Positions 1 through 64,000 of a stretch of 64,000 bases of DNA are shown here, piece after piece. The notes under the pieces were generated by a model, which saw nothing but the letters and a program-made list of their open reading frames with translations, was not told the DNA's origin and made no database searches. Position 1 is the stretch's first letter; each line of letters opens with the position of its first letter. Source of the stretch: Rhodopseudomonas julia (GTDB lineage Bacteria > Pseudomonadota > Alphaproteobacteria > Rhizobiales > Afifellaceae); NCBI RefSeq assembly GCF_030813515.1, contig NZ_JAUSUK010000001.1, forward strand, positions 992,001 through 1,056,000, written 5' to 3'. The translations under genes and the position numbers were made by a program.

Positions 1-863
1 GCGCCGAGAGCCGCGCCCTGGCGGGTGAAAAAGGCAAAGGCGAAGAGCACCGAAAAGGAGCGGATCATGATATCGCGATTGACGACGATGAGCCGCGCAA
101 AGCCGGCCTTATCGAACACACGCTTGAGAGATGGCCGCTGTGCGCCGCTCACATGCGGGATGAGGAAGGGGAGGAAAGCGAAAAAAGCCACCATCTCGGC
201 AATGACCGACGCCGCCGCGACGCCGGTAACTCCCCAGCCAAAATCCAGCACGAAGAGGAGCGACAGGACGATATTGGTGAGCGTCAGCACCGTCTGCAGC
301 GCCAGCACCAGAAAGGAACGGCCGATGCCGAGGGCCCAGCCGACGAGCGCGTAGTTCGCCAGCATGAAGGGTGCAGCCCAAATGCGCACCAGGAGATAAT
401 TGGAGGTCGCATCGGCAACCTTCGGTCCGACATCCATGGCGACGATGCCAAGGCGCGTGACCGGCACCTGACAAAGGATGATGACGAGGCCGGCAACGAG
501 CGCGATCAGAAGCGCGCGCACAAGGGTCGCCTGCTCCTCCTTGCGATCGTTGGCGCCAAATGCCTGGGCGACGAGACCCGTCGTGCCGGAACGCAAGAAA
601 TTGAGGGTCGTGAAGATCACGTCGAGGATAATGGCGCCGACGGCGATGCCGCCGATGAGCGCCGCGTCTCCGAGCTGGCCAATCACGGCCGTATCCACCA
701 GTCCCGCGAGCGGCACCGAAAGGTAGGCGAGCGTCATTGGCACGGCGATGCCGAGGACCAGCCGATTGTTGACCACAAAAGGCTTTGGGGCGGGGTCCAT
801 CTCGGGCTTTGCGGGGGCGCCTGCTTTGTCAGGCGATTGGACGGGGCTCGTCTCGCTCATCAT
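1..863 (-). CDS. MATE family efflux transporter (3' part missing)
   Basis: Inner-membrane multidrug/organic-cation antiporter of the MATE (DinF-like) family, which exports substrates against Na+ or H+. The frame is open from an ATG at 863 to the left window edge, giving 287 visible residues; the C-terminal third lies outside. The N-terminus is a short Pro/Ala-rich cytoplasmic leader, followed by a segment with the family pattern: 'VPMTLAYLSVPLAGLVDTA' (TM1), 'VIGQLGDAALIGGIAVG' and later 'RSGTTGLVAQAFGAND', the usual MATE loop. At least seven hydrophobic segments are visible. The two adjacent ATGs at 863 and 860 are both possible; a stop lies in frame just upstream. Substrate cannot be predicted. 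Confidence is high for family, none for substrate. Confidence 0.9.
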   Translation of the reverse strand, partial: MMSETSPVQSPDKAGAPAKPEMDPAPKPFVVNNRLVLGIAVPMTLAYLSVPLAGLVDTAVIGQLGDAALIGGIAVGAIILDVIFTTLNFLRSGTTGLVAQAFGANDRKEEQATLVRALLIALVAGLVIILCQVPVTRLGIVAMDVGPKVADATSNYLLVRIWAAPFMLANYALVGWALGIGRSFLVLALQTVLTLTNIVLSLLFVLDFGWGVTGVAAASVIAEMVAFFAFLPFLIPHVSGAQRPSLKRVFDKAGFARLIVVNRDIMIRSFSVLFAFAFFTRQGAALG

Positions 864-975
864 CTATGCCATACAGCAAACCGCCGGCCGCGAAACCACT
901 ACAAAAGTTCACACTATGTTCCAAGCGCCGAATGTTCCAAGCGCTGTTCGCAATGAGTGGCGCGCCCGCGAGACA

Positions 976-1254
976 TCAGTCCCGGCGCCCGCCCATCAGG
1001 GAGAGCAAGCGCATGATGAGAAAGATCGGCACCACTATGAGCGCGCCAAAAAGAAAGTAGCCGAAGGCGTCGGAAAAGACGGCGAAGCCCATATGGTAGA
1101 CGCGCATGACGAAACGCTCCGCCCAATAATAAATGTCGAACGGATGCACGTTGAGCACCGACAGCACGAGGCCGACGATCACTGACAGGACGATGAGACG
1201 AAGAAGGACCCGAAAAGGGGAATCGCCCAGGAAGCGTGTCATCCGGCCCGCCAT
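976..1254 (-). CDS. DUF6460-type small inner-membrane protein
   Basis: A 92-residue membrane protein with two hydrophobic helices (about residues 15-35 and 60-80) separated by a short segment with 'NVHPFDIYYWAERFV', ending in a basic tail. This pattern matches the alphaproteobacterial DUF6460 family; function is unknown. An upstream in-frame GTG (1260) is possible, but the strong Shine-Dalgarno GAGGAG lies 8 bases before the ATG at 1254 and only 2 before the GTG, so the ATG is preferred. It lies between the MATE gene and the ATP-dependent ligase, all on the minus strand, with gaps too large to insist on one operon. Confidence 0.75.
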   Translation of the reverse strand: MAGRMTRFLGDSPFRVLLRLIVLSVIVGLVLSVLNVHPFDIYYWAERFVMRVYHMGFAVFSDAFGYFLFGALIVVPIFLIMRLLSLMGGRRD

Positions 1255-1341
1255 ACTCACGTCTCCTCTTGTGCGACCGGCTGAGAGCTAGGGTTTCGCA
1301 GCACGAATGGCAAGCCGATACCTCAAGAGATCGATCGTCGA

Positions 1342-2970
1342 TCATACCTGCTGCGGCAGCAGTTTTTCCAGCTCATCGAGACGATCCGCCTCGGCGGCGG
1401 GCTTGTCCCATCTGATCCGGCTGATGCGGGGAAAGCGCATGGCAACCCCGGATTTGTGGCGACTGGAACGGGCGAGACCTTCAAAGGCCACCTCGAGAAC
1501 GAGACCGGCGTCCGGGCCGGCCCGCACCGCCCGCACCGGACCGAAGCGGTCGACCGTATTGTTGCGCACGAACCGGTCGAGCTCCTTCAGCTCGTCGTCG
1601 GTAAAGCCGAAATAGGCCTTGCCGACGGGCACGAGTTCCCCCTCCTCGGCCTTCTCCGCCGTCCAGACGCCGAACGTGTAATCGGAATAAAACGAGGACC
1701 GGCGGCCATGGCCGCGCTGGGCATACATGAGCACAGCATCGACCAGGAAGGGATCGCGCTTCCACTTGAACCATGGACCTTTCGGTCGCCCGGCCACATA
1801 AGCACTATCCCAGCGCTTCAGCATCAAGCCTTCGGCGATCTCGTCGAGATGCCCCTCGGCGGGCGGATTGCTCCGCAGATGCGCAAGCTCGTCCCAATCA
1901 CGAAAGCCGACCAGGAGGGAAATGTCGATGCGCGGCGACGACAGGCGCACGATAAAGTCCTCGAGCCGGCGCCGCCGTTCTGCGAAGGCAAGCGGGCGGA
2001 GATCCTCGTCGCCCTCCTGCAAAAGATCGTAAGCCCGGATGAAGGCGGGATAATCCTTGAGCATCTTCGCCGTCACGCGCTTGCGGTTGAGGCGTTGCTG
2101 CAAATCCGAAAAGGGTGCGATGGCCATTCCCCCTTCCCCTTCGCGCGCCACCAGGAGCTCGCCGTCGATCGCGCCGTCGAATTCCATTTGCTCCAAAACG
2201 TCGGGAAAGGCGCCGGAAATGTCATCACCGGTGCGGGAATAAAGCCGGCGTTCTCCACCGGAAGCCGCTGCCTGGATGCGGATACCGTCCCATTTCCACT
2301 CGGCCGCATAATCTTTCGGATCGAGCTTCGGGAAATCCTCGTCCTGGATGGCGCTTGCCAGCATCACAGGCCGGAAGGGCGCCTTCTGCTTCGATTGCGG
2401 CCTCTCTCCCCGCCCTTCCAAAAAGGCGAAGAGATCGACATAGGGCGGCTTCAGCCCATGCCACATCTCCTCGACCTCGGTCGCCGGGCGGCCACCGAAT
2501 TCCGCCAAAGCCTGACGCGCGAGACGCGCCGTCACACCGATCCGCAGCCCACCCGTAATGAGCTTCAGAAGCGCGTAACGTCCGCTCGGATCGAGTTCGT
2601 CGAGCCAGTGAGACACAAGTCTCGGTCCCTCAAGACGGGACGCCGCCGTCAGCCGCTCCACCACCTCGGCAAGATGCGGCGCCGTCCCGAAATCGCTCCT
2701 GCCCGGCCAGATCAGCGAGACGGTTTCAGCCAGATCGCCGACATAATCATAGGAAAGCGCGAAGAGGACGGGGTCGACCCGCTCCTCCACCAGGGCACGG
2801 ACCATGGCCGGCTTGACCGAGACGATGTCGAGGTCGCCGGTGATCGCCGCGATCGCATAACCGCGATCGGGATCTTTCACCTGACGCAGATAATCGACCA
2901 GAAGCCTGATCTTGCCATTGCGTTGTGGCGTGAGGGTGAGACGATCGAGAAGGGCGGCAAAGACCTGCAT
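1342..2970 (-). CDS. ATP-dependent DNA ligase of the 'ligase-associated' repair set
   Basis: Seals nicked DNA using ATP through a ligase-adenylate intermediate; the family is TIGR04120/PRK09247 ('cisplatin damage response' ligase), distinct from the essential NAD ligase LigA. About 542 residues: an N-terminal DNA_ligase_A_N helical domain (residues 1-190), an adenylation domain with the nucleotidyl-transfer motif K-W-D-G near residue 225, motif 'EGLMLK', motif V 'WFKWKRD', then an OB-fold C-terminus. The frame stays open upstream to 3162, but the added residues are Cys/Arg-rich and non-family-like; ATG 2970 begins 'MQVFAALLDRL', which fits relatives. Its usual partners lie nearby: exonuclease (4063-5073), helicase (5765-8356), phosphoesterase (8301-9032). 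Predicted role is DNA damage repair, not replication. Confidence 0.92.
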   Translation of the reverse strand: MQVFAALLDRLTLTPQRNGKIRLLVDYLRQVKDPDRGYAIAAITGDLDIVSVKPAMVRALVEERVDPVLFALSYDYVGDLAETVSLIWPGRSDFGTAPHLAEVVERLTAASRLEGPRLVSHWLDELDPSGRYALLKLITGGLRIGVTARLARQALAEFGGRPATEVEEMWHGLKPPYVDLFAFLEGRGERPQSKQKAPFRPVMLASAIQDEDFPKLDPKDYAAEWKWDGIRIQAAASGGERRLYSRTGDDISGAFPDVLEQMEFDGAIDGELLVAREGEGGMAIAPFSDLQQRLNRKRVTAKMLKDYPAFIRAYDLLQEGDEDLRPLAFAERRRRLEDFIVRLSSPRIDISLLVGFRDWDELAHLRSNPPAEGHLDEIAEGLMLKRWDSAYVAGRPKGPWFKWKRDPFLVDAVLMYAQRGHGRRSSFYSDYTFGVWTAEKAEEGELVPVGKAYFGFTDDELKELDRFVRNNTVDRFGPVRAVRAGPDAGLVLEVAFEGLARSSRHKSGVAMRFPRISRIRWDKPAAEADRLDELEKLLPQQV

Positions 2971-3272
2971 GCCGCGAATATAGGCATCCAGGTGGCAGAG
3001 ACGAACATACCACCGCCTCTTCGGACCACAAAACGCCATTGATGCGATGCAGCATCTGCCGTTTTCGCAAGCCCTGCGACAGCTCGTCTCAGTAGCACGA
3101 GTGTGCTGATACATCAGGCACTTGATGGACAATTGTGCTATGCAAAAACAATCCTGCTGCATTGCAATAGGACGGGTTGGCAGACGGGCGAAGGCGCAGC
3201 ATTTAAAGGGAGTTCGTCAGCTGCCGTTGCCGTCCCGATATGGCTCGGCCCCGACCCCGGAAGGATCGCATC
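2971..3272. other. Divergent intergenic region between ligase and small plus-strand ORF
   Basis: About 300 bases with no convincing gene. It must hold the promoter of the minus-strand ligase and probably one for the plus-strand pair 3273-4059. It is locally more AT-rich (around 3110-3215) than its surroundings. I see short inverted repeats (GATGC/GCATC near 3040-3055) but no confident operator. Confidence 0.4.
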
Positions 3273-3473
3273 ATGGCCCATGCAGCACACGGCTCGTTCA
3301 GTTTCGCCGGCCGGCTCCACGTGCCCGCTCGGTTTCGCCGCGCATTGAATTGGATCATTTGGGCGCGCGAAGCAGAAGCCATTCGCCGCATCGAACAGGA
3401 ATCCGGCTTTCTCATCGGACCGTCGCAGCTTCGCGAGATGAAGCGCCATCACCTTGCGCATCGGCCACTGTGA
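3273..3473 (+). CDS. Small hypothetical protein upstream of GNAT gene
   Basis: Possible 66-residue protein, basic and His/Arg-rich, with a central 'RFRRALNWIIWAREAEAIRR' stretch and no signal peptide. Supported by a good Shine-Dalgarno (GGAAGGA, 7 bases before the ATG) and by lying 22 bases upstream of the GNAT start in the same direction. A longer start at 3240 would lack a ribosome site. I do not recognise the family; it could be spurious. Confidence 0.4.
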   Translation: MAHAAHGSFSFAGRLHVPARFRRALNWIIWAREAEAIRRIEQESGFLIGPSQLREMKRHHLAHRPL

Positions 3474-3495
3474 CGGTGAACCTGGCTGAGGTTGC

Positions 3496-4059
3496 ATGAC
3501 GACTTACATCCGCAAGCTCTGGCCGTATGAGGCCGCGCTCTTTTCGGAGCATCTGTGCCGGCTCGGGCCCGAGGCGCGGCGTATGCGCTTTGCCGGTCCG
3601 GTCAACGACGCGCGCATCAAGAACTATGTCCGTGAAGCCTGGGATCTGGACACCACGATCCTTGGCTATTTCGTCAACGGCGTTATCCGCGGCTCGGCGG
3701 AGCTGCACCCACTCACGAAAGAGTGGACGGGCAAGGCCGAGGCGGCTTTCGCGATCGAAGAGGCTTGGCAGGGACGTGGCGTCGGCCGCGCACTTCTTGC
3801 GCGCACCTTCACACTCGCCCGCAATCGCGGCTTTCGCCAGCTGCACCTCTTCTGCCTGCAAGAGAACCGGCGCATGCTGAAGCTCGCGCGCGAGCTCGGC
3901 GCACGCCTCACCTATGACGAGGGCGAAGTCGACGCGCTGCTCGAACCGCCGCTTGCCAACCCGTTCTCCTGGTACGGCGAAGCGCTCGATGATGCGGAAA
4001 GCGCGTTCCAGGCAACATTGAGCCTGTTGCAGCCGAAGCCTGCCGGTGTGGCGGCCTGA
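3496..4059 (+). CDS. GNAT family N-acetyltransferase
   Basis: 187-residue acyl-CoA-dependent N-acetyltransferase. The acetyl-CoA pyrophosphate loop is 'WQGRGVGRALL' (residues 91-101), preceded by the usual beta strands 'GSAELHPL' and 'AEAAFAIEEA'. The C-terminal tail (about residues 145-187) is longer than a minimal GNAT domain. Substrate unknown. It converges on the ligase-associated exonuclease with a 3-base gap between stop codons, so it sits inside the repair cluster but on the opposite strand. Whether it takes part in that system is only suggested by position. Confidence 0.88.
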   Translation: MTTYIRKLWPYEAALFSEHLCRLGPEARRMRFAGPVNDARIKNYVREAWDLDTTILGYFVNGVIRGSAELHPLTKEWTGKAEAAFAIEEAWQGRGVGRALLARTFTLARNRGFRQLHLFCLQENRRMLKLARELGARLTYDEGEVDALLEPPLANPFSWYGEALDDAESAFQATLSLLQPKPAGVAA

Positions 4060-4062
4060 GCA

Positions 4063-5073
4063 TCAATCATGCTCGTCCTCGTAACCCGCAAGATGTAGCG
4101 GGCGGGCGGCCACGCCGTTGAGCTCACACCAGCGCAACAGCGCGTCGTCGCGGCCATGGGTGATCCACACTTCGCCAGGCGCAATTTCTTCAATCGTCTG
4201 CAGCAGCTCCCCCCAATCGCAATGATCGGAAATGACGAGCGGCAATTCCACGCCGCGCTGTCGGGCCCGCTGACGGATCATCATCCAGCCTGACGCAAAA
4301 CAGGCGAGAGAATCGGGAAAGCGGCGCGCCCAGCGGTCGGAAAAAGCCGAGGGCGGACAGACGACGATGGCGCCGGCAAACTCACCTTTACGCCCATTGT
4401 CCACGGTTGCCGGCGCGAGCGGGCCAAGATCGAACCCCTCCTCACGATAGAGATCGCACAGACCCTTCAAAGCACCGTGAATATAGATCGTGCGGTCGTA
4501 TCCCGCCTCCCGGAGAAGGCCGATGACGCGCTGGGCCTTGCCGAGCGCATAGGCGCCGACAAGATGCGTACGTTCGGGGAAAACCTGCGTCGAGTGAATG
4601 AGCTTGGCGATCTCGCCGCGATCGTCGGGATGGCAAAAGACCGGCAGGGCGAAGGTCGCCTCGGTGATGAAGACATCGCAGGCGACCGGCTCGAAGGCGG
4701 CACAGGTCGGATCCTTGCGTCGTTTGTAGTCGCCCGAAGCAACGATGCGGAAGCCGTCCTTTTCCACGGCGATCTGCGCCGATCCGAGCACATGGCCGGC
4801 CGGGTGAAAGCTGACAGAGACACCGTTGATGGCGACCGCTTCGCCAAGCTTCGCTTCCTCTTTGGAGGCGGCGAAGTCCGCCCCATATCGGGCCGCCATG
4901 ATCTTCAACGTCTGTGACGTCGCCATGACGGCGCCATGACCGGCGCGCGCATGATCGGCATGGCCGTGGGTGATGAGCGCGCGTGGCACCGGCCGGGTCG
5001 GGTCGATGTAGAAATCTCCCGGCGGGCAGTAGAGGCCTTTCGGCGTTGTGCACAAAAGCTCGGTCGGGCGCAT
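4063..5073 (-). CDS. Ligase-associated DNA exonuclease (beta-CASP metallo-beta-lactamase fold)
   Basis: 336-residue predicted DNA exonuclease of the TIGR04122 family (related to SNM1/Artemis and CPSF-73). The metal-binding motif H-x-H-x-D-H is seen in 'ITHGHADHARAG' near residue 36; later conserved elements are 'HPAGHVLGSAQI' (residues ~94-105) and 'VASGDYKRRKDPT' with the next metal ligand D, and a C-terminal 'WITHGRDD'. It is one of four members of the ligase-associated repair set. The upstream RAMA gene on the same strand ends 74 bases before this start, so the two may be co-transcribed (5651 down to 4063). No strong Shine-Dalgarno precedes the ATG. Confidence 0.9.
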   Translation of the reverse strand: MRPTELLCTTPKGLYCPPGDFYIDPTRPVPRALITHGHADHARAGHGAVMATSQTLKIMAARYGADFAASKEEAKLGEAVAINGVSVSFHPAGHVLGSAQIAVEKDGFRIVASGDYKRRKDPTCAAFEPVACDVFITEATFALPVFCHPDDRGEIAKLIHSTQVFPERTHLVGAYALGKAQRVIGLLREAGYDRTIYIHGALKGLCDLYREEGFDLGPLAPATVDNGRKGEFAGAIVVCPPSAFSDRWARRFPDSLACFASGWMMIRQRARQRGVELPLVISDHCDWGELLQTIEEIAPGEVWITHGRDDALLRWCELNGVAARPLHLAGYEDEHD

Positions 5074-5147
5074 TTCGCCGACATAGGGGTGCGGGCCGGG
5101 TTTTCCATGTCTCCGACACGTCGTGCCGGAGCTTTTTGCCCTTGCGG

Positions 5148-5651
5148 CTAAATCTCGCCGAGCCGCAGCCAGCGGTCGTCGTCGGGTCGCCGCACCTCCC
5201 AGATGCGCCAGCCGTTGAGATTGACCTTCTTGCCGTCGCGGGTGCGCACATGCGCGATGAGCGCCGCCGAGGGAGAGTTGTAGCTCGTGCCGTTCACAAC
5301 CCAGTGGCCGTCAACGATGACGCCTTCCACCGTCTGGCCGGCATAAGCGGCTCTAAGAGTGGTACCGTTCGGCAGAAACACTTCGTGACCGTGACGGCCG
5401 ATCTTCGACCAGCCGCCCTCCTTGGCACCGCCACCCTTGGCGCGCCGCGCACGTTCGCCGGGGCTTTCTTCCGCAGCCGCACTCCCTCCTCTGCGGCCGT
5501 CGAGGCCGAGCAGGCGACGGAGGATGGCGTTCTGCGTCTCCTCAAAATCTTCACGTGCACCTTCGATCCTCTTGTGCACATCCATGTCGACAGCAATCGT
5601 GGCGAGGTTCTCCTCGTCCTTCTTCTTGCCGCCCTTTTTCTTCTTGGCCAT
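5148..5651 (-). CDS. Ribbon-helix-helix plus RAMA-domain protein
   Basis: 167 residues in three parts. Residues 1-14 are a Lys-rich tail. Residues ~16-50 ('ATIAVDMDVHKRIEG' ... 'NAILRRLLGLDG') look like a ribbon-helix-helix DNA-binding module similar in pattern to the SeqA N-terminus. A flexible Gly/Ala/Arg linker follows (51-80), then residues ~85-165 fit a RAMA domain (restriction-enzyme/adenine-methylase associated), with 'GVIVDGHWVVNGTSYNSPSAA' broken by the typical 'NGWRIWEVRRP' end. RAMA domains are proposed to read modified DNA; a stand-alone RHH-RAMA protein is unusual. It lies between the exonuclease and the divergent helicase of the ligase-associated set. Start 5651 follows a GGGGGAGG purine run; ATG 5672 is an alternative. 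No methylase or nuclease domain is present. Confidence 0.72.
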   Translation of the reverse strand: MAKKKKGGKKKDEENLATIAVDMDVHKRIEGAREDFEETQNAILRRLLGLDGRRGGSAAAEESPGERARRAKGGGAKEGGWSKIGRHGHEVFLPNGTTLRAAYAGQTVEGVIVDGHWVVNGTSYNSPSAALIAHVRTRDGKKVNLNGWRIWEVRRPDDDRWLRLGEI

Positions 5652-5764
5652 GCCTCCCCCCGGCAGCCGCATCTTGGCATTGTGGAACTTTTCGACGTCG
5701 CGGGGGACGCGACGCAACGTCAGGTCCGCTCGACTTGGGCGCCGCCAAGCCTAAACTCATCGTC
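5652..5764. promoter_or_regulatory. Divergent promoter region, RAMA gene / helicase
   Basis: 113 bases between two start codons pointing away from each other. It must carry promoters for the RAMA-exonuclease pair (minus) and the helicase-pdeM pair (plus), making it the shared control point of the repair cluster. I could not place a confident -35/-10 or a LexA box (no GTTC-N7-GTTC or related pair seen). Confidence 0.4.
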
Positions 5765-8356
5765 ATGACGGCACCCGCTGCGATCCCCATTGGCGAAAAC
5801 GGGCTCCTGCCGGAGCGTTTCCAGCAATGGTTCGCCGACCGGGGCTGGGCACCGCGCCCCCATCAGCTCAAGCTCATCGCGCAAGCGCGGGCGGGATCCT
5901 CGTCGCTTTTGATCGCTCCGACCGGCGCTGGCAAGACGCTCGCAGGCTTTCTGCCCTCACTCATCGAGCTTTCGCAAGCGCGCGAGAGGCGCAATTCATC
6001 ACATTTCATCGGTCCGCACACCCTTTATGTCTCGCCGTTGAAGGCGCTCGCCGTCGATATCGAGCGCAATCTCGGCATGCCGGTCGCCGAGATGGAGCTG
6101 CCCGTGACGGTGGAAACGCGCACCGGCGATACACCCGCCCATAAGCGACAGCGCCAGAAACTCAGCCCTCCCGACATCCTTCTGACGACGCCGGAGCAGG
6201 TTGCGCTTTTGATCGCCTCACGCGATGCGGAGCGCTTCTTCGCGCGCCTGTCGACCGTCGTCTTCGACGAATTACACTCTTTGACCCCTTCAAAGCGCGG
6301 CGACCTTTTGGCGCTCGGGCTTGCGAGGCTGCGCAGGCTTGCGCCGGGCCTTAAAACGATCGGCCTCTCCGCTACGGTCGCCTTTCCCGAAGATCTGCGC
6401 GCCTGGCTCGTCGAACAGCGGCCAGAGGCGCCGTGCAATCTCGCCGAGATGGTGGTCGTTGGCGAAGGCGCGCCTCCGGAGATTTCGATCCTGCATTCTG
6501 AAACGCGCATCCCCTGGTCGGGGCACACGGCCCGCTATGCGCTGCCTGAGGTGCTAGAGGCGATCAAGAGCCACCGCATGACGCTCGTCTTCGTCAACAC
6601 GCGCTGGCAGGCGGAGATGCTGTTCTCCGAGCTCTGGCGCATCAACGAGGATGCACTTCCAATCGCGCTGCATCACGGCTCGCTCGACCGCGGTCAACGC
6701 CGCAAGGTGGAGGCGGCGATGGCAGCGGGCTCTCTGCGTGCGGTCGTTGCCACCTCAACGCTCGATCTCGGCATCGACTGGGGCGACGTCGATCTCGTCA
6801 TTCATGTCGGTGCGCCAAAAGGCGCAAGCCGGCTCGCGCAGCGGATCGGGCGTGCCAATCACCGCATGGACGAGCCGTCCCGAGGGCTTCTCGTGCCCTC
6901 AAACCGTTTCGAGGTGATGGAATGCCAGGCGGCACTCGAAGCCAATGAAGCCGGCATTCAGGATACGCCGCCGCTCCGGCCCGGCGCACTCGATGTCTTG
7001 TGCCAGCATATCCTCGGCATGGCCGTCGCCGCCCCGTTCGACCTTGAAGCCCTCTATGACGAGGTGCGCTCGGCAGAAAGCTATCGCGGCCTCAGCTACG
7101 AGGAATTCGAGCAGGCGGTCGATTTCGTGGCGACCGGCGGCTATGCGCTCAGGAGCTACGAGCGCTACGCCAAGATCCGCCGCCGCAAGGACGGGCTTTG
7201 GGCGCTCTCGCATCCGAAGCTCGCCCAGCAATACCGGCTCAATCTCGGAACCATCGTCGAGGCGCCGATGCTCAATGTGCGCCTTGCCTCCAGGCGTGGG
7301 GGGAAGGACGGCCGCCCCGGCACGGTGCTGCGCGGGGGACGCATCCTCGGCAAGATCGAGGAATATTTTCTGGAACAGCTCGTTCCGGGCGACACGTTTC
7401 AGTTCGCCGGCCAGGTTCTCGCCTTCGTCGGCATTCGCGAAAACGAGGCGCTGGTCACACGTGCCGAGGCCAACGACCCAGCCATCCCCTCCTATGCCGG
7501 CGGCAAATTCCCTTTGAGCACCTATCTCGCCGCCGGAGTGCGGGCGATGCTCGCCGATCCCACCCATTGGGAGAAGCTGCCGAACCAGGTGCGCGACTGG
7601 CTCGCCATTCAGCGCGAGGTCTCGGTGCTGCCCTCAAAAGACGCGCTTCTCGTGGAGACCTTCCCGCGTGACACGAAATTCTACATGGTCGCCTATCCTT
7701 TCGAAGGCCGGCTCGCGCATCAGACACTCGGTATGCTGTTGACGCGCCGGCTGGAGCGGGCGCGCGCCCGCCCGCTCGGCTTCGTCGCCAACGATTATGC
7801 GCTCGCCGTCTGGGGGCTGCGCGACATGGGGGCTTTGTTCGCCACGGGCAAACCCGCGCTCCCGGAGCTCTTCGACGAAGACATGCTGGGCGACGATCTG
7901 GAGGAATGGCTGGCAGAGAGCTATCTCTTGAAACGCAGCTTCCGCAACTGTGCCATCATCGCCGGACTGATCGAGCGTCGGCATCCCGGCGAAGAGAAGA
8001 GCGGCCGGCAGGTGACGATCTCCACCGATCTCATCTATGACGTGCTGCGCAGCCACGAGCCCGACCATATTCTGCTCAAAGCCACGCGTGCAGATGCTGC
8101 CACCGGGCTTCTCGACATTCGCCGGCTCGGCGAAATGCTGTCGCGCATCCGGGGGCGAATCGTGCATCAAAGGCTTGCGCATGTCTCACCGCTTGCCATC
8201 CCGGCCATGCTGGAAATCGGCCGGGAGCCGGTCTTCGGCGAGGCGCAGGAGGATCTCCTGGTCGAGGCCTCCGAGGAGCTGATGCGCGAAGCTATGGGCA
8301 GTGAGGCAGCTTTTGGCGCTGGCGGAGAATTCTCACAGAGACGAGATCTTGTCTGA
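5765..8356 (+). CDS. Ligase-associated DEXH-box DNA helicase (Lhr-Core type)
   Basis: 863-residue superfamily 2 helicase of the TIGR04121 family. Walker A is 'APTGAGKT' (residues 51-58), Walker B/DEXH is 'VVFDELHSL' (~residue 165), motif III 'LSAT' (~202), and motif VI 'QRIGRANHRMD' (~360). A long winged-helix/beta-barrel C-terminal region characteristic of Lhr follows. Characterised Lhr-Core enzymes are ATP-dependent 3'-5' translocases on single-stranded DNA. The upstream frame is open from 5555, but residues before ATG 5765 overlap the divergent RAMA gene and are not family-like. The next gene, pdeM, starts inside its 3' end, so both are translated from one message. Confidence 0.93.
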   Translation: MTAPAAIPIGENGLLPERFQQWFADRGWAPRPHQLKLIAQARAGSSSLLIAPTGAGKTLAGFLPSLIELSQARERRNSSHFIGPHTLYVSPLKALAVDIERNLGMPVAEMELPVTVETRTGDTPAHKRQRQKLSPPDILLTTPEQVALLIASRDAERFFARLSTVVFDELHSLTPSKRGDLLALGLARLRRLAPGLKTIGLSATVAFPEDLRAWLVEQRPEAPCNLAEMVVVGEGAPPEISILHSETRIPWSGHTARYALPEVLEAIKSHRMTLVFVNTRWQAEMLFSELWRINEDALPIALHHGSLDRGQRRKVEAAMAAGSLRAVVATSTLDLGIDWGDVDLVIHVGAPKGASRLAQRIGRANHRMDEPSRGLLVPSNRFEVMECQAALEANEAGIQDTPPLRPGALDVLCQHILGMAVAAPFDLEALYDEVRSAESYRGLSYEEFEQAVDFVATGGYALRSYERYAKIRRRKDGLWALSHPKLAQQYRLNLGTIVEAPMLNVRLASRRGGKDGRPGTVLRGGRILGKIEEYFLEQLVPGDTFQFAGQVLAFVGIRENEALVTRAEANDPAIPSYAGGKFPLSTYLAAGVRAMLADPTHWEKLPNQVRDWLAIQREVSVLPSKDALLVETFPRDTKFYMVAYPFEGRLAHQTLGMLLTRRLERARARPLGFVANDYALAVWGLRDMGALFATGKPALPELFDEDMLGDDLEEWLAESYLLKRSFRNCAIIAGLIERRHPGEEKSGRQVTISTDLIYDVLRSHEPDHILLKATRADAATGLLDIRRLGEMLSRIRGRIVHQRLAHVSPLAIPAMLEIGREPVFGEAQEDLLVEASEELMREAMGSEAAFGAGGEFSQRRDLV

Positions 8357-9032
8357 GACGCACATCGCGCTGTCCGGGCGCGAGCTGGTGCTCGATGTCT
8401 CCGGAGCGCTCTGGGATCCGGCCTCGCGGTTGCTGGTTGTGACAGATCTCCACCTGGAGAAGGCCTCGTCCTTCGGCCGCAGGCGCACGTTCCTTCCGCC
8501 CTACGACAGTGCCGCGACCCTGGCGGCCCTCCACAACCTAATCTTGCGCCGCAAGCCGAAAACCGTCCTATGTCTCGGCGACAGCTTTCACGACGGCGGC
8601 GGGCCCGACCGCCTTGCCGAGATCGATCGCGGCAAGATAGCCGCGCTTCAGGCAGGCCGCGATTGGATCTGGATCGCCGGCAATCACGACCCCGCTCCAC
8701 CACCGGGCCTTGGCGGCGAGTGTCTCGCGGAGCTTTCGCACAACGGCCTCACCTTCCGACACGAGCCGGAAGACACGATGGTGGAAGGGGAAATCGCCGG
8801 ACACCTTCACCCTTGCGGGAAAATCTCGCGGCGCGGACGCAGCGTGCGCCGGCGGGCCTTCGTGACCGACGGCACGAGGCTCGTCCTGCCATCGTTCGGC
8901 GTGTTGACCGGCGGGCTCAACGTGCTCGACCGGGCCTTTGTCAGCCTTTTCGCCAGGCGAGGCTTCATCGCCTTCCTGGTCGGAGCCGATCGGCTCTACC
9001 CGGTCGCTCCGGCGTCGCTCCGGCCAGACTGA
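8301..9032 (+). CDS. pdeM: Ligase-associated metallophosphoesterase PdeM
   Basis: 243-residue binuclear-metal phosphoesterase/endonuclease of the TIGR04123 family, partner of the ligase-associated helicase. Metal motifs are in order: 'VVTDLHLEK' (D-x-H), 'CLGDSFHDGG' (GDxxHD), 'IAGNHDP' (GNHD) and 'AGHLHPCG' (GHxHP). The only plausible start giving the complete first strand is GTG at 8301, so the gene overlaps the helicase by 56 bases in another frame, indicating translational coupling. The family is reported as a manganese-dependent DNA phosphodiesterase acting with the Lhr-Core helicase. The C-terminus is slightly extended beyond the core fold. Confidence 0.9.
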   Translation: MRQLLALAENSHRDEILSETHIALSGRELVLDVSGALWDPASRLLVVTDLHLEKASSFGRRRTFLPPYDSAATLAALHNLILRRKPKTVLCLGDSFHDGGGPDRLAEIDRGKIAALQAGRDWIWIAGNHDPAPPPGLGGECLAELSHNGLTFRHEPEDTMVEGEIAGHLHPCGKISRRGRSVRRRAFVTDGTRLVLPSFGVLTGGLNVLDRAFVSLFARRGFIAFLVGADRLYPVAPASLRPD

Positions 9033-9108
9033 GCGAACCGCGTCGCCGAGACCAGGCGCCGAGACCGGACGCCGACGTCAGGTGCCGGGGCCAGTCAGTG
9101 AGACCACC

Positions 9109-9867
9109 TCAGTTGCGGCGGAAGATGATGCCGGCCATCCAGCCGGTGAAGACGGCAACCATGACTGCGAAAAGACCGTAGAGAAGCGGCTGCTCCGTCG
9201 AAAAGCGCGCGATACGATCCGAAAAGCCGCTCTTTTCGACAAGCAGGCTTTGCACTTCCGCGGCGACCAGCTCTTCGTTGCGGAAGAGGAAGACGGAGAC
9301 GTGATACGTACCGACGGGTATCGCCGAGGGTAGATGGAAAGTGGTGCGAAAGACATTGGGGGCGAGGAAGGTGACCGCATCGCCCCGCTTGACGAAGAAT
9401 TCATTCTGTTTCTTCAGCTCCACGAGCGCCTTTGCGAAGGCCTCGTCCTCGGGCGTGTAGCTCGCGTCGCGCGAGAAGCCGAGATCAGCGAAATCCAGCT
9501 TGTAGCGCGCCAGAAGCTGTTGGCTCGCCGCATCGTTCAAGTTCTCGCTCATATGGATGACGTAGAAGCTCGGGACATTGTAGAATTCCCGAGATGCCGT
9601 GTTGATCCAGATCCCGGCGACCTGGCCCTTGCGTCGTACGACGAGTGGCATCTGCGGACCCGACACGACGATCGCCACCTCATAATCGCGCTCGCCACTG
9701 GGGGAATCAGCTCCTTCAACCGCACCAAAAACCGTGATGTTGGAGCCCGTGAAGTTCGAGGTGATCTCGACGGCATCGTCGGACAGGGTGGAGACGAGCT
9801 TCTCCGCCGAAGCCGGCCCGCAGGCGAGGAGACTGGAGAAAAGGACGAGAGCGAGCAGGGCGCGCAT
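9109..9867 (-). CDS. TIGR02186-type alphaproteobacterial transmembrane protein
   Basis: 252-residue envelope protein. Signal peptide at residues 1-21 ('MRALLALVLFSSLLACGPASA'-like, of which the Ala-x-Ala end is clear), a periplasmic beta-rich domain with 'VEITSNFTGSNITVFGAVEG' and 'VVVRRKGQVAGIWINT'-type strands, and one C-terminal TM helix ending in a positively charged 'GIIFRRN'. This architecture matches TIGR02186, a family of unknown function found next to TauE/SafE exporters. The start ATG overlaps the stop of the exporter gene by one base (TGATG), so the two are translationally coupled. It may help the exporter sense or pass its sulfur-containing substrate, but that is inference. Confidence 0.85.
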   Translation of the reverse strand: MRALLALVLFSSLLACGPASAEKLVSTLSDDAVEITSNFTGSNITVFGAVEGADSPSGERDYEVAIVVSGPQMPLVVRRKGQVAGIWINTASREFYNVPSFYVIHMSENLNDAASQQLLARYKLDFADLGFSRDASYTPEDEAFAKALVELKKQNEFFVKRGDAVTFLAPNVFRTTFHLPSAIPVGTYHVSVFLFRNEELVAAEVQSLLVEKSGFSDRIARFSTEQPLLYGLFAVMVAVFTGWMAGIIFRRN

Positions 9868-10793
9868 CAGCCGATCCCCTGCAGAACGGCGATCGAATAG
9901 AGGCTCGTGGGCGGCAGAAACAGGTTCAACAAAAAGCGGATCGCAACCGCCAGCACCAGAAGCGCCAGGAAAAGCCGCAGCTGGTCGCCGCGCATGGCCT
10001 GACCGATCTGGGCCCCAAACTGGGCTCCCACGACGCCGCCGACGATCAGAAGAAAGGCCAGCATCAAATCGACGGCACCGTTTTCGATCGAATGCAGCAC
10101 CGTGGCGAGCGCCATCGTGAAGAGGATGTAGCCGAGAGACGTGCCGATGACGACGTTGCTCGGCACCCGCAGAAGGTAAATCAGCGCCGGCACCATGATG
10201 AAGCCGCCACCGATCCCAAGCACGGTGCCGAGAAAGCCGATCGACAGGCCGAGCAGGATGACCGGGATGACGCTCACATAGAGTTTGGAGCGGCGGAAGC
10301 GGACCTTGAACGGCAGGCCGAGCAGCCAATTGTGGTGGCGACCTCGGCGCAGATTGGGAGGGCGTCCGCGGCGTGCGCGCAGGAAGGAACGTAGCGCCTC
10401 GCGCAACATGAGGCTGCCGATCAGCCCCAGAAAAGTGACATAGGACAGCGAGATGATGACATCGAGCTGGCCCAGCGAGCGCAGCATGGTGAAGACCCGC
10501 ACGCCGAGCCATGAGCCCGTGACGCCGCCGACGATGAGAAACATCGTCATCTGCGGGTCGATCATCCGCCGGCGCCAATAAGAAATCGCAGCCGAGGTGG
10601 ACGAGGCAACAATCTGAGGCGTGACCGTCGCCACGGCGACAGCGGGGCTGATGCCGGAAAAGATCAAAAGGGGGGTCAGCAGAAAGCCGCCACCAACGCC
10701 GAACATGCCCGAGATGAAGCCGACCGCCGCCCCCATTCCGAGATAGACGAAGATGTTGACCGTCAGTTCAGCGATCGGGAGATAGAGCTGCAC
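9867..10793 (-). CDS. TauE/SafE family sulfite/organosulfonate exporter
   Basis: 308-residue inner-membrane permease with about eight hydrophobic helices in two homologous halves. Each half carries the family's glycine-rich loop: 'GFISGMFGVGGGFLLTPLL' (residues ~23-41) and 'GFLGTVLGIGGGFIMVPAL' (~169-187). The family exports sulfite, sulfoacetate and related anions. Start is GTG 10793, immediately before the first TM; no strong ribosome site is visible. It forms a tight two-gene operon with the TIGR02186 protein downstream. No sulfonate-degrading genes adjoin it, so substrate is open. Confidence 0.9.
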   Translation of the reverse strand: MQLYLPIAELTVNIFVYLGMGAAVGFISGMFGVGGGFLLTPLLIFSGISPAVAVATVTPQIVASSTSAAISYWRRRMIDPQMTMFLIVGGVTGSWLGVRVFTMLRSLGQLDVIISLSYVTFLGLIGSLMLREALRSFLRARRGRPPNLRRGRHHNWLLGLPFKVRFRRSKLYVSVIPVILLGLSIGFLGTVLGIGGGFIMVPALIYLLRVPSNVVIGTSLGYILFTMALATVLHSIENGAVDLMLAFLLIVGGVVGAQFGAQIGQAMRGDQLRLFLALLVLAVAIRFLLNLFLPPTSLYSIAVLQGIG

Positions 10794-10882
10794 GCAGGAC
10801 GGTCCTGTCGCTATCGGCGAAATTCGCTCGGTCTAGGGCGATCTCTTCAACACCGCCGCTCCGTGAAGCGCAAGACGGTGGT

Positions 10883-13800
10883 TCAGATATCTTTTTCCTC
10901 AAGCGCCTTAATGATGCCCGTATCGATTTCACCGGTCACGGAAAGGCCGTTATCCTTTTGAAACGAAGCAATTGCCTGGCGCGTCTTCTTGCCGAAGATG
11001 CCGTCTGCCGGGCCCGGATCGTAACCCTTTCGGGAGAGAAGATCCTGGGTATGCTTCACCAGGTCGGGGCCACTGAGGCTCACACTCTCGCCGACATGCT
11101 CGCCCCAGCCGCTTTCAGGCGCGAAGACCATGTTGGCCTGCGGATCGATCGGCAGGGCCTTGAAGGTCTCGGCGGCCTTCTTCGCCTCCGGCAGGAGATC
11201 CTGCGGCAGCGCATCGGCGATTTCCTGCTGGCGTTTTTTCGCCTGCTGATCGCCCGAGCGTGCGGCCACGGCAAACCATTTGTAGGCTGCGACAAGGTCC
11301 TGTTTGACACCCAGGCCGCGGGCGAAAAGAACCGCGATGTTGAACTGGCTGTCGCGTACACCCCGTTCGGCGGCGCGTTCAAAAAGATCAGCCGCTTTTT
11401 CCAGGTCCGGGGCACCGTCCGCCCCCTCCGCGTAAAGAACGGCGAGATTGTGCATGGCTTTCACGTTTCCGGCATCCGCCGCCTTGCCATACCAGCTGAG
11501 AGCCTTGTCGATGTCCTTGGGAACGCCGCGTCCCTTCTCGTAGATCGAGCCGAGCCTGTATTGTGCCGGTGCGAGGCCGCCGCGGGCGGCGCGCTCGTAC
11601 CAGGCGACCGCCGTTGCCTGATCGCTCGCCACACCACGCCCTTCGGCATAGCGCACGGCGACTTCGAACTGAGCCTCCGTGACTCCGGTTTCGGCGGCAC
11701 GCCTGAGCTTTTCGGAGCCGATTGACGCCGGCAGAGGGGTAGACAGATGCGAGGCGGCCGGACCTTGTGCCATCGGTGCGGACGTCTGCGCCTGTGCAGA
11801 TGGCGGCGGAGTGATCGAGGCCGTCTGTGACAGCGCTTCGGCGTCGGAGAACATTTCGGTGTCGTCAGGCTCTGCCGGAGCGGAGGGCGGAGAGGATTCC
11901 GGCGTCCGGTCGAGCGCCATCTCTTGCTCGGCTTCAGGCTTCGGCGCGCTGGCGCGTGCGGGGGGCGTCAGTTCTTGAGCGCTCAGTCCCGGCAGAGCGG
12001 AGAGCCGCGTCGAAAAGGCCGTCTCCCGGTCGGGCCGAGGCAAAGGCGCGGCGTTGCCGGCTTCCATCATCGCTTCGCCGGACGCGGGGCTCGGCTGAAC
12101 GATCGAACTCCCGTCACCTGGAACTTCGGTCTCCTTCGGAGCGGGCGCCGGTGTCTCGATCGCCGGATGCGAATTCGCAGTCCGAGCCTCCTCGCCTCGC
12201 ACCTTGACGAATTGCACCGCAGCGAAGGCGACGGCGAGCGCGACGGCCCCCGCCACGAGAAGACGGCGCCGTGCCTTGAAGAAATCGAGGATCTGCGAGC
12301 CGCCGTGCCCTTTGGCACGACCGGCATCACGCTCAGCGGCTGCAGCTTCGGCCGCGGCAGCACGGGCGGCGCGGCGCGCGGCGCTCAAGAAATCGCTCGA
12401 AGAGGTTTCTCTGTTGCGGCTTTGAGCCCTGAAATCCTCGTAAGCCGCCGCCAGCGCCTCTTCCGAACCGTTTGTCTGGGAAGACGCGTTCTTGCGGGCT
12501 GCGGAGATGTAATGGCTTGCCGAACTCGGCGCATCTGCGAGATCGGAATGCAAAGGACCGCCACCGGGCTCCAACAAGGCGTCCAGCGTCACCTCTTCTT
12601 CCTGGCGAGGCACGAAGGATTCCGCCCGCCCGCCGGTCGCCCGCTTCAGCAATTGCGTGGCGGAAAGGCGGCTGAGGAGGCCTGAGGGCGTGGTGTCTTC
12701 CACCCGTTTTTCCGGCTCAGGGGCGGGTGGCCGCGGCGACCATTGCACGGAGCCGCCGGGGCCAGGCTTTTGGGAAGACGGCGCGGTCGAGGAAGGGGCC
12801 TTCCCGGAAGGTCTGCCGTCATCACCATGAGGGGCAGCGCGCGGCGCAGGCGGGTTCGAACCACCATTATCGTCGCCTGAGAGCGGCAGATCGCGCTCGA
12901 GAAAAGCCATGCGCTTGACAACGGCTTCCAGCGTTTCGTGCACAGCATCGAGCGAGCTTAGTGTGCGTTCCTCGCTTGCCTCGGCGACGGATTTCAGCTC
13001 CCCGAGATCGTGCTGGAGCGCGCTCGCGAGACGGGCCAGCGCTTCCGATCCTTCCGCGGTATCGACGCCTGCCGCATGCCAGGTCTCCGCGTCGTGGTGC
13101 AGCTCCTGTCGATCGAGGCGTTCGCGAATATCAGCGAGGGCATCTTCGAGGCGCGTCAGCGCCTTCGATTCCGCTGCGGGGCGATCGAGCATCGCGGAGA
13201 TGCGGCCGATCTGGGCTTCCAGTTCGCGATTGAAGCGGGCCGGCTCCTCGGGCAGCCGGTCGAGGCGCTCCTTGATCTCGCGGATGGCCGGCTGCAGCAC
13301 ACGGACGCCAGCATCCGCGGTCGGCGGGCTGTTGCGGATATCGGCGCGCAGCTCGGCGATCTCCGAGCGTAGATCGACGATATCGTTCAAAAGACCGCTG
13401 TCGCTGTCCGGCAGCTTTTCATCGAGGCCCTGTATGCGCGCCTCGAGCGCCGCAAAGCGCTCCCCGATCGGAGCGCTGGTGACCGCGTCTTCCATACGGG
13501 CGACGAGGCCGGAAAGTTGATCGACGTCGACCCGCTCCTCGGCGAACCGCGCATCGATTTCCGACAGTCGATCGAGCACGGGCTTAAGCGAGAAGCGCTC
13601 TTCGCTCTCGGTGAGAAAGCCTGAAATTTCCGCCGCAAGACGGTCGAGGCGCTGGGTGATTTCTTCGATATCGGATGAGCCGACGCTTCGGTCATCGAGG
13701 CTCGTGGCGATGCGGGTCAGCTTATCGTCGAGCGCCGTCAGCATCGGACGCGTGTCCGGCACGGTCTGAATGCGTTCGGAAAGCTCAGACAGGCGCCCCT

Positions 13801-14983
13801 CTACCGGGCCGAGGTCGGACCGGTTTTCGCCGAGACCTTCAATCCGCTCCGCCAGACGGTCGAGCTGTGCGGCAAGATCGTCGATGGCGCCGATCCGGTT
13901 GTCGCGGATCTCATCCATCGCCGCCGCAAGCATGTCGAGCCGGCTTTCGATACGGGCGAAACTCTCGTCTTCATCGCCGCGATCGTGGGGTTGTGAGATT
14001 GCATCAATGCGACCGGCGAGTTCGGCGAGCCGGGCTTCGATCGCATCAAAGGCTTTGCCCTGCGGAAGCGCGGCGAGACCGATGCGAATGGCGGCGATTT
14101 CCTCGGAGAGCGCCTGAGGCTGGACCACCGCGGCGACACTGCGATGCAGCGCTTGAAGGCGCAGATCAACATCGCCCATGCGCTCCTGCAGAGAAGCGAG
14201 CGCGCCGCGCGAAGGGCGCACCTCGTCTTCGAGTGCATGCTGCAGCTTCTCGATCTGGCGCAAGACTTCAGCGTTCTTGTCGGCGGCATTCGTGTCGGCC
14301 GGAGCGGGCTTCCTCTCGAGGTCGTCGGCGGGCGCGGGGCGGGAACTCTCTGCTGGCGCTTCGCTCTTCGGGCGCCGGGTGGCGAGATCGCGGGCGAAAT
14401 CGGCGAGACCGCCAGCGAATGCGCGGCGCGGTTCGGTGGGCTTTTCGGAGGAAGCAGACTTGCGGGAGACCGGCGCCCGGACGCGCGATTCGGTGGGTGT
14501 CGCCCGCGGTTCCGGCGCGGGCGCCTCTTCGGGGGCAGCGGCGTGCCTGCCAGCGCCACCACGTGACAGCTCCTCCAGATGCCGTTCGAAGGCGTCGAGA
14601 CGCTTCAAGAGGTCATCGGCTGCATCCGACGCCTGTTCGGAGGAAGGGGGGGTCGACGTCAGCGGCTCGTCGAACGTACCTGGAACCGGAGGCGCGGGCG
14701 GCGAACGACGGCTGCGGGCTTCCGTGGTGCGATCGGCCTCGCCGCGTTCCGCCTCGTCGATGCGCCGCGCAAGCGCTTCGACGGCCGCCTGCAAATGTTC
14801 GGTGCTGATGTCGCCCTCGCCGGCAAGGCGCTCGGCTTGAGAATCCGCATAGGCCGGCTCGTGAATGATGCGGCCTTCAGCATCGAAGCGCGCATTCAAC
14901 AGAGCCCGCAGATCGGTTTCCCCCTGACCCGGCGCGCGCGGGGGCGATCCTGCTCTGCCTCTCCATGATGTGCGGGCTTTCAT
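10883..14983 (-). CDS. podJ: PodJ-like polar localization factor (Sel1 repeats, peptidoglycan-binding tail)
   Basis: 1366-residue bitopic inner-membrane scaffold. Residues 1-250 are Pro/Ala/Glu-rich and low complexity. Residues ~250-680 form a long coiled coil of degenerate 'RLDRLAERIEGL'-type heptads. One TM helix lies at ~905-925 ('LLVAGAVALAVAFAAVQFV'). A periplasmic Pro-rich linker, four or five Sel1-like TPR repeats (~1085-1245; 'AAETGVTEAQFEVAVRYAEG'), and a C-terminal PG_binding_1 domain (~1300-1366; 'LLSRKGYDPGPADGIFGKKT') follow. This order is that of Caulobacter PodJ, which recruits polar signalling and pilus/holdfast components. Start chosen at ATG 14983 because GAGGAG lies 7 bases upstream. 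It is monocistronic and divergent from the MerR gene. Confidence 0.85.
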   Translation of the reverse strand: MKARTSWRGRAGSPPRAPGQGETDLRALLNARFDAEGRIIHEPAYADSQAERLAGEGDISTEHLQAAVEALARRIDEAERGEADRTTEARSRRSPPAPPVPGTFDEPLTSTPPSSEQASDAADDLLKRLDAFERHLEELSRGGAGRHAAAPEEAPAPEPRATPTESRVRAPVSRKSASSEKPTEPRRAFAGGLADFARDLATRRPKSEAPAESSRPAPADDLERKPAPADTNAADKNAEVLRQIEKLQHALEDEVRPSRGALASLQERMGDVDLRLQALHRSVAAVVQPQALSEEIAAIRIGLAALPQGKAFDAIEARLAELAGRIDAISQPHDRGDEDESFARIESRLDMLAAAMDEIRDNRIGAIDDLAAQLDRLAERIEGLGENRSDLGPVEGRLSELSERIQTVPDTRPMLTALDDKLTRIATSLDDRSVGSSDIEEITQRLDRLAAEISGFLTESEERFSLKPVLDRLSEIDARFAEERVDVDQLSGLVARMEDAVTSAPIGERFAALEARIQGLDEKLPDSDSGLLNDIVDLRSEIAELRADIRNSPPTADAGVRVLQPAIREIKERLDRLPEEPARFNRELEAQIGRISAMLDRPAAESKALTRLEDALADIRERLDRQELHHDAETWHAAGVDTAEGSEALARLASALQHDLGELKSVAEASEERTLSSLDAVHETLEAVVKRMAFLERDLPLSGDDNGGSNPPAPRAAPHGDDGRPSGKAPSSTAPSSQKPGPGGSVQWSPRPPAPEPEKRVEDTTPSGLLSRLSATQLLKRATGGRAESFVPRQEEEVTLDALLEPGGGPLHSDLADAPSSASHYISAARKNASSQTNGSEEALAAAYEDFRAQSRNRETSSSDFLSAARRAARAAAAEAAAAERDAGRAKGHGGSQILDFFKARRRLLVAGAVALAVAFAAVQFVKVRGEEARTANSHPAIETPAPAPKETEVPGDGSSIVQPSPASGEAMMEAGNAAPLPRPDRETAFSTRLSALPGLSAQELTPPARASAPKPEAEQEMALDRTPESSPPSAPAEPDDTEMFSDAEALSQTASITPPPSAQAQTSAPMAQGPAASHLSTPLPASIGSEKLRRAAETGVTEAQFEVAVRYAEGRGVASDQATAVAWYERAARGGLAPAQYRLGSIYEKGRGVPKDIDKALSWYGKAADAGNVKAMHNLAVLYAEGADGAPDLEKAADLFERAAERGVRDSQFNIAVLFARGLGVKQDLVAAYKWFAVAARSGDQQAKKRQQEIADALPQDLLPEAKKAAETFKALPIDPQANMVFAPESGWGEHVGESVSLSGPDLVKHTQDLLSRKGYDPGPADGIFGKKTRQAIASFQKDNGLSVTGEIDTGIIKALEEKDI

Positions 14984-15332
14984 TGCGTCTCCTCGGACCG
15001 GAAGAGAAAAACTCGACCGTTCGCACACGGACAGGTCGAAGCACTCTGATGGTTGGAAAAAGGTTAACGGCGCTCATGGTAAACATGACGTTAACTCTGC
15101 CATGTTTTGGACGATTTCTCATGTTGAGCAGCCGGGAAAGCAGCCTGACAAGGAACCGGGGCGGCAAACGCCCCGTTCACGTTTCATCGAAGCCCGTAGG
15201 CCGGACCTATAGGCTCATGATTGACGTGCGCTAATGTTCGGTCGAGAGACTGCGATCTCAATCAAAGTGAACGTACTCACGCCCGACCGGCGGAAAGCTG
15301 GAGCTTACGGCGGGTGCAGAAAGTGGACGTGA
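14984..15332. other. Divergent intergenic region podJ / MerR
   Basis: About 350 bases without a gene. It contains an AT-richer patch at 15055-15110 with two TTAAC motifs and the inverted repeat AAACATG (15081-15087) / CATGTTT (15101-15107). Control sites for podJ (minus) and the MerR gene (plus) are expected here. Confidence 0.45.
15064..15094. promoter_or_regulatory. Candidate CtrA-type sites upstream of podJ
   Basis: TTAAC at 15064-15068 and TAAA-N7-TTAA at 15080-15094. CtrA recognises TTAA-N7-TTAA, so the second site has one mismatch. podJ is cell-cycle controlled in Caulobacter, which makes the match plausible, but two short AT motifs can arise by chance. Confidence 0.3.
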
Positions 15333-15734
15333 ATGACTTACAGCATCGGTGAATTGTCGCGCGAATTCGGCGTGACGCTTCGAACCCTACGATTTTACGA
15401 GGACAAGGGTCTCCTCAATCCGCGTCGCGAGGGACTGAACCGCATCTATTCCCGGCGCGACCGGGCACGGCTGAAGCTTGTCCTGATGGGCAAGAAGGTC
15501 GGCTTCTCGCTGGTGGAGATCAAAGAGATCCTCGATCTCTACGATCTGAAGGACGGCGAGGTCCTGCAGATGCAGGTCGCTCTCGACAAGTTCGAGGGAC
15601 AGGTTGCCGTCCTGAAGCGGCAGAAAGAAGAGATCGAGCACGCGATCGACGAATTGTCTCAAACGATGGATTCAGTGCGCCAGATCCTGACCCAGAAGCA
15701 GGACGAGCAAAAGCAGGCTGGCGAGGCCGCCTAA
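15333..15734 (+). CDS. MerR family regulator of the fatty-acid degradation operon
   Basis: 133-residue one-component regulator. The N-terminal winged helix-turn-helix is clear: 'YSIGELSREFGVTLRTLRFY' followed by 'EDKGLLNPRR' (residues 3-32). The C-terminal half is a dimerisation coiled coil (about 80-125). It lacks the Cys cluster of metal-sensing MerR proteins. In alphaproteobacteria this subtype (LiuR-like) controls branched-chain amino acid or fatty acid catabolism. The acyl-CoA dehydrogenase operon begins 139 bases downstream behind a palindrome of the expected type, so control of that operon and perhaps of itself is likely. No strong Shine-Dalgarno before ATG 15333. Confidence 0.88.
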   Translation: MTYSIGELSREFGVTLRTLRFYEDKGLLNPRREGLNRIYSRRDRARLKLVLMGKKVGFSLVEIKEILDLYDLKDGEVLQMQVALDKFEGQVAVLKRQKEEIEHAIDELSQTMDSVRQILTQKQDEQKQAGEAA

Positions 15735-15760
15735 GTCTTAGAAGACGTTGCGTCACGCAA
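15735..15760. repeat. Two adjacent short palindromes after the MerR gene
   Basis: GTCTTAGAAGAC (15735-15746) is a perfect palindrome, and TTGCGTCACGCAA (15748-15760) is a perfect inverted repeat around a 3-base centre. They lie side by side between the MerR stop and the acyl-CoA dehydrogenase promoter. They could be operator sites or a weak end-of-gene structure; no T-run follows. Confidence 0.4.
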
Positions 15761-15845
15761 AGAAACCCGCGCATTTCCGCGGGGTCAAAGGCTCGTGCGC
15801 GCTTGTCAGTGACGAAATCAGACGATAATGGAAGGTCGATCCAGC

Positions 15846-15865
15846 TGACGTTTACGTAAAGGTAA
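15846..15865. promoter_or_regulatory. MerR/LiuR-type operator upstream of acyl-CoA dehydrogenase
   Basis: TGACGTTTACGTAAAGGTAA is a 20-base imperfect palindrome with a perfect TTTACGTAAA core (15851-15860). It resembles LiuR operators, which I recall as TTTACGTAAA-centred. It sits 9 bases before the ATG of the beta-oxidation operon and after a possible TTGTCA / GATAAT promoter (15803-15829, 15-base spacer), a position suited to repression of transcription. The MerR protein encoded just upstream is the obvious candidate ligand. Confidence 0.6.
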
Positions 15866-15873
15866 GCTCACTC

Positions 15874-17682
15874 ATGCCGACCTATTCCGCTCCCGTTCGC
15901 GATACGCTTTTCGTCCTCAACGACGTGCTTGGAATTGGCCGTCTTTCGAACCTGCCGGGCTTTGCCGATGCCAGCGGCGAAGTCATGGAAGCGGTTCTGG
16001 AAGAAGGCGGGAAATTCTGCCGCGAAGTCCTGACCCCCCTCAATCAGGTGGGTGACCGCGAAGGCTGCACCCGTCATGACGACGGTCGCGTGACGACGCC
16101 TTCCGGCTTCAAGGACGCTTACAACCTTTATGCCGAGGGCGGATGGGTCGGACTTGCCGCCGACCCCGCCTATGGCGGTCAGGGACTGCCATTCGTCATC
16201 GCCACGGCCGTCGGCGAGTTCCAGGCCTCGGCCAATATGGCGTGGTCGATGTATCCGGGCCTTGCCCAGGGAGCCATCGCCGCCCTCTCCGCACATGGCA
16301 GCGACAGCCAGAAGAGCGAATATCTTCCGCGGCTCATCGCGGGCGAATGGCTCGCCACGATGAACCTGACGGAGCCGCATTGCGGCACCGATCTCGGCCT
16401 CATCCGCACCAAAGCCGTGCCGCAGGACGACGGCAGCTACCGGCTAAGCGGCCAGAAAATCTTCATCTCCGGCGGCGAGCATGATCTCACGCCCAACATC
16501 GTGCATCTCGTGCTTGCGCGCATCGAAGGCGCACCCGCCGGTGTCAAAGGCCTGTCGCTCTTCCTGGTGCCAAAGCGCCTGCCCGATGCGGATGGTGCAC
16601 CCGGCGAGGCGAACGGTGTCACCTGCGGTGCGATCGAAGAAAAGATGGGCATTCACGGCAATACCACCTGCGTCATGAATTATGACGAGGCCAAGGGCTG
16701 GCTTGTCGGCGAAGCCCATAAGGGCCTCAAAGCGATGTTCACGATGATGAACGAGGCGCGGCTCGGCGTCGGCCTGCAGGGACTGGCGCAGTCGGAAATC
16801 GCCTATCAGAATGCCGTTACCTATGCGCGCGACCGGCGCCAGGGGCGCGCGCTTTCAAAGAAGAACGGGGCAGCCGGCGAACCCGCATCCGCCGCCGACC
16901 CGATCATCGTGCATCCCGACATCCGCCGTATCCTGATGTCGGTGCGCGCCTTCAACGAGGCGGCGCGCGCACTCATGCTCGACACATCGCTCAAATCCGA
17001 TATCGCCACCCGCAGCCCCGATCCCGCAGCCCGACAGGCGGCGGAAGACTGGCTTGCGCTCGTCACGCCGGTCATCAAGGGCGTCTTTACCGATCGCGGC
17101 TTTGAAAACGCCGTCGCCGCGCAGCAGGTCTATGGCGGCCATGGCTATATCGCGGAATGGGGCATGGAGCAGTTCGTGCGCGATGCGCGCATTGCCATGA
17201 TCTACGAGGGTGCCAACGGCATCCAGGCGCTCGATCTCGTCGGGCGCAAGCTTCCCGCAGACAACGGCCGCGCCATCACAGCATTCCTGACCGAGATCGC
17301 GACCTTCCTCGCCGAAAACGCTGAGGACGCGACGCTTGCGCCGCTCGTCCCTGCCCTGAAGGAGGGGCTCGACCATCTGCAAAAGGCGACGATGTGGCTC
17401 GCCAAGAACGGCATGCAGGACCCGGACAATGCAGGCGCCGGTTCCACCGATTACATGCACCTCTTCGGCCTTGTCGCGCTCGGCTATATGTGGGCGAAAA
17501 TGGCGCAAGCGGCGGGCAGAGCACTCGCCGCAGGCGCAACGGAGGATCAGAGCTTCTACGAAAACAAGCTTCTCTTCGCCCGTTATTACATGGAACGGGC
17601 GATGCCGGAGACCGGAACCCGCCTCAGACGGATCGCCACCGGTGCGGAGACGACGATGGCGCTGCCGGCAGAGGCTTTTTGA
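15874..17682 (+). CDS. Acyl-CoA dehydrogenase (FadE-type, long form)
   Basis: 602-residue FAD enzyme catalysing the first step of beta-oxidation, acyl-CoA to trans-2-enoyl-CoA. Domains: N-terminal helical domain (to ~160), middle beta domain with 'NLTEPHCGTDLG' (~165-176) and 'KIFISGGEHD', C-terminal domain with 'QVYGGHGYIAEW' and the catalytic-base region 'MIYEGANGIQALDLVGRK' (~445-462), and an additional C-terminal module (~480-600) present in the long AcdH/FadE12-like subfamily. First gene of the operon 15874-22232, behind the TTTACGTAAA palindrome. The ribosome site AAGGTAAG overlaps the operator edge. Confidence 0.93.
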   Translation: MPTYSAPVRDTLFVLNDVLGIGRLSNLPGFADASGEVMEAVLEEGGKFCREVLTPLNQVGDREGCTRHDDGRVTTPSGFKDAYNLYAEGGWVGLAADPAYGGQGLPFVIATAVGEFQASANMAWSMYPGLAQGAIAALSAHGSDSQKSEYLPRLIAGEWLATMNLTEPHCGTDLGLIRTKAVPQDDGSYRLSGQKIFISGGEHDLTPNIVHLVLARIEGAPAGVKGLSLFLVPKRLPDADGAPGEANGVTCGAIEEKMGIHGNTTCVMNYDEAKGWLVGEAHKGLKAMFTMMNEARLGVGLQGLAQSEIAYQNAVTYARDRRQGRALSKKNGAAGEPASAADPIIVHPDIRRILMSVRAFNEAARALMLDTSLKSDIATRSPDPAARQAAEDWLALVTPVIKGVFTDRGFENAVAAQQVYGGHGYIAEWGMEQFVRDARIAMIYEGANGIQALDLVGRKLPADNGRAITAFLTEIATFLAENAEDATLAPLVPALKEGLDHLQKATMWLAKNGMQDPDNAGAGSTDYMHLFGLVALGYMWAKMAQAAGRALAAGATEDQSFYENKLLFARYYMERAMPETGTRLRRIATGAETTMALPAEAF

Positions 17683-17760
17683 GGCCTCGCAGACGTCAAA
17701 ACCAAACAGAACATTGTATCTGCGGAGCCCTCACCGCGGATCGCCAGGGCAGGAGAGAAC

Positions 17761-18969
17761 ATGTCTGAAGCTTATATCTACGACCATGTGCGCACGCCGC
17801 GCGGCCGCGGCAAGAAGGACGGAGCGCTGCACACCGTGCCGACCGTGCGGCTTGCAGCAACCGCGCTTGAGGCCGTGCGCGAGCGCAACGGGCTCGATAC
17901 GAGCCTCGTCGACGATGTGATCCTCGGCTGCGTCGATCCGGTCGGCGAAGCGGGCGGCAATATCGGCCGCGCCGCGGTTTTCGCCGCCGATTATCATCAG
18001 TCCGTTCCAGGCATGCAGATCAACCGCTTCTGTGCCTCGGGCCTCGATGCCGTCAACATGGCGGCCGGCCAGGTCGTTACCGGTCACCATGATCTCGTCG
18101 TCGCCGGCGGGGTGGAATCGATGTCGCGCGTCGGGCTCGGCGCGTCGGGCGGCGCCTGGGCCGTCGATCCGCAAGTGGCCGTGCCCGCCTATTTCATGCC
18201 GCAGGGCGTCTCCGCCGACCTCATCGCGACCAAATACGGCTTCACCCGCGACGATTGCGATGCCTATGCGGTGGAAAGCCAGAAGCGCGCCCATGCCGCC
18301 TGGGAAGAAGGCCGTTTCAAGCGCTCGATCGCACCGGTCAAAGACCCGACCGGCCTGCCGCTCCTCGAACGCGACGAGCATCCAAGGCCCGAAACCGACA
18401 TGCAGTCTCTCGGTTCCCTCAAGCCGTCCTTCGCGGGCGTCGGCGAAATGGGCGGCTTCGATGCGGTCGCGATCCAGGCCCATCCGGAAGTCGAGAAGCT
18501 CCGCCACGTCCACCACGCCGGCAATTCCTCCGGTATCGTCGATGGCGCAGCCGCTGTCCTCATCGGCAACGAACAGGGCGGCAAGGCCGCCGGATTGAAG
18601 CCGCGCGCAAAAATCCGCGCCTTCGCCAATATCGGTTCGGAACCCGCCTTGATGCTGACCGGGCCGGTCGACGTGACGGAAAAGCTCCTGAAGCGCTCCG
18701 GCATGCAGTTTTCCGACATCGATCTGGTGGAGATCAACGAGGCCTTTGCCTCCGTCGTGCTGCGCTACATCCAGGCCTTCGATCTCGATCCGCAAACGGT
18801 CAACGTCAATGGCGGGGCGATCGCCATGGGCCACCCGCTCGGCGCGACGGGTGCGATGATCCTCGGGACGGTGCTCGACGAATTGGAGCGACGCGATCTC
18901 AACACCGCCCTCGTCACCTTGTGCATCGGAGCCGGTATGGGCACGGCGACGATCATCGAAAGGGTCTGA
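17761..18969 (+). CDS. fadA: Acetyl-CoA C-acyltransferase (thiolase)
   Basis: 402-residue thiolase that cleaves 3-ketoacyl-CoA with CoA, the last step of beta-oxidation. Catalytic elements are intact: nucleophilic Cys in '[20 protein letters not shown]' (~residue 90), the '[17 protein letters not shown]' His motif (~355), and C-terminal '[12 protein letters not shown]' with the second Cys (~388). A Shine-Dalgarno (AGGAGAG) precedes ATG 17761. Second gene of the operon; the cupin gene starts 3 bases after its stop, so the pair is strongly coupled. Confidence 0.94.
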
Positions 18970-18972
18970 GCC

Positions 18973-19440
18973 ATGCCGAAAATCGACATCGATCAGATCC
19001 CCGAGGTGAACGCCACCGGTTATCCGGAACCCTATAAGGCGCAGGTGGCCGGGCGCTTCCGAAAGCGCCTCGGCAATGCCGGCGGTCTCGACCAGTTCGG
19101 CGTCAATCTCTGCCGTCTGCAACCCGGCGCCGCCTCATCCCAGCGCCACTGGCACGAGACGGAAGACGAATTCGTCTTCATCGTCGAAGGCGAAGTGGCG
19201 CTCGTCGAAGACGGCGGCGAGACGATCCTGAAGGCGGGAGACGCCGCGACCTTCAAGGCGGGCGTCGCGAACGGCCATCAGCTCATCAACCGGGGCGACA
19301 GGGATGTGCTCATCCTGGAGGTCGGAACACGTTCCGGGGCCGACACCGTGACCTATCCCGACATCGATTTGCGCTCGGTCACCGGCGACGGTGCACCCGG
19401 CTACACGCATAAGGACGGCACGCCTTACGAGCGCGGCTGA
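18973..19440 (+). CDS. Cupin-domain protein within beta-oxidation operon
   Basis: 155-residue single-domain cupin. The metal motif is '[20 protein letters not shown]' (H-x-H-x4-E-x6-G; residues ~57-76) and the second motif includes '[13 protein letters not shown]' (His at ~101). It fits the small cupin_2 proteins with no assigned reaction. It lies 3 bases after the thiolase and 19 before the FadB-type gene, so it is translated with beta-oxidation enzymes. It has no regulatory DNA-binding domain. A role such as binding a CoA-derived or metal ligand is inference only. Confidence 0.85.
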
Positions 19441-19459
19441 GCCTGGGGAGAAACAACCA

Positions 19460-21664
19460 ATGACCTACGAGAATTTCACCTGCGAAACGGGTGACGACGG
19501 GATCGCTCTCGTCACCTGGAACATGCCGAATCGTTCCATGAACGTCTTCACGGAGACGGTGATGGAGGAACTTTCCGCGATCGTGGAATGGGCGGTGGCG
19601 GAAGACGCCGTGAAAAGTGTCATCATCACCTCGGCGAAGAAGGATTTTACCGGCGGCGCCGACATCAACATGCTGTCCAGCCTGCTCGGCACCTTCGAAG
19701 CCAAGAAGGCCGAAAACCCGCAAGTCGCCACAGCCGAACTCCTTGAACGTGCCTCGCGCATGTCGCGGCTCTATCGCCGGATCGAGACCTGCGGCAAGCC
19801 CTTCGTCGCCGCCGTCGCCGGCACCTGCATGGGCGGCGGGACCGAGCTGATGCTCGCCTGCCATGGTCGCGTCGTCGCTGAAAACGCCAAGATCGGGCTG
19901 CCGGAAGTTAAGATCGGCATCTTTCCGGGGGCTGGCGGCACGCAGCGCGTGATGCGCATGGCGGATGCCGTTGCCGGTCTGCAATTCCTTCTGCGCGGCA
20001 ACACGCTCAAGGCCGATGCCGCCAAATCGATGGGTCTCGTCGAAAAGGTCGTCCGTGAAAGCGAGCTCGTCGAGGCCGCCAAGACGATGTTGAGCGAGGG
20101 CGTATCACCGGTCAAACCGTGGGATCAGGAAGGCTACAAGCCGCGCGGTGCAACCGCGGTCTGGACACCCGGCGGTTTCCAGTTCTGGCCCGCTGCGAAC
20201 GGCCTTTACCGCAAAGAGACCCAGAACAATTACCCCGGCGCACGGGCGATCATGCAGGCCGTCTTCGAGGGCGTGCAACTGCCCATGGACCTCGCGCTCC
20301 AGGTGGAGAGCCGCTACTTCGCCAAGACGCTGCAGACCAAGGAAGCGCAGGCGATGATGCGATCGCTTTTCGTGTCGCTGCAGGCGCTCAACAAGGGGGC
20401 CCGGCGCCCGGCCGGCGTACCGGCAAGCGACCTGAAGCGCGTCGGCGTGCTCGGCGCCGGCTTCATGGGGGCCGGCATTGCCTATGTCACGGCGCGCGCC
20501 GGCATGGCGGTCGCCCTCATCGACCGCGACCAGGAGACGGCGGAGAAGGGCAAGCTGCATTGCGCGGGTCTTCTCGAAAAGGAAGTGGCGCGCGGGCGCA
20601 TGAGCGAAGACGCTGCCGCCAGCATTCTTGGCCGCATCGTCGCGACGCCCGATTACGCAGCTCTCGCCGATGCCGATCTCGTCATCGAGGCCGTCTTCGA
20701 AGACCGCAAAGTCAAGGCCGAGGTGACGGAGAAGGTGAAGGCGCATCTCCCGGAGGGGGCGATCTTCGCCTCCAACACCTCGACGCTGCCGATCACCTCG
20801 CTCGCCAAGAACTGGCGTTCGGAGGCGGAATTCGTCGGCATCCACTTCTTCTCCCCCGTCGACAAGATGCAGCTTGTGGAAGTGATCCTGGGCGAGAAGA
20901 CCGAGGACAAGGCGCTCGCAGTCGCCCTCGATTACGTGCGCGCGATCCGCAAGACGCCGATCGTCGTCAACGATTCGCGCGGCTTCTACGCCAATCGCTG
21001 CGTCACCGCCTATCTCCTCGAAGGTCATCTCATGCTTCTGGAAGGCGTGCCGCCGGCGATGGTGGAAAACGCCGGCAAGATGGCCGGCATGCCCGTCGGG
21101 CCTTTGTCGCTCACCGACGAGGTCGGCGTCGATCTCGCCTGGAAGATCGTCAAGGCAACCGAGGCCGACCTCGGCGAAGGCGCCGTTTCGGCCGAGCAGA
21201 AACGCCTCTTATCGGAGATGGTGGAAGGCCGCGAACGCTTCGGCCGCAAGAACGGCAAGGGCTTCTATGATTACGCCGGCAAGGACAAGCACCTGTGGGC
21301 GGGTCTTTCCGAGATCGTGACACCGAAGTCGGCGGACGGTTTCGATTTCGCGGAGTTGAAGGAACGCCTTCTCGTCACGCAGGCGCTGGAAGCGGCCCGT
21401 ACCGTCGAAGAAGGCGTGATCGAGGATCCGCGCGAGGCCGATCTCGGCTCGATCCTCGGCTTCGGCTTTGCACCCTTCACCGGCGGTACGCTCTCCTATA
21501 TCGACTTCATGGGTCTTAAGGAGTTCGTCGCGAAGGCAGAGAGGCTCGCCGAGACATACGGGCCGCGCTTCGAGCCAAACGCACTCTTGAAGGAGATGGC
21601 GGAGAAGGACGAGACCTTCTATGGCCGCTTCGGCAGGACGGACGAGCACGAAAAGGCGGCATGA
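19460..21664 (+). CDS. fadB: Enoyl-CoA hydratase / 3-hydroxyacyl-CoA dehydrogenase fusion (FadB/FadJ-type)
   Basis: 734-residue bifunctional enzyme for the two middle steps of beta-oxidation. Residues 1-~190 are a crotonase domain with 'CMGGGTELMLACHGRV' and 'PEVKIGIFPGAGGTQRV' (catalytic Glu in this stretch). From ~325 a Rossmann fold begins, 'VGVLGAGFMGAGIAYVTARA', then 'SNTSTLPITSLA' and the catalytic 'IHFFSPVDKMQLVEVI'. The C-terminal helical dehydrogenase repeats end with 'DFMGLKEFV'. ATG 19460 was chosen because GGGGAG lies 9 bases upstream; the open frame continues to 19391 inside the cupin gene. Forms the multifunctional complex with the thiolase encoded upstream. Confidence 0.94.
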   Translation: MTYENFTCETGDDGIALVTWNMPNRSMNVFTETVMEELSAIVEWAVAEDAVKSVIITSAKKDFTGGADINMLSSLLGTFEAKKAENPQVATAELLERASRMSRLYRRIETCGKPFVAAVAGTCMGGGTELMLACHGRVVAENAKIGLPEVKIGIFPGAGGTQRVMRMADAVAGLQFLLRGNTLKADAAKSMGLVEKVVRESELVEAAKTMLSEGVSPVKPWDQEGYKPRGATAVWTPGGFQFWPAANGLYRKETQNNYPGARAIMQAVFEGVQLPMDLALQVESRYFAKTLQTKEAQAMMRSLFVSLQALNKGARRPAGVPASDLKRVGVLGAGFMGAGIAYVTARAGMAVALIDRDQETAEKGKLHCAGLLEKEVARGRMSEDAAASILGRIVATPDYAALADADLVIEAVFEDRKVKAEVTEKVKAHLPEGAIFASNTSTLPITSLAKNWRSEAEFVGIHFFSPVDKMQLVEVILGEKTEDKALAVALDYVRAIRKTPIVVNDSRGFYANRCVTAYLLEGHLMLLEGVPPAMVENAGKMAGMPVGPLSLTDEVGVDLAWKIVKATEADLGEGAVSAEQKRLLSEMVEGRERFGRKNGKGFYDYAGKDKHLWAGLSEIVTPKSADGFDFAELKERLLVTQALEAARTVEEGVIEDPREADLGSILGFGFAPFTGGTLSYIDFMGLKEFVAKAERLAETYGPRFEPNALLKEMAEKDETFYGRFGRTDEHEKAA

Positions 21665-21680
21665 GGCCGGTGTATTTCTG

Positions 21681-22232
21681 ATGTATGTCTGGGGCAGACT
21701 TCTAAAGTTGGGGCTTTCGGGAACGAAGGCCCCTCTTCCCGTTCCGTTCGGCGTCTCGGAATTGTCGTTTCTCACCTGGCCGTGGGATTGCGACACCAAT
21801 CTCCATATCACCAACGGTCGCTATCTGATGCTGGCCGATATCGGCCGCTTCGATCTCTTCCGCCGCTTTGGCCTGTGGGACGAGGCGATGAAACGCAGCT
21901 GGGCACCGATGCTCGGCGGCGTCAACATCGTTTTCCGGCGCGAAATCCGCATGTGGCAGCGCTTTCAGCTCACCTCGCGCATCGTCACCTGGGAGGGAAC
22001 GAGCGTCGTCGGCGAGCACCGTTTCGTCCTCGGCGAAAAGGGTGAGGGGCAGGTTGCCGCCCAGGCACTGACCTGGGGCGGCATCTATGACCGCAAGGGC
22101 AAACGCTTCGTACCGCCGGAGGAAATGTTCCAAATCCTCGGGATTACGGCCGAGCCGCCGGAGCCCGACCAGAACGTCGCCGCCTTCCTGGCCGCGCAGC
22201 GCACCCTGCGAGAGCGCGTCAAAGCCGGCTGA
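21681..22232 (+). CDS. Acyl-CoA thioesterase, hotdog fold
   Basis: 183-residue 4HBT-type thioesterase, hydrolysing acyl-CoA to free acid and CoA. The active-site segment is 'WDCDTNLHITNGRYL' (D-x-N-x-H-x-N; residues ~34-48), followed by 'MLADIGRFDLF'. The family member starts 'MYVWGRL', matching ATG 21681; the frame is open to 21621 inside fadB, which would overlap the previous gene. It is the last gene of the beta-oxidation operon, 16 bases after fadB. Such thioesterases often relieve accumulation of slowly degraded acyl-CoAs, so its presence here makes sense. Confidence 0.85.
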   Translation: MYVWGRLLKLGLSGTKAPLPVPFGVSELSFLTWPWDCDTNLHITNGRYLMLADIGRFDLFRRFGLWDEAMKRSWAPMLGGVNIVFRREIRMWQRFQLTSRIVTWEGTSVVGEHRFVLGEKGEGQVAAQALTWGGIYDRKGKRFVPPEEMFQILGITAEPPEPDQNVAAFLAAQRTLRERVKAG

Positions 22233-22273
22233 AGCGTCGGGCCTTTGATCGAAACTCAATCAGCTCAAGAAAA

Positions 22274-22300
22274 ACCACCGTGCCGGGCCCCGGCGCGGTT
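22274..22300 (+). terminator. GC-rich hairpin after the beta-oxidation operon
   Basis: The stretch AACC...TGCCGGG / CCCCGGCGCGGTT folds into a GC-rich stem with small bulges, about 40 bases after the thioesterase stop. It is followed by only a weak T-rich tract (TTGTGCTT), so termination efficiency is uncertain. Confidence 0.4.
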
Positions 22301-22335
22301 GTGCTTCCGCCCCATTAAGGACTATATTCCTTAAT
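22299..22335 (+). promoter_or_regulatory. Promoter with autoregulatory palindrome of the S24/HTH repressor
   Basis: A possible -35 TTGTGC (22299-22304), an 18-base spacer and a -10 TATATT (22323-22328). The -10 lies inside a 22-base palindrome (22314-22335) with perfect 8-base arms ATTAAGGA and TCCTTAAT around a 6-base centre. The repressor ATG follows 29 bases after. Binding of a dimer here would block RNA polymerase directly. Confidence 0.7.
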
Positions 22336-22364
22336 CACGCGCAGGGCGGGAGCGCCCCACGATC

Positions 22365-23027
22365 ATGGTCTGGACACACGCCACTGTTTGGGGCGCCATT
22401 GATGCGCTCGCCAGCCGCCACGGCCTCACTGTGTCCGGGCTCGCGCGGAAGGCCGGCCTCGATCCGACCGCCTTCAACCGTTCCAAGAGATGCAGCACCG
22501 ACGGCCGGCCCCGCTGGCCCTCGACAGAATCCATCGCCAAAATTCTGACCGCGACCGGCGCTTCGCTCGAAGAATTCGTCGGCCTGGTGGAGACCCGCAC
22601 GCGCTATGGCAACCGCGTGGCCGACACGCGCCTGCCGGTCCCGGCGCAGGTACCGCTTCTCGGCCTGGCGCAGGCCGGCGCGGGCGGCTTCTTCGACGAT
22701 GGTGGCTTTCCCGTCGGCCAGGGATGGGACGAGGTCGACCTGCCGGTGGCAGACGGCGAAGGCTCCTATGCACTCGAGGTCAGCGGCGATTCCATGCTGC
22801 CGCTTTACCGTAACGGTGATGTCATCATCGTCTCCCCGACATCGCAATTGCGGCCGGGGGACCGGGTCGTGGTGAAGACGACGGAGGGCGAGGTGATGGC
22901 CAAGACGCTGCAGCGGCAGACGACGGACGCGGTCGAATTGCATTCCCTCAATCCGGAGCATCCCGACCGGGTCTTGCCGCTTACCGAGATCGAGTGGATC
23001 GCACGCATCATCTGGGCGAGCCAATAA
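22365..23027 (+). CDS. HTH/S24-peptidase-domain transcriptional repressor (LexA/CI-like)
   Basis: 220 residues. N-terminal helix-turn-helix of the Xre class with 'HGLTVSGLARKAGLDPTAFN' (~19-38), then a C-terminal LexA/CI-type serine peptidase domain: catalytic Ser in 'LEVSGDSMLPLYRNGD' (~145) and Lys in 'GEVMAKTLQ' (~183). An Ala-Gly-rich 'LAQAGAGGFFDD' stretch lies where the self-cleavage bond usually sits. Chromosomal rather than phage context: no phage genes nearby. The ribosome site GGGAG is visible. Likely represses itself through the palindrome just upstream; a damage-induced self-cleavage is possible but not shown. Confidence 0.88.
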   Translation: MVWTHATVWGAIDALASRHGLTVSGLARKAGLDPTAFNRSKRCSTDGRPRWPSTESIAKILTATGASLEEFVGLVETRTRYGNRVADTRLPVPAQVPLLGLAQAGAGGFFDDGGFPVGQGWDEVDLPVADGEGSYALEVSGDSMLPLYRNGDVIIVSPTSQLRPGDRVVVKTTEGEVMAKTLQRQTTDAVELHSLNPEHPDRVLPLTEIEWIARIIWASQ

Positions 23028-23042
23028 ATTCGGCCGCCCGAG

Positions 23043-23768
23043 ATGCGCGCCCTGACCCTCGTCAGCCTCCTTCTCGTCGTCGGGCTCGTTTTCGGGCTTT
23101 TTGCGCTTCCCTCGCCTGCTCCCGACGACCCTGGCAAGCGGCTGCCGGCAGTGCCGCAAGAAGAACCGCTCCAGGCGCGCCCGCAAAAAGTCCCGCCCGC
23201 GACGCGCGATGTCACCCCGCGCGGCATGACGCTTGGGCCCAAGGTGACCGGGCCGCTTTTGCGCGTCGAGCCACCGGAGCCTGAGCGCGCGCCCGAAAAA
23301 GAGCCGGAGCCGCAGAACACGGCACCGACGGAAAGAACCGAACGCCTCTTTCGCCCCGTCGTCGTTGGTCTCGGCAAGATCGAAAGCGGCAAGCACTCCG
23401 TCCGGCTCGCCGGAATAGAGCCGCTCGCGCCCGATGCGAGCTGCGGCGAGCCGGCCTGGCCCTGCGGCATGATGGGACGCTCCGCTCTGCGGCGGCTCAT
23501 CCGGGCGCGGGCCATCGACTGCACCATCCCGGCGGGGGCGGAAGCTCTCCCGGAGACGACATCATGCCGGCTCGGCGATATCGATCTTAGCGAATGGCTG
23601 GTCCAGCAAGGCTGGGCGAAAGCGGCCTCTGCCCGCTATCAGGAGGCGGAAGACGCCTCCAAGCGCGACAAGCGCGGTCAATGGAGCACGGCAAGACCAG
23701 GATTCACACCCGACGCGGAGGAGACGGCGCCATTCTCCGCCGACCTCCCCTCACCCACGCCTCTGTGA
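23043..23768 (+). CDS. Secreted/membrane-anchored thermonuclease-like protein
   Basis: 241 residues. An N-terminal hydrophobic segment (residues 4-22) acts as signal anchor, followed by ~70 residues of Pro/Glu-rich linker, then a staphylococcal-nuclease-like OB domain from ~105 with 'VRLAGIEPLAP' (the strand that in SNase carries the first catalytic region), 'CGMMGRSALRRLIRARAIDC' and the C-terminal 'WLVQQGWAKA'-'YQEAEDASKRDKRGQW' helix. The catalytic Arg/Asp/Glu set of true SNases is only partly conserved, so activity is uncertain. Starts 15 bases after the S24 repressor and may be co-transcribed. Confidence 0.78.
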   Translation: MRALTLVSLLLVVGLVFGLFALPSPAPDDPGKRLPAVPQEEPLQARPQKVPPATRDVTPRGMTLGPKVTGPLLRVEPPEPERAPEKEPEPQNTAPTERTERLFRPVVVGLGKIESGKHSVRLAGIEPLAPDASCGEPAWPCGMMGRSALRRLIRARAIDCTIPAGAEALPETTSCRLGDIDLSEWLVQQGWAKAASARYQEAEDASKRDKRGQWSTARPGFTPDAEETAPFSADLPSPTPL

Positions 23769-23796
23769 CCGGGCGTCGGCGCAACCGCCGGCCGTC

Positions 23797-24888
23797 TCAG
23801 ACGCGAAAATGCTTGGAGAGCTTGAGCGCCTGGCCCTGATAATTGGAGCCGAGCCCGGCGCCATAAAGCGCCTTGGGCAGCGCCGCCATGCGCTCATAGA
23901 CGAGGCGGCCGACCGTCTGCCCGTGCTCCAGGATGAACGGCACTTCCCGGCTCCTCACCTCCAGCACAGCCCGGCTGCCGCGGCCGCCTGCCGTATCGTC
24001 GCCGAAGCCCGGATCGAAAAAGCCCGCGTAATGCACACGGAATTCGCCGACGAGCGGATCGAAAGGCACCATTTCGGCCGCCGTCTCGGCCGGCACATGC
24101 ACGGCTTCGCGCGAGGCAAGAATGTAGAACTGATCGGGATCGAGGATCAGACCGGCCTTGTCGCTTGGCCGCAAGGGCTCCCAGAAATCGGCGACATCGT
24201 AGGCGTCAGGACGGTCGACATCGATGACGCCGGTATGGCGCTTGCCGCGATAGCCGATGAGGCCGTCCTCACCACCTGCGAGATCGACGGACAGCACGAG
24301 ACCTTCGAAAAAGCGTGGATCGCTCGACAAAAAGGACTTTTCCTGCAGCCGGCCAAGCTCCTCGTCGCCCAGGCGCGCATGGCCACGGCGGAAGCGGATC
24401 TGGGCAAGCCGCGAGCCGGTCCGCACGAGGACCGGGAAGGTGCGCGGTGAGATTTCCAGATAAAGCGGTCCGCGGTAGCCAGCCGGGATCTGGTCGAACG
24501 CATCGCCATTGTCGGCGATCACCCGCGTGAAGACGTCGAGGCGGCCGGTCGAGCTTTTCGGATTGGCGCTCGCGGCGACCTCTTGCGGCAGCGCCAGGGA
24601 TTCCAGAAGCGGCACAATATAGACGCAGCCGGTTTCAAGAACGGCACCGCCGGTGATGTCGAAGGCATGCAGCTTGAAGCGATCGAGCTTTCTCTCTACC
24701 GCGCAATCGCGCCCGGGCAGGAAGCTCGCGCGTACACGGTAGGCCGTTTCACCGAGGCGCAGATCGAGGCTCGCCGGCTGCACCTGGCGCGCATCGGGGG
24801 GCGCGGCGAGATCGATCTCGCCTGCCGCAATCATCGCCTCGATCGCGCCGTCCGGCAAAATGCCGTCACTGTTTTCTTTTGCGTTCAT
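23797..24888 (-). CDS. dcd: 2'-deoxycytidine 5'-triphosphate deaminase, double-length form
   Basis: 363-residue enzyme of the Dcd/dUTPase fold converting dCTP to dUTP for dTMP synthesis. Motif 'NPKSSTGRLDVFTRVI' (~residues 110-125) contains the S-S-x-G-R signature; a second half with related beta strands ('VHVPAETAAEM', 'GQTVGRLVYERM') makes it about twice the length of E. coli Dcd, as is usual in alphaproteobacteria. Start 24888 is supported by GAGGGG 3-8 bases upstream; the frame runs open to 25239 but the added part is Cys/Arg-rich and non-family-like. Convergent with the nuclease-like gene. Confidence 0.9.
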   Translation of the reverse strand: MNAKENSDGILPDGAIEAMIAAGEIDLAAPPDARQVQPASLDLRLGETAYRVRASFLPGRDCAVERKLDRFKLHAFDITGGAVLETGCVYIVPLLESLALPQEVAASANPKSSTGRLDVFTRVIADNGDAFDQIPAGYRGPLYLEISPRTFPVLVRTGSRLAQIRFRRGHARLGDEELGRLQEKSFLSSDPRFFEGLVLSVDLAGGEDGLIGYRGKRHTGVIDVDRPDAYDVADFWEPLRPSDKAGLILDPDQFYILASREAVHVPAETAAEMVPFDPLVGEFRVHYAGFFDPGFGDDTAGGRGSRAVLEVRSREVPFILEHGQTVGRLVYERMAALPKALYGAGLGSNYQGQALKLSKHFRV

Positions 24889-25057
24889 GGCCCCTCGGTT
24901 AGCCGAAGCAAAGGGCCACGCCAAGTCGGCAGTTTTCCGCGCTCTCTCCGAGGCAGCTGCACTCCTTGCCGCCGCATGACGCACTTTCTCCCCATGGCCT
25001 TTCGTCACGCGCAGCATTGACGCCGAGCAAGTCGAAGAGTAATCGCCTCGAAGACTT

Positions 25058-25110
25058 CGTGGTGATTTGGCCGGCCGGCTTGCAGCCACGTAAAACAACT
25101 CGCTAAAAGG
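25058..25110 (+). ncRNA. SAM-II riboswitch upstream of metZ
   Basis: Matches the alphaproteobacterial metA/SAM-II consensus very closely: P1 arms CGTGG (25058-25062) and CCACG (25086-25090), the conserved TGATTTG after the first arm, GGCTTGCAG before the second, then TAAAACAACT and the invariant GCTAAAA (25102-25108), which forms the pseudoknot around S-adenosylmethionine. High SAM should lower metZ expression. The element is followed by a terminator-like hairpin (25125-25155) and lies about 70 bases before the metZ start. Confidence 0.9.
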
Positions 25111-25124
25111 TCGGGGCGCATTCG

Positions 25125-25155
25125 ACCCGGTCTGGCGGCGGCCCGGCCGGGTTTT
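25125..25155 (+). terminator. Terminator-like hairpin between SAM-II riboswitch and metZ
   Basis: ACCCGG (25125-25130) pairs with CCGGGT (25147-25152), with further GC pairing possible in the loop, and ends in TTTT. A competing 5-base pairing GGTCG (25109-25113) with CGACC (25123-25127) overlaps the first arm. This geometry suggests transcriptional attenuation. Confidence 0.55.
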
Positions 25156-25181
25156 CGTTTGCTTGAAGGCAGGAATGCGCC

Positions 25182-26369
25182 GTGACAGATAAAAAGTCCC
25201 TTCGCCCCGCCACGCAGCTCGTGCATGGCGGCACCACAAGATCGCAGTTCTCCGAAACCTCTGAGGCCATCTTCCTCACGCAGGGTTTCGTCTATCCGAG
25301 CGCTGAAGCCGCCGAGGCGCGCTTCAATGGCGACGATCCGGGTTATGTGTATTCGCGTTATGCGAACCCGACGGTTGCGATGTTCGAGGAGCGCATGGCG
25401 CTTCTGGAAGGCGCCGAAGCGGCGAAGGCGACCGCCTCCGGAATGGCCGCAGTCACGGCCGCGCTTCTCGCCGACATTGAAGCCGGCGACCATGTGGTCG
25501 CCTCGCGGGCGCTCTTCGGCTCCTGTCTTTACATCGTGTCGCAGCTTCTGCCGCGTTTCGGCGTCACCTGCACGCTCGTCGACGGCTCCAACCTCGATGA
25601 ATGGCGGGCCGCGGTCACGCCCAAGACCAAGACGCTCTTCTTGGAAAGCCCGGCCAATCCGACGATGGAGCTCGTCGATATCGCGGCCGTTGCGGATATG
25701 GGCCGCAGCGTCGGCGCCCGCCTCGTCGTCGACAATGTCTTCGCGACGCCGATTTTCCAGAAGCCTCTCAAACTCGGCGCCCATACCGTCGTCTATTCCG
25801 CCACCAAGCATATCGACGGGCAGGGCCGCTGCCTCGGCGGCGTGGTTCTGTCGAATGCCGAATGGGTGGAGGAAAAGCTCCTGCCCTTCGTCAAGCATAC
25901 CGGCCCGGCACTCAGTCCGTTCAATGCCTGGGTGCTCCTGAAATCGCTTGAAACGCTGGAACTGCGCGTGCGGCGCCAGGCGGAAACGGCGGCAAAGCTC
26001 GCCGAGATCATCGGCGCGCATGCGGCCGTCGCTCGCGTTCTTTATCCAGGCCACCCGGATCATCCGCAGGCCGAGCTTGCCCGCAGGCAGATGAGCGGTG
26101 GCGGCACGATGATCGCCATCGACATGAAGGGCGGCAAGGACGCCGCCTTCCGCCTCTCCAACGCGCTTCAAATCGTGAGCCTCTCCAACAATCTCGGCGA
26201 CGCCAAGAGCCTCATCACGCATCCGGCGACGACGACGCATCAGAACGTCGCCGAAGATGTGCGGCGCGAGCTCGGGATCACCGAGGGCATGCTGCGCTTT
26301 TCCGTCGGGCTCGAAGATCCCGAAGACCTCGCAGAAGACGTGGCCCAGGCGCTCGACGCGGCGCTCTGA
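25182..26369 (+). CDS. metZ: O-succinylhomoserine sulfhydrylase
   Basis: 395-residue PLP enzyme of the Cys/Met metabolism family, making homocysteine from O-succinylhomoserine and sulfide. PLP-binding Lys in 'VVYSATKHIDGQGRCLGG' (~residue 207), substrate/cofactor contacts 'YVYSRYANPTVAMFEERMA' (~55-73) and 'PLKLGAHT'. The C-terminal 'SLSNNLGDAKSLITHPATTTH' is diagnostic for the gamma-subfamily. Start is a GTG at 25182 with AGGA 9 bases upstream; the nearby ATG is out of frame. The SAM-II riboswitch upstream fits methionine biosynthesis. It converges on the CDP-alcohol transferase gene 12 bases downstream. Confidence 0.93.
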   Translation: MTDKKSLRPATQLVHGGTTRSQFSETSEAIFLTQGFVYPSAEAAEARFNGDDPGYVYSRYANPTVAMFEERMALLEGAEAAKATASGMAAVTAALLADIEAGDHVVASRALFGSCLYIVSQLLPRFGVTCTLVDGSNLDEWRAAVTPKTKTLFLESPANPTMELVDIAAVADMGRSVGARLVVDNVFATPIFQKPLKLGAHTVVYSATKHIDGQGRCLGGVVLSNAEWVEEKLLPFVKHTGPALSPFNAWVLLKSLETLELRVRRQAETAAKLAEIIGAHAAVARVLYPGHPDHPQAELARRQMSGGGTMIAIDMKGGKDAAFRLSNALQIVSLSNNLGDAKSLITHPATTTHQNVAEDVRRELGITEGMLRFSVGLEDPEDLAEDVAQALDAAL

Positions 26370-26381
26370 ACGGCTCTCGCA

Positions 26382-26984
26382 TCAGAAGGTGCGCCAACCG
26401 AGCAGAATGCGCGAGGTCGTCGTCACGGCGCAAAGCGCCGCAAACAGGTAGGCGAGAGGCGAAAAAAACGCGGGAAACAGGCAGAAGGCGAGGAAGAAGA
26501 TCACCGTCTCCGCGCCTTCCATGAGCCCGGTCGTGAAATAAAGCGACTTCACGCCGCGCTGGTCCGTCGTGATTTTCTTCTTTTCCGCCATCACGGCGAA
26601 GGCGAGAAAGCTCGCGCCGTTGACGTAAAAGGCGAGAAGCAGGATCGCGGCCGCAAGTGCGTTGGCGTCCGGATCGGCGAGCGCGAAGGCGGCGGGAACG
26701 AGGCCGTAAAAGGCAAAATCGAGAGTGATATCGAGGAAGCCGCCACGATCGCTCAACCTGGTCGCACGTGCGACGGCACCATCGAGCCCATCGGCGAGAC
26801 GGCCCAAGAGAATAAGAACGAAAGCAAGTACGTAGGCCTCGACGACGATCGCGCCGGCGGCGACAAGGGCGAGACCGAAGCCGGCCAAAGTCACCTGATC
26901 GGCGGTGACACCGCGGCCGGCGAGCATCCGCCCGAGAGAGTTCAACCCGGGTTCGATCTGCTTGCGGATAAGCCCGTCGAGCAT
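26382..26984 (-). CDS. CDP-alcohol phosphatidyltransferase family protein
   Basis: 200-residue integral membrane enzyme that transfers a phospho-alcohol from CDP-alcohol (phospholipid head-group synthesis). The catalytic signature is 'DGLDGAVARATRLSDRGG' followed by 'FLDITLDF' (~residues 65-90), carrying the four metal-binding Asp residues; five or six TM helices follow. Start 26984 has a consensus AGGAGG 7 bases upstream; the frame is open to 27281 over the divergent gene. Alcohol acceptor not predictable from the sequence. Confidence 0.87.
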   Translation of the reverse strand: MLDGLIRKQIEPGLNSLGRMLAGRGVTADQVTLAGFGLALVAAGAIVVEAYVLAFVLILLGRLADGLDGAVARATRLSDRGGFLDITLDFAFYGLVPAAFALADPDANALAAAILLLAFYVNGASFLAFAVMAEKKKITTDQRGVKSLYFTTGLMEGAETVIFFLAFCLFPAFFSPLAYLFAALCAVTTTSRILLGWRTF

Positions 26985-27050
26985 CTTCCGCCTCCTCGCG
27001 GTCTCATTCGCTGACGCTCGCTCCTCTAGCGGTCCCGTCACCAAGACACT

Positions 27051-27911
27051 ATGAACGATTGTAAACGACCTCGTGATTGGCGCGCCGTCTTGCCGAGACT
27101 TTTCCTCTTTCTCGCGATCCTTTTCGCCTCCGCGGCCGGAGCGGCGAAGGCCGAAGAGCCGGTGATCCCCAATTTCTGGGACCCGCGGTCGCGCATCGAG
27201 CGGCCCAATATGGATGCGATCGGCGCGATCCGCTTTCTGGTGACGGACGATTTCGCGCCATTCTCCTTTCGCGACCGGCACGGCGACCTGGTCGGCTTCG
27301 ACATCGACCTGATCCGCGCCATGTGCGAGACGCTCGAAGTCCAGTGCGCGGTGCAGTCGCGCCCCTACGAGACGCTGGAAACAGCGCTTCGGGACAAGGA
27401 AGGCGACGCCATCATGGCCGGGCTTTCACCCGATCCGGAAGGCGACAATCCGCTTCTTGCAACGCGTCCCTATCTCAAGATTCCGGCACGCTTCGTCACG
27501 CTGAAGGAAACGGAGTTCGAGCCCGACGGCGAAACAGACGGGTTTGTAGGCGTCGTCTGCGATAGCGCGCATCAGGCCTTCCTGGAGGATTATTTTCCGA
27601 AGGCACAGGTCGCCTGCTACCAGAGCCCGGCCGCCGCTTTGCAATCTCTGCAGGAAAAGCGGCTCACCGCCGTCTTTGGCGACGCGCTCAGCCTCGCCTT
27701 CTGGCTGCATGGCGCAGGCGCAAAGGATTGCTGCCGCTTCACCGGCGGGCCTTATCTCAACGATGCCTATTTCGGCGACGGGCTGCAGATCGCCGTGCGG
27801 CCGCAAGAGCACGAGCTCAAGAGCGCGCTCGATTACGCGCTGCGCGAAACCTATCGCAACGGCACCTATGCCGAACTCTATCTGCGCTATTTTCCCGTTG
27901 GCCTGTTCTGA
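27051..27911 (+). CDS. ABC-type amino-acid-like substrate-binding protein, stand-alone
   Basis: 286-residue periplasmic binding protein of family 3. Signal peptide at ~13-35 ('LPRLFLFLAILFASAAGAAKA' region, cleavage after Ala-x-Ala). Mature domain begins 'AIRFLVTDDFAPFSFRDRHG', the classic ligand-site start, with 'LVGFDIDLIRAMCETL' next and 'LATRPYLKIPARFVTLK' further on. No permease or ATPase gene adjoins, so it either uses a distant transporter or senses a ligand for another system. Divergent from the CDP-alcohol gene over a 66-base gap. Confidence 0.87.
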   Translation: MNDCKRPRDWRAVLPRLFLFLAILFASAAGAAKAEEPVIPNFWDPRSRIERPNMDAIGAIRFLVTDDFAPFSFRDRHGDLVGFDIDLIRAMCETLEVQCAVQSRPYETLETALRDKEGDAIMAGLSPDPEGDNPLLATRPYLKIPARFVTLKETEFEPDGETDGFVGVVCDSAHQAFLEDYFPKAQVACYQSPAAALQSLQEKRLTAVFGDALSLAFWLHGAGAKDCCRFTGGPYLNDAYFGDGLQIAVRPQEHELKSALDYALRETYRNGTYAELYLRYFPVGLF

Positions 27912-27919
27912 GCCGTGCC

Positions 27920-28726
27920 TCAGGCACCACGCCGGAAGGGATAGAGAAGCGACCAGAGGAAACGGGCCGGCGCGCCGTCCTGGTGCGGCTTGAGGCCGAG
28001 ACGCATGCCCACCTGCCCGGCCTCCGGATCTTGCGTGTAGACGCGGAAGAGCCGGTCCCAGACGGAGAAGTTGAAGCCATAATTGCTATCGGTTTCGCGC
28101 CGCTCCACCGAATGGTGGATGCGATGCATGTCCGGCGTCACGATCAGGAAGCGCAGCACGCGGTCGACCCGGTCGGGTAGACGAACGTTTGAATGGTTGA
28201 ACATCGCCGCGCCGTTCAAAACGATCTCGAAGAGTAGAACCGACAGGACCGGCGCACCGATCAAAATGACGAAAGCCGCCTTCAGGCACATGGAGATGAG
28301 AATTTCGATCGGATGAAAGCGCAGCGCCGTCGTCACGTCGACATCGACATCGGCATGGTGCACGCGATGGACGCGCCACAGGATCGGGATCTTGTGAAAG
28401 GCGACATGCTCCGCCCAGACGGTGAAGTCGAGCAGGATGAAAGCCAGGAGGCCAGAGAAAAGCGGATCGAGACCGAGCACGCGGAACAGCCCAAATCCCT
28501 GCGCTTCGGCAAAGATGGCAGCGCCCACCGCCGCCATCGGAAAGATCACCCGCAGGACCGCGACATCGACGAGAAGGACAGCGAGGTTTGTCACCCAGCG
28601 CCGGCCCTTGAGCGGATGTGCTTTGCGGCGCGGATAGGCGAGCTCAAAGGCCGCCATCGCACCGAAAATGCCGAAGAAGGCGAGAAGCCGAATGCCGGCT
28701 TCTGAGAAGAGAAATCCGAAATTCAT
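27920..28726 (-). CDS. Sterol desaturase / fatty acid hydroxylase family protein
   Basis: 268-residue membrane di-iron enzyme. Three His clusters are present: 'HVAFH' (~107-111), 'HRVHHADVD' (~120-128) and 'HRIHHSVERRETDSNYG' (~200-216), the eight-His pattern of the ERG3/FAH hydroxylase family. About five TM helices. In bacteria such enzymes modify lipids, carotenoids or hopanoids; which one here is unknown. Convergent with the binding-protein gene, 8 bases apart. Confidence 0.88.
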   Translation of the reverse strand: MNFGFLFSEAGIRLLAFFGIFGAMAAFELAYPRRKAHPLKGRRWVTNLAVLLVDVAVLRVIFPMAAVGAAIFAEAQGFGLFRVLGLDPLFSGLLAFILLDFTVWAEHVAFHKIPILWRVHRVHHADVDVDVTTALRFHPIEILISMCLKAAFVILIGAPVLSVLLFEIVLNGAAMFNHSNVRLPDRVDRVLRFLIVTPDMHRIHHSVERRETDSNYGFNFSVWDRLFRVYTQDPEAGQVGMRLGLKPHQDGAPARFLWSLLYPFRRGA

Positions 28727-28763
28727 TACGCCTCTTCATATGGCCCCGGCTGCCGCGCGACCC

Positions 28764-29177
28764 TTAAACGCGACGGTAGCGGGCCGTGGCCGAGCGCTCC
28801 AGGGCAGCCGCGGTCAATTTGTCGATAGCGAGCCGGTCACGAAGCAGGCTGAGGAAGCGCAGCTCCTCTTGCGGCAGATCGAGATCAGCGACCGCCACTT
28901 CGACGACCATGGCGTAGAGCGTGTCGTAGAGCTTCTCAGGCACCGCGTCTTCAAGCAGCGACAGCATGTTTTCTAACCCGTCCGAACCGGCGAGGATTTC
29001 GGCCGCGGTGCGCGACACATCCGGCAGACGGTCGCTGTCGAAGCCTGAAAAGACCGGCAGGGAGCGCGTCAGATTGCCGATTGTCATGAGTTCGGGATCG
29101 GCCATGTGGCCGTCCACGGCCGAAACGGTGACCATGGCGTAGACGAGGGCATCCTGGGTGGAAACCGTTTGCGGCAT
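28764..29177 (-). CDS. TerB-family (tellurite resistance) protein
   Basis: 137-residue all-helical protein of the cytoplasmic TerB-like fold, with paired acidic stretches 'VSAVDGHMADPELMTIGNL' (~18-36) and 'EVAVADLDLPQEELRFLSL' (~92-110) that are the repeated metal-binding halves. Stand-alone TerB proteins are common in alphaproteobacteria and their role is not established. Shine-Dalgarno AAGGAG lies 7 bases before ATG 29177. Divergent from lysS; upstream of the desaturase gene on the same strand with a 37-base gap. Confidence 0.82.
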   Translation of the reverse strand: MPQTVSTQDALVYAMVTVSAVDGHMADPELMTIGNLTRSLPVFSGFDSDRLPDVSRTAAEILAGSDGLENMLSLLEDAVPEKLYDTLYAMVVEVAVADLDLPQEELRFLSLLRDRLAIDKLTAAALERSATARYRRV

Positions 29178-29354
29178 TCTGGGCTCCTTGGCCGGCTGGC
29201 ATTGTCGCGTAGCTATGTTCGCGCACGCCGCTTCGCAAGCTGCCCAGTGCCTCGACGCCGCGCTTTCCTTGCGTTAGAGCTGCGCTCCCAGATTGCGGGG
29301 CCGGCGCGCCAAGGCCCGACCCCGGCCGCAATCGCTCAACCACCAGGATGAAAA

Positions 29355-30965
29355 ATGTCTGCCCAGTCTCTGCCCGAAGAATGGCTCGCCGCCGCACAAG
29401 TCTCGAAGGCCTGGCCTTTCGAGGAAGCGCGCAAGCTGATCGAGCGGCTGGAGAAACGTGGCGGAGACAAACGCGAGATCCTGTTTGAGACCGGCTACGG
29501 CCCCTCCGGCCTGCCGCATATCGGCACCTTCGGCGAGGTGGCGCGCACGACGATGGTGCGCCACGCTTTCCGCGTTCTGACCAAGGACAGCGTGCCGACC
29601 CGCCTCCTCTGCTTCTCCGACGACATGGACGGGCTCCGGAAAGTGCCGGAGAACGTGCCGAACCGGGAGATGATGGAGGCGCATCTCGGCAAGCCGTTGA
29701 CGGAGGTGCCCGACCCGTTCTCCAACGAGTACGATAGCTTCGGACGGGCGAACAATGCACGGCTCAGAGCCTTTCTCGACAAGTTCGGCTTCGAGTACGA
29801 ATTCGCCTCGGCGACGGATTATTACAAGAGCGGCCGCTTCGACGAGACGCTTCTCAAGATGCTCGCCGTCTACGAGAAAGTGCGGGCGATCATTCTGCCG
29901 ACGCTGGGCGAGGAGCGGCGCGCCACCTATTCGCCCTTTCTGCCGATCTGCCCGCGGACCGGCATCGTCCTGCAGGTGCCGACGATCGCGCGCAACCCTG
30001 AGGCCGGCACCATCACCTATCTCGATCCGGAGACGAAAGAGGAGGTGACGGTGGGTGTCACCGGCGGCCAGGTGAAGTGCCAGTGGAAGGCCGACTGGGC
30101 ACTCCGCTGGACGGCGCTCGGCGTCGACTACGAGATGGCCGGCAAGGATCTCATTGATTCCGTCCGGCTGTCCTCGCAGATCTGCCGGGCTCTCGGCGGC
30201 AACCCGCCGGAGGGCTTCAATTACGAGCTCTTCCTCGACGAGAACGGCGAGAAGATCTCAAAGTCGCGCGGGAACGGGCTCACCATCGACGAATGGCTCG
30301 CCTATGCGTCGCCGGAGAGCCTGGCGCTCTACATGTTCCAGAAGCCGCGCTCGGCCAAGCGGCTTTATTTCGACGTCATCCCGCGGGCGGTCGACGAATA
30401 TTTCTCGCATCTCGCCGGCTATGAGGCGCAGACGCCGGAGCAGAAGATCGTCAATCCCGTCTGGCACATCCATTCCGGAGAGCCGCCGGAAGTCGAGATG
30501 CCGGTTTCGTTCGCCATGCTCCTCAACCTCGTCTCGGCGTCGAATTCCGAAGACGCACGCGTTCTTTGGGGCTTCATCTCCCGCTATGCGCCGGGTGCGA
30601 GCGCGGAAAGCCATCCGGCCCTCAATGAGCTCGTCGGTTACGCGATCCGCTACTACAACGATTTCGTCAAACCGACCAAGAGCTTCCGCGCGCCGACGGA
30701 CACCGAGAAGGCCGCTCTCACCGATCTCGACCAGCGCCTTTCGGCGCTGCCGGACAACGCCAGTGGCGAGGAGATCCAAAACGAGGTCTATGCCGTCGGC
30801 AAGGCGCACGATTTCGGCAATCTCCGCGACTGGTTTCAGGCGCTCTACCAGGTGCTTCTCGGCCAGGACCAGGGACCGCGCTTCGGCTCCTTCGTGGCGC
30901 TTTACGGCATCGGCGAGACGCGGGCGCTGATCGCAAAGGCGCTCGACGGCAAGCTCGCCGCGTGA
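29355..30965 (+). CDS. lysS: Class I lysyl-tRNA synthetase
   Basis: 536-residue class I LysRS (archaeal type), which charges tRNA-Lys. HIGH-like motif '[13 protein letters not shown]' (~residues 50-62), KMSKS-like '[10 protein letters not shown]' (~298-307), and a C-terminal helical anticodon-binding bundle. Class I LysRS replaces the common class II enzyme in most alphaproteobacteria. Shine-Dalgarno AGGA lies 7 bases before ATG 29355. Followed by a tRNA gene 143 bases downstream. Confidence 0.95.
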
Positions 30966-31049
30966 GCGGCCGGCCGGCACGCCACTCTGAACGTCTTGGC
31001 CAGAGCGGCGCGCGGAGCCTCGCCAGAGAACCCCATCAGAGAAAATCGA

Positions 31050-31084
31050 GCGGCCCTTCCGATCCTGCTTGACGGGAGGGCCGC
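31050..31084 (-). terminator. Hairpin between lysS and tRNA-Gly
   Basis: GCGGCCCTTCC pairs with GGGAGGGCCGC (one bulge) to give a long GC stem. On the minus strand it is followed by a T-rich TCGATTTTCTC, so it could stop readthrough from the catalase gene; on the plus strand it lacks a T-run. Confidence 0.4.
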
Positions 31085-31108
31085 CCGCAGCCAATTTGCG
31101 ATCCGGCC

Positions 31109-31183
31109 GCGGGCGTAGTTCAGTGGTAGAACGTCAGCTTCCCAAGCTGAATGTCGTCGGTTCGATCCCGATCGCCCGCTCCA
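31109..31183 (+). tRNA. tRNA-Gly (anticodon CCC)
   Basis: Complete 75-base cloverleaf with encoded CCA end. Acceptor arms GCGGGCG / CGCCCGC, D-arm GTTC-GAAC, anticodon stem TCAGC/GCTGA with loop TTCCCAA giving anticodon CCC at 31141-31143, T-arm GTCGG-TTCGATC-CCGAT. It reads GGG codons. It lies between lysS and the catalase gene, whose stop is 16 bases away on the opposite strand. Confidence 0.96.
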
Positions 31184-31199
31184 CCTTTCCTCTCCGTGC

Positions 31200-33317
31200 T
31201 CAGCCAGCGCTCACCTTCGGCTCGCGGTCCCAGACGCGCAGCTTGCCGAGGCTTTTCACGAAGCTCTTCGCGTCGCCGGCGCCCGAGAGCGCGACGCAGC
31301 CTGCATCCATGTCGGAGGCAATCCCGGCCTTCTCGAAAAGCATCTTCGCCGCCTGCGAATAGGCGATGAACTTGCAGTGCACGAAGGCGTCGGAGACGAA
31401 ATCCTTCGCCGGCGGCATCTTGGCAAGCGCGACAACCGTATCCTCGGACGTCAGGATCGCCACCGCGTCGTAAAGGACGGAAGGTCCGCCATCGATCTTC
31501 TCATCGGCCTCGATCCAGGTGCCGTCAGAGGCTTCGACACCGCCCACCATGGGGGCCACGAACTCAATCATCGCGCCCTCCGCCTCAACGGCCGATTTCA
31601 GCGCTTTCACGAGATCGATATCAACGCCGTCCGTGACGAGCACGCCGAGCTTGCGGCCGGCAAAACTCTCCGGGCCGTTCAGGAGGATGGAGAGCTTGGG
31701 CGAGGCCTTGAGATCCGTCTTCGTCGGCATGGCCGCTTCGATCGGCTCTGGCATCTTCTTGAGACGCAGCCCGTCCGCCACCTGCTTCGCCAGATCCTCA
31801 TCGACATTCCTGAGATGCGCGACGATGCGGGCGCGAATTTCAGGCGTCTGCACCTTGGACAATTCGAATGTGAACGCTGAAGCGATATGCCCCTGCTCGA
31901 CATCCGTCTGTGAGATGTAGAACTGCCGGGCCTGGCTGTAATGATCGGCGAAGGTTTCAGAACGGATGCGGCCCTTCTCGCCTTCGACAACCTCCGGATG
32001 CGAGGCAAAACCGTTCTTCGGGTCCTCCCGCGGCCCGCCTTCCTCTCCGCTCCAGGAGTTCGGCTCGTAATTGGCGCGCCCCACCGGATTGTGGAAAGCC
32101 ATATGGCCGTCCTGCTGGAAATGATGGAAGGGGCAGCGCGGCGCATTCACCGGCAGATGCGTGAAATTGGTGGAGCCGAGGCGCGACAGCTGGGTGTCGA
32201 GATAAGAAAAGTTGCGCCCCTGCAGGAGCGGGTCGTTGGTGAAGTCGATGCCTGGCACGAGATTGCCGGTGTGGAAGGCGACCTGCTCGGTCTCGGCGAA
32301 GAAATTGTCGACGCAGCGGTTCAAGACCATGCGCCCGACCGGCTTCACCGGCACCTCTTCTTCGGGGATGATTTTCGTCGCATCGAGCACGTCGAAATCG
32401 AACTTATCGACGAAGTCCTCGTCGAAGAGCTGCAGACCGAGCTCCCATTCGGGATGATCGCCCATCTTGATCGCATCCCACAGGTCGCGGCGATGGAAAT
32501 CGGGATCGGCGCCGTTCAGTTTCACCGCCTCGTTCCAGACAACCGATTGCATGCCCTGCTTCGGCTTCCAGTGGAATTTGACGAAGGTCGATTTTCCCTC
32601 GGCATTGACGAAACGGAAGGTGTGGACGCCGAACCCCTCCATGAAACGGAACGAACGCGGGATCGTGCGGTCCGACATGATCCACAGCGCCATGTTGATC
32701 GATTCCGGCGTCAGCGAAATGAAATCCCAGAAATTATCGTGCGCCGTCTGCGCCTGCGGGAAGCCGCGGTCGGGCTCCTGCTTGGCGGCGTGGATGAGAT
32801 CGGGAAATTTGATGGCGTCCTGGATGAAGAAGACCGGGATGTTGTTGCCGACGATGTCCCAGTTGCCTTCCTTCGTATAAAATTTCACCGCGAAACCGCG
32901 CACGTCGCGGGCAAGATCGGCCGAGCCTTTATTGCCGGCAACCGTGGAGAAGCGGACGAAAACATCCGTCTTCTCGCCGGGACGCAGGAAAAGATCGGCC
33001 GCGGTGATATCGGACAGGCTCTCATAGGTCTCGAAATAGCCGTGCGCACCGAAACCTCTGGCATGCACGACGCGCTCCGGGATCCGCTCATGATCGAAAT
33101 GGAAAATCTTCTCGCGGAAGTGCTGGTCTTCCAGAAGCGTCGGCCCACGGCGTCCGGCTTTCAGCGAGTTCTGATCGTCGGAGACGGGCGCACCCTGCGC
33201 CGTCGTCAGCGGCTTTCTCTTGCCATTCGCAACCTGATGAACCTCGCCGCCCGTGCCGCGCAGCACCTTCTCGCCTGCGAAGTCTCCGGGTTTCATATCC
33301 TGCTCAGATCTTGCCAT
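31200..33317 (-). CDS. katE: Large-subunit catalase (clade 2, HPII-like)
   Basis: 705-residue haem catalase degrading hydrogen peroxide. Distal-side motif '[14 protein letters not shown]' with catalytic His (~84-97), proximal haem-ligand region '[13 protein letters not shown]' with Tyr (~375), and '[14 protein letters not shown]'. A flavodoxin-like/GATase1 C-terminal domain (~550-705, '[19 protein letters not shown]') marks the large-subunit type. Start 33317 is chosen for AGGAG 8 bases upstream. Monocistronic. No OxyR or RpoE regulator adjoins. Confidence 0.94.
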
Positions 33318-33602
33318 GAGACTGTCTCCTCGATGTAGGGGTGCGGAACTGCGGACTGGCTGTCTCAGGCGCAACACGAGCCTGACGCGAGCCGTTCCCT
33401 CACAGGGCGGAGACTTTCTTTAGCTGCGCAACGGAAGTGGCCGATCGCCCAGCGTTACGGTGGATGACGCATCCGTGTCGGCCGCGATCTTGCCGCTCTG
33501 GCGGACAAACCGGCGCCCCGGCCAGGCAATCGGCTGGCGGGGCGGCGAGGCGATCGCCGCCCGACATTTTCGATCAGGTGCGCCCGATCGGGGGCTCGAC
33601 GA
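33318..33602. other. Intergenic region upstream of catalase
   Basis: 285 bases without a convincing gene between the catalase start and the glycosyltransferase stop, both on the minus strand. It should contain the catalase promoter. I found no OxyR-like or Fur-like site. Confidence 0.35.
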
Positions 33603-35081
33603 TCAGGCGGCGGCGCGACCGTCGAGCGTCTCCGCCAGTACGCGCAGCCAGTTGCGCACATGGGCGAAGACCAGAAACTCGTTGTGGACGCGCTGCTGCG
33701 CGCTCAGGCCGAAGGCGTCGCGACGTTCCTGGTCGAGCAAGAGCTCGGTCAGCGTGCGGGCGATGTCATCCGTGTCGTGGGCGTCCCTGACGAGGCGTCC
33801 ATCGAGATCCGGCCGGATCTGCTGGCGCAGGCCGGCCGCCGGCGAGCCGACGATCGCAGCGCGCTTCCACATCGCTTCCGTCACCGTCAGACCGAAACCC
33901 TCTCGGACCGAATTCTGAACGACGATATCGGAGCAGCGCTGCAGCGCGTTGACGAGGAGCGCGTTGTTCTTGGGTGACGTCATTGGCAGGGAGAGGACGG
34001 CAATGGAATCCTGAAGCTCGGGGTCGAGCGACAGGTAAGTGTCCATCACCTCTTTCAGAGCCTCCAAACCTTCTGGATCGTCGGTCACCGATTCCGGATC
34101 AGGACCGGCGAGCACCAGGCGCGCAAGGTCGAGCGGTCGGCGCTCTTCCTCGCTCAACGTGTTCGTCTTCAGGGCCTCTTTCATCTTCACAAAGCCCTGC
34201 ATGAGGGGCAGCCAGCCCTTGAGGCGGTCCCAGCGGGACACCTGCGTGACGATGGGTCGAAATAGCAGGCCGAGATCTTCAGGCTCGGTCGCCGGGGCCC
34301 ATTCGCCGTTCCTCTGCAGCCTTTGCGCACGCTCTTCGAAAGGCGGTGTCAATGTCGGGCCAGTTGCCGTGATCAGGCCGCCATTGGCGAGAATGCCGGC
34401 AAGCTTGTGCACCGGCAGATCCCGGTTCTTGTTGCTCAAGGGATCGATGGAGGGGTGGATGATGGTGGCCCGCCCGGCGAGACAGCGCGGGATATATTCC
34501 GGCGCCGTGAAGACGGTGTGGTCGTATTTCACCGCCCATTGCTCCAGAAACTCCCAGGCCGCGATGGTTTCCGGCGTTTCCTCGTCGAGGCCGATATGGC
34601 AGCGCCAGATGGCGGTCAGACCCATACGCTCGCGCAAAAGCGCACCGGCTCCGAGCGGCTGCGGATCGTGGATGACGAGAACGTCGTTCGGCTCCACGAA
34701 CTCGGCGAGACGGGCTGCCACCGAATGGCTCACCTTCTCGTAAAGCGCGTGGGCACCATTGCCGAGATCGGGGTCGCCAGCGCCATGGATAAGATTATGG
34801 ATCTGCTTGGTCAGACGGAAAAACTCGTCCTCGTCGCTTTCCATCACAAGCCAGTTGGCGTCGACACCGAGTTCACGCAGCATGGCGATCAACGGCGGCA
34901 AAAGCTCTGCGACGCCGCCCCCATGGGCCGTCGAGTTGACCATCCAGACACGCCGTCCCTGCAATTTCGGCAGGAGCATTTCGGCCTCCTCACGGAGGTC
35001 GCGCACATCGTTGCTCAGATGCGCAATACGCTCGTAATCCTTCAGCGAGGCGTGGTGGTTGGAATCGATGAGTCTTGCCAT
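33603..35081 (-). CDS. GT4 glycosyltransferase, trehalose-synthase-like
   Basis: 492-residue GT-B glycosyltransferase. N-terminal half has 'VWMVNSTAHGGGVAELLPPL' (~45-64), typical of trehalose synthase/TreT-like GT4 enzymes, and 'VLVIHDPQPLGAGALL'; C-terminal half has 'QVSRWDRLKGWLPLM' and the E-x7-E donor motif 'REGFGLTVTEAMWKRAAIVG' (~393-412). TreT-type enzymes join NDP-glucose and glucose to trehalose. No other trehalose gene lies here, so other glucosylation is possible. ATG 35081 begins 'MARLID'; a TTG four codons upstream is an alternative. Confidence 0.87.
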   Translation of the reverse strand: MARLIDSNHHASLKDYERIAHLSNDVRDLREEAEMLLPKLQGRRVWMVNSTAHGGGVAELLPPLIAMLRELGVDANWLVMESDEDEFFRLTKQIHNLIHGAGDPDLGNGAHALYEKVSHSVAARLAEFVEPNDVLVIHDPQPLGAGALLRERMGLTAIWRCHIGLDEETPETIAAWEFLEQWAVKYDHTVFTAPEYIPRCLAGRATIIHPSIDPLSNKNRDLPVHKLAGILANGGLITATGPTLTPPFEERAQRLQRNGEWAPATEPEDLGLLFRPIVTQVSRWDRLKGWLPLMQGFVKMKEALKTNTLSEEERRPLDLARLVLAGPDPESVTDDPEGLEALKEVMDTYLSLDPELQDSIAVLSLPMTSPKNNALLVNALQRCSDIVVQNSVREGFGLTVTEAMWKRAAIVGSPAAGLRQQIRPDLDGRLVRDAHDTDDIARTLTELLLDQERRDAFGLSAQQRVHNEFLVFAHVRNWLRVLAETLDGRAAA

Positions 35082-35397
35082 GCCTGTTCTCAAATCCTCA
35101 TGCGTTCAACGCCGCAGATGCAAAACCTATGCCGGAGGGTCCATCGGGAAAGATCACACGCGGGTCGAGGCCGCAAAAACGCCAACGTAAGCCCCATGCG
35201 CACGACTCTCGCCGGCGAAAATCACAGTTGAACGACAGAACCCGTCAAAGAAATCCGGCCGGAGACAGAGGCGGCCATCTGCAGGAAAGGAAGCTCAGCT
35301 TCCCGGGTGGACGGCTTTTCTAACCGTAAGCCTCCCAAGGCTCAACCGGAGCGGCAGAAACAGGCCGGCAGGACTTCACCGTGCAGCGCCCTTTGCA
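35082..35397. other. Intergenic region between two glycosyltransferase genes
   Basis: 316 bases with no gene that I can support. It contains AGCCT-CCCA-AGGCT near 35329 and, overlapping the stop codon of the GT2 gene, the perfect hairpin GCCCTTT (35388-35394) / AAAGGGC (35400-35406) without a T-run. The promoter of the 33603-35081 gene is expected here. Confidence 0.35.
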
Positions 35398-37575
35398 TCA
35401 AAGGGCCGCAGGCGCAGGACGGCTTGAGGCGCCGGAATCTGAAGTTACGCAACTCGGGGGCCTCGGCCGTCCACTTTCGGAGCGTGTGCCTTTGCCCCAC
35501 AACGCGCTGAACCGTGAAATGCCAAGCCAGGAAACGGCGAACCCTCTCCCTGTGCGGCAGGGAGCATCGGGCTTCAACCCGCGTGCCATGGAAAGCCCGT
35601 GCGCCGTCTTCTCCCACACAAACGGCCGGCGCAGGAGCTGGACGAAGGCCTGCCAGGAGGCAAACGACATCGCCAGCCAATAGAACGGCAGGAGCGCGAT
35701 CATGGGCACGAGGTCCATTCGCCCGATTGATCGCAGACCGCGGAAGGCCATGACGGACGAGGACAGGACGAGCACCGTCACATTGAGGAAGTTCGCAGCG
35801 AGAAGGCCCCATGCGAGGAGGCCGTCCGGCTCCGGCACGCCGCCCAAGGCCAAAGCCGCGACGAGGCCGACAAGGCAGGCGGGGGCGTAGGCAAGAAGCC
35901 CCGCGACACCCATTCCCAAAATGGCGAGCACCGCCAGACGGTCCTTCGGCGTGAGAGCCGGTGCAGAACCCCGCCCCGGCCACATCGCGACGAGGAGGCT
36001 TTGCATCCAGCCCTTCACCCAGCGCCGGCGTTGCCCCATCCATTGCGACGGTGAGACCGGCGCCTCCTCGAAGGTGCGCGAGAGGATGGTGATGCTGCGA
36101 TATTTGTAACGGGCGAGCCTGATCCCGAGATCGGCATCCTCGGTGACGTTGAAGGGATCCCAGGCCCCGGTCCTCTTCAGAACGGAGAGCGGAAAATGAT
36201 TGGATGTGCCACCGAGCGGAAGCGGCATCCGCCACTCAGCGAGAGCCGGCAGGAACACGTCGAAATTGGCCGCATATTCGAGCGCAAACAGCTTCGAAAT
36301 GACGTTCTCTGTGTTGTCGATGGTGAGGCGCGCCTGCACGCAACCAAGCGCCGGGTCACTCGCAAAGGCGGCGGCCGCCTTTCGAAGCTGATTAGGCTCG
36401 GGACGATCCTCCGCATCGTAGACGACCACGAGCCGCCCCGTGGCGAAGGGCAGACCATAAACAAGCGCTTTCGGTTTGGTGCGCGGCTCCTGCGGCGGAA
36501 CGGGAACGATCTGGTAGCGCGGATGACGCGCATGGAGGTTTGCGGCGGCAAGAGTTTCCTCGTCGTCGGCCTCGATCAGCAGAAGACATTGGAGCTTCGA
36601 GGAGGGGTAGTCGATGCGGTCGAGATGGGCGACGAGATCAGGCAAGATCCCGGCCTCTCGATAGAGCGGGACAAGGATCGTGTAACTCGGCAAATCCGCG
36701 TCGCTCAAAGGCGGCGCCGGCCTATCGGCAATCTCCAAGAACGCTATGGCCGATTTGAGGAGCATACCGAGAAAAAAGAAGGCGCTCAGGAGAATGGCGA
36801 CGATGCGCCCAAAAGGCAGGGGCGAGACGAGGATCAAGACGCTCAAGGCGATCGGCGCCGCCGCGATCGCGAGCCGTCCCTTTAGAGAACGGCAGACGAG
36901 CGCCGAAAGCTGCGGTTTCGCCCGCGCCAGGCGATGTGCCGCGCAATAAGCGAGGCCGGCATCGTTGCGGGCCAAAAGACACGCCTGGATCGTCGCCGGA
37001 TCGGCGATCGCAAAGCGGTGTTTGATCTCGGGGAGCCGGGCCAAGAGACGCTGCAATTCCTCAACTTGGGCCGGCCCCTCCGGCGCCAGCACGAGCACGC
37101 GCGCAGCGCCGCTTTCAACGAGCATTCGTCGCGATCTTGCGATGGTTTCCGCAGCCGGGGGCAAAGCCTCGGCAAGCAGCGTCACCGGCTCTCCTTCGGC
37201 GATGAAGCGTAGACCAAGGTGCTCTGCAAGAAGCCGCCAATAAAGAGCCCGCGAAAAGCCCGGCAGGGCCATCAATTCCTGACTGGCCGTCGTTCCCCGT
37301 CGCCTGGCGAGCTGTGCCGCAAGGGCAAGCATTCGCTGTGTGAGGCCACGCCCGGCGAGGAATGCGATATCGGCGGGCAAAACCGCTTCGCCCTGGCGGC
37401 GAGAATCGACGGGAGGTGGAGATGGGAGCAGCGGCAAAGCGCGCGCTGTACGCGAGACCGCTGAAAAGTTCCGTCTCGGCGGAACAGAAACAGGCTGACG
37501 CAGCCCGCCACCGCTGCGGCGGATACCCGGATTCTCTCCTTGCAAGCTCGCCCCCTCCAAGCCCGCCAGAAACAC
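35398..37575 (-). CDS. Membrane GT2 glycosyltransferase (cellulose-synthase-like)
   Basis: 725-residue processive-type GT2 enzyme. Residues ~70-200 resemble an MshE/GspE N-terminal module. Two TM helices near 235-285 precede the catalytic domain: 'YTILVPLYREAGILPDL' (~297), 'VVVYDAEDRPEPNQL' (D-x-E-D, ~390), 'VTEDADLGIRLA' (~487) and the Q-x-x-R-W motif 'MGQRRRWVKGWMQ' (~522). Four or more TM helices follow. Similar enzymes make surface polysaccharide. Start is GTG 37575 with a weak AAGG; the extreme N-terminus is uncertain. The C-terminal ~60 residues are Pro/Ser/Arg-rich. Confidence 0.85.
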   Translation of the reverse strand: MFLAGLEGASLQGENPGIRRSGGGLRQPVSVPPRRNFSAVSRTARALPLLPSPPPVDSRRQGEAVLPADIAFLAGRGLTQRMLALAAQLARRRGTTASQELMALPGFSRALYWRLLAEHLGLRFIAEGEPVTLLAEALPPAAETIARSRRMLVESGAARVLVLAPEGPAQVEELQRLLARLPEIKHRFAIADPATIQACLLARNDAGLAYCAAHRLARAKPQLSALVCRSLKGRLAIAAAPIALSVLILVSPLPFGRIVAILLSAFFFLGMLLKSAIAFLEIADRPAPPLSDADLPSYTILVPLYREAGILPDLVAHLDRIDYPSSKLQCLLLIEADDEETLAAANLHARHPRYQIVPVPPQEPRTKPKALVYGLPFATGRLVVVYDAEDRPEPNQLRKAAAAFASDPALGCVQARLTIDNTENVISKLFALEYAANFDVFLPALAEWRMPLPLGGTSNHFPLSVLKRTGAWDPFNVTEDADLGIRLARYKYRSITILSRTFEEAPVSPSQWMGQRRRWVKGWMQSLLVAMWPGRGSAPALTPKDRLAVLAILGMGVAGLLAYAPACLVGLVAALALGGVPEPDGLLAWGLLAANFLNVTVLVLSSSVMAFRGLRSIGRMDLVPMIALLPFYWLAMSFASWQAFVQLLRRPFVWEKTAHGLSMARGLKPDAPCRTGRGFAVSWLGISRFSALWGKGTRSESGRPRPPSCVTSDSGASSRPAPAAL

Positions 37576-37693
37576 AACCTTAGCACGAGTTTTGCGGTAA
37601 ACAAATCCTTAACGGAGCCCTCTGCCGACACGCAAAGAGCTTGCGCTGTGTGACCACGTCACGCAAAAAGCGCCGCAAAGAATCGGAACCACC

Positions 37694-38086
37694 ATGTACC
37701 GCGCCACCACCCGCAACATCACCGTCTCCGTCGCGCCGGAGTTTCTGGAAAAAGAATCCAATCGCGAAGCGGGCCGGTTCTTCTGGGCCTACACGATCGA
37801 AATCACCAATGAAGGCCAAGAGCGGGTGCAGCTTTTACGTCGCCATTGGCAGATCACCGATGCGCTCGGGCGCACGGAAGAGGTTCATGGGCCGGGCGTC
37901 GTGGGCGAGCAGCCCGAAATCCCGCCGGGCGAGACTTTTCGTTATACGAGCGGTTGTCCGCTCAGCACGCCGTCAGGGATCATGGTGGGCAGCTACGACA
38001 TGGTGAGCGAGACAGGCTCCGGCTTCTCCGTCGAGATCCCCGCCTTTTCTCTCGATCTCCCGGGACAAAAAGCGCTCCTTCACTGA
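37694..38086 (+). CDS. apaG: ApaG protein
   Basis: 130-residue fibronectin-III-like protein, the full length for ApaG. Core motifs 'FFWAYTIEITNEG' (~29-41), 'LLRRHWQITDALGR' (~47-60), 'GPGVVGEQPEIPPGETFRYT' and 'GIMVGSYDMV'. In enterobacteria apaG is linked to Co/Mg resistance; its biochemical function is not settled. Divergent from the GT2 gene and convergent with the RND permease. Confidence 0.93.
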   Translation: MYRATTRNITVSVAPEFLEKESNREAGRFFWAYTIEITNEGQERVQLLRRHWQITDALGRTEEVHGPGVVGEQPEIPPGETFRYTSGCPLSTPSGIMVGSYDMVSETGSGFSVEIPAFSLDLPGQKALLH

Positions 38087-38102
38087 GGGAGAAAACGCCG
38101 CC

Positions 38103-41100
38103 TCAGGAGCGGGCGAAAGCTGAGACGCGCCGTCCCGAGGCGAAGCGGAAGAGCCGCGAAATATCCCCGCCGATGCCGATCAGCGCCGGCACGAGGAAGA
38201 GCACGAGCCCGGTCGCAAAGCCCAGACCGAAGACCATGGTGATCGCCATGGGCAGCAAGAACTGCGCCTGCAGGCTCGTCTCCGTCAGAAGAGGCGCAAG
38301 CCCGGCAATCGTTGTGAGCGAGGTGAGGAGCACCGCACGCAGGCGGTCCGTGCTTGCCCCGATCGCGGCCTCGGCCAGATCGTCGCCATCCCTCAAACGC
38401 TCCTCCAGCCGGTCCACAAGAATGATGGAATCGTTGACGAGGATCCCTGCCAGTCCGAGCAGGCCGAAGAGCGACAGGATGGTCAGATCAAATCCCATGA
38501 ACAAATGGCCGAGGGTCGCGCCCACGAAGCCGAAGGGGATGATCAGCATCACAGCGATCGGTCGCAGATAGGAGGCGAAGACCCAGGCGAGCAGGATGTA
38601 GATGACGGCGAGAGCGATCACCGCACCGAGCTTCAGGTCGGCGAAGGCGTCCTCACGCTCCTCCGCGCGTCCGGAAAAGCCGGTTTCGAGGCCGTAGCGC
38701 GCGGCGATGCGGTCGATCGCGCCGGTTTGGCGCAGAGAGACGAGAACCGCCCCCGGATTGGTGACGGCGAGATCAACATCGGCCGTGACAGCAACGCTCG
38801 ATTTGCCGTCGACGCGCTGGATGGAGGCAAAGCCCTGGCGCTCGCTCAGGGTCGCCACCTCCTCAAGAGGGACGTAGAAGCCCGCTGGCGTGCGCAATTG
38901 CAAAGAACGCAAGGCGGCCGTGCCCTCCCCGTCCAGCTTACGCTTGACGCGGATCGTCACCTCTTCGTCGCCATCGGCAAAGCGGCGCGGAATGGCGCCT
39001 TCCAGCGCATTGCGCACCTGGCGGCCGACGTCTTCGTTGGTGAGGCCGAGAGATGCACCCCGCGGCGTCAAACGGATGATGAGTTCCGGCTTTCCGTAAG
39101 GCAGGTCATCGGCCACGCCGGAAACACCCGGAAAGCCTGAGAGCACTTCCGCCGCCTCTTCGGCGGCCTTCTTCAGATCGGCTGCGTTGCCGCCCCGGAA
39201 GCGGATATCGACGTCGCGTCCCGGCGGCCCGCCGCGCATCTCGTAGACGGCAAAGCGCTTGATGCCGGCAAGGTCCGGCGCCTTCTCCTGCCAGGCGCGC
39301 ACGATCGTCGGCGTGCGCACGTCGCGCTCTTCGGAGGTGACGAGCTGCACCCGGAATTCCGCAAGATTGTCACCCTCGGAGCGACCGGCAGAACCGATCG
39401 TCGTGAAGGCGGCGACGATCAGCGGCTTGTCCGGAGAAAGCTCGTCGCTTGCCTGCCAGAGAGCGGACTCGAGCTTTCTGACCGTCTCCTCGACCTCCTC
39501 GCGCGGCGTGCCCGGATTGAATTCCACGCGGCCGCGGATCGTCTCCGCCTCCGGGGACGGAAAGAAAACGAAGGCGACACGGCCACCCTGGAGGAGGCCG
39601 ATCGTGAGAATGAAGCTCGCAACCGCGAGCGCCACCGTCAGGTAGCGCCAGTGATAGGTGAAGCGGACGAGCCGCAAAAACGGTCCACTGCGCACCCATT
39701 CAAAGCCATTGTCGAGGCCACGGCGCAAGGCCGTGCGACGGTGGGTGCTGCGTTCGCGGCGATGCGAGAGCATTGCCACCAGAGCCTCGATGAGGGCACC
39801 GGCGGCCATGGCGAAAGCGACAGTGAGAAAAAGCTGCAAGAACGACGGGCGCTCCGAAAACCAGTCGCCGAGAGCGGAAAGCCAGGACAGTCCCAGGAGC
39901 TCGCCCGTGCCCGGCCGCAGCGCCAGGATGACAGCAGCCGCGACCGACAGCGAGGCGAACACCCAGCGCCACATCGACCAGCCGAAATGACGCACCCTCG
40001 TCAGCGAATGGGCAAGATGGCCGGGCAGGACCAGAAAACATTCGACGAGACTTGCAAGGATCACCGCGATGACAACGAGCGGCAAGGTCTGGATGAACTG
40101 GCCGATACCGCCGCGCACCAGAAAAAGCGGCGCAAAGGCTGCGACCGTCGTCAGGCTCGCCGCGAAGACCGGCGTCATCATATGCCCCGCGCCGCGGATG
40201 GCTGCCGTCAGCCCGTCATCACCCCGGGACGAGCGCGTGGCCGTGTGCTCCCCCACGACGATGGCATCATCGACAATGACGCCGAGCATCATGATCAGCC
40301 CGAAGAGCGACATCATGTTGAGCGTCTGGCCGGTCACGTACATCACGCCGAGCGTCGTCATCATGGCGATGGGGATACCGGCGGCGACCCAGAACGCGAT
40401 GCTGCCGTTCAAAAAGACGAACAGAATGAGGATGACGAGGACGAGGCCCTGGAGGCCGTTGCGGACCAGAAGCATGATCCGGTCGGCCACCTGATCGGCA
40501 TTGACGTCGTATTTCAGGATCTCGACATCCGGCGGCAATGTCGGGCGGACGCGCTCCAGATAATCGTTCATCAGCCGTGCGCTGGCGAGCGTATCGGCGC
40601 TGGCGGAACGTTCCACATAAAGCTCGATGGCGCGCTGCCCTCGCGCCAGGCCTTCCTTGTCGTCGGGATCGAAGCGCTCGTTCACGTCGGCGAAATCGCC
40701 GACGCGGATCCTTTCGCCGGAAGCGAAGCCCTTGACCTCGATCTCCTTGATGGCCGCCGGATCTTTGGCATCGGAGAGTGCACGTACCTGGCGCGACATG
40801 GACGCATCGAGCTCGCCCGAGGGCAGGTCGCGGCTGTTGCCTGCGATCGCCGTCGAGACGTCGCCAATGGTGAGCCCAAGCCGGCGCAGTTCCGCCTCTT
40901 CGGCCGTCACAACCAGTTCGCGATCACGAAAGCCGGTATAAGTGACGGAATCGATGCCGGCGTCGATCAGCCCGTCATGAACCTTCTTGGCGATGGCGCG
41001 CAGCGCCGTCTCCGAATAAGGGCCGGTGACCGCCAATCTCGCGACGGCTTCGCGCCATTGTCTGAAGGAGACTTCCGGCTCTTCCGCATCATCCGGCAGG

Positions 41101-41498
41101 TTGGTGATCGCCGCCACTGCCGCCTCGACATCCGACAAGGCCTTCTGCATGTCGGCGCCGTCTTCGAATTCGAGCGAGATCGTGGCGCTCCCCTCGCGGG
41201 CATAGGAGCGCATCTCGTCGACGCCGTCGAGGAAGCGCACATCCGGCTCGATCACCTCCAGGATATTTGATTCCACGTCCTCGGCGCTCGCTCCCGGCCA
41301 GGAGACGGAGATGGAGATCGTGTCGGTTTCGAGCGAGGGAAAGAACTGCGTGTTGATCTTGAGAAGAGCGAAGATCCCGAACAGGACCATAAGCACCATC
41401 AAGAGGTTCGCGGCATTGGCGTGACGCGCAAAAAGCTCCACGATCGGGATGGCATCACGCCGCGGGCTCGACGGGGGAGCGGGCGGCACCGCACTCAC
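38103..41498 (-). CDS. RND efflux permease with enlarged central membrane region
   Basis: 1131-residue inner-membrane proton-driven pump (AcrB/HAE1-like). N-terminal TM1 with 'FFPSLETDTISISVSWPGAS', the family 'IILVDRLEERL' and central acidic TM4 motif 'VIVDDAIVVGEH' (~415). Typical members are about 1030-1050 residues; here an additional stretch of ~90 residues (about 535-625) between TM6 and TM7 adds two hydrophobic helices and an Arg/His-rich loop. Start is GTG 41498, overlapping the adaptor's TGA (GTGA), so the pair is translationally coupled. No outer-membrane factor gene is present. Substrate unknown. Confidence 0.9.
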   Translation of the reverse strand: MSAVPPAPPSSPRRDAIPIVELFARHANAANLLMVLMVLFGIFALLKINTQFFPSLETDTISISVSWPGASAEDVESNILEVIEPDVRFLDGVDEMRSYAREGSATISLEFEDGADMQKALSDVEAAVAAITNLPDDAEEPEVSFRQWREAVARLAVTGPYSETALRAIAKKVHDGLIDAGIDSVTYTGFRDRELVVTAEEAELRRLGLTIGDVSTAIAGNSRDLPSGELDASMSRQVRALSDAKDPAAIKEIEVKGFASGERIRVGDFADVNERFDPDDKEGLARGQRAIELYVERSASADTLASARLMNDYLERVRPTLPPDVEILKYDVNADQVADRIMLLVRNGLQGLVLVILILFVFLNGSIAFWVAAGIPIAMMTTLGVMYVTGQTLNMMSLFGLIMMLGVIVDDAIVVGEHTATRSSRGDDGLTAAIRGAGHMMTPVFAASLTTVAAFAPLFLVRGGIGQFIQTLPLVVIAVILASLVECFLVLPGHLAHSLTRVRHFGWSMWRWVFASLSVAAAVILALRPGTGELLGLSWLSALGDWFSERPSFLQLFLTVAFAMAAGALIEALVAMLSHRRERSTHRRTALRRGLDNGFEWVRSGPFLRLVRFTYHWRYLTVALAVASFILTIGLLQGGRVAFVFFPSPEAETIRGRVEFNPGTPREEVEETVRKLESALWQASDELSPDKPLIVAAFTTIGSAGRSEGDNLAEFRVQLVTSEERDVRTPTIVRAWQEKAPDLAGIKRFAVYEMRGGPPGRDVDIRFRGGNAADLKKAAEEAAEVLSGFPGVSGVADDLPYGKPELIIRLTPRGASLGLTNEDVGRQVRNALEGAIPRRFADGDEEVTIRVKRKLDGEGTAALRSLQLRTPAGFYVPLEEVATLSERQGFASIQRVDGKSSVAVTADVDLAVTNPGAVLVSLRQTGAIDRIAARYGLETGFSGRAEEREDAFADLKLGAVIALAVIYILLAWVFASYLRPIAVMLIIPFGFVGATLGHLFMGFDLTILSLFGLLGLAGILVNDSIILVDRLEERLRDGDDLAEAAIGASTDRLRAVLLTSLTTIAGLAPLLTETSLQAQFLLPMAITMVFGLGFATGLVLFLVPALIGIGGDISRLFRFASGRRVSAFARS

Positions 41499-42874
41499 GA
41501 GCCATGCCCCATCGACATCGTCGGAGAGATGCGCTTGTTCTCGCCGGGCTTCGCCACCTTGATGCCTTCGCGGGCATCGGCGATCTGCGTCGTCATCACC
41601 GTCTCGCCCTCCGCCAGGCCGGAGGTGACGATGACATCGGCCCCGTCATAGGCCGCGACCTCGACAGGGCGGCGTTGAAGACGTCCGTCCTCGACGACGA
41701 AAACGGCATTGCCGCCAAAAAGAGCCGTCTCCGGCAGCCGAACGGCGTTCTGCCAGGTTCTGTCGGGCACGGAGACTTCAACGAAGGCGCCTGGGCGGAG
41801 ATCGACTTCCGGCCCGTCTTTGACGTTGGCGAAAAGCTCCACGCCGCCACGGTCGGCCACGACCTCCGCACCGATGCGATCGATCGTGCCCTTATAGACG
41901 AGAGGCTTGCCGCCGACCGTCCAGGTGATGTCGACCTCGCGTCCAATGACACCTTCGGAATCCGAGAGAAGACGGCCGAACTGGCGATCGCTCACCACGA
42001 AACGGGCTTCCACGGAGCCTTCGCGGTAGAGCTCCACGAGAAGATCGCTGGCACTCACCTTGCGACCGAGCCCAGCGGTCTCGTTCATGACGACGCCGTC
42101 AAAGGGCGCTTTCAGGACCGTGTCGGCGAGATTTCGCTCGGCCTCCTCGACGCGCCAGCGCAGCCGGTCATTGACCGCTTGCTGCTGCTCCAGCCGGGCA
42201 CGGGCGACCTCAAGATTGGCCTGCCGCTCTTCGAGCGCCTGGGCACGCTGGCTCAAGATCAGTTGCCGCTCGTCGAGCGATTGCTGGGTGCCGGTGCCGC
42301 GGGTGCGGAGCTGTTCGGCGCGTTGAAGGTCAGTGCGGGCGAGCTCCAACTGTTCTTGCGCCCGCGAGACGGCAACCTCTTCAGCGCGTACACTCGCCTG
42401 CCGTTCGGTGAGCGTCGCCTCGGCCTCGCGCAGATTGGCACGGGCCTCTGTGAGCGCGCCCCGATAGGGGAAATCGTCGAGCGTGACGAGCGTTTCGCCC
42501 GTTTTCACCCGCCGCCCGACCTCCACGTCGTCGGAGATGGACACGATCTCGCCGGCAACGAGAGCACGCAGCTCAACCGTCTTGCCTGCGATCGTCGTAC
42601 CAAAAACAGAAAAATCCGGCTGATGGCTGCCGAAGGTGACCGTCTGCGTTTCGACCGTGTAGACCTGCTCGCTCGGCGGGCGCTTCGGCCCCTCCGGCGC
42701 CGTGGCAGCCATATAGCGCATGCCTGCGACCGCAGCGGCAAGCACCACGAAAACGAGCACGGTCTGGACGAACCCACGCCAGAAGGGATGGGCCGTCTTT
42801 GGCTGCTTTTCGGAAGACGGCGAGCGTTCTGCCTCAGCCGGCCGATCGGCGGGCTGCAGCTCGTCTTCCTCCAT
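41495..42874 (-). CDS. RND periplasmic adaptor (membrane-fusion protein)
   Basis: 459-residue HlyD/AcrA-type adaptor linking pump to outer-membrane channel. A cytoplasmic acidic tail, one TM helix at ~32-52 ('VQTVLVFVVLAAAVAGMRYM'), lipoyl halves around 'GKTVELRALVAGEIVSIS' and 'DTVLKAPFDGVVMNETAG' (~75 and ~225), and a long coiled coil between (~125-215). ATG 42874 has no ribosome site; the same frame is open upstream to about 42955, where AAAGGA precedes non-ATG codons (a CTG at 42934), so a longer N-terminus is possible. Confidence 0.88.
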   Translation of the reverse strand: MEEDELQPADRPAEAERSPSSEKQPKTAHPFWRGFVQTVLVFVVLAAAVAGMRYMAATAPEGPKRPPSEQVYTVETQTVTFGSHQPDFSVFGTTIAGKTVELRALVAGEIVSISDDVEVGRRVKTGETLVTLDDFPYRGALTEARANLREAEATLTERQASVRAEEVAVSRAQEQLELARTDLQRAEQLRTRGTGTQQSLDERQLILSQRAQALEERQANLEVARARLEQQQAVNDRLRWRVEEAERNLADTVLKAPFDGVVMNETAGLGRKVSASDLLVELYREGSVEARFVVSDRQFGRLLSDSEGVIGREVDITWTVGGKPLVYKGTIDRIGAEVVADRGGVELFANVKDGPEVDLRPGAFVEVSVPDRTWQNAVRLPETALFGGNAVFVVEDGRLQRRPVEVAAYDGADVIVTSGLAEGETVMTTQIADAREGIKVAKPGENKRISPTMSMGHGS

Positions 42875-42971
42875 GGCGCGCTTGGGCGCGGCGGAATCGA
42901 CCAGCAGGAACGGCGTCTTGGCCTTGTCGGTCAGAGCAATATCCTTTGCGATTCAACGGCACCAGATAGCC

Positions 42972-42990
42972 TGAAACCTTAAAGGTTCCA
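42972..42990. promoter_or_regulatory. Palindrome upstream of the RND operon
   Basis: TGAAACCTTAAAGGTTCCA holds a perfect AACCTT-A-AAGGTT core (42975-42987) with two more paired bases outside. It lies about 100 bases before the adaptor ATG and resembles a repressor operator, but no regulator gene is adjacent. Confidence 0.4.
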
Positions 42991-43049
42991 GGTGAACACC
43001 AGCTGAATGGTAAGGCATGCGGCGACCTTGCCGACAACTTAACGATCGG

Positions 43050-44048
43050 TCAGGCTTTGCCGGAATTTAGCTCTTCAGGCGTAAACCGATACTCTTTGCC
43101 GCAGAATTCGCAGCGAACCTCTACTGCGCCCTCCACTGCCGCCTCTTCGAGCTCATCGGCGGGAAGCTGCTCCAACACCTGCTCGATGCGTTCGCGTGAA
43201 CAGGTGCAATGATCGCGCAAAACGGTGGGCTCGAAAACACGCACGCCGCGCTCGTGAAAGAGACGGACGAGAAGGCGCTCAGCCGGGACGGCCGGGTCGA
43301 TCAGCTCCAGATCTTCTACCGTATCGACAAGGGCCGCCGCTTCCAGCCAGGCGTCGTCTTCAAGCGGCAGATCCGGCAAATCTGCATCGTCCGGCGTATC
43401 TCCGGGATCGAGATCGCGAATTTTGATGCGGTCGCTCGATTCCGGCAAAAATTGCGCGATCAAGCCTCCCGCGCGCCAGGCCTGATGGGCCTCGCCGGCA
43501 CTGCCACGATCGACGATTTCAGCGACGGCCAGGCGCACGCGCGTCGGGATCTGTTCCGACTGGCGGAAATAGGAGTGCGCCGCGTCTTCCAGGCTCTCGT
43601 TCTCAAGCGGCACGTAGCCCTGGTAGCGGCGCCCAGTCTTGCCCTGCTCGACCGTCATGGCGAGCGTCCCTCGGCCAAGAAGGTCGCCGCTCGCGGCACG
43701 ACCGGAGACCGTCACTGCCTCCACGCGCTCGCGATTGCAGGTCGCCGTAGCGCGGATCTCTCCCGGGGTGCGGATATCGACGACGAGCATCGAGACGGGT
43801 CCGTCGGTCTCCGTTTGGAGGATGAAACGGCCCGTATCCTTCAAAGAGGTGGCAAGCAGCGAGGCGAGCGCCACGGCCTCGCCGAGAAGCACCTTGACGG
43901 GTCGCGGCAGATCGTGGCGCGCCAGAATGGCATCGATCGCCGGTCCGAGCGTGACCACGCGGCCACGCACATCCAGGGGATCGACTTGAAAGGGCAGAGC
44001 GCGGTCATCCGCGCGTGCGTCGGCTTGTGTGACAGTCGTATCGTTCAC
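43050..44048 (-). CDS. hslO: Redox-regulated chaperone Hsp33
   Basis: 332-residue cytoplasmic holdase activated when oxidation releases its zinc. The C-terminal zinc site has the expected two pairs: '[14 protein letters not shown]' (C-x-C) and '[10 protein letters not shown]' (C-x-x-C). The N-terminal substrate-binding domain includes '[20 protein letters not shown]'. A GTG at 44066 is possible, but GTG 44048 overlaps the argF TGA as GTGA and has GGAG 5 bases upstream, so coupling to argF argues for it. Third gene of argD-argF-hslO. Confidence 0.92.
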
Positions 44049-44965
44049 GAGGGCTCCGAAAGACACCAGGAGAGAATCGCCTTTTGCGCATGCAAGCGGT
44101 TTTCCGCTTCATCGAAGACGACCGATTGGGGTCCGTCGATCACGCTGGCGGTCACCTCCTCGCCGCGATGTGCGGGCAGGCAATGCATGAATATGGCGTC
44201 TTTCTTCGCAGATTCCATCATGAGGTCGTTCACCTGATACGGCTTCAAAATATTGTGACGCCGCCCGCCTTCGTCGTCGCCCATCGAAACCCAGGTGTCG
44301 GTGATCAGGCAGTCGGCCTCGGACGCCGCCTCTTCGGGTGCATCGAGAAAGCGCACCTTGGCCCCGTGCTTTTCCGCCCAGTCACGGATTTCCTGGTCCG
44401 GGCCGAGCTCGGCAGGGCTTGCGACGTCGAGGCTGAAGCCGAAGCGCTCGGCTGCATGGACCCACGAATTCATGACGTTGTTGGCATCGCCCAGCCAGGC
44501 AAATTTGCGGCCTTCGAGAGCACCCTTGTGCTCTTCAAAGGTCATCAGATCGGCCATCAACTGGCAGGGATGCGAGCGGCGCGTCAGCCCGTTGATGACG
44601 GGAACAGTGGCATGTTCCGCAAGGGCTGCGACCATGTCGTGGTCGAGCGTGCGGATCATGATGGCATCGACATAGCGCGACAGGACTTTCGCCGTGTCGC
44701 TCACGCTCTCGCCGCGCCCGAGCTGCATGTCCTTGCCGGTCAGAAGGATGGCATCGCCACCGAGCTGACGCATGGCGACGTCGAAGGAGATGCGGGTGCG
44801 CGTCGAGGGCTGCTCGAAAATCATCGCGAGGATGCGGCCTTCGAGCGGCCGCGCGGCAACGGGACCTGCCCGGCGGGCGGCCTTCAGCTGTTTGCCGTCG
44901 TCCAGGATCAAACGCAGCGTTTCGGACGGAATGTCAGCAAGGTCGAGAAAGTGACGCAGGCTCAT
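44045..44965 (-). CDS. argF: Ornithine carbamoyltransferase
   Basis: 306-residue enzyme forming citrulline from ornithine and carbamoyl phosphate. Carbamoyl-phosphate loop '[12 protein letters not shown]' (~51-62), ornithine-binding '[10 protein letters not shown]' (~262-271, with the catalytic Cys), and '[14 protein letters not shown]'. Starts 12 bases after argD with GGGAGA before the ATG, and its stop overlaps the start of hslO. Arginine biosynthesis. Confidence 0.95.
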
Positions 44966-44977
44966 GTTTTTTTCTCC

Positions 44978-46180
44978 CTACGCGGCAGCGGACTTACCGG
45001 CGGCGCGCAGCGCAGCCTCGATACGGTTCACGCCTTCATCCATCTCCGCCTCTGAGATGATCAGCGCGGGCAGGACGCGCACCACATTGTGGCCCGCGCC
45101 CACGGTGAGGACGCCATGCTTGCGCAGGCGGGCAACCATTTCCGCAGGTGCGCCCGCACAGACGAGACCCAGCATCAGCCCTTCGCCGCGCACATCTTTC
45201 AACTGATCTGGATAGGCATCGACGAGGCGGGCAAGCTTCTGCTTGAGGAGGAGACCCTTGCGGGAGACCTCTGTCAGGAAACCATCTTCCAGAACGAGAT
45301 CGAGAACGGCATTGCCGACGGCCATGGCGAGAGGATTGCCGCCATAGGTGGAGCCATGCGAGCCGACGGCCATCGCCTCCGACGCCTCCCGCGTCGCCAG
45401 GCAGGCGCCGAGCGGGAAGCCGCCACCGATCGCCTTGGCGATCGCCATGACGTCCGGCGTCACGCCCGCCCATTCATGGGCAAAAAGACGACCTGTCCGG
45501 CCCATGCCGCATTGGATCTCGTCAAGCACCATCAACAGGCCATGCTCGTCGCAGAGTTCGCGGATGAAGCGCAGGAATTCATGCGGGACCGGGCGAATGC
45601 CGCCCTCGCCCTGGATCGGCTCGACGAGGATGCCGGCCGTTTCCGGGCCGATCGCCGCTTTCAGCGCATCGCGGTCGGCGAAGGCGATCTGATCGAAGCC
45701 TTCGACCTTGGGCGCGAAACCTTCCAGATATTTCGCCTGGCCGCCGGCGGCGATCGTGGCGAGCGTTCGGCCGTGGAAGGCGCCCTCGAAGGTGATGATG
45801 CGGTTCCGCTGCGGCTGGCCTTTGGCGTGGTGGTAACGCCTCACCGTCTTGATGGCGCATTCCATCGCCTCGCCGCCGGAGTTCGTGAAGAAGACGCGAT
45901 CGGCAAAGGTTGCCTCACAGAGACGGCGACCGAGCTCCACCTGACCCGGGATCTCGAAAATATTGGAGACGTGCCAGAGCTTTTCCGCCTGCCGCTTCAG
46001 CGCCTCGACCAGATAGGGATGCGCGTGACCGAAAGCGTTGACGGCGATGCCGCCCATCAGGTCGAGAAATCGCTCTCCCGACGTCGTCTCCAGCCAGACA
46101 CCCTCGCCGCGCTCAAAGGCGAGCTCAGCGCGGGCGTAGGTCGCATAAAGGGGAGAAGACTGAGAAGAGGCGGCCGACAT
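44978..46180 (-). CDS. argD: Acetylornithine aminotransferase
   Basis: 400-residue class III PLP aminotransferase (N-acetylornithine / succinyldiaminopimelate). Conserved '[21 protein letters not shown]' begins near 97, Asp of the PLP site in '[14 protein letters not shown]' (~224), PLP Lys in '[16 protein letters not shown]' (~253). First gene of argD-argF-hslO. The upstream region (46181-46537) contains hairpins described separately, one of them terminator-like in this orientation. Confidence 0.92.
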
Positions 46181-46228
46181 GGGCGTGGTCCGATCCGATA
46201 TGTAAGATTTTGCTGTTGAAACGCGAAA

Positions 46229-46294
46229 AGCCGCCCTACGGCGGCTGCGCTTCGTTTATCATGAGGCCGGCGAGCCGCGCAATGCGCGGCTTTT
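46229..46294. terminator. Pair of opposite-polarity terminator-like hairpins, argD-gcrA
   Basis: Hairpin A: AGCCGCC (46229-46235) / GGCGGCT (46240-46246), loop CTAC; on the minus strand it is followed by TTTTCGCG. Hairpin B: AGCCGCGC (46273-46280) / GCGCGGCT (46284-46291), loop AAT; on the plus strand it is followed by TTTT. Hairpin A could attenuate argD transcription or end a small minus-strand RNA; hairpin B could end a small plus-strand RNA. Confidence 0.55.
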
Positions 46295-46317
46295 GAGCAT
46301 GCCTGTGTGGCATTCCG

Positions 46318-46496
46318 GACTCACTTTTGCCGTATCCGGGGGAAAAACATCAAATCGCCGGCGGGACTCTTGTCGAAGAGTCGACCGATCGGGTAGTTTC
46401 TAAATCGTTAAACACGACATCTCGTGTGGCGGACCGGATCCCCTACCAGTTATTGCGTTGGCGCAGGTTTTTAGCCCCTGCGACGCAGACGGATTC
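46318..46496. promoter_or_regulatory. Cluster of four GANTC methylation sites upstream of gcrA
   Basis: GACTC at 46318-46322, GACTC at 46365-46369, GAGTC at 46378-46382 and GATTC at 46492-46496. GANTC is the CcrM target, and GcrA acts on promoters with methylated GANTC. Four in ~180 bases exceeds random expectation for GC-rich DNA (roughly one per 300 bases). Confidence 0.5.
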
Positions 46497-46537
46497 CGCC
46501 AATGACACAAACGCGGCAGCAAGGAGCCAAGACGCCC

Positions 46538-47050
46538 ATGTCCTGGACCGATGAACGAGTCGATCTTCTCAAAAAGCTCTGGCAGGAAGGCCTCAGCGCC
46601 AGTCAGATCGCCGGAGAGCTCGGCGGCGTCACGCGCAATGCCGTCATCGGCAAGATTCACAGGCTCGGGCTTTCCGGACGCGGCCAGCCAACCTCCACGA
46701 TCAAGCGGGCGCGTCGACCGCGCAACTCCGCTCCCGTCCGGCAACAGCGCCGAACCGTGACCGTCGGCGCCACGGCCTTACAGGCCGAGGTAGAGGTAGA
46801 AATGGAAGCTGAACAGGAAACCGAGCTGCAGCCCGTGCACGCTCTCGTCATGCCGATTTCACGGCGCCTGACGATCGAGAAATTGACCGAACGCACCTGC
46901 AAATGGCCGATCGGCGATCCGGGCGACGAGGATTTCCATTTCTGCGGCTGCGATTCCCTGGAGAGCTCGCCCTATTGCGAATACCATGCAGGCGTCGCCT
47001 ATCAGACGTCCGATCCGCGCCGGCGCATGAAGCGGGCTGCGAACGGCTGA
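46538..47050 (+). CDS. gcrA: GcrA cell-cycle regulator
   Basis: 170-residue sigma70-interacting activator of CcrM-methylated promoters. The N-terminal 'MSWTDERVDLLKKLWQEGLS' followed by 'NAVIGKIHRLGLSGRG' is the diagnostic helix-turn-helix (~1-50). A variable acidic linker (80-105) and the C-terminal RNA-polymerase-interacting region with 'ERTCKWPIGDPGDEDFHFCG' (~125-145) follow. Start 46538 is chosen because it gives the canonical MSWT; an ATG 36 bases upstream is in frame. GANTC sites lie upstream. Confidence 0.94.
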   Translation: MSWTDERVDLLKKLWQEGLSASQIAGELGGVTRNAVIGKIHRLGLSGRGQPTSTIKRARRPRNSAPVRQQRRTVTVGATALQAEVEVEMEAEQETELQPVHALVMPISRRLTIEKLTERTCKWPIGDPGDEDFHFCGCDSLESSPYCEYHAGVAYQTSDPRRRMKRAANG

Positions 47051-47164
47051 GTTCAGCTTTCTCCCGAAGACTGGCGTAACAGACTGCGGAGCTTCGGCTC
47101 CGCTTTCTTTTTGAGCGGAAGGCGGCGCAAACGCGCGGTATCCGCAGAACTTATCCGCCTGCGA

Positions 47165-48517
47165 TCAGCCGGCCATTGCGGACTTTTGCGTCTCGTCCGC
47201 CGCGGATAGGTCCGCTGCGGAAAGATCCGCCGGCGCTTCGGCAGCCGGCAGGCGCACGGTGAATGTCGCTCCCGCACCCAATTCGCTGTCGATGTCGAGG
47301 CGGCCGCGATGGCGCGTCAGGATATGCTTGACGATGGCAAGGCCGAGGCCCGTTCCCTGCTTCTCGCGACTTGAGGCGACATCGACCCGGTAAAATCTCT
47401 CCGTCAGCCGCGGCAGATGCTCCGGCGCAATCCCCGGTCCCCAGTCGCGCACGCTTGCAAGCACGATCGCCTCACCGCCCTTACGCGGCTGCGCCAATCT
47501 GACTTCGAGACGCTTGCCAGCACTTCCATATTTGAGCCCGTTCTCCGCCAGGTTCTCCAACACCTGGTGCAACTCGTCGGCATCGCCCAGGACGAAGACG
47601 GGCTCGTCCGGAAGATCGAGCGTCACTTCCACCTGCAGATGCTCGGCCAGCGGACGCAAACCGTCGACGACACGGCGCGCGATATGAGCAAGATCGATAT
47701 GGTCGCGCGGCTGCTGATGCACCCGCATCTCAAGCCGCGACAGCGAGAGAAGATCATCAAGGAGGCGGCGCATACGCTCCGCCTGTTCCCGCATGATGGC
47801 CAGAAAGCGGTCCTGCGCTTTGGGATCGCCGCGGGCGGGGCCCTGCAGCGTGTCGATGAACCCCGAGAGGGATGCGAGAGGCGTGCGCAGCTCGTGGCTG
47901 GCGTTGGCGACAAAGTCGGCGCGCATTCTGGCCGTTGCCAGACGCTCGGTCACATCCTCGAAAAGCAGGAGAATGAAAGGCGCCGCCGCAGCGGCATGCA
48001 GAACCGGCTGAACGGTCACGACATAGACGGTCTCCGCGCCACTGCGCTCGCGATACTCGAACTTGCTCGTCATCATGCCCTGGGCGGCGGCCAAAGCATC
48101 GCGCAGACGCGGCGCGCGAATGGTCATGGAAAGCGGATCGCCAGGGCGGGCCTGCGGGAACGCGGCGGTCGCAGCTTCGTTGGAGAAGCGCATGATACCG
48201 CGCTGATCGAGGAGGAAAGCGGGATGCGGCAAGGACGAGACGACTGCCTTCATGCCCGTGTCGGGCCAGAGGATGCGGCTGTGCGCGGCCGCGGATGACA
48301 ACCGTTCAGAACGCATACGGGCCGGGACTGCGGCCGTGACGATGAGGACGAAAACAAAGCCCAGGACGGACCACAGGACCGGCACGGAGAAATTGACGGT
48401 CACAAAGGTCAGCACAAGCGCCGTCGCCAAAAGCGGCAGACGCGCCGCGGCGAGGCGTCCAAGCGGGCGAACGGGATTCACCGACAGGTTGTTTTCCGTG
48501 GTCGTCTCCTCAATCAC
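47165..48517 (-). CDS. phoR: PhoR-like sensor histidine kinase
   Basis: 450-residue membrane kinase. Two TM helices (~27-62), PAS domain (~95-200, 'LPHPAFLLDQRGIMRFSNEA'), HisKA with phospho-His in 'VANASHELRTPLASLSGF' (~220), HATPase with N-box 'LENLAENGLKYGS', G1 'VRDWGPGIAPEHL' and G2 'KQGTGLGLAIVKHIL'. The sequence is that of PhoR, controlling phosphate starvation via PhoB. No phoB or pst genes adjoin, but ppk2 diverges 79 bases away. Ends in a short repeat 'DLSAADLSAAD'. GTG start. Confidence 0.85.
   Translation of the reverse strand: MIEETTTENNLSVNPVRPLGRLAAARLPLLATALVLTFVTVNFSVPVLWSVLGFVFVLIVTAAVPARMRSERLSSAAAHSRILWPDTGMKAVVSSLPHPAFLLDQRGIMRFSNEAATAAFPQARPGDPLSMTIRAPRLRDALAAAQGMMTSKFEYRERSGAETVYVVTVQPVLHAAAAAPFILLLFEDVTERLATARMRADFVANASHELRTPLASLSGFIDTLQGPARGDPKAQDRFLAIMREQAERMRRLLDDLLSLSRLEMRVHQQPRDHIDLAHIARRVVDGLRPLAEHLQVEVTLDLPDEPVFVLGDADELHQVLENLAENGLKYGSAGKRLEVRLAQPRKGGEAIVLASVRDWGPGIAPEHLPRLTERFYRVDVASSREKQGTGLGLAIVKHILTRHRGRLDIDSELGAGATFTVRLPAAEAPADLSAADLSAADETQKSAMAG
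47202..47231. repeat. Two imperfect 15-base tandem units in phoR 3' end
   Basis: GCGGATAGGTCCGCT and GCGGAAAGATCCGCC stand next to each other, encoding the repeated Asp-Leu-Ser-Ala-Ala of the PhoR tail. It is outside the kinase domains. Confidence 0.5.
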
Positions 48518-48596
48518 TTTTGCCGCTCTCGTAATGCCATTCAGCGTTCTGTAGACTTGCTGCGTGACAAGTCTGAGTCAGAGAATCAACCTGCAC

Positions 48597-49466
48597 ATGA
48601 ACAATCAGGACTTTTCCACTTTCGATCTCGATGCACCCGAGCTTCCTGCCTGGGTCCACGAGAACGCGCTGACCTCGGGCAACTTTCCATATTCCAAGAA
48701 GCTCAAGCGCACAAAGTACGAAAACGAACTGCGCGATCTGCAGCGCGAACTCGTCCAGGTGCTCGCCTGGGCTCAGACCAGCAACCAGCGCATCGTGCTT
48801 TTGTTCGAAGGCCGTGACGCAGCCGGCAAAGGCGGCTCGATCAAGGTCTTGCGGGAAAATCTCAATCCCCGTCACGCCCGCATCGTGGCGCTCGCCAAAC
48901 CGACGGAGCGCGAGCACGGGCAATGGTACTTCCAGCGCTATGTGGAAGAGCTCCCGAGCAACGGCGAAATGGTGCTCTTCGACCGCTCCTGGTACAACCG
49001 AGGCGTCGTCGAACCCGTGATGGGTTTTTGCAGTGAGAACGAGGCAGCGGTTTTTCTGAGGGAAGCACCGGATTTTGAGCGCATGCTGGTGCGCGACGGC
49101 GTCCACCTCTTCAAGTTCTGGCTCAATATCGGCCGCGAGATGCAATTGAAGCGGTTCCACGACCGCCGGCACGACCCGCTGAAATCCTGGAAGATCTCTC
49201 CGGTCGACAAGGAAGCGATCAAGCGCTGGCCGGCTTTCTCCGCCGCCCGCGACCGGATGCTTGCAGCGACGCATTCGCACGAAGCCCCATGGTATGTGGT
49301 GCGCGCCAACGACAAGAGGCGGGCGCGGCTCAATCTCATCCGCACCGTCCTGATGTCGTTGCCCTATGACGGGAAGAATCTCGAGCGCATCGGTGAGATA
49401 GACGAGGCCATCGTCTCGCGCGGACCAGAATTTCTGAGCGAGGTGGAAGCCTCGCCGGGGGGCTGA
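48597..49466 (+). CDS. ppk2: Polyphosphate kinase 2
   Basis: 289-residue PPK2 that transfers phosphate between polyphosphate and nucleotides (usually polyP + NDP to NTP). Walker A 'FEGRDAAGKGGSIK' (~65-78), Walker B 'VLFDRSWYNRGVVEP' (~130-144), lid region 'DRRHDPLKSWKISPVD'. ATG 48597 is used; a GTG at 48564 adds 11 residues and cannot be excluded. Divergent from the PhoR-like kinase, suggesting a link of polyphosphate to phosphate sensing, though no Pho box was identified. Confidence 0.92.
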   Translation: MNNQDFSTFDLDAPELPAWVHENALTSGNFPYSKKLKRTKYENELRDLQRELVQVLAWAQTSNQRIVLLFEGRDAAGKGGSIKVLRENLNPRHARIVALAKPTEREHGQWYFQRYVEELPSNGEMVLFDRSWYNRGVVEPVMGFCSENEAAVFLREAPDFERMLVRDGVHLFKFWLNIGREMQLKRFHDRRHDPLKSWKISPVDKEAIKRWPAFSAARDRMLAATHSHEAPWYVVRANDKRRARLNLIRTVLMSLPYDGKNLERIGEIDEAIVSRGPEFLSEVEASPGG

Positions 49467-49482
49467 GCCTGAAATCAAGGAC

Positions 49483-50667
49483 TCAGGCGAGCCTCAAGGC
49501 CTCATCGCCCGCACGCCTGCCCCGCCGCCTTGCGAGGGCCTCATGGTAGAGCGCCTCATTCTCCTCGGCCATACCGGATAAGGAAAAACGCTCACGCACG
49601 AAGGCGCGCCGGGCAGCCGCCTCATCGGCAAGGCGTTCAGGGTTATCAAGCGCAACGGTCAGCGCGGAGGCCAGAGCTCGCTCGTTGCCGGGCTCGATCA
49701 GACGATCCTCTTCGCCCGAAAAAATCTCCGGGATGCCACCGACACACGTGGCAATCATCGGTGTGCCGGCCGCGGCTGCCTCCAGCACCACATAGGGCAG
49801 AGATTCCGCCAAAGACGGCACTACGATCATGCGCGCCTGCGCCAAGGCCTCCCGCGCCGGCATCGGCGCGTGGAAGCGCACATCGAGATCCTTTTCCGCG
49901 GCAAAAGCCCGATAGGTCTCGATCTGCTCGCTGTTGCCGCCTCCGACGATACAAAGGCTCGGTCTGTTGCCTTCTGCGCTGAGGAGCTCAAGCGCTCGCA
50001 ACAACACACCGACCCCCTTCAGCGGGCGCAATTCGCCGAGAAAGAGAAAGTCCGCGGGATTGTCGACCTTCTCGACCGGCTCAAATTCTCCGGGTCGCAG
50101 ACCGTTGTAGATGACGTGCGCAGGGCAGCGCGGCTCGCCTACTTTTTCGCGGTAGGTCTCCGCCTCGAAAGCTGAGACGTGGATGAGCGCATCCGTCACG
50201 CGCTCCAGAGAGCGTTCCACGCCGAAATAGATGCGGCCCGCCAGCGAATGCCGATCGAAATTCAGGCTGCCGCCATGGAGCGTATAGAACGTCGCGACCA
50301 CACGGCCGGAGCGGCGCTCGCTCGCCGCGGTCAGGCGGCTGAAGACCCCGCCTTTGGCGCCGTGGCCATGGATAACGTCGGGGGCAAGGGAATCGGCGTA
50401 GGCGCGCACGCGCAGAAATGCCCCGAGATCAGCCGGCCTGATCGGGCGACACATCGGCGTGCGCTTCAAGCCGAGGGCAAGTCGGCTCTGAAGCTCGGCC
50501 AAAAGCCCAGCTTCAAAATCCCCTCCCGTCGTGGAATCACAGATCATGCCGACCTGGTGACCGCGCGCCGCCTGCATTTCGACGAGATCGTAGACATGGC
50601 GAAAAACGCCGCCGACAGGCGCACGCAGCACATGCAAGATCCTGAGTGGCTCACCCGCACTCTGCAT
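49483..50667 (-). CDS. GT4 glycosyltransferase
   Basis: 394-residue GT-B enzyme probably for exopolysaccharide or lipopolysaccharide. N-terminal acceptor half begins 'ILHVLRAPVGGVFRHVYDL' (~10-28), with 'APDVIHGHGAKGG' (~95); donor half has 'FLFLGELRPLKGVGVLLRAL' (~205) and the E-x7-E motif 'SLAESLPYVVLEAAAAGTP' (~290). Start at ATG 50667 with GGGAGGA 5 bases upstream; a start six codons earlier is possible. Monocistronic, convergent with ppk2. Confidence 0.88.
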   Translation of the reverse strand: MQSAGEPLRILHVLRAPVGGVFRHVYDLVEMQAARGHQVGMICDSTTGGDFEAGLLAELQSRLALGLKRTPMCRPIRPADLGAFLRVRAYADSLAPDVIHGHGAKGGVFSRLTAASERRSGRVVATFYTLHGGSLNFDRHSLAGRIYFGVERSLERVTDALIHVSAFEAETYREKVGEPRCPAHVIYNGLRPGEFEPVEKVDNPADFLFLGELRPLKGVGVLLRALELLSAEGNRPSLCIVGGGNSEQIETYRAFAAEKDLDVRFHAPMPAREALAQARMIVVPSLAESLPYVVLEAAAAGTPMIATCVGGIPEIFSGEEDRLIEPGNERALASALTVALDNPERLADEAAARRAFVRERFSLSGMAEENEALYHEALARRRGRRAGDEALRLA

Positions 50668-50820
50668 TTCTTCCTCCCGGCCCAAACAAACATTATCGGG
50701 GAGCAGGGATAAGAGGTCGTTAATATCTAAGGCACGGGGCTTGCTTCGATCCTGCAGGCATCTCTACCTGTGCCAATGGAACGATTCGCGTACGTATCGC
50801 CTCGACCACGAGGTTTTCGC

Positions 50821-51360
50821 ATGATTCACCGCAGCCTTGCCTGCGGCGCCGTCAAGGCCGTGCTGGGGCTCGGTGCCAATCTCGGCGATCCGGCGGACAC
50901 TTTCCGCAAGGCCGCGAAGGCCATCGGCCATGTGGACGGCGTCACCGTCACCGCCGCCGCTCCGCTTTATCTGAGCCGGCCATGGGGGAAGACCGACCAA
51001 CCCGATTTCACCAATTCGGCGCTTCTGGTCGAGACGCAGCTGAGCCCGCGGCGCCTGCTCGCCGCACTCCTCGACGTTGAAAAGGAACTCGGCCGCATCC
51101 GCGCCGAGCCCTGGGGCCCGCGCATCATCGATATCGACATTCTCGTCTACGGCGAAGAGATCCTCGCCGAACCGGAGTTGTCGATCCCGCATCCGCATCT
51201 GACGGAACGAAGCTTCGCCCTTAAGCCGCTTGTCGATCTTTGGCCGACGGCGAAGATCGGCGAGCGGCCGGCGAGCGAGATTCTGGCGCGGCTCGATCTT
51301 TCCGATCTCACCCCGGCAGGCCCCGGCAACTGGCACCGCGAGCCCCTGCGACGGAATTGA
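50821..51360 (+). CDS. folK: 2-amino-4-hydroxy-6-hydroxymethyldihydropteridine diphosphokinase
   Basis: 179-residue folate biosynthesis kinase (HPPK). Motifs: 'VLGLGANLGDPADTF' at the N-terminus, 'LYLSRPWGKTDQPDF', and the signature 'PWGPRIIDIDILVYG' (~98-112) with metal-binding Asp residues, then 'IPHPHLTERSFALKPL'. Start 50821 gives the canonical N-terminus (GAGG 9 bases upstream); a start at 50770 is possible. The usual neighbours folB and folP are absent. Confidence 0.92.
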   Translation: MIHRSLACGAVKAVLGLGANLGDPADTFRKAAKAIGHVDGVTVTAAAPLYLSRPWGKTDQPDFTNSALLVETQLSPRRLLAALLDVEKELGRIRAEPWGPRIIDIDILVYGEEILAEPELSIPHPHLTERSFALKPLVDLWPTAKIGERPASEILARLDLSDLTPAGPGNWHREPLRRN

Positions 51361-51436
51361 TGCGGCGCGCCTGATGCCGCCAAACTGACCGGCACAGCCC
51401 TCGCCCGCCGCGCATGAGCCGGTGTGAAAAGGCATA

Positions 51437-51471
51437 CGAAAAAGGCCTCCCCCTCGAGCGAGGGAGAGGCC
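51437..51471 (-). terminator. Intrinsic terminator of the dehydrogenase operon
   Basis: On the minus strand GGCCTCTCCCTC pairs with GAGGGGGAGGCC around a short GCTC loop (51444-51471), immediately followed by TTTTTCG. It lies 27 bases after the gabD stop at 51498 and has all features of a Rho-independent terminator for genes 54907-51498. Confidence 0.85.
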
Positions 51472-51497
51472 GATCAAGCGCAGCAGCGTCTCAGTGG

Positions 51498-52955
51498 CTA
51501 AAGCCCGAGACCGCCGATGCAGACGTATTTGATCTCCAGATAATCGTCGATGCCGTATTTGGAGCCTTCGCGACCGAGGCCCGATTCCTTGACACCGCCG
51601 AAGGGGGCGACCTCCGTCGTGATGACACCTTCATTGACGCCGACGAGGCCGTAATCGAGGCCTTCGGAGACGCGGAAGGCGCGGCCGAGATCCTGCGTGT
51701 AGAAATAGCAGGCGAGACCGTATTCCGTGTCATTGGCAAGCGCGACCGCCTCTTCCTCCGTCTCGAATTTGAAGAGCGGCGAGACCGGACCAAAGATCTC
51801 TTCCTTGGAGAAGCGCATCTCGGGCTTCGCATCGGCGATCACGGTCGGCTCGAAGAACGTGCCACCGAGTTCGTGGCGCTTGCCACCCGCGATCACCTTG
51901 CCGCCCTTGTCGACGGCATCGCCAATCAACTCCTCGACCTTGGCGACGGCGTTGTCGTCGATGAGCGGGCCCTGCTGCGTTCCCTCTTCGAGGCCTGACC
52001 CCACTTTCAGCGCTTTCGCCGCCTCGGCGAATTTTTCCGCGAAGCGGTCGTAAATACCGGACTGGACATAGAAGCGGTTGGTGCAGACGCAGGTCTGGCC
52101 GGAATTCCTGAACTTCGCGGCAATGCCACCGGCCACGGCGCGATCGATGTCGGCATCGTCAAAAACCAGGAACGGTGCGTTGCCGCCAAGCTCCATCGAA
52201 ACCTTCTTCACGGTGTCGGCCGACTGGCGGATCAGAACCTTGCCGACCTCCGTGGAGCCGGTGAAGGTGACCTTGCGCACCTTCGAGCTTTCCATGAGCG
52301 CCGCGCCAATATCGCGGGCGGACCCGGTGACGACATTGACGACGCCCTTCGGGATGCCGACCTCTTCGCAGAGCGCACCCCAGGCGAGGCCCGAATACGG
52401 CGTCTGCGTCGCCGGTTTGACGACGGCGGTGCAGCCTGCGGCAATCGCCGGGCCGATCTTGCGCGACAGCATAGAGGACGGGAAGTTCCACGGCGTGATG
52501 GCGCCGATGACACCGACCGGCTGCTTCGTCACCATGATGCGGCGATCTTTCCACGGCGAGGGAATGAGATCGCCATAGATGCGGCGCGCCTCTTCCGCGA
52601 ACCACAGGACATAGGCGGCGCTCATGCCGACCTCGCCCCGCGATTCCGTCAAGGGTTTGCCCTGTTCCAGGGTGAGGAGCTCAGCAAGCGCATCCTGATT
52701 GTCCATGATGGCGTCGTGGAGGGCGCGCAAAAGCTTGGCGCGCTCGTCGGCGCTCGTCTTCTTGAAGCTCTCGAACGCCTCCGCAGCGGCTTCGATGGCG
52801 CGCTCGGTCTCGGCTTTGCCGCATTTCGGGATGGTGCCGATCGTCTCGCCGGTCGCCGGGTTGGTGACGTCAATCGTCTCGCCGGAATCGGCCCCAACCC
52901 ATTCCCCCCCAATCAGATTGGCTTCACGTCTCCAGTAATGCGTCTTCTGCAGCAT
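51498..52955 (-). CDS. gabD: Aldehyde dehydrogenase, succinate-semialdehyde (GabD) type
   Basis: 485-residue NAD(P)-dependent aldehyde dehydrogenase. Catalytic Cys in 'NSGQTCVCTNRFYVQ' (~287) and general-base Glu in 'VSMELGGNAPFLVF' (~250); Rossmann 'FTGSTEVGKVLIRQ' (~228). Sequence fits GabD (succinic semialdehyde to succinate) but sulfolactaldehyde dehydrogenases belong to the same subfamily. Third gene of an operon with an Ldh-family oxidoreductase and a 2-hydroxyacid dehydrogenase; a strong terminator follows. Confidence 0.88.
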   Translation of the reverse strand: MLQKTHYWRREANLIGGEWVGADSGETIDVTNPATGETIGTIPKCGKAETERAIEAAAEAFESFKKTSADERAKLLRALHDAIMDNQDALAELLTLEQGKPLTESRGEVGMSAAYVLWFAEEARRIYGDLIPSPWKDRRIMVTKQPVGVIGAITPWNFPSSMLSRKIGPAIAAGCTAVVKPATQTPYSGLAWGALCEEVGIPKGVVNVVTGSARDIGAALMESSKVRKVTFTGSTEVGKVLIRQSADTVKKVSMELGGNAPFLVFDDADIDRAVAGGIAAKFRNSGQTCVCTNRFYVQSGIYDRFAEKFAEAAKALKVGSGLEEGTQQGPLIDDNAVAKVEELIGDAVDKGGKVIAGGKRHELGGTFFEPTVIADAKPEMRFSKEEIFGPVSPLFKFETEEEAVALANDTEYGLACYFYTQDLGRAFRVSEGLDYGLVGVNEGVITTEVAPFGGVKESGLGREGSKYGIDDYLEIKYVCIGGLGL

Positions 52956-52973
52956 GCCTCACTCCCATTCATT

Positions 52974-53975
52974 TCATTCGATGCCGGCAATCGCCCGAAC
53001 CGTGGCGATCACCGCGTCATCCATTTCAATTCCCTTCTCTTCCGCCTCCGCCCGGAGCGCCTGGCGGCGCGCGCCCGGCACACGGGCTGGAGGATCGGCT
53101 TCGATCATCGCCGCAAGGTCGCCGAAACGGGTGACGGCGTCGGCCCCGAAGGCCGCAGGATCGATGGCGATGATCAGCTGACCGGTGTTCGGCGGGCCGC
53201 CCTCGGCGTCGAAGAAGGAACTCGCTTCGCTCGCATAATTGGCGCCGTTGAGACCGGCGGCAAGCATCTCCACCATAAGAGCGAGCGCCGTTCCCTTGGC
53301 ACCGCCGAGTGGAGCCATCGTGCCGGCAAGCGCCTCAACAGGATCGATCGTCGGCTTTCCAGCCTCATCGAAGGCCCAACCCTCGGGGATCTCCTCCCCC
53401 CTTTGCTTGGCCGCCATCACCTTGCCGCGCGCCACCTGCGACAGCGACAAATCGACGACGACCGGCCCGCCATCTTCGCGGGGAGCTGCAAAAGCGATCG
53501 GATTGGTGCCGTAAAGACGGCTGCGCCCGCCCCAAGGGGCCATCGCGCCCGGCGCGTTGGCGAACATGAGTGCCACGAGGCCAATTTCGGCAAAGGCCTC
53601 GACCGTCACCCCCATTGCGCCACAATGGCTGGAGCGCTTGATCCCCGCCATCGCCAGCCCTTGCCGGCGCGCCAGCGGCGGCAGCTCTGTGAGAGCGAGA
53701 TCGAGAGCGGGATAGGCAAAGCCATGGGCGGCATCGATGGAAAGCGCCGCCGGCCGGGCGAGTTCGGCCTTCGGTACGGCAAAGCCGTCGATCTTGCCGG
53801 CGCGTGCCTGCGCCGAATAGGCCTCAACGCGGCGAAGACCGTGGCTCGTCTGGCCGCAAGCCTCGGCGGCAACGAGCGCGCGGGCGACGGAGGCGGCATT
53901 TTCCGGGCTCACTCGCGAGGCGGTCAAGGCAGCCTCCACGAGATGCCGCATCTCGCCAAGTCCCATCCGGGTCAC
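52974..53975 (-). CDS. Ldh family (malate/L-sulfolactate-type) oxidoreductase
   Basis: 333-residue NAD(P)-dependent 2-hydroxyacid oxidoreductase of the MDH/LDH2 (ComC-like) fold. Conserved 'ACGQTSHGLRRVEAYSAQ' (~54-71) with the catalytic His, 'AGIKRSSHCGAMG' (~108-120) and 'GTNPIAFAAPREDGGPVVVDLSLS' (~155-178). The family covers malate, ureidoglycolate and (R)-sulfolactate dehydrogenases. GTG start overlaps the upstream gene's TGA by 4 bases (GTGA). Substrate undetermined. Confidence 0.88.
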   Translation of the reverse strand: MTRMGLGEMRHLVEAALTASRVSPENAASVARALVAAEACGQTSHGLRRVEAYSAQARAGKIDGFAVPKAELARPAALSIDAAHGFAYPALDLALTELPPLARRQGLAMAGIKRSSHCGAMGVTVEAFAEIGLVALMFANAPGAMAPWGGRSRLYGTNPIAFAAPREDGGPVVVDLSLSQVARGKVMAAKQRGEEIPEGWAFDEAGKPTIDPVEALAGTMAPLGGAKGTALALMVEMLAAGLNGANYASEASSFFDAEGGPPNTGQLIIAIDPAAFGADAVTRFGDLAAMIEADPPARVPGARRQALRAEAEEKGIEMDDAVIATVRAIAGIE

Positions 53976-54907
53976 TTGCGGCCCTCGAGGTGGTTGATGA
54001 CGACGTCGGCGATAACCCGACCGACGCGCAGGTTCGATTCTGCGGTGAGGCCCGCGATATGGGGCGTCAAAACGACGTTCGGCAGGCTTGCAAAGACCGC
54101 GCCGGCTTCGGCTGTCAAAGGCTCGGTCTCGAAGACATCGAGCGCCGCACCGCCCAATCTGCCGTCTTGCAAGGCCGCAACGAGCGCCGTCTCCTCGACG
54201 ATGCCGCCGCGTGCAGCGTTGATCAGGATCGCGCCGGGCTTCATGAGCGAGAGCGCGGCCGCATCGATGAGGTAGCGCGTCTCATCCGTCAGCGGCACAT
54301 GCAGGCTGACGACATCAGCCTGTGCGAGAAGGGTGGGAAGATCGGTGCGAGGCGCCTCGTTCCACGCCGGATCGGAGGCCGGGATATGAGGGTCGGTGGC
54401 GATGACGTCGAGGCCGAGAGCCTCGGCGCGACGCGCCGTTTCACGGCCGCTCGCGCCGAAACCGATCAGGCCGATCACCTTGCCGCTCGCTTCGCGTCCA
54501 CGCATCAACTCTCCGCGGGGCCATTGGCCGGCGGCGACGGCAGACGTGGAACGATAGGCGCCACGCAGAAGCAGAAGCGCGGTCGAGATCACATATTCAG
54601 CAACGGACAGAGCGTTGGCGGCGGCGGCGGGATAGACTGCGATCCCGCGCCTCGCGCAGCATAGCGTGTCGATGTTGTCGACGCCGACGCCGAGCCTGCC
54701 GATGCATTCCAGGGCATCGGCCCCTTCGATGATATCCGCCCGCACCTCGGTGCGGTTTCGCACGATCAGAGCTCTCGCTTCCGCGAGTGCCCCCTTCAGC
54801 GCTTCGGGCTTTTCGGCAAGATCGGGGGCGTAAAGAGTGGAGAAGCGAGCGGACAGGCGCGCAACGGCCGCCTCATCCATGAACTCGGAAATGACGATAT
54901 CGGACAT
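53972..54907 (-). CDS. D-2-hydroxyacid dehydrogenase (SerA/SlcC-like)
   Basis: 311-residue NAD-dependent dehydrogenase of the D-isomer-specific family. Rossmann motif 'GLIGFGASGRETARRAEAL' (~145-163), catalytic Arg in 'NAARGGIVEE' (~233), Glu in 'VFETEPL' (~262), His in 'LTPHIAGLT' (~284). No ACT domain, so it is not full-length phosphoglycerate dehydrogenase. It resembles (S)-sulfolactate dehydrogenase SlcC, which pairs with ComC. Start 54907 has AGGAAAA adjacent. First gene of the operon, divergent from hemN. Confidence 0.87.
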   Translation of the reverse strand: MSDIVISEFMDEAAVARLSARFSTLYAPDLAEKPEALKGALAEARALIVRNRTEVRADIIEGADALECIGRLGVGVDNIDTLCCARRGIAVYPAAAANALSVAEYVISTALLLLRGAYRSTSAVAAGQWPRGELMRGREASGKVIGLIGFGASGRETARRAEALGLDVIATDPHIPASDPAWNEAPRTDLPTLLAQADVVSLHVPLTDETRYLIDAAALSLMKPGAILINAARGGIVEETALVAALQDGRLGGAALDVFETEPLTAEAGAVFASLPNVVLTPHIAGLTAESNLRVGRVIADVVINHLEGRK

Positions 54908-55187
54908 TTTTCCTGAAAAGACGGGCCTTCGGGAGGAAACGGCAAGCCCATGGCAGAGGCGAGCAGTGGTGATATTCACCACCGCCGCAGGGATAGATGA
55001 CGAAGCGGCACCTTGTCCACGAATCTTGTGCGGGGAGCTGTCGCCCCGGCCCGCGAACTGCGATGGTCACACCGAAAGACGGGCCTGCGAGCGCCCGATC
55101 GCGCTCCTTCTACGGCAGCCAAGCCATTCAGATTGCACAAGGACATGCCTGCGTGCTCGCCAGAGCTTGGAGCGACCGATTTCCTCT

Positions 55188-55201
55188 TTGACTTTGATCA
55201 A
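55188..55201 (+). promoter_or_regulatory. FNR/FixK-type box and promoter upstream of hemN
   Basis: TTGAC-TTTG-ATCAA matches the FNR/FixK consensus (TTGAT-N4-ATCAA) with one substitution. Its centre (55194.5) lies 41.5 bases before the A of the hemN ATG (55236), and a -10-like TAGAAA lies at 55223-55228, so a class II activated promoter with a leaderless start is predicted. Confidence 0.7.
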
Positions 55202-55235
55202 GGACGCCTTCGACGAAAGCATTAGAAATACCCAA

Positions 55236-56582
55236 ATGGTTCCTGATCTTGTCCGCAAATACGCGGCGCCTGTGCCGCGTTACACCAGTTATCCGACGGC
55301 GCCACACTTCAACGAAGAGGTGGACGGCAAGGTCGCGAAAACCTGGCTGAAAGAGCTCAAGCCCAATACCAGGGCTTCGCTCTACTTCCACATCCCCTTC
55401 TGCGATACGCTGTGCTGGTTCTGCGGCTGCACGACCCGACATGTGCTGCGCTACGATCCGGTGCTGCCGTATCTCCAGACGCTGAAGGACGAGCTGAAGC
55501 TCGTGGCCGAACTCGCGCCGGAAATCAACGTCGAGGGCGTGCATTGGGGCGGCGGCTCGCCGACGTTGTTGAAGCCCGACGACATCATCGAGCTCGCCTC
55601 GGCGATCCGAGAGGCCTTCCCCTCGGCGGCGGATGCCGAATTCGCGATCGAGATCGATCCGCGAGAATTCGACGACGCGCGTGTGGAAGCGCTCGCAAAG
55701 GCCGGGTTCACCCGTGCCTCGATCGGCGTGCAGGACTTCGATACGAAGGTGCAGGCTTCCATCAACCGCATGCAGAGCTTCGAGGAGACGGAATCAGCCG
55801 TCAATCGACTGCGTGCTGCCGGCATCAATTCCATCAATGTCGATCTCGTCTATGGCCTGCCCTATCAGAGCCGGGACAAGCTCGTGCGCACGGTGGAGCA
55901 GATCCTGACCCTCAGGCCGGACCGTGTGGCTCTCTTCGGCTATGCGCATGTGCCATCGGTCATCCCACGGCAGAAGATGATCCCGACGGACGAATTGCCG
56001 GACGTTCTGGAGCGCTTCGCGCAGGCCAATCGTGCGGCAACGCTGTTCACCGGCGCAGGTTATCAGCGCATCGGCTTCGACCATTTCGCGGTGCCGGAGG
56101 ATTCGCTTGCCGTGGCAGCCTGGGAAGGCCGTCTCCACCGCAATTTCCAGGGATACACAACGGACGAGGCCGACGCCCTTATCGGCTTCGGCGCGTCCTC
56201 GATCAGCAAGCTCCCGCAGGGTTATCTGCAGAACGAGAAGACGACCCGGCGCTATGCGGCCGAGATCGAAAAGGGCGAGCTTGCGACCGTGCGCGGTTTC
56301 GAACTCTCCCAGGCCGACCGGGTCCGGGCTTTCGTGATCGAGCGGCTGTTGTGCGACTTCGCCTTCTCTGCCGGGACCTTGAAAGCGCATTTCGGTGCGC
56401 TTGCCGATCCCGTGATCAATGACGCGCGCTATTTCGCCGAGTCGGATCCCGATGGGCTCTTCTCACGGGTCGGCGACCGCTTCGTCGTCACCGATCGCGG
56501 CCGTCCCTTCGTGCGCAGCGTTGCAGCTTCTTTCGACGCTTATCTCGGGACGCGTGCGGCCACGCATTCGACTGCCGTCTAG
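55236..56582 (+). CDS. hemN: Oxygen-independent coproporphyrinogen III oxidase
   Basis: 448-residue radical-SAM enzyme for anaerobic haem (and possibly bacteriochlorophyll) synthesis. Iron-sulfur motif 'CDTLCWFCGC' (C-x3-C-x2-C, ~62-71), 'YTSYPTAPHF' (~16-25), 'VHWGGGSPTLL' and 'NVDLVYGLPYQ'. ATG 55236 gives the expected 'DLVRKYAAPVPRYTSYP' start. No ribosome site precedes it, in line with a leaderless mRNA from the FNR-type promoter. Low oxygen should induce it. Confidence 0.94.
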   Translation: MVPDLVRKYAAPVPRYTSYPTAPHFNEEVDGKVAKTWLKELKPNTRASLYFHIPFCDTLCWFCGCTTRHVLRYDPVLPYLQTLKDELKLVAELAPEINVEGVHWGGGSPTLLKPDDIIELASAIREAFPSAADAEFAIEIDPREFDDARVEALAKAGFTRASIGVQDFDTKVQASINRMQSFEETESAVNRLRAAGINSINVDLVYGLPYQSRDKLVRTVEQILTLRPDRVALFGYAHVPSVIPRQKMIPTDELPDVLERFAQANRAATLFTGAGYQRIGFDHFAVPEDSLAVAAWEGRLHRNFQGYTTDEADALIGFGASSISKLPQGYLQNEKTTRRYAAEIEKGELATVRGFELSQADRVRAFVIERLLCDFAFSAGTLKAHFGALADPVINDARYFAESDPDGLFSRVGDRFVVTDRGRPFVRSVAASFDAYLGTRAATHSTAV

Positions 56583-56928
56583 AACGCCAGGCACGGGCGG
56601 AGCTGCCAATGGCGGCTTCTGCCCCTGTGCCGGCGCCGGCAGTCGCGGCCGCTCGGGGGCGTGTTTCGGGGTGAGCGTCGAAAGAGCCTCATCGAACGGC
56701 CGTTGCTCCAATGGCCGCTGCTCCAACATCCATTGACGGAAGATGCGCCACCGCCGTGCGAGATAGACGGCCGGCTTCAGCCTGACAAACCGACATTGCG
56801 TGGCCATCGCAGGCCACCATCGCACGACGAAAGCTCAGCACGAGGGCGAGCCTCCAAGAGCGAACAGCTCCAGGGATTGCGGCGACCTCGATAATGATCC
56901 GTCGGCGAAGCTTTCGCGCGCCAGTCAG
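56583..56928. other. Non-coding stretch after hemN
   Basis: 346 bases without a supportable gene; the open frames here are Pro/Arg-rich and overlap hemN. It includes a tandem 15-base repeat (56698-56727). It separates the convergent hemN and small-gene cluster. Confidence 0.4.
56698..56727. repeat. Tandem 15-base repeat
   Basis: GGCCGTTGCTCCAAT and GGCCGCTGCTCCAAC, differing at two positions, directly adjacent in non-coding DNA. Only two copies. Confidence 0.55.
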
Positions 56929-57330
56929 CTATATCTCCGAGACCTCGTCGGCCTCCTCAGCCTCATCGATCTCGTCATCGATCTCTTCATCGATGTCGGC
57001 GGCAGGCGCCGGCACGGCCTTCTTCGCTTTCGGCTTTCTCTTTGGGGCTTTGACCCCATCGGTGCCGGAGTTCGCATCGGCAGGCTTGGGAGCAACACTC
57101 TTTGTCGCACGCTTTCGGGTCGCCTTTTTGGGCGCGTTCTCTGCCGCTTCCTTCGCTATTTCAGCATCATCCGCTTCTTTGGCGAGGCGCTGCGCCCGCA
57201 GCCGTTCGGTTTTCTGGCGCGCCGCGTTCAGCTCGGCGTCGATCACCGCTTTCGCTGCGGCAGTGGTGGCATCGGCCTTGTCGCGGCGCAGCTTGACGCT
57301 GTCACCTTTGCCTTGTGTTTTTGTAGACAT
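56929..57330 (-). CDS. Charged low-complexity hypothetical protein (Lys/Ala-rich, acidic tail)
   Basis: 133 residues. An N-terminal helix with 'SVKLRRDKADATTAAAKAVI' pattern (~12-31), then 'RLRAQRLAKEADDAEIAKEA', a histone-H1-like Lys/Ala/Pro segment (~70-105; 'KKATRKRATK', 'KRKPKAKKAV'), and a Glu/Asp-rich end ('EEIDDEIDEAEEADE'). Could bind nucleic acids; no recognised domain. ATG 57330 is 5 bases after the stop of the previous gene, with AAGGGTGA as ribosome site. Last gene of the small cluster. Confidence 0.6.
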   Translation of the reverse strand: MSTKTQGKGDSVKLRRDKADATTAAAKAVIDAELNAARQKTERLRAQRLAKEADDAEIAKEAAENAPKKATRKRATKSVAPKPADANSGTDGVKAPKRKPKAKKAVPAPAADIDEEIDDEIDEAEEADEVSEI

Positions 57331-57335
57331 CGGCA

Positions 57336-57605
57336 TCACCCTTGATTTGTGGGCGGCGTGGACTCGGCATCGTCGGCGTCAGATGGATTCGCGCCAGATG
57401 AGGAGATTTCCGCCCCGGCCTCGTCGATGATGCGTTCGATGCGTGCGAGTTGGTCGTCGGTAAGCATGGTATGGGTTCCACGCTGATCGAGCCGCGCCTT
57501 CTGGCTTTCGAGAAACTCTCGCTGTGGGGCGCTGACGTTATCGCTCGACAGCGCATGCGCCATCCGTGCCTTGAGCTCGGCCACGTCCTTCACGCTCCTC
57601 GCCAT
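57336..57605 (-). CDS. Small hypothetical protein of the cspA-distal cluster
   Basis: 89 residues, helical, acidic, no signal peptide; 'VAELKARMAHALSSDNVSAP' and 'QREFLESQKARLDQRG' suggest two helices, and 'LARIERIIDEAGAE' a third. ATG 57605 follows AAGGGGAA; an alternative ATG at 57659 adds 18 residues and begins 6 bases after the previous gene's stop. Family not recognised. Confidence 0.55.
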   Translation of the reverse strand: MARSVKDVAELKARMAHALSSDNVSAPQREFLESQKARLDQRGTHTMLTDDQLARIERIIDEAGAEISSSGANPSDADDAESTPPTNQG

Positions 57606-57665
57606 GGCGTTCCCCTTTGCGGGCTTCCCCTGCGTCGACGGCTTCGTCGGCGTTCCCATTTTAGA

Positions 57666-57905
57666 TTATCGCTTGGGCCGGAAAGAGCTGCCCTGTGTCG
57701 CACCCTCAGCGAGCGGGCGCAGCAGCATCATATGGCGGGTCGACAGGACGACATCCGGCAGCGTACCGGGTGCGCCGAGCCTGACTTCTCTGGTGGCAAG
57801 AAAATCGGTCTTCTCGAGCACAAGCCGCATCTCCTCGATAGATGCGATATCGTGCTCGATGAGGAGCTTGTCGCCACTCGACATCGTGACTTCGAAGCGC
57901 GCCAC
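57666..57905 (-). CDS. Small hypothetical protein of the cspA-distal cluster
   Basis: 79 residues starting GTG 57905, 3 bases after the stop of the previous gene. Beta-strand-rich start ('MARFEVTMSSGDKLLIE'), a helix ('SIEEMRLVLEKT'), further strands, basic C-terminal 'RPKR'. Compact fold likely; family not recognised. Confidence 0.55.
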   Translation of the reverse strand: MARFEVTMSSGDKLLIEHDIASIEEMRLVLEKTDFLATREVRLGAPGTLPDVVLSTRHMMLLRPLAEGATQGSSFRPKR

Positions 57906-57908
57906 AGA

Positions 57909-58061
57909 CTATTTCTTCTGACCGAGCTTAAGAGGCGATCCGCTCGAACCCAGGGAGCCGAGCTCTGACGTCTCCATATATTTCGGCGTGTGCTTGGCGC
58001 CCTTTTCCTTGTTCTTCGGCTTTTTAGCTTCCTTAGAAGCGCGCACCTGCCCTTTTGCCAT
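57909..58061 (-). CDS. Conserved 50-residue Lys-rich protein
   Basis: Begins 'MAKGQVRASKEAKKPKNKEK', a strongly basic stretch, then a Gly/Ser-rich tail. Proteins starting 'MAKGQ...KEAKKPK' recur in proteobacterial genomes without assigned function. GAGAGG lies 10 bases before the ATG. First gene of a tight run of four (58061 to 56929). Confidence 0.65.
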   Translation of the reverse strand: MAKGQVRASKEAKKPKNKEKGAKHTPKYMETSELGSLGSSGSPLKLGQKK

Positions 58062-58182
58062 GAAATTTATCCTCTCCGAACCGGGTTGCACATCGTGCGC
58101 CGTTCAGGCTTGAGCGGGAGCGGCAGACGCGGAAAGCCGGCCTTGGTTCGGAAGGACCGTCTCCGGCCTGAAACACGCGCCG

Positions 58183-58374
58183 CTAAAGGCGCGACAATTG
58201 ACTTTCCTGGACCACGCGCTGCTGCGAGCTCACCGTGCTTTGCACGCGGTACTGGCAATCGCCGTGTTCCTCGGGCAGCAAAGCCAGGATTTTGTAGACG
58301 CCGGCAACACCTGGGCCGACGGTCTTTTGCGACAGGCGGACCGTCTGGCCCACCTTGAATGAATGGTTGGTCAT
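58183..58374 (-). CDS. Conserved small hypothetical protein
   Basis: 63 residues: 'MTNHSFKVGQTVRLSQKT' start, then 'GVYKILALLPEEHGDCQYRV' and 'QRVVQESQL'. The pattern resembles a small SH3-like beta barrel conserved in alphaproteobacteria. Strong GGAGGG directly before ATG 58374. Lies 61 bases after cspA, beyond its terminator-like hairpin, and 121 before the next gene. Confidence 0.65.
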   Translation of the reverse strand: MTNHSFKVGQTVRLSQKTVGPGVAGVYKILALLPEEHGDCQYRVQSTVSSQQRVVQESQLSRL

Positions 58375-58401
58375 ATTCCCTCCGCCGAACGGCATGGGAA
58401 G

Positions 58402-58429
58402 AGAAGGCGCGGGCAAGCCCGCGCCTTCT
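58402..58429 (-). terminator. Terminator-like hairpin after cspA
   Basis: AGAAGGCGCGGG and CCCGCGCCTTCT form a perfect 12-base stem with a 4-base loop. On the minus strand it is followed by CTTCCC rather than a full T-run, so termination may be partial and allow readthrough into the small-gene cluster. Confidence 0.6.
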
Positions 58430-58435
58430 GCAAAA

Positions 58436-58645
58436 TCAGGCGTGCTGCAGATTCGTTGCAGCTTCCTTGCCGGAGCGGCGATCCGCCTCAACGTCGAAGG
58501 AGACGCGCTGGCCTTCAACGAGGCCGCGCATGCCGGCACGCTCGAGAGCCGTGGCGTGAACGAAGACGTCCTTGCCGCCGTCCTCCGGCTGGATGAAGCC
58601 ATAACCCTTCTGGGAATTGTAAAATTTTACGGTACCAACCGCCAT
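58436..58645 (-). CDS. cspA: Cold-shock protein
   Basis: 69-residue single cold-shock domain RNA chaperone. RNP1 'GYGFIQ' (~14-19) and RNP2 'DVFVHATAL' (~26-34) are intact; start 'MAVGTVKFYNSQKG'. AAAGGA lies 7 bases before ATG 58645. A long upstream leader (to about 58800) is typical of cold-shock mRNAs. Confidence 0.94.
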   Translation of the reverse strand: MAVGTVKFYNSQKGYGFIQPEDGGKDVFVHATALERAGMRGLVEGQRVSFDVEADRRSGKEAATNLQHA

Positions 58646-58958
58646 GGAATGTTCCTTTCGCAGAACGCGTATGGGCACACGCAACGCGGAATGCGCACGT
58701 GTGTGGAAGTCGAGTTTTGGAGGAAGTCTGAACCCGCGCCCGGCGAAACGGGACTTAACGGCCAAAATGTCCGGCCAAAGATCGATGGTGGTTCTTGTAG
58801 ACCGCAATTGCGGCATTAACAAGAAAAACTCCTCCTCAGGGCGCAGATGCCCCGGAACTCTCACAAATGCCGGTTGTTGGTGAGTGACCCTGCACCGAAA
58901 AATTGCCCGCCGCCCGCGCGCCGTGCAGCGCAACAGGATGTTTCAAGAGGAGGCCCCC
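58646..58958. other. cspA leader and divergent intergenic region
   Basis: 313 bases without a gene. The palindrome CCGCAATTGCGG (58802-58813) lies about 160 bases before the cspA ATG, inside the spacer of a possible minus-strand promoter (TTGTTA ... TCTACA). Downstream of it a ~150-base 5' leader precedes cspA. No structured thermosensor was modelled. Confidence 0.4.
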
Positions 58959-59273
58959 ATGACCCGTCTAGCCGTCGCCGGCGCAACCGCCGCCTTCACC
59001 GCCCTCGCATTTGCCGAGCCGGCCGCAGCCCAGGAACGCTTTCCCGCCTGTCAGTCGCAGCAGAGCCTGCAACAGATCATCGGGAGCAATGGCGAGCTGA
59101 TGCCCTCCGACTGCCGCAACCTCACCATCACGCGCCTGAAGAGCGACAGTGGCTCTTTGTGCCTCATCGATTTCTCCAATGCCGGAGGCGGGGTCGTGCA
59201 GGCCTTACGCGATGCGGCCATGCCGGAGAAATGGTGGGTTCGCTGCGATCAGCTCAGCGAAACGGGAGGCTGA
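58959..59273 (+). CDS. Secreted small hypothetical protein
   Basis: 104 residues with a signal peptide (residues 1-24, 'AEPAAAQ' cleavage region) and a Cys-containing mature part ('FPACQSQQSLQQI', 'SDCRNLTITRL', 'SLCLIDFSNAGGGV', 'WWVRCDQLS'): four Cys, so probably two disulfides. AGAGGAGG before ATG 58959. 3 bases upstream of the DUF421 gene, hence co-expressed. Family not recognised. Confidence 0.7.
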   Translation: MTRLAVAGATAAFTALAFAEPAAAQERFPACQSQQSLQQIIGSNGELMPSDCRNLTITRLKSDSGSLCLIDFSNAGGGVVQALRDAAMPEKWWVRCDQLSETGG

Positions 59274-59276
59274 TCG

Positions 59277-59834
59277 ATGTTCTTCGACAGCTGGGGCGAC
59301 CTCTTCCGCATCCTCATCATCGGCATCCTGGCCTATGGCGGGCTCGTCCTCCTGCTGCGGGCGACCGGCAAGCGCACTTTGTCGAAAATGAACGCCTTCG
59401 ATTTCATCGTCACAGTGGCCCTCGGCTCCATATTGGCCACCACGCTTTTGTCGAGCGACGTCTCGTTGAGCGAAGGTTTGTTTGCCTTCGCTCTCCTGTG
59501 CCTTCTGCAATATGCCGTAGCCTACGCTTCGATACGCTCGGCGGATTTTCAGTCGCTGGTCAAGGCAGACCCGGCGCTCCTGTTCTTTCGCGGCCGCTTC
59601 GTCCGGCCCATGCTCAAGAAGGAGCGGGTCACGGAGGAAGAGGTTTACGCGGCCATGCGCGCAGCAGGGATGGCCGAGATCGAAGCGGTCGCGGCCGTCG
59701 TCCTAGAGACGGACGGTTCCATCAGCGTGGTTCCGGCGGAAAACGAACCGAAGGGCGAGACCGCTAGGGCTTCAACGCTGCAACATGTGCAGGGTCGAGA
59801 GGACGCGCGCGCAGAGGCAGGCCTTTCAGACTGA
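59277..59834 (+). CDS. DUF421 (YetF-type) membrane protein
   Basis: 185 residues: three TM helices (~9-85), then the cytoplasmic DUF421 domain with 'LLFFRGRFVRPMLKKERVTEEEV' broken into its typical strands and 'VAAVVLETDGSISVVP'. YetF-like proteins are widespread and of unresolved function. Translated with the secreted protein upstream; convergent with hxlR, with an 8-base overlap of the 3' ends. Confidence 0.85.
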   Translation: MFFDSWGDLFRILIIGILAYGGLVLLLRATGKRTLSKMNAFDFIVTVALGSILATTLLSSDVSLSEGLFAFALLCLLQYAVAYASIRSADFQSLVKADPALLFFRGRFVRPMLKKERVTEEEVYAAMRAAGMAEIEAVAAVVLETDGSISVVPAENEPKGETARASTLQHVQGREDARAEAGLSD

Positions 59835-60215
59835 GCGACCGGCCCTCTCCGGACAGGCGTCATCGAACCGGCGACGGGCATGCTGCACCCGCTCCTGGTT
59901 CTCGCGCGCCCATGCTGCCAAAGCCGTCACCGGCACGAGGAGATCGCGTCCGAGATCGGTGAGCTCGTATTCAACCTTCGGCGGCATCGTGCCGTAATCG
60001 CGGCGCAGCACGAAGCCGTCGCGCTCCAAGGCACGCAAGGTCGCCGTCAGCATTTTCTGGGAGATGCCGCCGATCTCGCGCTTCAACTCCCCGAAGCGCA
60101 AGGGCGCATCCCCCAGCAGGGTGATGACGAGCACCGACCATTTGTCGCCGATGCGCGACAGGATCTCGCCCACAGGCCGGCAATCGGAGGGGAGGTGACA
60201 GATCTGCGGTTTCAA
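59826..60215 (-). CDS. HxlR family transcriptional regulator
   Basis: 129-residue winged-helix regulator. 'CHLPSDCRPVGEILSRIGDKW' spans the start of the fold, then 'FGELKREIGGISQKMLTATL' (recognition helix, ~50-69) and 'LRRDYGTMPPKVEYELTDLG'. HxlR Cys residues near the N-terminus are present (two). The best start is TTG 60215 with AGAAGG 6 bases before; longer frames run into the divergent gene. Likely controls that FMN reductase. Confidence 0.85.
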   Translation of the reverse strand: MKPQICHLPSDCRPVGEILSRIGDKWSVLVITLLGDAPLRFGELKREIGGISQKMLTATLRALERDGFVLRRDYGTMPPKVEYELTDLGRDLLVPVTALAAWARENQERVQHARRRFDDACPERAGRSV

Positions 60216-60260
60216 AAAAGTGCCTTCTTGTGGCCCCCGGCGGGCCTGCCCTATCTGACG

Positions 60261-60275
60261 GTCACCAATGGTAAC
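60261..60275. promoter_or_regulatory. HxlR-type operator between hxlR and FMN reductase
   Basis: GTCACCAATGGTAAC is a 15-base imperfect palindrome (GT-ACCA / TGGT-AC) 13 bases before the reductase ATG, inside the divergent gap, where a winged-helix dimer would repress the reductase gene. Confidence 0.55.
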
Positions 60276-60288
60276 TGGGAAAGGCCTT

Positions 60289-60843
60289 ATGCGAAAGATA
60301 GCAGTTCTCGTAGGCAGCCTGAGGCGCGCCTCCATCAACCGGACCCTCGCTCATGCGCTCGAAAAGCTCGGCAAGGATGAGTTCACCTTCATTTATCCGG
60401 ACCTCAACCTGCCGCTCTACAACGACGATCTGTGGGAAAATCCGCCCGCTTCCGTGCTTGCGCTGAAGCGTGATCTCGCCGAGGTGGACGGCATCATCTT
60501 CGCCACCCCGGAATTCAACCGCTCGATCCCCGCAGTTCTCAAGAACGCCATCGACTGGGGTTCGCGTCCCTACGGTGAAAGCTCCTGGACCGGCAAACCG
60601 ATCTCCGTCATCGGCGCATCTCCCGGCCGGATCGGCACCGCCGCCGCACAGGTCGGTCTGCGCAGCGTCCTCGTCACCCAGAACGCCTTCGTCATGGGCC
60701 AGCCGGAGGTTTATCTCGCCTTCCCGGAAGGGCTGATCGACGGGGATCTGGCTGTCACCGACGACACCACCCGCGACTTCCTCAAGGAGTACCTTGCGCG
60801 TTTCGGCGAGTGGATCGACAAAATGCCGAAGCTCGACAAGTAG
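60289..60843 (+). CDS. NADPH-dependent FMN reductase (quinone/azo-type)
   Basis: 184-residue flavodoxin-like reductase. FMN phosphate loop 'VGSLRRASINRTLAHAL' (~8-24), 'FATPEFNRSIPAVLKNAIDW' (~74-93) and 'GASPGRIGTAAAQ' (~111-123), as in chromate/quinone reductases. AAAGG before ATG 60289. Under a divergently encoded HxlR regulator, an arrangement common for electrophile-induced reductases. Confidence 0.9.
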   Translation: MRKIAVLVGSLRRASINRTLAHALEKLGKDEFTFIYPDLNLPLYNDDLWENPPASVLALKRDLAEVDGIIFATPEFNRSIPAVLKNAIDWGSRPYGESSWTGKPISVIGASPGRIGTAAAQVGLRSVLVTQNAFVMGQPEVYLAFPEGLIDGDLAVTDDTTRDFLKEYLARFGEWIDKMPKLDK

Positions 60844-61060
60844 CGCCCGACTCAAGCTTCGGACTGCGCCTCAGACCTCTGTCCGAGGCGCATCGATTTT
60901 TCAACCAAGGACGGGACGCCCGTCCTTGCCTCTCTGCCGACACTCGCCAACCGCGCCGGAGACGGATGGCGGAAACCGCGTTCAGACGCTATCTCGTTAC
61001 GCGCGGCCGGGGGCATCTGCTCGGTCCGTTTGGATGGCGCGCGGCCAGGGGGCATCTCAC

Positions 61061-62224
61061 ATGTCGGTCGGCAGAGCATCAGAAGCGGTGTTTGTACTCG
61101 ACCGGGCCGCAATCGCTGCGGTGATCCTCGGCGTTACCGCCTTTTCGGTCTCCCAAGGCCTCACCTATCCCCTCATCTCGTTGATCATGGCCCATCAGGG
61201 CGTCACCGATAGCGTGATCGGGCTCAATGCCGGCGTCTTCAGTCTTGGCCTTGCCGTTTCCACCCTCGCCATCGGGCCTTTGACGGCGAGGCTGGCAGGC
61301 GACAAGATCATCATCGTGGGCCTTGCCGGCTGCTCCCTCTGCCTCTTCGTCTTCGGCATCACGGATTCGCTTGCCGTCTGGTTCGTCGCCCGCTTCGTGC
61401 TCGGGATCTGCGTCAATCTCGTCTTCATGCTGAGCGAAGCCTGGCTCAATGCGGCCTGCCCGGATCATCTGCGGGGACGCATCTCGGGACTTTATGGCGC
61501 CGGCATGTGTGCGGGATTTGCCGCCGGCCCCCTCGCCATTCCGTTCTTCGGCAGCGACAGCAGCTTTCCCTTCGCCATCCTTGCCGTCTATCTCGCCATC
61601 GTCGCCTTCGCGACGGCGGTTCTAAGCCGCCGCGCTCGCACAAGGCCCCAGCCTTCACCTCCCGGCGCGCTGGTCAAATTCGTGCGCGCCGCGCCGGCGC
61701 TCATCGTCATGGTCTTCGCTTTCGGCTTCGCCGACATCGCAGCAATCTCCGTGATGCCCGTCTATTTCGTGAAGACGGGCCATTCGGAGGCCTTTGCGGC
61801 GATCGCCGTGACCATGGTCGCGCTGCCGACCGCGCTCGCGCAGCCGCTCGTCGGCCTGCTTCTCGACCGCCTGCCCCGCCACGGGGTGGCGCTCGCCTGC
61901 GGCCTCGTTGCCGGCGCCACCTTCCTCATCATCCCCTTCCTGGAATCGGAAGCCGCCATCCTGGCCGTCTTCGCGCTGATGGGGGCCGCGGAATTTGCGC
62001 TTTACACCTGCGCTCTGACCCTTCTCGGCGCAAGCTATACGGGTGGCCTTCTCGTCGCCGGAAGTGCCGTCTTCGGCCTCGCCTACGCGATTGGGAGCGC
62101 GGGCGGCTCCACCGCCACAGCATCGGCAATGGACCTCTTCTCACCGGCCGGGGCACCGATCACGGCCGGGCTCGCTCTGTTTATTCTCGTTGCGATGATG
62201 TTGCGCTTGCAGCCTGCGCGCTGA
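61061..62224 (+). CDS. MFS transporter (YcaD/sugar-efflux-like)
   Basis: 387 residues, about 12 TM helices. Motif 'PLTARLAGDKIIIVGLAG' between TM2-TM3 and 'EAWLNAACPDHLRGRISGLYG' (~130-150) match the MFS_1/UMF-like 'YcaD' subfamily. ATG 61061 with AGGGGG 9 bases upstream; the frame is open to 60794 but the added N-terminus is Arg/Ser-rich and not membrane-like. Substrate unknown. Confidence 0.88.
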   Translation: MSVGRASEAVFVLDRAAIAAVILGVTAFSVSQGLTYPLISLIMAHQGVTDSVIGLNAGVFSLGLAVSTLAIGPLTARLAGDKIIIVGLAGCSLCLFVFGITDSLAVWFVARFVLGICVNLVFMLSEAWLNAACPDHLRGRISGLYGAGMCAGFAAGPLAIPFFGSDSSFPFAILAVYLAIVAFATAVLSRRARTRPQPSPPGALVKFVRAAPALIVMVFAFGFADIAAISVMPVYFVKTGHSEAFAAIAVTMVALPTALAQPLVGLLLDRLPRHGVALACGLVAGATFLIIPFLESEAAILAVFALMGAAEFALYTCALTLLGASYTGGLLVAGSAVFGLAYAIGSAGGSTATASAMDLFSPAGAPITAGLALFILVAMMLRLQPAR

Positions 62225-62297
62225 ACCCTTCGCCGCTTGGTGCATTCACGCAGAAGACGCCGGATCAACCGGCGGCAGACAAGGCACACATCTTTTC

Positions 62298-63263
62298 ATG
62301 CACCCGCTCCGCATCCATGTCGTCTTCAACGCCAATTCCGGGACCGCCGCGGGCCTGACACCAGACGCGCTCAGCGAACAATTCGCGGCCGCTGGCTTCG
62401 AGGCCGCAGTCGATAGTGACATGGCGCGTCCGCTGCGCGATCGGGTCGCCGAGGCTGCTGCTTCGCAAGCCGATATCATCGTCGCCGCCGGCGGTGACGG
62501 TACCGTCACGGCCGTCGCCGCGGCACTCTTGGGGAGCAACAAAAAGCTCGCCATCCTGCCGCTCGGCACCGCCAACCTTCTTGCCCGCGACCTTGCGGTA
62601 CCTCTCGACATCAAAGAAGCGATCTCGACGCTTCGTGAGATGCAACCACGGGCGATCGATGTCTGCGAAGTGAACGGACGGATTTTTTTGCACAAGGTCG
62701 TCATCGGCTTCGCACCTGCCGTTGCCGCCGGCCGGGAGCATCTGCGGCACAATCCGGATTTCGGCACGCGGCTCAGCTTTCTGCGTTTCTTCTGGCGCCG
62801 CCTCACCCACCCCCAAGATCTGCGCATGACGCTTGAAAGGGACGGCGCCGACAACACCGAAACGTTGCGTGTCCGCTCCATCGCGGTTGCCAACAATGCC
62901 TATGACGAAGAACTCGGCCGCTTCTTCTCCCGCCGCAGGCTCGATCGCGGACTTCTGACGGTCTATGCGCTGCGCCATCTCGGCCTGATCGATCTTCTGC
63001 GGCTCACCGCGGGAATGGCGCTCGGCCGCTGGCGCGATGACGAGGCGCTCATCATCCATGAGGCACATGAGGTGCGGCTGTCGACACAGCGTCAACTGGT
63101 GCAGGCGATGATCGATGGGGAAGTGGAGAAGATCCGCCCGCCGCTTGATTTTCGCATTCACCCCCAGGCCCTCACAGTGCTGGCCCCGGTCGCTCAGGCG
63201 ACAGAGGCGCCCGAAGACGAAGCCATCGCCCCAGCGCCTTATCAGGAGCGGGCGTCGGCATGA
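62298..63263 (+). CDS. Diacylglycerol/lipid kinase family protein
   Basis: 321-residue DAGK-catalytic-domain enzyme (YegS/BmrU type) phosphorylating a lipid. 'VFNANSGTAAGL' (~9-20), ATP motif 'VAAGGDGTVTAVA' (~62-74) and 'LPLGTANLLARDLAV' (~86-100). C-terminal beta-sandwich follows. The TGA overlaps the next ATG (ATGA), so it is coupled to the metallophosphoesterase; a kinase-phosphatase pair on lipid head groups is possible. Confidence 0.9.
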   Translation: MHPLRIHVVFNANSGTAAGLTPDALSEQFAAAGFEAAVDSDMARPLRDRVAEAAASQADIIVAAGGDGTVTAVAAALLGSNKKLAILPLGTANLLARDLAVPLDIKEAISTLREMQPRAIDVCEVNGRIFLHKVVIGFAPAVAAGREHLRHNPDFGTRLSFLRFFWRRLTHPQDLRMTLERDGADNTETLRVRSIAVANNAYDEELGRFFSRRRLDRGLLTVYALRHLGLIDLLRLTAGMALGRWRDDEALIIHEAHEVRLSTQRQLVQAMIDGEVEKIRPPLDFRIHPQALTVLAPVAQATEAPEDEAIAPAPYQERASA

Positions 63264-64000
63264 GAATCGCACATCTATCCGATCTCCATTTCGGCCATCA
63301 CGACCCACAGCTTGCCACCTCTCTCCAGGAGGATCTCCTCGCCTCGCAGCCCGACCTCGTCGTCGTCAGCGGCGACTTTACCCAGCGCGGCGAGGCCGAC
63401 GAGTTTGCCGAAGCCGGCGCCTTTCTCAACGCCCTGCCGATGCCGACCTTCTGCGTTCCAGGAAATCACGACGTGCCGGCAATCAATCTCATCGACCGCT
63501 TTCTGACGCCCTACCGGCTCTACAAAAAGCACATCTCCCGCGATCTGGAGCCGTTCGTGGAGATGGACGGCGTTGCAATTGCGGGCCTCAAGACGTCACG
63601 ACGCATGCGTCTCGGCTTGAATTGGGCGCACGGCTCTTTGAGCCATGACCAGCTCGATGCGCTTGGCTCGCGCTTTGCGACGGCGGACCCCTCGGCGCTG
63701 CGGATCGTGGTCGCCCACCATCCGCTGCTTCTGCCCGATCCGCCGATCGACATGCGGCGGGTGAAGCGGGCGGACCTTGCGCTCGAGACCTTCGCCGAAC
63801 TCGGCGTGCGGCTCGTACTCTCAGGACATTTCCACATGGCTTATGTGCGCAGGCATGGCGCCCCCACCGAGGAAAAAGAGGGCGAGCCGATCGGCGGACG
63901 CGAGGCCGCACATGCGCCCATCCTGGTGGCACAGGCCGCAACCTCGATCTCGACACGCCTGCGCGGCGAGCCGAACGCGTACAATGCGATCACCATCGAA
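63260..64000 (+). CDS. Calcineurin-like metallophosphoesterase (3' end missing)
   Basis: 247 codons visible, open at the right window edge. Motifs: 'AHLSDLHFG' (D-x-H), 'VVSGDFTQRG', 'CVPGNHDVP', 'VAHHPLLLP', 'VLSGHFHMA' - the complete set of a binuclear phosphoesterase (Icc/CpdA-like group). ATG overlaps the lipid kinase stop by 4 bases. Substrate (cyclic nucleotide, lipid or other) unknown. Confidence 0.9.
   Translation, partial: MRIAHLSDLHFGHHDPQLATSLQEDLLASQPDLVVVSGDFTQRGEADEFAEAGAFLNALPMPTFCVPGNHDVPAINLIDRFLTPYRLYKKHISRDLEPFVEMDGVAIAGLKTSRRMRLGLNWAHGSLSHDQLDALGSRFATADPSALRIVVAHHPLLLPDPPIDMRRVKRADLALETFAELGVRLVLSGHFHMAYVRRHGAPTEEKEGEPIGGREAAHAPILVAQAATSISTRLRGEPNAYNAITIE

Follow-up and report, generated by a model that had tools for sequence, protein, structure and literature searches.

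The closest described systems are SeqA of E. coli, for the N-terminal part of the protein discussed here, and the RAMA domains of CcrM and MPND, for its C-terminal part. As laid out in PMC6225831, SeqA consists of an oligomerisation domain (residues 1-33), a linker (34-64) and a DNA-binding domain (65-181); its dimers are described as able to build filaments (PMC8488378), and the filament residues are given as T18, I21 and A25 (PMC6225831). RAMA was predicted to be a sensor of N6-methyladenine, a prediction supported by one MPND pull-down (as cited in PMC9963953 and PMC11037411); other papers continue to count it among readers, proposed or known (PMC11037411, PMC12839542), and a 2026 survey of BREX systems presents it as a reader module known for modified-base binding (PMC12839542). 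In the account of MPND in PMC9963953, residues S113, S115 and W135 contact the DNA backbone and their mutants nearly abolish binding, which is reported to be unaffected by adenine methylation (6mA) and reduced by mismatches. The C-terminal domain of CcrM, named a RAMA domain in the same paper, touches phosphates of the non-target strand and is termed a non-specific DNA-binding domain in PMC6787082, where the CcrM structure with hemimethylated DNA is described as showing no difference. Published data on a preference of RAMA for methylated adenine are conflicting (PMC9963953, PMC11037411), and since the solved RAMA domains grip the backbone and a 6mA preference is not confirmed, the designation of RAMA as a modified-DNA reader is unproven.

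The 64 kb stretch of Rhodopseudomonas julia DNA analysed in this work (the window) encodes a small protein in which a SeqA_N-type ribbon-helix-helix (RHH) segment is joined to a RAMA domain. We found no description of this pairing in the papers searched; PMC12707154 contains both terms, but they are used apart there. The protein is a new arrangement of two known domains, and most likely a dimeric DNA binder with the layout of SeqA.

Domain composition and layout of the RHH-RAMA protein

The open frame runs from 5651 to 5148 on the minus strand, from an ATG immediately preceded by a purine-rich stretch (GGGGGGAGGC), and encodes 167 residues. On the same strand, the alignment delimits a lysine-rich N-terminal tail (residues 1-17; 5601..5651), with a net charge of +4, which is found in the host-family copies and is short or missing in most other aligned copies. 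It is followed by the SeqA_N-like RHH (residues 18-51; 5499..5600), delimited by Pfam, a homologue profile and a structure model, by a linker taken from the AlphaFold model (residues 52-80; 5412..5498), and by the RAMA domain (residues 81-167; 5151..5411), which rests on Pfam, homologues and motif alignment.

Searched with the window protein alone, Pfam gives RAMA (PF18755) at residues 96-153 with E=1e-4 and SeqA_N (PF17206) at residues 18-51 with E=0.0028, scoring 22.6 and 17.3 bits where the cut-offs stand at 35.2 and 23, respectively; from sequence, we regard both matches as weak but real. Nothing else is matched in Pfam at E up to 1, neither a nuclease or methylase domain nor any repressor family of the Arc/MetJ/CopG RHH type, and NCBIfam gives no match. 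The initial annotation was therefore right in describing a 167-residue RHH-RAMA protein devoid of a nuclease or methylase part; MetJ/Arc, which it had named beside SeqA_N as a profile to search with the N-terminal segment, is not matched.

The two domains stand more firmly at the level of the family. We built a profile (A3) from 15 homologues, 14 of which share 31-80% identity with the window protein; it omits the near-identical copies of genomes G001 and G002, the five partial matches found in the class (G267, G386, G485, G487 and G288), the plasmid match H5 and the phage match H6 (RAMA half only), the six viral copies (which are in A5/A6) and the later-found copies of G701 and G853. RAMA was matched by 12 of the 15 homologues (best E 4.5e-8) and SeqA_N by 10 (best E 1.2e-6; Pfam, E up to 0.05). 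The profile finds the SeqA N-domain structures 1xrx (E=0.0011) and 3fmt (E=0.0032), and reaches the MPND RAMA structure 7ydt at E=0.9 only. Among 398 genomes of the phylum it has matches in 18 at E<=1e-5: five are full-length, all in the host's class (host counted), and 13 are partial, in other classes. Seven of these partial matches are SeqA according to NCBIfam (six above the cut-off), found via the N-terminus; the remaining six cover mostly the C-terminal half. The support from the homologue set and the recovery of SeqA by the profile lead us to take RAMA and SeqA_N as real, independent halves, as the initial annotation had proposed, even if each falls below its cut-off in the single protein. 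A separate observation concerns DUF2924 and DUF4357, which are matched in Pfam by five and three of the 15 homologues, respectively, and by the window protein in neither case at E up to 1. Three Pfam models, RAMA (5151-5411 in the window) being one, hence match members of a single homologue set, suggesting a relationship among them.

Structure prediction was less informative. A first AlphaFold model, from four sequences, was poor (mean pLDDT 56); a second, from ten sequences including six viral-contig relatives, reached a mean pLDDT of 71.8, with two short helices (23-31 and 40-47), a linker below pLDDT 50 at residues 54-72, and a beta-rich C-terminal domain with one main helix and block means of 69-91. 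A Foldseek search of the PDB gave nothing significant for either model (E<=0.001), and the best 50 matches listed for each lacked CcrM, MPND and any RAMA structure; on these models, the outcome for a claim of a RAMA fold is negative.

At the level of motifs, S126, S128, N146, G147, W148 and W151 align with residues that contact the backbone or belong to the core in MPND and CcrM. By motif and identical spacing, and not by structure, S126, S128 and W148 correspond to S113, S115 and W135 of MPND; they are conserved in 13, 14 and 15 of the 15 homologues, respectively. The window protein thus shares with MPND the S-P-S and W backbone-contact residues, but MPND is eukaryotic, carries an MPN domain and acidic flanks, and is without SeqA_N. 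With the C-terminal domain of CcrM it shares membership of the RAMA family and the N-G-W-x-x-W motif, whereas the methyltransferase part of CcrM is missing and Arg350 has no counterpart at the C-terminal end of the family copies, as read from the alignments. Profile comparison with the tail of the host CcrM gave a weak match (26% probability over 27 columns) and the CcrM family was matched weakly by two of the 15 homologues (best E=0.013); we rejected similarity to CcrM by profile comparison as too weak on its own.

The likeness to SeqA (NF008389/PRK11187) extends to the order of the domains (oligomerisation, linker, DNA-binding), to a similar size and to the N-terminal segment, which is recovered reciprocally. 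The two proteins differ in the C-terminal domain, which in SeqA binds hemimethylated GATC and is replaced here by RAMA, and in the filament residues: among the 15 homologues, T18 is R in all, I21 is F in 11 or E in four, and A25 is variable. Since these positions are not conserved, SeqA-style filaments are unlikely. The net charge of the N-terminal domain, -3 in the window protein and 0 to -4 across the 15 homologues, is zero or negative in every case, which speaks against this domain as the DNA-binding part. The window protein is not a SeqA, but by analogy it may work like one. Its SeqA_N-type RHH would dimerise, and the flexible linker would lead to a C-terminal RAMA that grips DNA, giving two DNA-binding heads per dimer; a RAMA of the CcrM/MPND type would thus take the place of the hemimethylated-GATC domain of SeqA, with a lysine-rich tail gained in the host-family form. 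The data on the MPND and CcrM domains lead us to expect the activity to be dimeric, mostly sequence-independent binding of double-stranded DNA.

Position in the ligase-associated cluster and relatives elsewhere

The gene lies, as first annotated, directly upstream of the ligase-associated exonuclease (TIGR04122; 4063..5073, minus strand), with the same orientation and 74 nt between the two, and is divergent from the ligase-associated DEXH helicase of Lhr type (TIGR04121; 5765..8356, plus strand, likely start 5765). Beyond the helicase is the ligase-associated endonuclease PdeM (TIGR04123; 8301..9032, plus strand); beyond the exonuclease are a GNAT acetyltransferase (3496..4059, plus strand) and the cisplatin damage response ATP-dependent DNA ligase (TIGR04120; 1342..2970, minus strand). 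The TIGR04120, TIGR04121, TIGR04122 and TIGR04123 genes all score above the NCBIfam cut-offs.

By affinity the host falls within Afifella, and Afifella marina has a copy 96% identical to the window protein. Among 11 genomes of the host family, the RHH-RAMA gene was found in seven and the exonuclease in ten. All seven copies precede the exonuclease and share its strand, 40-457 nt separating them from its match, and the gene order from PdeM to the ligase is identical in six of the seven carriers (read in the window and in loci L008, L009, L010/L034, L032 and L033; G001 left out). The gene is probably transcribed with the exonuclease; the largest gap, 457 nt in G004, weakens the case for co-transcription there. 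In the Afifella genomes read, an acetyltransferase gene separates exonuclease from ligase; in G006 and G009, which belong to related genera, none was found at this place. Collinearity with G006 and G009 continues past the cluster, so that inheritance accounts for at least part of the shared position. Three genomes (G007, G008 and G010) have the exonuclease without a detected RHH-RAMA copy; in the first two, the exonuclease and helicase genes point away from each other and their matches are only about 100-120 nt apart. In G010 (L031, G010:C148:26500-33000) there is no helicase match within 4.1 kb upstream of the exonuclease, and the cluster seems to be broken up. The exonuclease tree is weakly resolved and does not separate gain from loss of RHH-RAMA: three changes are needed, possibly a single gain plus two losses.

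The RHH-RAMA protein is under purifying selection: dN/dS was 0.06-0.25 in the ten pairs among five genomes of the same genus, and 0.27-0.51 in the 11 pairs involving the other two genera, for which dS is high. For the exonuclease, dN/dS was 0.03-0.15 between G000 and the other four same-genus genomes. Retention under purifying selection, where in G006 and G009 no acetyltransferase gene was found between exonuclease and ligase, is modest evidence of usefulness. Our best reading, which we hold to be about an even call, is that of a small dsDNA-binding protein on the SeqA plan acting as an accessory of the ligase-associated cluster.

Relatives elsewhere give a different picture of linkage. Because the searches of order and class score only the top first-pass candidates, weak relatives may be missed in the following counts: in the order, the exonuclease is present in 115 of 199 genomes and RHH-RAMA in six at E<=1e-6, while in the class E<=1e-4 is reached in 11 of 385 genomes, with a full-length copy in six (host counted). 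The six carriers of the order sample, a draw that does not contain G006 and G009, are five genomes of the host genus and G167, in which the exonuclease was not found. Conversely, tblastn with the window protein (E<=1e-5) found RHH-RAMA at none of 20 exonuclease loci of the order outside the family, over the 6.5-7.5 kb read at each. Eighteen full-length copies outside the family were checked, from eight genome assemblies (G167, G218, G230, G346, G400, G578, G701 and G853), four plasmids and six viral contigs, and none was linked to the cluster. The exonuclease was not found in three of the eight genomes (G167, G218 and G400), is on another contig in G346, G701 and G853, and is about 1.8 Mb away in G230 and about 0.6 Mb in G578 (the latter assuming a circular chromosome); the plasmid and viral stretches, of which 7-12 kb were read around each copy, contain no cluster gene. 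For the partial class matches, which are not counted in the 18, the exonuclease was located on a different contig in G386 and G288, and no exonuclease turned up in G485 and G487; in G267, the partial match is on a 4.9 kb contig and the exonuclease on another, 129 bases from a contig start, so that adjacency is possible. The link to TIGR04120-04123 genes proposed in the initial annotation therefore holds inside the host family, in seven of seven copies, whereas outside it the homologues checked are scattered and unlinked, and a general association of RHH-RAMA with the ligase cluster is rejected there (0/18 copies, 0/20 exonuclease loci).

Some of these relatives occur on plasmids of Alpha- and Betaproteobacteria, and three of the six viral-contig copies lie beside portal, terminase or tape-measure genes. 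The copies at L059:4989-5441, L061:5010-5405 and L062:5001-5408 are full-length and on the strand opposite to the phage genes, a moron-like arrangement. In Rhizobium sp. 007, a plasmid copy (L027:4839-5222) and the genes of an N6-methylase and a restriction specificity subunit are divergently oriented, and a viral-contig copy (L057:5001-5396) has a DNA methyltransferase (6504-8012) about 1.1 kb away. We also looked for a common partner of distant copies in ten neighbouring proteins from five loci. Seven match Pfam (PhyH, peptidase M24, short-chain dehydrogenase, ParB, TPP enzyme, DUF4329 and DSBA) and three match nothing at 1e-5; no function recurs among these ten, and the idea of a common partner finds no support in them. 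A sparse family of mobile origin that then settled in the cluster of an ancestor of the Afifella group fits these distributions best, and one of its copies would have become fixed in the slot between exonuclease and helicase.

Such an origin also bears on the strongest alternative, that of a mere passenger: a moron-like gene of phage or plasmid landed between exonuclease and helicase and was inherited without a functional tie to repair. The phage and plasmid relatives and the missing linkage of all 18 outside copies speak for this explanation, and the broad collinearity of the region in G006 and G009, together with the divergent exonuclease-helicase arrangement of G007 and G008, agrees with it. 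It fits less well with the purifying selection on the protein, with its retention in three genera where the acetyltransferase of the neighbouring gap was not found in two related genomes, and with a base composition (GC 0.637, GC3 0.76) in line with that of the neighbouring genes. We consider it possible, and rather improbable.

The intergenic slot

The 113 nt between the divergent RHH-RAMA and helicase genes (5652..5764) are where a local regulator would be expected to act. RHH folds are frequent in small repressors, and a divergent slot is a typical position for a local regulator; an RHH dimer binding the promoter region shared by exonuclease and helicase could control both arms of the cluster. 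A conserved element is at hand, since GTCGAG (CTCGAC on the helicase strand) is the chief block common to the six carrier intergenic regions compared. The same block, however, is present upstream of the helicase not only in L008-L010, L032 and L033 but also in three of four loci without RHH-RAMA (L029, L030 and L071; not L070), and in several loci a TANNNT-like hexamer comes about 17 nt after it, so it looks like a helicase promoter and not an RHH-RAMA operator. The form in the window, CTCGAC-N17-TAAACT on the helicase strand, is likely, as far as sequence can tell, to be the helicase promoter. CTCGAC/GTCGAG is moreover common, with 102 counts on both strands of the 64 kb. Arc/MetJ-type repressors bind with a basic strand, whereas the N-terminal domain here resembles the oligomerisation domain of SeqA and is negatively charged. 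Regulation of the cluster by this protein is thus unlikely, and the promoter finding weakens the idea slightly, within the low probability it already had.

Other elements were sought in the same region. A scan of 3900-5900 for the sigma-70 consensus found none, 0.2 being expected from shuffles. The damage-box motif GTTC-N7-GTTC does not occur between 1342 and 9032, the slot included; the window has it at 14672, at 26940 and, about 0.4 kb beyond the 3' end of the ligase gene, at 907. Local control of the slot through GANTC was rejected, as 5652-5764 contains no such site.

RAMA, CcrM and DNA methylation

Two proteins of the host genome match PF18755 at E<=0.05, CcrM (63.8 bits; L055:616-1821, plus strand; C1:626892-627950 of the host genome) and the RHH-RAMA protein; the RAMA proteins of the host at this threshold are thus a GANTC methylase and a SeqA_N fusion. 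A CcrM-type methylase was found in 17 of the 18 genomes checked, comprising ten of the family, carriers and non-carriers, and the eight outside carriers, G218 being the one without; these calls are at E<=1e-20, and none exceeds the curated cut-off (830 bits), the highest score being about 629. As CcrM is widespread in the class, its co-occurrence does not single out a CcrM/RHH-RAMA pair.

The initial annotation proposed that the protein recognises modified or damaged DNA and acts as a recruitment factor for the ligase-associated enzymes. The N6-methyladenine prediction with its one MPND pull-down (PMC9963953, PMC11037411), the place given to RAMA among modified-base readers in the BREX survey (PMC12839542) and the production of CcrM by the host all point this way. 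They are met by an MPND indifferent to 6mA, with lower binding to mismatches (PMC9963953), by a CcrM C-terminal domain described as a non-specific DNA binder (PMC6787082), by the lack of any cluster link found outside the family, and by a paucity of GANTC around the gene, with only 4 sites in the first 9.1 kb (1-9100) against 75 in the whole 64 kb and none in the slot. We regard this role as quite unlikely. One might further speculate, with very little probability, on a SeqA-like factor of CcrM-bearing Alphaproteobacteria, in which a SeqA_N dimer with RAMA heads of CcrM type would sense newly replicated, hemimethylated GANTC and so tie the repair set to fresh DNA behind the fork in Afifella and its kin.

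Free of a nuclease or methylase, the RHH-RAMA protein is a simple test case for sensing by RAMA, and its presence in a repair cluster is a testable, unproven link between DNA marks and repair. Should it turn out to read methylated GANTC, it would be the equivalent of SeqA for a group that has CcrM in place of Dam; if it were a true partner of the ligase-associated enzymes, it would be a targeting subunit added to a poorly understood repair set.
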